21,827 bases of DNA from a virus, in IMG/VR virus record IMGVR_UViG_3300012271_000067, positions 1-21,827 of that record, one strand, 5' to 3'. The notes under the pieces are model-generated. The model saw nothing but the letters and a program-made list of their open reading frames with translations, was not told where the DNA came from and did no database searches. Both the position numbers and the translations under genes were made by a program. Within the stretch, counting starts at the first letter, position 1, and the number at the start of each line of letters is the position of its first letter. This document shows, in pieces, positions 1 through 21,827 of the stretch.

Positions 1-268
1 CGTAAAAGTTTACAAACTTGTTCGCTTGCAATTCACAAACATTTGACGCCCTATGCATTTCTGGCTCTGTTAAGTTAGGGAATAAAGAATGTAATTTTAA
101 AAACATTTCTCTTGCTACCTCCTCCAATGTAGGCTCTTTAAACCTTTTCTTTTTTTGTAGGTTGTCAAGCTTTTCATTTAGTGCCTCATTAACAAATAAA
201 TTATAGTCTTTAATGAGACCTAGATCTAGAAGGGTTTTTATTTTATCGTGTGTTTGTTTATTTATCAT
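1..268 (-). CDS. Hypothetical phage protein, C-terminus outside the window
   Basis: This is an open frame of 89 codons that starts with ATG at 268 and runs off the left edge without a stop. The protein begins MINKQTHDKIKTLLDLG and is mainly charged and helical (residues 1-60), with a likely amphipathic segment near residues 48-60 and one cysteine near residue 79. I do not recognise the family. It lies 33 nt after the stop of the 88-residue gene and reads in the same direction, so it is probably the second gene of the short operon driven by the promoter at 596-625. Composition and codon use match the neighbours. The frame is confident; the function is unknown. Confidence 0.7.
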   Translation of the reverse strand, partial: MINKQTHDKIKTLLDLGLIKDYNLFVNEALNEKLDNLQKKKRFKEPTLEEVAREMFLKLHSLFPNLTEPEMHRASNVCELQANKFVNFY

Positions 269-301
269 AGTTTTACTTTTTGATTTTTAGTTTCATAGTT
301 A

Positions 302-568
302 TTAATCTTCTACGTTTTCAAAAATATAGTTTTCTAAATCTCCTATTTGATTTTTGGTAAGGTCAAGTTTTATCAAATCTCCATTGACTGCTATAAGATA
401 TGCTTCGCTTATTTCTATTTCAGGCTCACTATATTCAGCAGGTTGCAAATAAGTAGATGGAGCAACTAAGTAAGACTCTTTCCAGTAATATTCTACTTCA
501 ACTACTAAATCTTCTAACCAAGGTATAGAATCTATATCCTGATCAAATATGTATTCTTTTAATTTCAT
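302..568 (-). CDS. Acidic hypothetical phage protein, 88 aa
   Basis: An acidic protein of 88 residues starting MKLKEYIFDQDIDS and ending in DLENYIFENVED. It has no membrane segment and no motif I recognise. The open frame can be extended upstream by ten codons to a TTG at 598, but that TTG lies inside the -7 box of the promoter at 596-625 and would not be transcribed. The ATG at 568 is therefore the start. The 5' leader is about 25 nt and A-rich, without a Shine-Dalgarno site, which is usual in Bacteroidota. It is the first gene of a small operon with the gene at 1-268. Because its promoter is nearly identical to the one before the recombination genes, it is likely expressed in the same phase of infection. 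Confidence 0.75.
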   Translation of the reverse strand: MKLKEYIFDQDIDSIPWLEDLVVEVEYYWKESYLVAPSTYLQPAEYSEPEIEISEAYLIAVNGDLIKLDLTKNQIGDLENYIFENVED

Positions 569-595
569 AGTGTTTGTTTTTATGTTTGATTTCAA

Positions 596-625
596 CAAAT
601 TTAATCCTATTATTTAATTATGCAA
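596..625 (-). promoter_or_regulatory. Bacteroidota-type promoter of the left operon
   Basis: On the minus strand there is TTG at 625-623, a 19-nt spacer, and TAAATTTG at 603-596. This matches the Bacteroidota vegetative consensus TTG / TAnnTTTG. The 41 nt starting at the TTG match the promoter at 3370-3399 at 36 positions, including 11 nt downstream of the -7 box. Transcription would begin near 590, about 20 nt before the ATG at 568. Confidence 0.85.
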
Positions 626-638
626 TAAAAAAAGATAT

Positions 639-761
639 TTATTTTAGATAGTTGTGACATTTTGTATCGCTTTCAGATATACCAACATTATATTTCTTTA
701 ATAATTCTACCTCTGAATCAATTTCATTTGTTTTCATTTTGCTAATTTTTAGATTAATCAT
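639..761 (-). CDS. Possible small protein, 40 aa
   Basis: An open frame of 41 codons from ATG 761 to TAA 639, beginning MINLKISKMKTNEIDSE and ending in CHNYLK. A purine-rich stretch (GGAAGAGG) sits directly before the ATG, which is unusual in this genome but could bind a ribosome. An internal ATG at codon 9 is an alternative start. The stop lies 14 nt before the promoter at 596-625, so the frame fits exactly between an upstream unexplained stretch and the next transcription unit. No clear promoter of its own was found. No family is recognised. Amino-acid usage looks protein-like, but the ORF is short and could be chance. Confidence 0.4.
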   Translation of the reverse strand: MINLKISKMKTNEIDSEVELLKKYNVGISESDTKCHNYLK

Positions 762-1167
762 ACCTCTTCCTATACCTACAAGGTAGTAAAGCAGCTATTA
801 AAGAAAGAAGATAGTAAATAAACTAAATCCTTTTGTTACCTTTGTAAAACATTCCTAGAGTTACAAAGTCCTGCTTGTTTTCCAACCTTGTAAAATTTGG
901 GCTTTTTTTTAAGTCATCGCCCTGAGTATTCGCACTTTTCTCTATTACCTACCCATTGAGCCCTCACAATCCAATCTCAACTTCTTCTTAATAGCATCTA
1001 CTAATCTGTTGTTCTCACTTTGTAGGACCAGTTACTACTGGTTTTCGATTAGCAACGTTGTTTAAATACTATACCGATTTTTTAGTCTCAGACTTTTTTG
1101 ACTAGGTTTTAAATCGCTGCTCGCTGTAAACCTTATTTTAATTTCTTTGCTTCTAAATCTTAGGCAC
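762..1167. other. Gene-poor stretch with traces of decayed coding sequence
   Basis: No complete gene with a start codon is visible in these 406 bases on either strand. On the minus strand, three short open segments in different frames read like protein but lack start codons: about 1016-1069, 945-1031 (ending in CEGSMGR, then TAA) and 823-948 (ending in KGNKRI, then TAG). Joined by one +1 and one -1 shift, they would form a single polypeptide of about 85 residues. They use AAG, CAG and GAC more than neighbouring genes do. Inverted repeats are present: ACCAGT/ACTGGT (1027-1042), AGGTTT/AAACCT (1104-1133) and CTTTGTAA/TTACAAAG (840-868). A pseudogene remnant or an untranslated structured RNA are both possible. 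Confidence 0.4.
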
Positions 1168-1214
1168 AAAAAAAACCTATTCAGGCTTGGAGTCAGAGTC
1201 CGCACCCGAATAGG
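1168..1214 (-). terminator. Intrinsic terminator with a large loop
   Basis: On the minus strand a perfect 7-bp stem (CCTATTC at 1214-1208, GAATAGG at 1182-1176) is followed directly by eight T (1175-1168). The 25-nt loop is long for a plain terminator and contains CTCTGAC (1198-1192), which is exactly complementary to the loop of the hairpin at 1232-1248. It closes the small transcription unit that begins near 1305. Confidence 0.8.
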
Positions 1215-1250
1215 CTTTGTAATATTTTTATTAGCTCTCTGACAGCTATT

Positions 1251-1277
1251 TTAATTAAAGGTAAAAGTGCGCATCAT
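1251..1277 (-). CDS. Possible leader peptide, 8 aa
   Basis: Two adjacent ATG codons (1277, 1274) open a frame reading MMRTFTFN and then TAA. It lies about 28 nt after the predicted transcription start, preceded by the purine-rich stretch AGATAAGAAAGTGG. The stop lies only 2 nt before the TAGCT hairpin, the spacing expected if ribosome position influences RNA folding. An ORF this short can arise by chance and there is no independent support for translation. Confidence 0.25.
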   Translation of the reverse strand: MMRTFTFN

Positions 1278-1309
1278 AACCACTTTCTTATCTTCCCCTC
1301 AATCAGAAT

Positions 1310-1339
1310 CAAAGATACCAATTAATTTTTATACTGCAA
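1310..1339 (-). promoter_or_regulatory. Bacteroidota-type promoter of the small RNA unit
   Basis: On the minus strand there is TTG at 1339-1337, a 19-nt spacer, and TATCTTTG at 1317-1310, a full match to TTG / TAnnTTTG with the same spacing as the two other promoters in the window. Its spacer differs from the other two, so it may respond differently. Predicted start of transcription is near 1305. Confidence 0.75.
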
Positions 1340-1374
1340 AATATTTTTTTATATATGGAATGAAAAGTACAACC

Positions 1375-1398
1375 CTGTTTTAAATTTAAACTAAACAG
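1375..1398. repeat. Inverted repeat upstream of the small RNA promoter
   Basis: CTGTTT (1375-1380) and AAACAG (1393-1398) form a perfect 6-bp inverted repeat with a 12-nt AT-only centre except for one C. It lies between the terminator of the exonuclease operon and the promoter at 1310-1339, where an operator would be expected. It is short and could also be chance in AT-rich DNA. Confidence 0.3.
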
Positions 1399-1401
1399 CA
1401 T

Positions 1402-1428
1402 AAAAAACCTCCGATAATCAGTCGGAGG
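1402..1428 (-). terminator. Intrinsic terminator of the recombination operon
   Basis: On the minus strand, CCTCCGA (1428-1422), a 7-nt loop and TCGGAGG (1414-1408) form a perfect GC-rich stem followed by six T (1407-1402). It lies 53 nt after the exonuclease stop and ends the operon that starts at the promoter 3370-3399. Confidence 0.93.
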
Positions 1429-1446
1429 TAATCTAAATCAAACTAC

Positions 1447-1463
1447 ACTATGAAAAACATAGT
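1447..1463. repeat. Small hairpin after the exonuclease gene
   Basis: ACTATG (1447-1452), five A, and CATAGT (1458-1463) form a perfect 6-bp inverted repeat between the exonuclease stop and the terminator. On the minus strand the loop is five T. It may protect the 3' end of the message or simply be incidental. Confidence 0.35.
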
Positions 1464-1480
1464 AAATATAGTAAAATTAT

Positions 1481-2359
1481 TTATCTTCTATAGTATAAAG
1501 GCAATTCTAAATCTAATATTCCTAGTTTATTATCCGCTCTTTGATTGTAACCTCCCCACATACAACTATTAACCGCTTCGTTAATCTGTCCTATGTAATA
1601 CTCTAGGCTATCAGCTACCATTTCTTGATCGTCTTTTGTGAACCGGTAAAGAGTAGCATTATAAGGGCTGTTTTTTTCTACAACTAGCCAAAAATAGTTT
1701 TTAACCTCGTCCAGTAATCCGATTTCTAGTACTCCTTTAATCTGCAAAGATGCCTGTAATGGATAGTCCAAATTAACGCAAGACTTTGAAAACTTTTCGG
1801 GGCTTCCATCGTCAGCCGTTTTAATATCAATTATAGTTTTGCTTTTATGGTGTATTAAATCGGGCCTGGTCTTTAGTTTTAGTCCTGTATTAGCGCAATT
1901 CCATAATATACTTTTCTGTCTATCGCTTTCTTTTACTAAACTTCTGATTAAGTCATCGCTGTAGCAACTTTTAAGCATCTCTAAGCAATCATCGTGAATG
2001 GGTTGTGTGATTATGTACTTACTTTCGTTATCACCGTAAAACTTATCTTTTAACTCCCTGTAAACTTTTGATCTACTAGGCTCTGATAGTTTCGGATTGT
2101 CTTTTAATGCTTCGTTTCTCCAATCCTCCTCATTCGTAATTGCTATTCTATTTTCAATGTTTTCTTTATCTGTAAGCATTACTTCAAAAGCGTTACCAGT
2201 ATCATAGTGCTGTTTTCGCCCTTCGTCCTTCCAGTTCTCATCATGAGACTTGAGCGTGTTTAATGACTTCTTAGCTAGTTTGATTCGAGTACTGTTGTAA
2301 TAGTCTCTTAATGCGTGATAATCGTTTATTTCGATATTATCGTATATTCCTGTTTTCAT
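1481..2359 (-). CDS. PD-(D/E)XK exonuclease of the phage recombination module (RecE/lambda-exonuclease-like)
   Basis: A 292-residue protein with the pattern of phage PD-(D/E)XK exonucleases that work with a single-strand annealing protein. The core motifs visible are RPD at 165-167 and DIK at 178-180 (the metal-binding aspartate plus the D-x-K pair), followed by a conserved segment with YPLQASL near 199-205 that fits the Q motif of this fold. The N-terminal half has GNAFEVML (55-62), common in this group. By family knowledge such enzymes resect one strand of double-stranded DNA so that a partner such as ERF can anneal it. The ATG at 2359 overlaps the stop of the 53-residue gene by ATGA, so translation is coupled. 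It is the last gene of the operon before the terminator at 1402-1428. The exact subfamily is not certain. Confidence 0.85.
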   Translation of the reverse strand: MKTGIYDNIEINDYHALRDYYNSTRIKLAKKSLNTLKSHDENWKDEGRKQHYDTGNAFEVMLTDKENIENRIAITNEEDWRNEALKDNPKLSEPSRSKVYRELKDKFYGDNESKYIITQPIHDDCLEMLKSCYSDDLIRSLVKESDRQKSILWNCANTGLKLKTRPDLIHHKSKTIIDIKTADDGSPEKFSKSCVNLDYPLQASLQIKGVLEIGLLDEVKNYFWLVVEKNSPYNATLYRFTKDDQEMVADSLEYYIGQINEAVNSCMWGGYNQRADNKLGILDLELPLYYRR

Positions 2360-2517
2360 AATTTATAAGGTTTTACAGTGTAATCTGATACTTTTTTATT
2401 TGCTTTTTTAGCCATTTGTTTAACTTCATTCTTCAAGTCAGTTCCTGTCGATGAGGTTATTACTAATGATTGATCAAAGTTATTTGTGATTTCGTAGTTT
2501 AATTTTAATTTTTTCAT
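2356..2517 (-). CDS. Small basic hypothetical protein, 53 aa
   Basis: An open frame of 54 codons from ATG 2517 to TGA 2356. The protein begins MKKLKLNYEITNNFDQ and ends in YTVKPYKL. It is lysine-rich with a probable beta-strand start and a basic helix at residues 28-43 (KNEVKQMAKKANKK). The stop overlaps the exonuclease ATG as ATGA, which is the coupling used all over this genome and is the main reason to believe the ORF. No family is recognised. Its place between ERF and the exonuclease suggests an accessory role in recombination or merely co-expression. Confidence 0.65.
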   Translation of the reverse strand: MKKLKLNYEITNNFDQSLVITSSTGTDLKNEVKQMAKKANKKVSDYTVKPYKL

Positions 2518-2570
2518 TCTATTATATTTTAGTTTTTAAATTCGTACTAATCTTATTACTATACGTTAGT

Positions 2571-2849
2571 TTAAAATAATCTTGCTTTAAATACTTCTAG
2601 TCTATTTGTACCCTCATCGAAATAAAGAACTCGCCCCTGTGGTATATAATTATAAACAGCGTGAAAAAACTTTTTAGCTTTCAAATCATCTCCATCCGCA
2701 TACTTTGCTAGTAATTCTTTAGGCTTTCCAGTTATTATTTGACCCTCACTGCCGTCTTTATTTTTTGAGTATATCTCAATATAGGAGCAAGATAACAAAT
2801 GCATTGCCGTGTCTCCATCTATTGTCGTGTTGCTAAACTTTTTAATCAT
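2571..2849 (-). CDS. Hypothetical protein in the recombination operon, 92 aa
   Basis: A 92-residue soluble protein starting MIKKFSNTTIDGDTAMHLL. Its ATG overlaps the end of the ERF gene by 8 nt, so it is translated from the same message and probably coupled. There is no membrane segment, no cysteine cluster and no catalytic motif that I recognise. The middle is charged (KNKDGSEG, then KELLAKYADGDDLKAKK) and the end is hydrophobic (VLYFDEGTNRLEVFKARLF). Position between an annealing protein and an exonuclease suggests a partner or regulator in DNA recombination, but this is inference from context only. Confidence 0.75.
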   Translation of the reverse strand: MIKKFSNTTIDGDTAMHLLSCSYIEIYSKNKDGSEGQIITGKPKELLAKYADGDDLKAKKFFHAVYNYIPQGRVLYFDEGTNRLEVFKARLF

Positions 2850-3348
2850 CTGTTAACTGCTTTTCAAGTTCAGAAGTAACATTATACTTAGCTTTCACTT
2901 TGTTAATATCTCCGCCATTAGCAATGAACTTTTTAGCCTCTTTTATTTGTGTGTCATTCATTTTCATGCCGTGAGTGTTTGTACTATCCGCATCTTTAGT
3001 ATCGTCAATTAAAAACAATCCATTCAAGGCGTACTTTCTAGCATAACTTGATGAACTCCCAAAGCTTTGAGAAATATCCATTCCTTTGCGATTTGGGTCA
3101 ATTCCTGCCTGTGCTTTTACGACTACTGTTTCTTCACCTACTGTAATCCTTGCCGTAGCTTCTACAAATAGAATACTGTTTAACTCTTTGATCTCATCCG
3201 AAACAGTCAATAAAGCATTATGATTATTTAGTAATGGCTTGACGGCTTCTAGAATATCTTCACATGATCTGTATTTGTACTTGCCAAATGCATTGTTTTG
3301 ATTCTTTGGTGCTTTTAATTCTGCTTGTATTTTGATTAATTCTTTCAT
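2842..3348 (-). CDS. erf: ERF-family single-strand DNA annealing protein
   Basis: A 168-residue protein of the ERF (essential recombination function) superfamily. The family signatures are YKYRSCEDIL at 25-34 and GSSSSYARKYAL at 97-108, followed by LFLIDDTKDADS (111-122). ERF proteins bind single-stranded DNA and anneal complementary strands; here the partner nuclease is the PD-(D/E)XK protein at 1481-2359. The C-terminal part (130-168) is a charged helical tail. The frame extends eight codons upstream to a double TTG, but those codons overlap the -7 box of the promoter at 3370-3399, so the ATG at 3348 is the start. It is the first gene of the operon, with an A-rich leader of about 17-20 nt. 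Confidence 0.92.
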   Translation of the reverse strand: MKELIKIQAELKAPKNQNNAFGKYKYRSCEDILEAVKPLLNNHNALLTVSDEIKELNSILFVEATARITVGEETVVVKAQAGIDPNRKGMDISQSFGSSSSYARKYALNGLFLIDDTKDADSTNTHGMKMNDTQIKEAKKFIANGGDINKVKAKYNVTSELEKQLTDD

Positions 3349-3369
3349 AATATTTTGATTTGATTTCAA

Positions 3370-3399
3370 CAAATGTAATACTATTATTTAATATAGCAA
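3370..3399 (-). promoter_or_regulatory. Bacteroidota-type promoter of the recombination operon
   Basis: On the minus strand there is TTG at 3399-3397, a 19-nt spacer, and TACATTTG at 3377-3370, an exact TTG / TAnnTTTG match. It separates the lysis operon (ending at 3438) from the ERF operon. Its sequence is nearly a copy of the promoter at 596-625 (36 of 41 positions), including the start of the leader, TTGAAATCAAA. Confidence 0.87.
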
Positions 3400-3437
3400 A
3401 AATAATGATCTTTTATTTTACTCTATAATGAAAGTTT

Positions 3438-4013
3438 TTAAAATAGTTTGGTGAGGTTGGCTTTAATAAATCGGTACACTAAATATAATACCCCCAACAA
3501 AAAGCCAAATATTACTATTTTCCAGGGTCTAAACCAATTTAAAAACGTGTCAAAAGGATTGATATAGATTTTTTTCTTTGTTGCTAGTGTCTGGCTGTCA
3601 ATAGATAGATAGCCATTTTTTAATGATACTTTTATCTTGCTGCCATCTTGAAATATAAAGGTGCTATCTAGTAGAATTTCTTTTTCTAGTTCTAGTAAAA
3701 TAGAATCTATCTTGTAATTAAGTAGCTCGGTTCTATTTTTATAAAAGTTTCGTTCGCTTGAAATAGTGGCGTTTAAAGGACTTTCTTTTATTAATAGGTT
3801 AGTAATACCCTTAACGTATTTAGTTCTTACAGTGTCATTAAAACGTACTTGTATAGGTTGTATATTGTTATTAATACTGTAAGTGTCTTTAGTAGGCTCA
3901 TATCCTTTAAATATTGCTTTCTTATAGTGCTTTTCTGACTGTCTTAAATGATAGTTTTTACTGCATCCAGATAAGGCCAAACCAAGAATTACTATAATAA
4001 TAATTACTCTCAT
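3438..4013 (-). CDS. Candidate unimolecular spanin (lipoprotein with C-terminal membrane anchor)
   Basis: A 191-residue protein with two membrane attachments at opposite ends. Residues 1-17 are a lipoprotein signal peptide ending in the lipobox LSGC, with Cys17 as the lipidated residue. Residues about 164-183 are a strong transmembrane helix followed by a basic tail. The periplasmic middle is charged, with a probable helix at 88-115 and a beta-rich part at 118-150. This is the plan of u-spanins such as phage T1 gp11, which link the outer and inner membranes and fuse them at the end of lysis. It is the last gene of the lysis operon; its ATG overlaps the holin stop by ATGA. No sequence similarity to T1 gp11 is claimed: the call rests on architecture and context. 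Confidence 0.75.
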   Translation of the reverse strand: MRVIIIIVILGLALSGCSKNYHLRQSEKHYKKAIFKGYEPTKDTYSINNNIQPIQVRFNDTVRTKYVKGITNLLIKESPLNATISSERNFYKNRTELLNYKIDSILLELEKEILLDSTFIFQDGSKIKVSLKNGYLSIDSQTLATKKKIYINPFDTFLNWFRPWKIVIFGFLLGVLYLVYRFIKANLTKLF

Positions 4014-4291
4014 TTCTTTTTATTTATGTACTCTAATAATCCACGACCACCCAAGGCACTAATTAAAATTAAATCCATTGAGTACCATAAATGACTACTA
4101 ACTTCAAAGTCTAGAAACAAGTTGGCAAGCATAACAATAATAAAAACAAGCACCCACAAAGCCACGATTAATTCTGGTGCATCCCATTCCTTATTCTGAC
4201 CCTTTAAGCCTTTAATAATATCCTTACCATACAAACTGCCTAAAAAGAAAAACAATACTACATGAGCTATGTAAATGATTATCGCTATCAT
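4010..4291 (-). CDS. Holin-like membrane protein
   Basis: A small, very hydrophobic protein with two clear membrane helices (residues about 2-22 and 39-60 from the start used here), a third weaker one (about 65-85), and a basic end (YINKKK). Size, topology and the place next to the endolysin fit a phage holin that permeabilises the inner membrane. Two starts are possible: ATG 4318 (102 aa, 31-nt overlap with the endolysin) and ATG 4291 (93 aa). The second is chosen because it overlaps the endolysin stop as ATGA, the arrangement used by neighbouring lysis genes. The downstream spanin gene is coupled in the same way. Confidence 0.75.
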   Translation of the reverse strand: MIAIIIYIAHVVLFFFLGSLYGKDIIKGLKGQNKEWDAPELIVALWVLVFIIVMLANLFLDFEVSSHLWYSMDLILISALGGRGLLEYINKKK

Positions 4292-4827
4292 GCTAACGTT
4301 ATAAAGCCCTTCAAACATAAACCGTTCTTATCGTAGAAATTATAATCCCTAGCTTTTTCTGCGACCTCAATACCTTCTCGCCCTCCCTGGCTATTAGTGT
4401 TTCCTTCAATACTCATAAAGCCCGAGCTGCTAACCATTGAAACTATGCCGGCATGTCCTTTAGTCCATATACCAGTTTTATCTGGTTCTCCATTTATCCG
4501 CTTTTCCCATATTACTACATCGCCAACTTTCGGTTCCTTTGTAACTTTAAAAAATCCGCTTTTATCGTTCTTGAAATTCTCATAGGTCCTGACCGCATTA
4601 GCAGCAAAGCAATCTGATATTATAAACATTAAAAACGCCTTTTTTTTATAAGGTTCTTTTAACCAGCATAATTTGCAAAATAATGCGCACCATGCATATC
4701 CATTTTCAAATCCCATTAACCTCATATAATGATCAAAAGTAGGGTCTTTAAAACCTTTGTTTCCTTTGTACTCTTTTTGCCCTACATACTTTTTAGCTGT
4801 CGATATACTTGCTTCTAATAAGTTCAT
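4288..4827 (-). CDS. Endolysin, CHAP-type peptidoglycan hydrolase
   Basis: A 179-residue enzyme with the CHAP / NlpC-P60-like arrangement of catalytic residues: Cys47 in YAWCALF, His125 in KGHAGIV, and the third polar position in SIEGNTN (Glu141 or Asn143). Such enzymes cut amide bonds in the peptide part of peptidoglycan. The PKVGDVVIWE segment (99-108) is the typical strand before the histidine. The whole protein is one domain with no separate cell-wall binding domain and no signal peptide, so it should need a holin to reach the wall; the next gene supplies one. The ATG overlaps the stop of the upstream 112-aa gene as ATGA. Confidence 0.88.
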   Translation of the reverse strand: MNLLEASISTAKKYVGQKEYKGNKGFKDPTFDHYMRLMGFENGYAWCALFCKLCWLKEPYKKKAFLMFIISDCFAANAVRTYENFKNDKSGFFKVTKEPKVGDVVIWEKRINGEPDKTGIWTKGHAGIVSMVSSSGFMSIEGNTNSQGGREGIEVAEKARDYNFYDKNGLCLKGFITLA

Positions 4828-5162
4828 CTTTTCGACTGTTTGTCAATCATGTTTTGTATTTTTTCGTCAAATGTTTTGTAAAAATCTGTAATACCTTCAG
4901 CGTGATTATCAACTCTATGCTCTAGCTTTTGTAAGCGTATTGTTCGTTCTTTCAATGTATTATTAAGCATTTCGAACTCTTTTTTGTTGCTTTCCCGTAC
5001 TACCGAAACGGTAGTGTTTAATTCAATTACGGTACTATTTAATGACCCTAGCAATTTATGAAGGTCTTTTAAAAAAAAGGTAACTACTGATATTAAAATA
5101 GTAAAAATAGCTCCTAATAAATATATTAAGTTGATTGCGTCTACATTTAAACTTGTAATCAT
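4824..5162 (-). CDS. Small membrane-anchored coiled-coil protein of the lysis operon
   Basis: A 112-residue protein with one N-terminal membrane helix (about residues 10-31: INLIYLLGAIFTILISVV) followed by a long heptad-like region (about 33-95) with many polar and charged residues, and a basic end (DKQSKR). It overlaps both neighbours by ATGA and so belongs to the lysis operon. It could be an accessory holin or antiholin, or a membrane-tethered regulator of the endolysin; a similar layout is seen in small phage proteins near endolysins, but the sequence does not decide between these. No lipobox is present. Confidence 0.75.
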   Translation of the reverse strand: MITSLNVDAINLIYLLGAIFTILISVVTFFLKDLHKLLGSLNSTVIELNTTVSVVRESNKKEFEMLNNTLKERTIRLQKLEHRVDNHAEGITDFYKTFDEKIQNMIDKQSKR

Positions 5163-5512
5163 GAAATCTTTTTTATTAATTTATAAAGGTAAAATACTAA
5201 CGCTAAAGGTACACAAAATATAAGTAAAATAATTACCATGAAAAACGCCCCTATCTCGCTGCCTCTTCCAATTGTGAAATCTTCGTATCGGTCATTTAAA
5301 TAAGCTTTACGGCAATGTCCTTTCCCGTCAAGTGGATCAAACGTAAAGTCAACAATCTTCTCAACAATCCTATAAAATGTAGAATTATAAAAATAGTTGT
5401 ATTCTCCAATCCTAGCACTAATACTAACGTCAGGATTGCCACCTATTACAGTGTTTCCTAACTGGCTTAATGCATTTAATAATCTTCCTATGTAAAAGTC
5501 TTTGTAATTCAT
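5159..5512 (-). CDS. Small protein with C-terminal membrane helix and GGNPDVSISAR motif
   Basis: A 117-residue protein with a soluble N-terminal part, a strong transmembrane helix near the end (about residues 87-110) and a basic tail (KLIKKIS). Residues 24-34 (GGNPDVSISAR) resemble a short G-G-x-P-D-x-(S/T)-x-S-A-R motif that I recall from small proteins in the lysis regions of other phages; the function of that group is not established. A Cys and several aromatic residues (residues 39-52) precede the helix. It overlaps the 157-aa gene upstream and the 112-aa gene downstream, each by ATGA. It is probably an inner-membrane protein made with the lysis functions. Confidence 0.75.
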   Translation of the reverse strand: MNYKDFYIGRLLNALSQLGNTVIGGNPDVSISARIGEYNYFYNSTFYRIVEKIVDFTFDPLDGKGHCRKAYLNDRYEDFTIGRGSEIGAFFMVIILLIFCVPLALVFYLYKLIKKIS

Positions 5513-5982
5513 TCTATACTTAAATTATTATCTCTCATTTTTAAAATATTCCATTTGATTAATTCGTAAACATTACCAGCTATTTTATCAATACCATTAA
5601 TTAACCCTATGTTTTGCCACATGGTACGTTCGGAAATGTAATCTACTCCCTCTGTCAAATTAGGTAGTAATTCACCTGTTTGTTGGTCAGTAATCTCAAT
5701 AGGTTCGCCTGTCATAGTAACATATCTACCTCTAGTACTTCTACTAAATTTAAAGTCTTGATACATTGCTCTAAGTCTGCTCTTTTCAGTATTAGGAACT
5801 TCTAAGGCACTAATATGCTCTAGTGTAGGCTCACCAATAACACCATTATCATTTTCATAGTAATGACATTTTATTTCTTGTAGCATTTCCAAATCTTCAT
5901 CAATGACTACTTTACTATGTTTAGCAACTACAAACTTTCCACTTGTAGCATCTAATATCTCTGGTAATTTTAATTCTTTCAT
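5509..5982 (-). CDS. Hypothetical protein between tail-tip and lysis genes, 157 aa
   Basis: A soluble 157-residue protein starting MKELKLPEILDATSGKF. It contains a charged central region and the segment ITDQQTGELLPNLTEGVDYISERTMWQNI (in two halves around residues 97-126), with a predicted helix near the C-terminus. No domain is recognised. It follows the LamG-like gene by 10 nt and its stop overlaps the next start as ATGA, linking the tail-tip genes to the lysis operon. It might be a tail-tip assembly or fibre-associated protein, or belong to the lysis set; the sequence does not tell. Confidence 0.75.
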   Translation of the reverse strand: MKELKLPEILDATSGKFVVAKHSKVVIDEDLEMLQEIKCHYYENDNGVIGEPTLEHISALEVPNTEKSRLRAMYQDFKFSRSTRGRYVTMTGEPIEITDQQTGELLPNLTEGVDYISERTMWQNIGLINGIDKIAGNVYELIKWNILKMRDNNLSIE

Positions 5983-5992
5983 GTGTTTATAT

Positions 5993-6766
5993 TTATAAAT
6001 TCCATTTTGATGTTAGGTAATCTTTAATTAATGTTTTTTCGGCTGCCGTTAATACTCTATTATACACTATTGTTTCAGCTAGTAAACCTTGAAAAGGTCC
6101 TAATCTTAATAGATTACTGCTATCTGCTGCTGAACTTGATCCTGAAGCAGGAACAGTATTACTAAATAGTTGTGTATTATTTAACTCTATTTGTAGATTA
6201 GCATTTTCAGCTTTATCAAAATATAAATTATTTTGTGTTGTTAACCATTGATTACTACCGCTTATGTATAATAAAACAAAACTACCTGAACCTCTACCAA
6301 TCGTAACTCTTAGTTGCTTAACTGCTGATGCTAAATTCCTTGATTCGTCATATATATTTAGTCCAATTTGTGCTGATGCATTTGCAGAACTATTTAATGT
6401 GGAGTTTACAACATTAGTTCCCTCTGGTTTTGCAACTTGAAATATCGTCCTATCTTGTGTATCTGGTTGATGAAGAAATCTATAATCTGATTTACTACTA
6501 CTACTAGCCCCAAAAAGGAAAGCAGAGTCTATTGATTTGCAATAATTAACACTTCCAATATTTATACTTTCATTCGCTCCATTAAAGCTAATCATTTGCA
6601 TATTAGGTATCGTTCCTTTTGAATTAATTACTTGAATAACGTTAGGAGTTGGACTTTGTACAATTGTTTGAGTGCTTAAGTCATCAAAATCATACCATAT
6701 ACTAGAATCTTGTAACAATTTATTTAAATTACTTTCTTCTCTTATAGTCGCTGCGAATCTTCTCAT
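5993..6766 (-). CDS. LamG/concanavalin-like tail-tip protein, probable receptor or glycan binder
   Basis: A 257-residue, serine- and asparagine-rich, beta-strand-rich protein. The C-terminal segment AETIVYNRVLTAAEKTLI, followed by a short YL..KWNL end, is the characteristic last strand and helix of LamG-type (concanavalin A-like) sandwich domains in phage and surface proteins. The middle contains NGANESINIG and IYDESRNLASAVKQLR, consistent with the same fold. By family knowledge such domains bind carbohydrates, so a role in host recognition is likely. The frame could be extended two codons to a TTG at 6772, but ATG 6766 overlaps the preceding stop as TAATG, the pattern of the neighbours, and is used here. 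Confidence 0.72.
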   Translation of the reverse strand: MRRFAATIREESNLNKLLQDSSIWYDFDDLSTQTIVQSPTPNVIQVINSKGTIPNMQMISFNGANESINIGSVNYCKSIDSAFLFGASSSSKSDYRFLHQPDTQDRTIFQVAKPEGTNVVNSTLNSSANASAQIGLNIYDESRNLASAVKQLRVTIGRGSGSFVLLYISGSNQWLTTQNNLYFDKAENANLQIELNNTQLFSNTVPASGSSSAADSSNLLRLGPFQGLLAETIVYNRVLTAAEKTLIKDYLTSKWNL

Positions 6767-7098
6767 TACCAAGTGTTATTTTGTGATACTGTTACATCTA
6801 CTCTCCAAGTACTGCCACTAATAAAAATAGGCGTTAAGTATATTTGATTGTCTACACTTACCACATAATCACCGGACAACTTATTTGCACTAGCTGGCAT
6901 AGTTGGTTTAGTTCCTGAATTGTGTTTAAGTACTTGTGTAGTGCCTGAAATAGCATTAGTGAAATCAAAGGTAATATTTCCTGTTTCTGCTGTCACGTCT
7001 CCATAGCTAGCAGGTCTATCGAACGCTATTACTGTGCCTGTTCTTTGTACTAGTCCTATTAAATCTGATCTACTTATTTGTAGTGTTATATCTGCCAT
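6766..7098 (-). CDS. Small beta-rich tail-tip protein, 110 aa
   Basis: A 110-residue protein starting MADITLQISRSDLIGLVQ, rich in threonine, serine and alternating hydrophobic residues, so probably all-beta. No signal peptide, membrane helix or known motif. It is coupled by 1-nt TAATG overlaps on both sides to the 99-aa gene upstream and the LamG-like gene downstream. Together with its neighbours at 7098-7397 and 7394-7726 it forms a set of three small beta proteins in the adsorption region. It may be a structural subunit of the tail tip or an adaptor for the LamG-like protein. The function is inferred from position only. Confidence 0.72.
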   Translation of the reverse strand: MADITLQISRSDLIGLVQRTGTVIAFDRPASYGDVTAETGNITFDFTNAISGTTQVLKHNSGTKPTMPASANKLSGDYVVSVDNQIYLTPIFISGSTWRVDVTVSQNNTW

Positions 7099-7397
7099 TA
7101 TATTATCTCTATAATTAAATTAATATCTTCACTCGCTCCACTTGCAACTAAAACAGTATCTAATATATTACCGTCTGAATCTTTTACTATTGAACTCGCA
7201 TCTGGAGCAATAATATCAGCACTATCACCCAAAGCAATTACTGTAGTACTTAGTAAAGTAGGAACAGTATTTTTTAATAGTGCCGTAGCATTACCGCCAC
7301 CAACAACATTTTTAACACCAACATTTTTAAAAGATGCTGATTGAACAATTATTTTGCTCGGTAGGATTGCGCTTTGGCTTATTTTAATACAACTCAT
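7098..7397 (-). CDS. Small beta-rich tail-tip protein, 99 aa
   Basis: A 99-residue protein starting MSCIKISQSAILPSK. The second half (ADIIAPDASSIVKDSDGN, then ILDTVLVASGASEDI) reads like a small Ig-like beta domain in which a short D-x-D-G-N turn is followed by a strand. Similar 'dsdGn-x-l-x-t' segments occur in small structural proteins of Bacteroidota phages. It overlaps the gene upstream by ATGA and the gene downstream by TAATG. A role as a tail-tip component is inferred from location. No catalytic motif is visible. Confidence 0.72.
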   Translation of the reverse strand: MSCIKISQSAILPSKIIVQSASFKNVGVKNVVGGGNATALLKNTVPTLLSTTVIALGDSADIIAPDASSIVKDSDGNILDTVLVASGASEDINLIIEII

Positions 7398-7726
7398 ATT
7401 AGTTCAAATCCTTCTGTTTCAACAATTTGAGTAGCTTCATCATCTGAAAAACTTAAATCTGTTAAAGTTATATTAATTCTAACATTTATTTTCCCTTTTC
7501 CTAGTCTTATTGTGTCAGAATCTTGCAACTCAATTACATATTCATTAGGTATATCACCCTCAACTATTCCTCCTCCTGCCTTTGTTCTCTCGATCTTGAC
7601 GTTATTAGGATTAGTCAAAGTAATGACTGCCTCTAAAACATCACTATAATTAATAGCGTTTTCAGATGTATCTGTTATGATTACGCTATACATCACATCT
7701 TCACCGCTGTATCGTATCTTTTTCAT
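7394..7726 (-). CDS. Small beta-rich tail-tip protein, 110 aa
   Basis: A 110-residue acidic protein starting MKKIRYSGEDVMYSVIIT, with alternating hydrophobic residues (YVIELQDSDTIRLG, KINVRINITL) that indicate a beta-sandwich. The layout, a short start followed by strands describing a 'driving' of values along a polymer, is reminiscent of baseplate upper-protein N-terminal domains of other phages, but I cannot claim homology. Its ATG overlaps the 406-aa gene stop as ATGA within the motif AATAGATACAAATG. A structural role in the tail tip is likely from its neighbours. Confidence 0.7.
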   Translation of the reverse strand: MKKIRYSGEDVMYSVIITDTSENAINYSDVLEAVITLTNPNNVKIERTKAGGGIVEGDIPNEYVIELQDSDTIRLGKGKINVRINITLTDLSFSDDEATQIVETEGFELI

Positions 7727-8943
7727 TTGTATCTATTTTTACGTGCATAATCATAATCAAACAATTTGAAATTGCATCGAAACTTATTAAAGCCTAAATC
7801 TAATTGCTCATAGTCTATTTCTGCATTACTATTATATCGCTTTCCATTAACATAAATTTCATCATGAGTCACGAAGCTTTCTAAGCCTTCACACGCTAGG
7901 TCATCTAAAAATTCAGCCGTTACTGGTAGTGATAGTCTATTAGCTAAACTAATGTATCTTTTTTCGCCTGTAGCTATCTGGTTTTCCTCCTCGACTTCTG
8001 GCTCATACTCTCTTGCCTCACCTCTATACAAGTCAATTCTAACCCTATTATAGTATTCAGGTAATTCAGTGTATTTGAAGCCATCTACATCATCACTGTT
8101 TCTATATTTTAGTAATGCTGTTTGATTTAATCGAGCATTTGAGTTGACGTAAATCTGATTACTAATACAGTATATTACATTCGTACTACTATTGTAAATT
8201 ACTAATTGATATATTCCGTTCTCAATTGTTTGAGGTTTAAATTCAGCGTAGAAATTATTCGATAATCCTATATTACTAAGCACATTACAATCGAATGATT
8301 CGCTTATAGTACCTTTACCATCTTTTAAAAAGCCTACTTTTAATGTATTTGTAAGTATTTTACTGAATTGTAAATCTTTATTAAAGTTAGTAAAAAATGA
8401 ATATGTTTCGCCCTGTATCATTATAGGCATGTAAGGGTAACAACTGTAATCTTCTAAAGGTCTTTGTAATCCTATAGGAGTGTCAAAATCAACATTATTG
8501 CAATTTGGGCAATCTCTTAAAGGAAGATCTAAAGGTAACGTTAAGTTATTACTTAACTTCCACCTTATAAAGTTATAATTATTTACTGGCTCAGTATCTA
8601 AACATGGAAGCTCTGAAAGCAATAAAGTAATGCTTTTGAAATCATCAATACCTCCATGCAAAACATCAATTTCATCCGTGAAAAGACATTCAAAGGTTGC
8701 AGATACAGTAACTGTGCTCTGTTCCTCAACAAAAAATCCTACTGTACCAGTTTCATCTGTTAAAGCTGTTTCAGTTTCCTGCTGAATCTTAAAGTCCACT
8801 TTAGCAGCATTTGCTGGATTCCCTAAAGAATCAACAACTTTAATAATTAAGTTTTCAGTAAGCTCCAAGGTGATGCCCTGAAATTGACTTAGTGACTCGT
8901 CAAATTCTAATGATATACCTAAAAAATTATCTACTAAAGCCAT
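7723..8943 (-). CDS. Tail protein with N-terminal Ig-like domain, tail tip or baseplate
   Basis: A 406-residue protein. Residues 1-110 contain short related strands (GISLEFDESL at 9-18, GITLELTENL at 23-32, SITLLLSELP at about 104-113) around a carboxypeptidase-regulatory or Ig-like segment (VVDSLGNPANAAKVDF, then TDETGTVGFFVEE). The C-terminal half, with ALLKYRNSDDVDGFKYTELPEYY and FVTHDEIYVNGKRY, resembles a large tail-associated family recurrent in Bacteroidota phages. Several cysteines (residues 139-168: CPNC, CYP) may bind metal or form a structural cluster. It lies in the tail-tip block, 2 nt from the beta-helix gene. The precise role is unknown; a baseplate or fibre-anchor function is most likely. 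Confidence 0.75.
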   Translation of the reverse strand: MALVDNFLGISLEFDESLSQFQGITLELTENLIIKVVDSLGNPANAAKVDFKIQQETETALTDETGTVGFFVEEQSTVTVSATFECLFTDEIDVLHGGIDDFKSITLLLSELPCLDTEPVNNYNFIRWKLSNNLTLPLDLPLRDCPNCNNVDFDTPIGLQRPLEDYSCYPYMPIMIQGETYSFFTNFNKDLQFSKILTNTLKVGFLKDGKGTISESFDCNVLSNIGLSNNFYAEFKPQTIENGIYQLVIYNSSTNVIYCISNQIYVNSNARLNQTALLKYRNSDDVDGFKYTELPEYYNRVRIDLYRGEAREYEPEVEEENQIATGEKRYISLANRLSLPVTAEFLDDLACEGLESFVTHDEIYVNGKRYNSNAEIDYEQLDLGFNKFRCNFKLFDYDYARKNRYK

Positions 8944-8945
8944 AA

Positions 8946-10235
8946 TTAAGCAGGGTTATAGTTTTGCCTAAGCGTTATTCTTAGCTGTATTTCTTTCATG
9001 GGTTGTGTAAGTGTGTCATCCCAGTTAAATCCAGTTTCTCCATTTGATTTTCCGTTTGTATCTAACAAAATTCTTTCATTTAAAAGAAATGCTTTCCATA
9101 ATTTTGAATTAATATCTTCTCCTAATACTGCATATCTAGCTTCAACATCAAGATTATTAGGGTTTGATAATGTATTATCAGAATCAGGTACATTGTCCAA
9201 AAAATTTACTAAACCCTTAAGTGTTAGTCTAGGGCTATTAACTGTGAGACCAAAATCAATAATGTCTGTAGTTATTGAACCAGTAGTATTTGATCCTTGT
9301 ATTTGAAAAACGTTACCATTAAAAACAATATTTACTAAGTTTCCGTTTTGTATAGAATCTGAAAATCTTGTTTGAGGCAAACCCCTTCTAACTCCTCCAA
9401 TATTAGCCCCATTTAACCCCGTACCTAAAAGCTGACTTGCTCCGCTAACCGTAAAATCAAAACTATTTATTTCGTCTTCTAACCTGTTAAGTAAACCTCC
9501 AGGTTTACTAAGTAAACCTCCAGAACCTTCGTATGAATTATTGAAAATTGTAGGGACAGAGGTTCTTAACAAAGCCAATGATTCATATGTTACACCTTGA
9601 TATATGAATGTACAATTATCAAAATAACAATGACTGAAATTATCAAGGCTAATGTTAGGATTAGTATCATTATATATTTCTATACTACAGTCTTTAAAAT
9701 AAGAGTTTTTTACAGGAACTCTTGTTTTTAGATTACAGGTTATAAAAATACAGCTTAATATTCCATGTTTTGGATCAAATCTATTTAAATCTATATTATT
9801 GCAATTTACGAAGCGGCAATTTTGCAGTAAAGTTCTAGAATCAAAATCGCTGTATGTGTCGGCAATTACATTTCCGCCAAATATAATAACGTCTTTTAAT
9901 CCTAAAGGAGCTGGTAATTGTTTATCTATGGGAGTTACAAAATTTATGAATGCTACGCCCTCAAATAGTAGTTCTCCATTAAATGATTCGAAACCAATAT
10001 TTAAACCTTCTCCATCTAAAATCACTAAACCATCAGCTATTAATTTGTTGTGTCTACTGTCTATAGTTTCGTCAATCACATAAATACCTGATCCCACAAC
10101 TATTTCGTCAAATGGGACGGCTGTATCTATAGCATCTTTAATGTTTAGTTTAGGTAAGTCCGGGTCTGTTCCTGCATTACCATTAGATCCACTTTTAGAG
10201 ACATAGAATTGCCCTGTATATTTAAAATTTGCCAT
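8946..10235 (-). CDS. Right-handed beta-helix tail spike or fibre protein
   Basis: A 429-residue protein. Its N-terminus (FYVSKSGSNGNAGT, then a PKLNIKDAID segment at residues 29-38) matches the opening of right-handed parallel beta-helix proteins of the pectate-lyase type (V-S-x-x-G-S-x-x-x-x-G-T ... P-x-x-x-I-x-x-A-I). Residues about 40-235 consist of short repeating strands with asparagine and cysteine at turns (LLQNCRFVNCNN, SCIFITCN, YFKDCSIEI, YFDNCTFIY), as expected for helix rungs. In phages such proteins are tail spikes or fibres that bind or cut surface polysaccharide; no catalytic residues can be assigned here. The C-terminal 130 residues form a different, probably beta-rich domain. 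The gene starts with ATG 22 nt after the 859-aa gene. Confidence 0.8.
   Translation of the reverse strand: MANFKYTGQFYVSKSGSNGNAGTDPDLPKLNIKDAIDTAVPFDEIVVGSGIYVIDETIDSRHNKLIADGLVILDGEGLNIGFESFNGELLFEGVAFINFVTPIDKQLPAPLGLKDVIIFGGNVIADTYSDFDSRTLLQNCRFVNCNNIDLNRFDPKHGILSCIFITCNLKTRVPVKNSYFKDCSIEIYNDTNPNISLDNFSHCYFDNCTFIYQGVTYESLALLRTSVPTIFNNSYEGSGGLLSKPGGLLNRLEDEINSFDFTVSGASQLLGTGLNGANIGGVRRGLPQTRFSDSIQNGNLVNIVFNGNVFQIQGSNTTGSITTDIIDFGLTVNSPRLTLKGLVNFLDNVPDSDNTLSNPNNLDVEARYAVLGEDINSKLWKAFLLNERILLDTNGKSNGETGFNWDDTLTQPMKEIQLRITLRQNYNPA
9488..9523. repeat. Short tandem duplication with internal inverted repeat
   Basis: The 15-mer TAAGTAAACCTCCAG occurs at 9488-9502 and 9509-9523, a 21-bp period that adds a GGLL(S/N)(K/R) heptapeptide pair to the beta-helix protein just after its rung region. 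AGTAAACCT (9490-9498) and AGGTTTACT (9501-9509) also form a perfect 9-bp inverted repeat with a 2-nt centre. Confidence 0.75.
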
Positions 10236-10257
10236 TTTATATCTATTTAATACCTAT

Positions 10258-12837
10258 TTAATTGTCATATTTTTTATATCCCCATCCCTCTACAGTTGAT
10301 GAGTAAGGTTTGTAAATATGTTGATTAACGTATATCTTAGTAAATCCTCCATCTTCATTCAATACACTAATATATCCGTAATTATTATCATCTATGCTTT
10401 GACCGTTTAAAGCGTTCCTAAGGTACTCATTTTCTGTGAAACTTAATTCTGCTTCGTATTCTATTCTTAAAGGTATGAAATATCTTGCAAAGTTTCCGAA
10501 ATCGCTTAATGCTATATCTTCATTCTCACTTAATAATATTCTGTTAAGGTCTCCGCCTAAACAAGTTTCGCCATCTCTGAATTGTGTTTGCAGTGTTTTG
10601 TTATGATCTAAGAAGGTGTTTTGTATTACTTCTGTAGATTCTTTATAATTCAATCCGCTATTAAGCCATTTAGCATGCTTTAAAAGAAGTCGTTTCATGC
10701 TCATTCTTAGATTATAAGTAGTACTAGGACTGATTAAGTTGTTTACAGTGCTAAAATTTTGATCTGATTCAGGACGTTTAAAACTAAACCCTCCTCCAAA
10801 TATAAACTCTGTATTCCCTGCTTGCTGTGTTGTAGTTTCATTTACCGTTATAATAGTTTTGCTATTTGTTTCATTGAAAACAACTGAATCTACTGTATAC
10901 TCTGTTAAATTACCAGCGTCAGGGCCTGTAATAGGCCTCCAACTAATTAACATTAAATCTACTAATTCAGGAATAATAATTGGTAAGGTTACTATACTAT
11001 CGTTTCCAATAAAAGCATTACTTTGATAATTTAATCTATTAGGTTTTGATCCTCCTATTAATCCCGTAATTTCTACCCAATCAACTATAAATATATTATT
11101 ATCATACCTCCATGAGTCGCTAGGTGTTTCTTCAAATTGCTGTCTTCTAGTATATTCTATTGAGTAGGCATCTGCGATAAATTCACAAAACAATTCAAGC
11201 TTTAAAAATTTAGTTTTGATAGGTGTTAGGTATTCCGCTTTAGTAGTAAATGCATCTAAAGTATTCAACTCCTCTTCTATGTATTCATTAAATTGCAGTA
11301 CTATTTGATTAATAATAAGTTCATCCGCTATCATTTCCTCATATCGAATTACCTTACTATCTATTTTAAGTATTTCAGCATCTTTATAAAAATAGTTGCT
11401 TTCTTCCATTCTTATTTTTACCTCACCATTATCTAGCTCGTAACCCCATCCTATGTCATCTATTAATGTTAGCGCATCTATTAAATCCTCCATTGTAGCC
11501 TCTGGAGGTCTTAAATCTGTTTCAAAGTTTCTTAATTGATACCCATTTGTAAGCCATCGCTTAGCCCCGCATCCAGTAGAATAAAAGTCCGATAATAGTA
11601 TATCCGTTTGACCGCTAATAATTTCTAGCATCCTATTGTTAAAATCAAATATGTCTATTGAATTTACTAATGTTGTTGCTGGAGCTGTTTCTGCCGTTAC
11701 TTTTAAAAATGGAATGTAATCCCCATTTACAGAACCATTACCTATAAATGCGAACTCTCTTCTTCTAGGTTGTGAACTTATATCGTTACTTTCTGGATCA
11801 TTTTGGTATCTGTAAAATAAATATAGGTTATCATCTTTCTGTAAATTAATAACAGTGTCAATGTCATATATTTTATCAACCACTCTTCCGTTAGAACTAA
11901 GGCTTCCATAATTAGTGTAAAATACATTCCCAGTTGCTACCGTTCCTCTTTCTGACTGTAATACATTTATTGTTCCTGCTTCCCCTATCTTATAACAAAA
12001 ATCTAGGACCACATCTGTACCATCCGAATTATTATTGTAAAAGTCTACTGACAATGATGGGCTGTTTTTATATTGTATTCTATATTTACCGTCATCTGGA
12101 GCATTAAAATGAAAGAATCCATCCATATCACCCTCATCCTCAAAGATGCCTAATGATTCAAAAGTAGAAGCCCCTATTTCATTTGTGACTAAAGTATAAG
12201 GAATAGCAACAAAAAAAGCTTCATTCTCCCTATACTCTCTTGCTCCATCAAAATATCTAAAATTAGTTGTGTTACCTGTAAATTCGCTACCCTTTTCTAT
12301 TACTTTACCATGCCAATAATGTTCATCCATTTGTAAAGGCGTAATACTATTACCGTCTAAATCTTTATTGTCTAACAGGTTTATTACTGATTCGTAACGG
12401 CTTTTAATTTTATAACTTAATGCTTGATTAATTACATTTACTTCTATTCGAGGTTGTCCGTTTTCCCATTTCCTTGAATAAGTATTGAAATCCAAAAAAT
12501 AAGTAATGTTTGCTTTTTCCGTGTTTGTTCTTGTATCGGTAGCAATGAATTGATATTTAACTTGTGCATCGTTACCTTTCAAATCATAAATATCTTGCAA
12601 CAACTGATAACCAGAGGCTTTAATAAATACGATAGGTGTTTCAGGGTCTCCGTATGAGAAATTAAAACCATGCCTAGGTATATCTTCTTGATTAGTAATC
12701 CTCTCTAAAACTAAATTTGTCGATTCATAATCTTTCGGTTCTTCAACCTCTATAAAGTCACCTGCATTATCTAATACAACCCCGTCAAGATCAATTAACC
12801 TAAATTCTATTTTTGTATATCTATCGAAAAAAGCCAT
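10258..12837 (-). CDS. Large tail-tip or baseplate hub protein, 859 aa
   Basis: An 859-residue protein directly after the tape measure gene (TAATG overlap), the usual place of distal-tail and hub proteins. The N-terminal 150 residues (FRLIDLDGVVLD, RITNQEDIPRHGFNFSYG, GYQLLQDIYDLKG) and the middle part (ALTLIDDIGWGYELDNGEVKI, then EEELNTLDAFTTKAEYLTPIKT) match a long tail-protein family that recurs in Bacteroidota siphophages after the tape measure gene. It has no membrane segment or obvious catalytic motif. By position it should form the base of the tail tip to which the beta-helix and LamG-like proteins attach, analogous to Dit/Tal or lambda gpJ, but homology to those is not visible from the sequence alone. 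Confidence 0.8.
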   Translation of the reverse strand: MAFFDRYTKIEFRLIDLDGVVLDNAGDFIEVEEPKDYESTNLVLERITNQEDIPRHGFNFSYGDPETPIVFIKASGYQLLQDIYDLKGNDAQVKYQFIATDTRTNTEKANITYFLDFNTYSRKWENGQPRIEVNVINQALSYKIKSRYESVINLLDNKDLDGNSITPLQMDEHYWHGKVIEKGSEFTGNTTNFRYFDGAREYRENEAFFVAIPYTLVTNEIGASTFESLGIFEDEGDMDGFFHFNAPDDGKYRIQYKNSPSLSVDFYNNNSDGTDVVLDFCYKIGEAGTINVLQSERGTVATGNVFYTNYGSLSSNGRVVDKIYDIDTVINLQKDDNLYLFYRYQNDPESNDISSQPRRREFAFIGNGSVNGDYIPFLKVTAETAPATTLVNSIDIFDFNNRMLEIISGQTDILLSDFYSTGCGAKRWLTNGYQLRNFETDLRPPEATMEDLIDALTLIDDIGWGYELDNGEVKIRMEESNYFYKDAEILKIDSKVIRYEEMIADELIINQIVLQFNEYIEEELNTLDAFTTKAEYLTPIKTKFLKLELFCEFIADAYSIEYTRRQQFEETPSDSWRYDNNIFIVDWVEITGLIGGSKPNRLNYQSNAFIGNDSIVTLPIIIPELVDLMLISWRPITGPDAGNLTEYTVDSVVFNETNSKTIITVNETTTQQAGNTEFIFGGGFSFKRPESDQNFSTVNNLISPSTTYNLRMSMKRLLLKHAKWLNSGLNYKESTEVIQNTFLDHNKTLQTQFRDGETCLGGDLNRILLSENEDIALSDFGNFARYFIPLRIEYEAELSFTENEYLRNALNGQSIDDNNYGYISVLNEDGGFTKIYVNQHIYKPYSSTVEGWGYKKYDN

Positions 12838-15215
12838 TAATATCTATTCATTGATTTAACTTTATTAATCGTTGCATTACGTTTTCTAATATTAGAGCCG
12901 ATTAATTTACCATCTAGGTATGAGTTATACGATTTCACGCTGTTTAAGCTCTTATTCATCTTTCGTAACTCATTATACATTTTACTATCTAAAGTATTAG
13001 TCGGTTGTCTATCTGATACCGATAAGCTAGTAACAGCGCCTTTCGCTAATAGTTGTTGCGTTTCTTTTGCTGTATGAACTTTTGTGCCTTGTTCTAAGTA
13101 AGTTAGTGCCGAGCCTTTGCTTTCTACCATAGAATATTTACCGTCTTTTTCAAGTAATTCGCCACCTTTTTCATTGACTACCGCTAATCCTTCTGGACTT
13201 GATTCAGTACCTTTCCAGAATTGCGGAATAGGAGGTAATGCTAATAATTGAGCTGCACCTGTCGCTGCTGCAATTGCAATAAATGGAGGCGCAAAAATAC
13301 CAGTTTGTCCTAAAATATTAGCAATTGCCAAAGCTGTATTTGTCAAAATACCGAAAACCGCTTGTCTCCTCTCGTTTTTTGCTTGTTCTTGTCTTAGTTT
13401 CTTTTCCTTTTTGGCTGCATTTTCTTGAATTAATTGCCTTCCCTCTTCTGTTAGTTGATCGTTTTGTAGTTTGGCATCCGTGGAGGCTCTTAATAAATCT
13501 AACTCAGCATTTATATTATTTGCTTGCGCTTGAAATATACTATTACCTATATCTATTGCAGCAAATGCGGCAGCCTCTTTTAATTTTCTTTTTTCTTCTT
13601 CCGCTTTATTAAAGTTATCCACATCTTGTTGATATAAACTAGCTCTTATATCTATATCATTTTCTAACTTATCTCTAGTGTTTTGTAGAAATTCATCTGC
13701 ATTGAAATCTGTTTCAAAAGGATTAACAGATTCTACCTTTTGTAATTGCTCTATGTTAGCTTGGTAATCTTTAAATAGTGCGGTTCTTTTATTTAAGGAT
13801 TCTTGAAAAATAGCATTTCTTCGTTCCTCAAATTCTCCTGCGCTATCTAATAATAGTTGTTCCTCTAAATCAACTAACTTTAATTTTAATTCTAACTCTT
13901 TTCTTGAATTTTTTTCTACTAATAATAATTGACCAGCAATTCTTGCTTTAACTATTCTTAATTCCTCTTCATTGAATTCTCTAGTCAAAGCTAAATCATT
14001 TACTAATTGCTCACTTTCAAAACCTCTAGACTCTTCTTTAATATCAGCTATTTCAAAATTTAGCTGGGCAATTCTTTGTAAGAGTTCTGGTTCTTGTCCT
14101 AAAATATCTATTAAATTTTGTACTTCTTTTTTTTCATCATTTAAAAAAGTAAGCCTTTCATCTTGTCTTTGCTTAATTACTTCAGCTAATTTTTGATTAG
14201 CTGCATATCTTTCTGTAATACTATTTCTTTCTTCATCTCTTATTTGTCTTTGTAATTCAGCTTCGTCTAGTAATGATTTTAGTCTCGTTTGGCTTCTAGT
14301 TTCTCTTAAATCTATCTCTCGTAAATTCTCCCTTATTTTATTTACTTCATCGGCTATTGCCTGACTAACATCTCCTAACCCGGGTACTAATGTATTTAGA
14401 AATTCCTTTAAAAAACTTTTAGTAAACCTATCTACTATACCAGCCGATTCTGTAGCTCCAAACGCATTCGCAACACTATTTCCTAATAGCTTAAATGATG
14501 TATCTAATCTGTCACTTGCTCTTTGTAAATCTCTAGTTCCTCTTGTAGTGCTTAAATACGCTGCTCCTAATGCTGTAACTGCTCCAACTACTGCCGTGAC
14601 TGGATTAACTAATGATGCTAATTTACCTGTAATACCTCCTATGCTAACACCAAAAACTTCTGTTTCTTTTAGTGCTTCGCTCATTTTGTTCTTGTAGTTA
14701 CCTACTTCTCTATTGAATTCACCTGCGCTTGCATCTACTTCTTTTAATCTAGTATCTAATATTGATACTCTTCGTGCTAGTTGTTGTGTTGCCTTTGCGT
14801 CTTTTCCTTTTAGTAAAACGGAATCTTTATATTCTTTTCTAAGGTTTTTTAATCTAGTTGATTGCGCATCGTAGCTACGAGATAATTGACCTTCTGTTTT
14901 TATAGCATCTCTAGTTTGTGATTGTACTTTCTTTAATTCAGCACTTTTCCGCACATACTCTTTATTGCTTTTCTGTTGTGCTACTACTAATCTTTTTTCT
15001 ACCTTTTCCAATTCGGTCTGATTAGTAGATAGTTTTTTCGTAGACTTACTTAGCTCCTTAACTCCTTTTGCCCCTGCAAATTCTTTGTTTAATACTTTAC
15101 CGTTTTCAATTACGGCTAGTAATGATTTTGCTAACTTATCAAAGTTACCAGCTAATAATAAAGGAACTTCTAATCCTTCCTTACTTATTAAATCATCCTT
15201 ATTTAACTCAGCCAT
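12837..15215 (-). CDS. Tape measure protein
   Basis: A 792-residue protein with the hallmarks of a siphovirus tape measure: long charged helical stretches with heptad character (about 50-185 and 280-610), a hydrophobic segment at about 188-222 (GGITGKLASLVNPVTAVV) and a second at about 616-659 (NTALAIANILGQTG). The end, with LPPIPQFWKGTESSPEGL and then GGELLEKDGKYSMVES and a GTKVHTAKE segment, is a signature of phage and prophage tape measure proteins. It determines tail length inside the tube; at about 0.15 nm per residue the tail would be near 120 nm. The ATG overlaps the preceding gene by 8 nt and the stop overlaps the next ATG by TAATG. Confidence 0.93.
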   Translation of the reverse strand: MAELNKDDLISKEGLEVPLLLAGNFDKLAKSLLAVIENGKVLNKEFAGAKGVKELSKSTKKLSTNQTELEKVEKRLVVAQQKSNKEYVRKSAELKKVQSQTRDAIKTEGQLSRSYDAQSTRLKNLRKEYKDSVLLKGKDAKATQQLARRVSILDTRLKEVDASAGEFNREVGNYKNKMSEALKETEVFGVSIGGITGKLASLVNPVTAVVGAVTALGAAYLSTTRGTRDLQRASDRLDTSFKLLGNSVANAFGATESAGIVDRFTKSFLKEFLNTLVPGLGDVSQAIADEVNKIRENLREIDLRETRSQTRLKSLLDEAELQRQIRDEERNSITERYAANQKLAEVIKQRQDERLTFLNDEKKEVQNLIDILGQEPELLQRIAQLNFEIADIKEESRGFESEQLVNDLALTREFNEEELRIVKARIAGQLLLVEKNSRKELELKLKLVDLEEQLLLDSAGEFEERRNAIFQESLNKRTALFKDYQANIEQLQKVESVNPFETDFNADEFLQNTRDKLENDIDIRASLYQQDVDNFNKAEEEKRKLKEAAAFAAIDIGNSIFQAQANNINAELDLLRASTDAKLQNDQLTEEGRQLIQENAAKKEKKLRQEQAKNERRQAVFGILTNTALAIANILGQTGIFAPPFIAIAAATGAAQLLALPPIPQFWKGTESSPEGLAVVNEKGGELLEKDGKYSMVESKGSALTYLEQGTKVHTAKETQQLLAKGAVTSLSVSDRQPTNTLDSKMYNELRKMNKSLNSVKSYNSYLDGKLIGSNIRKRNATINKVKSMNRY

Positions 15216-15423
15216 TATTCAATTCTTTTAAAATTTGATCACAATATAAGTATAAATGCTTTTCTGTTTCGGTCTTACAATCTTTACAATCTACCATAAA
15301 ATGAACTACCATTATATAGACTTCTGTAGTTCTTAGGTATTTCAAGTGCCTGTTTACACTATCCATTAAAAATCTGCATGCGCTTTTATATGGCATTTTT
15401 TCTACCTCTTGTAATGTTATCAT
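15208..15423 (-). CDS. Small protein before the tape measure gene, 71 aa
   Basis: A 71-residue protein starting MITLQEVEKMPYKSACRF, with a cysteine group (CKDC at residues about 47-50, then C at 62). It overlaps the upstream 219-aa gene by 38 nt and the tape measure gene by 8 nt. Position directly before the tape measure gene is where tail-assembly chaperones lie, and in many phages the downstream chaperone part is made by ribosomal frameshifting. This frame is +1 (equivalent to -2) relative to the upstream gene and stays open for seven codons before the ATG, so a fusion is possible but unproven. Independent translation from the ATG is the simpler reading. No family recognised. Confidence 0.65.
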   Translation of the reverse strand: MITLQEVEKMPYKSACRFLMDSVNRHLKYLRTTEVYIMVVHFMVDCKDCKTETEKHLYLYCDQILKELNNG

Positions 15424-16045
15424 TTGCTTTGTGTCTTGACATTATACTTTTCTTCATGCTAATGTAACGACTAACTGTGAGATTATCGTCAACGCTGTAA
15501 TGTGATTGTATCATAGCCATTAATTCATCAAAGGATATATCTTGCTCTTCCCTGTTATCTTGTAGCTCGTTTTGTTTCATTCTTATAAACGTAATGATTG
15601 CGTTAGCTTTTTGATCTGCTGCTACAATAGACTTTTTATACTTTTCGCTGTTAGTAGTGTCTATCTTGTAACCCATTTTAATTAGGTCTTTGATAATACT
15701 ATCTAGTTTTTTTTCGTACTTCTTATGGTCTGGAGGGCATATCCAAAGAAATCTAATCATAGCTTTTATTACCGTGTAGCTATTCTTTAATTCATTTAAG
15801 GTTTGTACTTTCTCAAATCGGTCTTTTGCTGTTGTGTCTCCCTCTAATTCACTGTATTCTATAATAATATTAGTCCATATTTCAAGCTCTTTTTCAGGGT
15901 CTGCAAAACCTTTATTTAAAGCTAGCAAATGATAATCATTAGTATTTACTATTTCGCAAAATATCTTTAAAGGTAATACTTTGCAACTATCATAATACTT
16001 TGAATGCCTTATAAATAGCCTTTTTAAAATCTTCTTGAACTTCAT
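15386..16045 (-). CDS. Tail-assembly chaperone candidate, 219 aa
   Basis: A 219-residue, mostly helical, lysine-rich protein. The segment CKVLPLKIFCEIVNTNDYHLL (in two parts from about residue 21) resembles a motif seen at the N-terminus of proteins located just before the tape measure gene in Bacteroidota phages. The C-terminal part has FDELMAMIQSHYSVDD and a basic end (SRHKANDNITRGRK). By position it is the functional equivalent of lambda gpG-type chaperones that bind the tape measure before tail assembly. The frame opens with TTG 16048, then ATG 16045; the ATG is used. It overlaps the preceding gene by 56 nt, which is long even for this genome. An A-AAA-AAT heptamer lies near the end but leads only to a short extension. 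Confidence 0.65.
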   Translation of the reverse strand: MKFKKILKRLFIRHSKYYDSCKVLPLKIFCEIVNTNDYHLLALNKGFADPEKELEIWTNIIIEYSELEGDTTAKDRFEKVQTLNELKNSYTVIKAMIRFLWICPPDHKKYEKKLDSIIKDLIKMGYKIDTTNSEKYKKSIVAADQKANAIITFIRMKQNELQDNREEQDISFDELMAMIQSHYSVDDNLTVSRYISMKKSIMSRHKANDNITRGRKNAI

Positions 16046-16424
16046 CAATTATAATTTCTTTTATCTTTGATCTGCTGTCTGGTGTGAAGCCAAATATATC
16101 TTCTGTGTATTTATCTACTAGCATATCTGTTTTTACGTCTTTACTAGAAACCATAAAGGGAAATTTTTTAGTAGTAAGGTAGAACCCCCTATAAAAATCT
16201 CCCTCATCAAATAACCTAATAGAACCCGAAGGTTTGCCAAAAATTTTAACCGATGCATCAGAGTAAGGAGGCATTTTTTTTCCGCTACTCTTTATTCCTT
16301 TGCTTAGTTGGTTTTCGGTGTTTAAATCTACTATTTCATCCTCATTCGACAATATCTTTAATTCTACTATCTTCTGAATCTTTATCTTTCGTAGATTTTT
16401 TGCTATTTGTTTTATCTTTCCCAT
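15990..16424 (-). CDS. Minor tail or neck protein, 144 aa
   Basis: A 144-residue protein with a strong resemblance to a small structural protein common in Bacteroidota siphophages, recognisable by DEIVDLNTENQLSKGI (about 29-44), SSGKKMPPYS (46-55), RLFDEGDFYRGFYL (69-82) and a helical end. Its N-terminus (KNLRKIKIQKIVE) fits that family, supporting the ATG at 16424. The start lies 83 nt inside the 75-aa gene upstream, in a different frame, and the end overlaps the next gene by 56 nt. The function of the family is not established; its place between tail tube and tape measure genes suggests a minor tail or connector protein. Confidence 0.75.
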   Translation of the reverse strand: MGKIKQIAKNLRKIKIQKIVELKILSNEDEIVDLNTENQLSKGIKSSGKKMPPYSDASVKIFGKPSGSIRLFDEGDFYRGFYLTTKKFPFMVSSKDVKTDMLVDKYTEDIFGFTPDSRSKIKEIIIDEVQEDFKKAIYKAFKVL

Positions 16425-16569
16425 ACTGATTTTCGTATGCCTCTTTCATTGCTTTCTCCCTATCCTTTGCTGGTAACAACTTAAATGCACTTTCAACCAT
16501 TTTTTTAAAACGGTCAAAAGATACATTTTTAAGCTTAGGGTTTATTGAATAATCACTAACCCTTACCAT
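16342..16569 (-). CDS. Small charged protein after the tail-tube gene, 75 aa
   Basis: A 75-residue highly charged protein starting MVRVSDYSINPKLKNV, with a helical middle (FDRFKKMVESAFKLLPAKD) and a lysine-, serine- and aspartate-rich end. It begins 1 nt after the tail-tube gene stop. Its last 27 codons overlap the 144-aa gene in another frame; the overlapped part is low in complexity, as expected for a region constrained by two frames. It occupies the place of a tail chaperone or a small tail accessory protein. No family is recognised, and the frame could also end in a frameshift, although no classical slippery site is seen. Confidence 0.65.
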   Translation of the reverse strand: MVRVSDYSINPKLKNVSFDRFKKMVESAFKLLPAKDREKAMKEAYENQYGKDKTNSKKSTKDKDSEDSRIKDIVE

Positions 16570-16570
16570 C

Positions 16571-17440
16571 TTAAATAGTTACGGTTGTTTGAACTCCATC
16601 AAATCCTACGATAGACAGATCGGCAGGAGGAGCTAAATCCAATGTTCCAGAAACTAAACCAGTTCCAGCTAATGCATATCTACCTTCAATATTAGGATCA
16701 GCTGTTACGCTAGAAATAGTTTGAGCCGTTCCAGTTCCATCTAATAGTATGAAGTCAGCTAATACTAAAGACAATACCGGAGTATTATCTAGTGCATTCT
16801 TAACATCTACTACTATATCCGTAGCTGTAGGAGTTCCTACAATATTTACGTTAGCATCTGAAAGCCTTACAAGTTGTCTAAGGAATGAACCGTCAATCAT
16901 TGCACCGTTTACATCTAGTTCTTTGTTGTCATACAAAGATACGTAAACAGGTGTTTTTGATCTTACTGAACCATCATTAAACATTATTTTTTCAGGGTTT
17001 AATAAATCTAGTTCAAAGCCTTGAAAGTCTCCATTACTGTTTTGCGTTCCTATTAACTTGTTTTCATTATCAATAAGGAACACTTTTCCCTCAAAACCTT
17101 TGTGGCTAAACATAGCCTTATGAAGCTCTAACGACTCACTAAATGAAAATCTAAACCTATATCGTCCATCTCTTACGAGCATGTTTGAAAGGCTTGTTTC
17201 TTCGTAGATAGTGTCTTCACTTACTACCTCCATATTCACTGCATTAGGCCATACATAAATACGGTTTTTCTTTTCCGCTAAGATGGCGTCTTGCCATGCG
17301 GTCGGGTCGTTAGCTTCTGTTTCAGTTAATGAGAAATTAAAAGGGGTTGTAATCATTCCTTTCAATTGCTGTGGAAACTTAGTGCAAGAACTAACCCCTA
17401 TGTTTTTTTGTGCATCTAAGCACGATAAAGGACTAATCAT
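16571..17440 (-). CDS. Major tail (tube) protein candidate
   Basis: A 289-residue protein starting MISPLSCLDAQKNIGVSSC. Size, predicted beta-rich character and place between the connector genes and the tape measure gene fit a siphovirus tail-tube protein. Residues about 25-200 form one domain (with RYRFRFSFSESLELHKAMFS and KVFLIDNENKLIG). The last 85 residues (VDVKNALDNTPVLSLVLAD, then a GTGLVSGTLDLAPPADLSIVG-like end) look like an added Ig-like domain that would decorate the outside of the tube. No contractile sheath gene is present nearby, which supports a non-contractile tail. Homology to a named family is not claimed. Confidence 0.7.
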   Translation of the reverse strand: MISPLSCLDAQKNIGVSSCTKFPQQLKGMITTPFNFSLTETEANDPTAWQDAILAEKKNRIYVWPNAVNMEVVSEDTIYEETSLSNMLVRDGRYRFRFSFSESLELHKAMFSHKGFEGKVFLIDNENKLIGTQNSNGDFQGFELDLLNPEKIMFNDGSVRSKTPVYVSLYDNKELDVNGAMIDGSFLRQLVRLSDANVNIVGTPTATDIVVDVKNALDNTPVLSLVLADFILLDGTGTAQTISSVTADPNIEGRYALAGTGLVSGTLDLAPPADLSIVGFDGVQTTVTI

Positions 17441-17444
17441 ATTT

Positions 17445-17954
17445 TTAACATTTATTGTTATAATAATTTAATTGTAAATCTGTTATTTCGATAGCGTCAA
17501 GCTTATCGCTCATCAAATACCGAACATTCCCGTTAGAAGTATCAACTCCATAAAATGGCCTATCAATTCTGATATGTGGAGGATTTTGAATATCTCCATC
17601 AATAAAGAAGTAACCACCGTTTGCAATTTCTTCAATCAAAGCATTGTAAATTGGTACTAAAACAGGCTTAAATACCTTGCTATACCTTTCACTTGCTACA
17701 ATATCAGACTTTGTACCAGTGCAAATAATTAATCTTAGAGATAGTTCTGTATGCCCTTGAGCCTTACTTTCATTGAAAGGCTGTAATAACATTACTAAAG
17801 GGTACTTTTTATCTCTTAGATTAATTGTTTTGCTCTTACTTTTAAGCGTGTTATCTATCTCAATTATGTGACCATGCTGATAATATAAGTCCTTACATAA
17901 AATATCACTTACATTACTAACTATTTTCTCAAATATTTCTACTATCTCGCTCAA
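17445..17954 (-). CDS. Tail-terminator or tail-completion candidate, 169 aa, TTG start
   Basis: A 169-residue protein with a helical start, a strand segment (KYPLVMLLQPFNES, about 49-62), a second strand (ELSLRLIICTG), a helix (KVFKPVLVPIYNALIEEI) and a beta-rich end. Size and gene order (after the connector, before the tail tube) fit a tail-completion or terminator protein. The start is unusual: TTG at 17954 overlaps the preceding TGA as TTGA, and the next in-frame ATG is more than 50 codons downstream and would remove a folded part. Coupled translation from TTG is therefore the best reading. The gene ends 4 nt before the tail-tube gene. Confidence 0.65.
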   Translation of the reverse strand: MSEIVEIFEKIVSNVSDILCKDLYYQHGHIIEIDNTLKSKSKTINLRDKKYPLVMLLQPFNESKAQGHTELSLRLIICTGTKSDIVASERYSKVFKPVLVPIYNALIEEIANGGYFFIDGDIQNPPHIRIDRPFYGVDTSNGNVRYLMSDKLDAIEITDLQLNYYNNKC

Positions 17955-18364
17955 AATTCCATGGTGTTTTGATATTCAAAAGGGTTATCAATAGATTCAC
18001 CTACTTCAAGAATGAAATTATCAATTAAATCTACCATCTCATTCCATGCAAAAAACATCTTAGTAGTAGGTTTGACTATCTGACCATTTTCAACAGTCGG
18101 AACCGCCGTACCAATACCTACAGTATCAATGTAGTTGTCACGGATATAATGATAGTACACGAAGTCAGCTAAGGCGTTTAGAAATTCGCTATTAGTCTTT
18201 ATCCCTAGTGTATCAGTTTTTAAGTCGTATGCACCTAGTACATGCTTTATGAAATTTGACTGATACTTTTCTATGAAGAAAGATAGTCGCTCCTTTACAT
18301 CCTCGCTAGATAGCTGACCTATGTAAATTTCATTCTTGAAGTATGTGAAATCTATTAAACTCAT
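17951..18364 (-). CDS. Head-tail connector (adaptor) candidate, 137 aa
   Basis: A 137-residue, mainly helical protein starting MSLIDFTYFKNEIYIG. It has a long helical N-terminal half (SSEDVKERLSFFIEKYQ), a helix with FADFVYYHYIRDN-like content near residues 66-78, and a C-terminal helical tail. Gene order (capsid, small protein, this gene, tail-terminator candidate) matches the adaptor that binds the portal in HK97-type and related phages. ATG 18364 overlaps the upstream stop as ATGA. The assignment rests on size, helix content and position rather than on a recognised motif. Confidence 0.6.
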   Translation of the reverse strand: MSLIDFTYFKNEIYIGQLSSEDVKERLSFFIEKYQSNFIKHVLGAYDLKTDTLGIKTNSEFLNALADFVYYHYIRDNYIDTVGIGTAVPTVENGQIVKPTTKMFFAWNEMVDLIDNFILEVGESIDNPFEYQNTMEF

Positions 18365-18606
18365 TGCTCAAGAAGTTCTTTTTGCTTTTTCTTAGCGCTT
18401 GCTACTGCTTTCTTTTCCAATTCTATAGCTTTATCACGTTCATAAGGCTTAACAGATTTCGTAACTCCTGCTTTTTGAAGCTTTGTCGCTATGTCTTTAT
18501 GCATGTAATGAACTTCGCCTTTCTTGTATCGTGGCGTTTTACCATCTCCTTTTGGAAAGTTTTCGCTTATTTCTACTTCTCTAATTAGATTATATTTCTT
18601 TGACAT
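18361..18606 (-). CDS. Small lysine-rich protein after the capsid gene, 81 aa
   Basis: An 81-residue basic protein starting MSKKYNLIREVEIS. The part KKGEVHYMHKDIATKLQKAGVTKSV (in two parts, about residues 28-52) resembles a short 'K-G-x-x-x-x-x-A-x-x-L-x-x-A-G' module found in small proteins beside phage capsid genes. The C-terminal third is a charged helix (KAIELEKKAVASAKKKQK). It may be a decoration or head-completion accessory protein. It ends in an ATGA overlap with the connector gene and lies 22 nt after the capsid gene. The function is inferred only from position. Confidence 0.65.
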   Translation of the reverse strand: MSKKYNLIREVEISENFPKGDGKTPRYKKGEVHYMHKDIATKLQKAGVTKSVKPYERDKAIELEKKAVASAKKKQKELLEQ

Positions 18607-18628
18607 CTTATTTTATTTAAAGTTTTAA

Positions 18629-19987
18629 TTATGCTGCTGTTTCTATTGCAGTTGCAATATTAGCTAACGTATCATAAACAACGCTATTCTCTCTTTGCTC
18701 TGCAATGTAAGATAGAACCTGTTGGTAACCTCTGTAAGACGTTCTGTCATATCTGAAATCTGATTCGTTCAATCCTCTTTCAAATACCATTGATCCGTAG
18801 TTTCTTACCTTGAATCCTAAGTCTTGTGAAATCATTAATAAGTGAGTTGATGGAACGTCCAAGTTATCAACTTTAACAACCTCAATACCTGCAATAAACA
18901 ACTGTCCAAACGCATTAGTGTAAAGCATGTCATTATTTAAGTATTTACTATCGTTTGCTTTTAATACATGAAGGCTATAAAAGTTATCATCCGCAATAAA
19001 TACTTTTGATGGGCTTTCATTGTTATTTGCCATAAATGCAGCAGTAGCCACAATCTGATCAATAAGGTTTGAAGCACCATTTGCAAATGTTCCATCAAAT
19101 GCAGGTGTAGCAGTAAATGCAACGGCATTAGTCTTCATTCCTAAAGGAGCGTCAGGATTAACAGAAGGGTCATTATTTAATAAACCATCGTTATATTTCT
19201 TTAGCATCTCATTCATGAAATCCTCACGAATCCAATTTTCCATAGAAGCCACATCTCTTAATAATTTATCCTCTACAGTTCCAAAAATTGCTACTTTCTT
19301 AGCTTCAACCTCTCCTGTTTTAAGTCTAAACGATCTTTTTGGCTTTTCTCCTCCGCTTGTGATCCAATCTGCCGAACCCGGGTCTCCTGCTGTTGCTTCT
19401 GTATCTCCTACTTCTTCCTTTTCTAGGTAGTACAATTTAGGTACTGAAATAGAAGTAATAGGTATATGATCTAAGATTAGTCTTTTTTTTATATTTCTTT
19501 GATATAAAGTAGGGTCTACCTCTCTACCTGTCAAGACATCAATTTGCACTCCTGTCCCGTCACCGTTAAAAGTCTGGTTGAAACCAAAAGTTTCAGGTGC
19601 TTTATTAATTGGCGCTGGCATCTTAATAGAAGGAAATGCTCCGTCATTCTTACCACCTTTCGGGTATCTTTCTTCAACAAACTTAGCAACTGATTCTCTT
19701 AGCTGCTTGTAGGTCATCATTTTACTACCCTTGTTAGACTCTTTTGATTGCTGTTGATCTTCTCGCATTGTAGCGATCTGCTCAAACATCTCTTTTAGAG
19801 TGCCATTAATACTCTCAATAGATTTATCAATTTCTTTTTCTGTTAACTCATCAAGAGATTCACGCAAAGATTTAATGTCTGTCTCTGCTCCTTCAATTGT
19901 AGCCTTATCGGCTTTCTCGGCTAGTTCTGTTTTATAGCCTTCTAATTGTTCGCTAATCTTGTCGATAGCTTCTAATTCTTTACTCAT
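18629..19987 (-). CDS. Major capsid protein, HK97 fold, with N-terminal coiled-coil domain
   Basis: A 452-residue protein. Residues 1 to about 88 form a charged coiled-coil domain (the 'delta' domain that acts as built-in scaffold and is removed by the prohead protease). The rest fits the HK97 capsid fold: a strand-rich region with PITSISVPKLYYLEKEE, a segment at about 220-265 (RSFRLKTGEVEAKKVA, then ENWIREDFMNEMLKKYNDGLL, the long spine-helix region), DAPLGMKTNA, and the C-terminal strands (FIAGIEVVKVDNLDVPSTHLL). No separate scaffold gene exists in the window, consistent with the fused domain. The cleavage site is probably between residues 88 and 125 but cannot be fixed by eye. It starts with ATG 19987, 4 nt after the protease gene. 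Confidence 0.92.
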   Translation of the reverse strand: MSKELEAIDKISEQLEGYKTELAEKADKATIEGAETDIKSLRESLDELTEKEIDKSIESINGTLKEMFEQIATMREDQQQSKESNKGSKMMTYKQLRESVAKFVEERYPKGGKNDGAFPSIKMPAPINKAPETFGFNQTFNGDGTGVQIDVLTGREVDPTLYQRNIKKRLILDHIPITSISVPKLYYLEKEEVGDTEATAGDPGSADWITSGGEKPKRSFRLKTGEVEAKKVAIFGTVEDKLLRDVASMENWIREDFMNEMLKKYNDGLLNNDPSVNPDAPLGMKTNAVAFTATPAFDGTFANGASNLIDQIVATAAFMANNNESPSKVFIADDNFYSLHVLKANDSKYLNNDMLYTNAFGQLFIAGIEVVKVDNLDVPSTHLLMISQDLGFKVRNYGSMVFERGLNESDFRYDRTSYRGYQQVLSYIAEQRENSVVYDTLANIATAIETAA

Positions 19988-19991
19988 CGTA

Positions 19992-20807
19992 TTAAATTTT
20001 AGTTAGTAAATTATTTAATTTATTTAATAGTTGAGTGTCCGCTGACGGCTCATTTTCTTTTGCAGTATCGTTTGATGGCTGCTTATTGTTATTTACTGTT
20101 GGTGTGAAGGTGTTAGAACCTATTGGTACGGCTGAACCTTCAATTGCTTTAGCTTCTTGTACTACCCAAAAATAACCCAATTCCTCGGCTTTTTCTGGAT
20201 TAATTGCTAAGTCTATATACTTATTATACGTTTCAAATTCCTTTTGATAAGATTCATCATTAACTGCTAATTCAAGCTTAATGTATTGCATCCCTACGCT
20301 ATGATTCTTTACAAATCCTTTTGCGTATTGATCGAACATTCTTTGATTACGCCCTCTTTTTACAGTAGATTCAAATAGTAACGCCTCCGTTTTGCCTTCA
20401 AAGTCATACCCTAACTCCCTCCACTCAAATTCTTTAACACTTGCCTTTAGGTCTTGTCCGTCTGAAATAATATTATCAAAGTCCATTTTATGCTCCGCTA
20501 AATGAAGCATATTACGATTTTCTTTGACTGTCTTATTCCATATTCCTTTAACGTGGAGGTCTTGATGTGAATCTATTACGTTTGTGGTATTTATTAAAGC
20601 TTCGATTTTAATTTCGCTCAATTCTTGATAGTTCTCAATCATTTCATTAGCTTTAATAGCGTTATCTTTGCTGTATATATTTACAATATGACTAATCCCA
20701 TCCGCTTTTTTTATTTCAGCTTTCTTTGCAGCTAATAGCGTGCTTTTATTCTCAATAATAAAATCTATTCGCTCTTTAGTGCTTTTAAAATCTTTATTTA
20801 GTAACAT
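19992..20807 (-). CDS. Prohead serine protease, HK97 family (peptidase S78)
   Basis: A 271-residue protein. Residues about 65-235 match HK97-family prohead proteases: the strand with NTTNVIDSHQDLHVKG (73-88), histidines H102 and H106 in LHLAEHKMDF, and NHSVGMQ (168-174) with the likely catalytic Ser170. The end of the domain, AIEGSAVPIGSN (221-232), is a common family signature. The enzyme cuts the scaffold domain from the capsid protein during head maturation; its gene lies directly before the capsid gene, as usual. The N-terminal 64 residues are lysine-rich and helical, and the tail after 235 is low in complexity. The first codons overlap a possible 29-aa gene. Confidence 0.9.
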   Translation of the reverse strand: MLLNKDFKSTKERIDFIIENKSTLLAAKKAEIKKADGISHIVNIYSKDNAIKANEMIENYQELSEIKIEALINTTNVIDSHQDLHVKGIWNKTVKENRNMLHLAEHKMDFDNIISDGQDLKASVKEFEWRELGYDFEGKTEALLFESTVKRGRNQRMFDQYAKGFVKNHSVGMQYIKLELAVNDESYQKEFETYNKYIDLAINPEKAEELGYFWVVQEAKAIEGSAVPIGSNTFTPTVNNNKQPSNDTAKENEPSADTQLLNKLNNLLTKI

Positions 20808-20883
20808 CTTTTATAACAATTTTATTACCCTTAATTTCTTTATTTCTTTGCTTAATTATCTGCTTAATATCTTTGTCTTTCAT
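20794..20883 (-). CDS. Possible very small basic protein between portal and protease, 29 aa
   Basis: An open frame of 30 codons from ATG 20883 to TAA 20794. The protein begins MKDKDIKQIIKQRNKEIKG and is strongly basic. Its ATG overlaps the portal stop as ATGA, and its end overlaps the protease start by 14 nt in another frame, so it exactly fills an otherwise empty 72-nt gap. The coupling pattern is the one used by proven neighbours, which is why it is listed. It is short and could be chance; a spacer that lets ribosomes reach the protease start is an alternative explanation. Confidence 0.4.
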   Translation of the reverse strand: MKDKDIKQIIKQRNKEIKGNKIVIKDVTK

Positions 20884-21827
20884 AAGTCTACTAATTGTTG
20901 AGCATCATCTAACGAATACCCTAAGTTAACTAATTTTTGCATAGCATCAACTTTACTGTTCATTGTCGAGGCCCTGTCTCCTTCAAATACTTGCATGAAT
21001 GGAAGGTAAGACCAATCGAAACACACTTTTAATCCCTCCTCTTTTAAACGGAAATACTTATCGAATTGGTTTGCTAGTTCATCGCCTTTCGGGCTAAGAG
21101 TATAAGAAACATGGCTGCCTCTTGCCTTTTCTTGATTCTCATAGGTAGCACTTTGATACGCTTCTAATACGTCTCTAGGTATATTGTACATATTACCAAT
21201 TAAAAAGAAGTCCTGTAAATATGATTCTTCTAGTCTTAATTTAGAATAGTCTTCAACAAATCTCTGAATCTTAGCCATGGCTGACATAGGATATACTTGT
21301 TTGCCATCGCTATTCATTTTATCTTGTACACTTTCCTTTTCTTCTTTTGTTAGGGGTAGCTTATCCGCTCCACCATCGCTAGAAACCATAAATTTAGCTG
21401 TATACCGTACATTGATATTTTTACTATCTAATGAATGTTCGGAATTACTTATAATCTTATACAATGCATCTATACGGCTAGCCCCTTTGTAGTAATTCCC
21501 TACTCCGTTAGTAAGATCATTACTGATTAATATTTTTGATAAAGGCATGGTAATACTAGTGCCATCATCGTAATAATATTTTATAGGAGTTTCTAGTATA
21601 GCTTTAGTCTTTGCGTTACTCATTATTAATTTATCCCTATCTTGATCTAAATGTTCTGGGAAATCAATTTTATAAGGCGTTAGAAAGTACCCTGTATTGT
21701 TAGGCATTTTTAAATTTCTACTATCAATGTATAGATAAGAATTACCTAGCATCGTCCAGAACATGTAATCCCAAAGAAACTGCTTTTTAGTCTGAACTGG
21801 GTTAGGGTTTTCAATCCAATCTAGAAA
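20880..21827 (-). CDS. Phage portal protein, N-terminus outside the window
   Basis: The frame is open from the right edge and 315 residues are visible; the N-terminal part is cut off. The first visible residues, IENPNPVQTKKQFLWDYMFW, then GNSYLYIDSR, are typical of HK97/SPP1-type portals (N-P-N-P-x-Q-T followed by the G-N-x-Y strand). Later segments are the clip and wing regions (LIISNDLTNGVGNYYKG-like stretch near visible residue 100) and the C-terminal helix with YLPFMQVFEGDRASTM, which fits the crown. The portal forms the dodecameric ring at the packaging vertex. An ATG at 21764 is internal, not the start. The stop overlaps the possible 29-aa gene as ATGA. Confidence 0.9.
   Translation of the reverse strand, partial: FLDWIENPNPVQTKKQFLWDYMFWTMLGNSYLYIDSRNLKMPNNTGYFLTPYKIDFPEHLDQDRDKLIMSNAKTKAILETPIKYYYDDGTSITMPLSKILISNDLTNGVGNYYKGASRIDALYKIISNSEHSLDSKNINVRYTAKFMVSSDGGADKLPLTKEEKESVQDKMNSDGKQVYPMSAMAKIQRFVEDYSKLRLEESYLQDFFLIGNMYNIPRDVLEAYQSATYENQEKARGSHVSYTLSPKGDELANQFDKYFRLKEEGLKVCFDWSYLPFMQVFEGDRASTMNSKVDAMQKLVNLGYSLDDAQQLVDL

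Follow-up and report, generated by a model that had tools for sequence, protein, structure and literature searches.

The locus and its transcription signals

The window, that is, the whole stretch of DNA analysed here, is a 21.8-kb fragment (21,827 nt) of a tailed-phage genome held as an IMG/VR virus record, and nearly all of its likely genes lie on the minus strand. The portal and capsid genes are at the right and lysis genes near 4-5 kb, followed by genes for an ERF annealing protein and a DUF3799 exonuclease; no tRNA or tmRNA was found in the window. Past the exonuclease, the minus strand presents in order the terminator of the ERF/exonuclease (recombination) operon (1429-1407), a promoter (1340-1310), a 138-nt stretch (1305-1168), and a terminator with a run of eight T (1175-1168) that ends the unit. 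A sequence-only reading of this DNA had proposed a candidate phage small RNA at this site, directly past the terminator of the recombination operon and enclosed by a full Bacteroidota promoter and an intrinsic terminator of its own. The operon terminator is confirmed at 1429-1407, where it separates the operon from the RNA. Both strands of the surrounding region (1400-1499) have strong structure, with z about -5 to -6, and transcription may therefore terminate there in both directions.

The promoter was likewise found, on the minus strand, as TTTG (1340-1337), 19 nt and TATCTTTG (1317-1310). It is one of only two matches in the window to the full consensus TTTG-N19-21-TAnnTTTG, against a shuffle mean of 0.7, and the other match (3400-3370) heads the ERF operon. 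Taken alone, the promoter at 1340-1310 is weakly beyond chance; its placement is apt. A second candidate -7 box, TACCTTTA (1263-1256, minus strand), one base off TAnnTTTG, lies 12 nt before the first loop described below, and the box of Cellulophaga phage phi10:1 carries the same G-to-A deviation. Since TACCTTTA sits where the box of the relatives sits, the core RNA may be only about 84 nt long (about 1251-1168), with 1305-1251 as an optional 5' extension. The absence of a normal gene from the 138 nt, also part of the earlier proposal, is borne out: the sole internal open reading frame encodes MMRTFTFN (8 codons, 1277-1251), and a mechanically called 47-codon frame with a GTG start (1205-1062) overlaps the terminator and is not credible.

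Past the T run, no open reading frame of note was found between 1167 and 761, and no replication or HNH gene lies directly downstream of the RNA. These approximately 400 nt hold a credible gene on neither strand; a gene may have decayed here, to judge from frame remnants in adjacent frames, VANRKPVVTGPTK and ENNRLVDAIKKKLRLDCEGSMGR among them. An opposing box, TACCTTTG, is found on the plus strand at 837-844, followed by a T run near 910, and the stretch is no more structured than its shuffles. The next likely gene starts at 568, about 600 nt downstream of the RNA, and has its own near-perfect promoter at 625-596. On the minus strand, 3400-3348 and 625-566 are alike in promoter and transcript start (TTG...TAnATTTG, then TTGAAATCAAAC); because these are common to both units, co-regulation is probable, and the ERF operon and the 568 gene probably have their true starts at the ATG codons at 3348 and 568, respectively.

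Fold of the RNA and the loop-loop contact

The predicted fold of the 138-nt RNA consists of three hairpins, with a folding energy for 1305-1168 of -42.8 kcal/mol, against -26.8 +/- 3.5 in shuffles (z -4.57). The first hairpin (1305-1252) belongs to the 5' extension, contains the 8-codon frame and is missing in the relatives. The middle one, hairpin 1 (1248-1232), has the stem UAGCU/AGCUA and the loop GUCAGAG (loop 1, 1243-1237), and an AU-rich single-stranded linker (1231-1219), like those of phage P12002L and of element B of phage snork6-1, connects it to the third. The intrinsic terminator, which had been placed at 1214-1168, takes the form of this third hairpin (1218-1172), with the apical stem GGA/UCC and the loop CUCUGAC (loop 2, 1198-1192), together with the eight T; a simple terminator scanner misses the hairpin on account of its long loop, and the fold shows it clearly. 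A leader-peptide mode of attenuation, with MMRTFTFN as the peptide, was rejected on two grounds: its frame lies in the 5' extension, which the relatives lack, and no antiterminator was found that would pair with the terminator stem.

Loop 1 and the apical loop of the terminator are complementary at 7/7 positions, and the match ends exactly at the two stems. The loops are 38 nt apart, and the T run comes after the second hairpin. This loop-loop contact, which the sequence-only reading missed, is the defining feature of the element. A 7-base loop-loop match is reached by 4 of 3000 dinucleotide shuffles of the same RNA, and across the whole window, with both strands scanned, GUCAGAG/CUCUGAC is the only one between two compact loops; one other 7-base match joins long AT-rich loops within a gene. 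The rarity of the match bears on the plainest account of the locus, an ordinary terminator that backs up the operon terminator, accompanied by a chance promoter and a coincidental loop match. Intrinsic terminators are common, and chance alone would supply a window with about 0.7 promoters of full consensus; the family evidence given below, with the same geometry and compensatory change in relatives, already contradicts this account, and we regard it as the least credible of those weighed here. Complementary loops are nevertheless no evidence by themselves, since a paired-loop scan made with no other constraints was not enriched (24 matches versus 18 in shuffles), and geometry, promoter box and covariation are needed in addition.

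Relatives of the RNA in other phages

No homologue of the window locus was found among viral contigs by way of the exonuclease, tail or 191-aa proteins or by DNA, nor in genome contigs by way of exonuclease and capsid homologues; the capsid relatives either stop short of the window locus or differ there. At the gathering score, Rfam 15, riboswitches and small RNAs included, matched neither the window nor the family members, and what appeared at a lowered threshold was chance; the five matches to the exact loop pattern in viral contigs are all unrelated. Among the terminators of 80 contigs with a related ERF, one further family with compact, GC-containing matching loops was found (contigs L079/L081), and its element adjoins the 5' side of a replication-protein gene. 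Four more elements (L105, L106, L113 and L115), each in the gap before the following gene, were reached by replication-protein homology and position and not by a query for complementary loops. The loops of these five contigs differ (GUCGCAG in L079; GUAGCGC, GUAACGG, GUCGCAC and GUAGGAU in the others), and each is accompanied by its perfect reverse complement.

The covariation alignment was confined to the four homologous contigs with common flanks, L079, L105, L106 and L113. Within it, the predicted kissing helix has standard pairs in 60/60 cells, and both sides have changed in 4/7 kissing pairs and in 2/4 pairs of the apical stem. The covariation scores 0.467, where shuffles score 0.177 and none of 500 is as high; when the partner is slid by 1-3 columns as a control, the score falls to near 0. 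A MAFFT alignment of all 13 elements was poor in its second half. A compensated change of the loops also distinguishes the phages morran9-1 and snork6-1 (GUGAGAAG/CUUCUCAC versus GUGAGACG/CGUCUCAC). Because related phages have changed both loops together, the predicted contact is under selection.

The isolated phages with a member are morran9-1, snork6-1, phi19:1, phi10:1, Nekkels_1, elemoA, 11b and P12002L, whose hosts are Flavobacterium, Cellulophaga and Polaribacter; the architecture is also present in metagenomic phage contigs. Croceibacter phage P2559S, Bacteroides phage B124-14, phi38:1 (first 49 kb), Leeuwenhoekiella phage Arctus_1 and part of Riemerella phage CRP19 gave no match. The common architecture is a TAnnTTTG box, 9-14 nt, a hairpin, 38-49 nt, and a terminator with a complementary loop. 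Leaving the window aside, the parsed members place the box 9-14 nt ahead of loop 1 and separate the loops by 39-49 nt, for an RNA of about 81-103 nt; Nekkels_1 is the exception, with 84 nt between its loops and an RNA of 129 nt. The window and P12002L have the outer terminator stem CCTATTC/GAATAGG in common, and their linkers are similar (TATTACAAAGCCTATTC in the window, TTTTACAAATTCCTATTC in P12002L).

Over 1.27 Mb, a descriptor with the limits of the family matched 30 places, 12 of them distinct; each belongs to the family, the window is included, and six passes over the same DNA after shuffling gave 1, 0, 0, 0, 1 and 0 matches. Since the descriptor was tuned on known members, and A at the last box position was allowed after phi10:1 and the window had been seen, these counts are supportive and not independent; the independent evidence is the covariation together with the members reached by gene position. 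Nekkels_1, with its long spacer, fails the descriptor, and the snork6-1 element B, taken alone, has an unremarkable fold energy (z -1.1).

Several members have peculiarities of their own. Nekkels_1 (L128, 43431-43572) has its promoter in common with phi19:1 and a longer, branched terminator; a second complementary pair, GTCTAAC/GTTAGAC, is also present, and this RNA may have two loop contacts. In phi19:1 (L127, 10356-10455), a possible antiterminator could arise by pairing of the 5' end, CTTCATAGTT, with the terminator's 3' arm, AACTATGAGG; most other members lack this pairing. In morran9-1, the kissing-loop RNA is overlapped by an annotated 'hypothetical protein', gp042 (L124, 14157-14300), probably called as a gene in error.

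Gene context of the relatives

Most relatives lie directly 5' of replication genes or of an HNH endonuclease gene, a context that is frequent and not universal, and a downstream gene of this kind was not taken as defining for the family. The downstream genes are of the replication/DnaD-like, primosomal or HNH kind: the neighbour is a replication-protein gene in L079, L106, L113 and L115, a gene for a primosomal protein in P12002L and one for an HNH endonuclease at snork6-1 element B, and elsewhere small-protein genes stand between the element and replication genes. Of the 14 parsed elements, 7 have an ATG 0-6 nt past the end of the T run. In six phages, two genes have element B and an HNH endonuclease gene between them; in filifjonk9-1, 10 nt separate the same two genes. 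The kissing-loop element and the NUMOD/HNH endonuclease gene (L125, 4838-5459; equivalents in L130, L131, L133, L134 and L137), absent together from filifjonk9-1 (L132), thus appear to move as one cassette.

This context bears on whether the RNA acts in cis or in trans. As a stand-alone trans-acting small RNA, it would pair with or titrate host or phage targets, and the kissing contact would stabilise the RNA and display the AU-rich linker. The RNA has its own promoter and terminator, no gene follows directly in the window, where the next operon relies on the promoter at 625-596, and element A of the Lillamyvirus phages leaves 43-44 nt between its end and the following ATG. Half of the relatives, however, abut the next start codon, which trans action does not need; moreover, no candidate target was identified, and the loops diverge freely, with no conserved seed seen in them. 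We consider such a role possible, yet doubtful. Of the earlier proposal of a phage small RNA, what is well supported is a small, structured and probably independently transcribed RNA whose distant relatives show compensatory changes; a trans-acting antisense role does not follow from it. Because the relatives are placed as leaders directly before replication or endonuclease genes, a cis-acting gate is at least as likely as a trans-acting small RNA.

The proximity to replication genes could also be read in two other ways. The first is copy-number or superinfection sensing by intermolecular kissing, either in a dimer or with a nascent transcript, in which the released RNA would feed back on transcription of the replication genes, much as antisense control works in plasmids. 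It would suit the loops of 7-8 nt and their rapid paired divergence, which would avoid cross-talk, as well as the snork6-1 genome, which has two elements with different loops. The same pairing is possible inside one molecule, though, and should win kinetically there; an antisense transcript is neither needed nor seen, the proposal is purely inferential, and we judge it improbable. The second is an element that works at the level of DNA, as an origin, a site of primosome assembly or a recombination hairpin, since hairpins form in single-stranded DNA too. Against it, each parsed element is organised as a transcript would be, with a TAnnTTTG-type box a short way upstream and, on that same strand, a T run at the 3' side only; we hold this explanation to be very unlikely.

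Discussion

The relatives keep the architecture, the fixed spacing and, through compensatory changes, the predicted loop-loop pairing, so that at the level of sequence comparison structure and family are strongly supported for them; the assignment of the window copy draws on geometry, loop match and sequence resemblance. We infer the function of the family, the gate included. A TAnnTTTG-type promoter would produce an RNA of about 80-140 nt, which would start with or soon reach a short hairpin and continue through an AU-rich linker to an intrinsic terminator; a compact kissing-loop fold would result once the terminator's apical loop pairs with the 7-8-nt loop that caps the first hairpin. In a gate, the kissing contact would form as the terminator loop emerges and fix the efficiency of the terminator: most transcripts would end there and be released as a stable small RNA, and the remainder, a regulated share, would read into the adjoining replication or accessory gene. 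The conserved contact would set this balance between stopping and running on, or else protect the released RNA. What suggests a gate is the position of the terminator, which has a promoter of its own before it and a start codon immediately after it.

We put the probability that the window RNA is a member of this so far unlisted family of kissing-loop phage RNAs, with the gate as its function, at about 0.6. Against membership, the covariation comes from L079, L105, L106 and L113, no relative having been found for the window locus; against a gate in the window, the RNA has an extra 5' hairpin and no gene directly past its T run, and fits less well than the relatives do. The approximately 400 nt with no open reading frame of note and the separate promoter of the 568 gene make the released RNA the likelier product there. 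Probably, then, the window holds an orphan or relocated copy whose main product is the released RNA, and a trans role of that RNA is possible.

To our knowledge, structured RNAs of Bacteroidota phages have hardly been described, and we know of no kissing-loop leader, put-type RNA or plasmid antisense system with the arrangement found here. Antisense loop pairing operates in plasmids, in ColE1 RNAI/RNAII and in the antisense attenuators of the pT181 type. The family resembles these in its fully complementary 7-nt loops, in a predicted control of transcription beside replication genes and in a specificity set by loop sequence; in the family, in contrast, the pairing is within one RNA and there is no antisense gene. 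Loop-loop pairing in a phage RNA is also known from the phi29 packaging RNA, which forms an intermolecular ring of the packaging motor, whereas the window RNA has no packaging context. In the cobalamin riboswitch, the L5-L13 kissing loop controls the leader, and kissing helices typically comprise 5-7 Watson-Crick pairs (PMC10907184). There too, an upstream hairpin is tied through a loop-loop helix to the hairpin that does the regulating in the leader (PMC10907184), but the family RNA has no ligand-binding core, only a hairpin of 4-8 bp, and the partner loop is in an intrinsic terminator. The put RNA of phage HK022 is a structured leader that acts on polymerase and, like the family RNA, lies right after an early promoter, ahead of early genes (PMC9378689); put, however, suppresses termination and is itself no terminator, a distinction made by description and not by fold. 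The FopS small RNAs of Bacteroides (RF04319; PMC11697453) are likewise short Bacteroidota RNAs that end in an intrinsic terminator; a FopS-like match at 1397-1460 was rejected, being at chance level and not at the window RNA. A literature search found no description of this RNA family in open-access papers, a weak result given that subscription papers lay mostly outside it. With no listed family matching, the family is apparently new.

It is a compact family (about 80-140 nt) with a tertiary contact supported by covariation, a predicted promoter and a predicted end, and its members in isolated, growable phages make it directly testable. If the gate is true, its design, an upstream hairpin that holds the terminator by its loop, would be unusually simple for an RNA gate. 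Bacteroidota genetics would also gain useful parts in the orthogonal loop pairs. A further extension, in which the kissing loop sets its own terminator in cis and the released RNA acts on the nascent leaders of sister genomes, seems to us a long shot. If it were true, the family would constitute a copy-sensing or superinfection-specific switch for replication genes, its loops would diversify in the manner of plasmid incompatibility determinants, and the class would be widespread.
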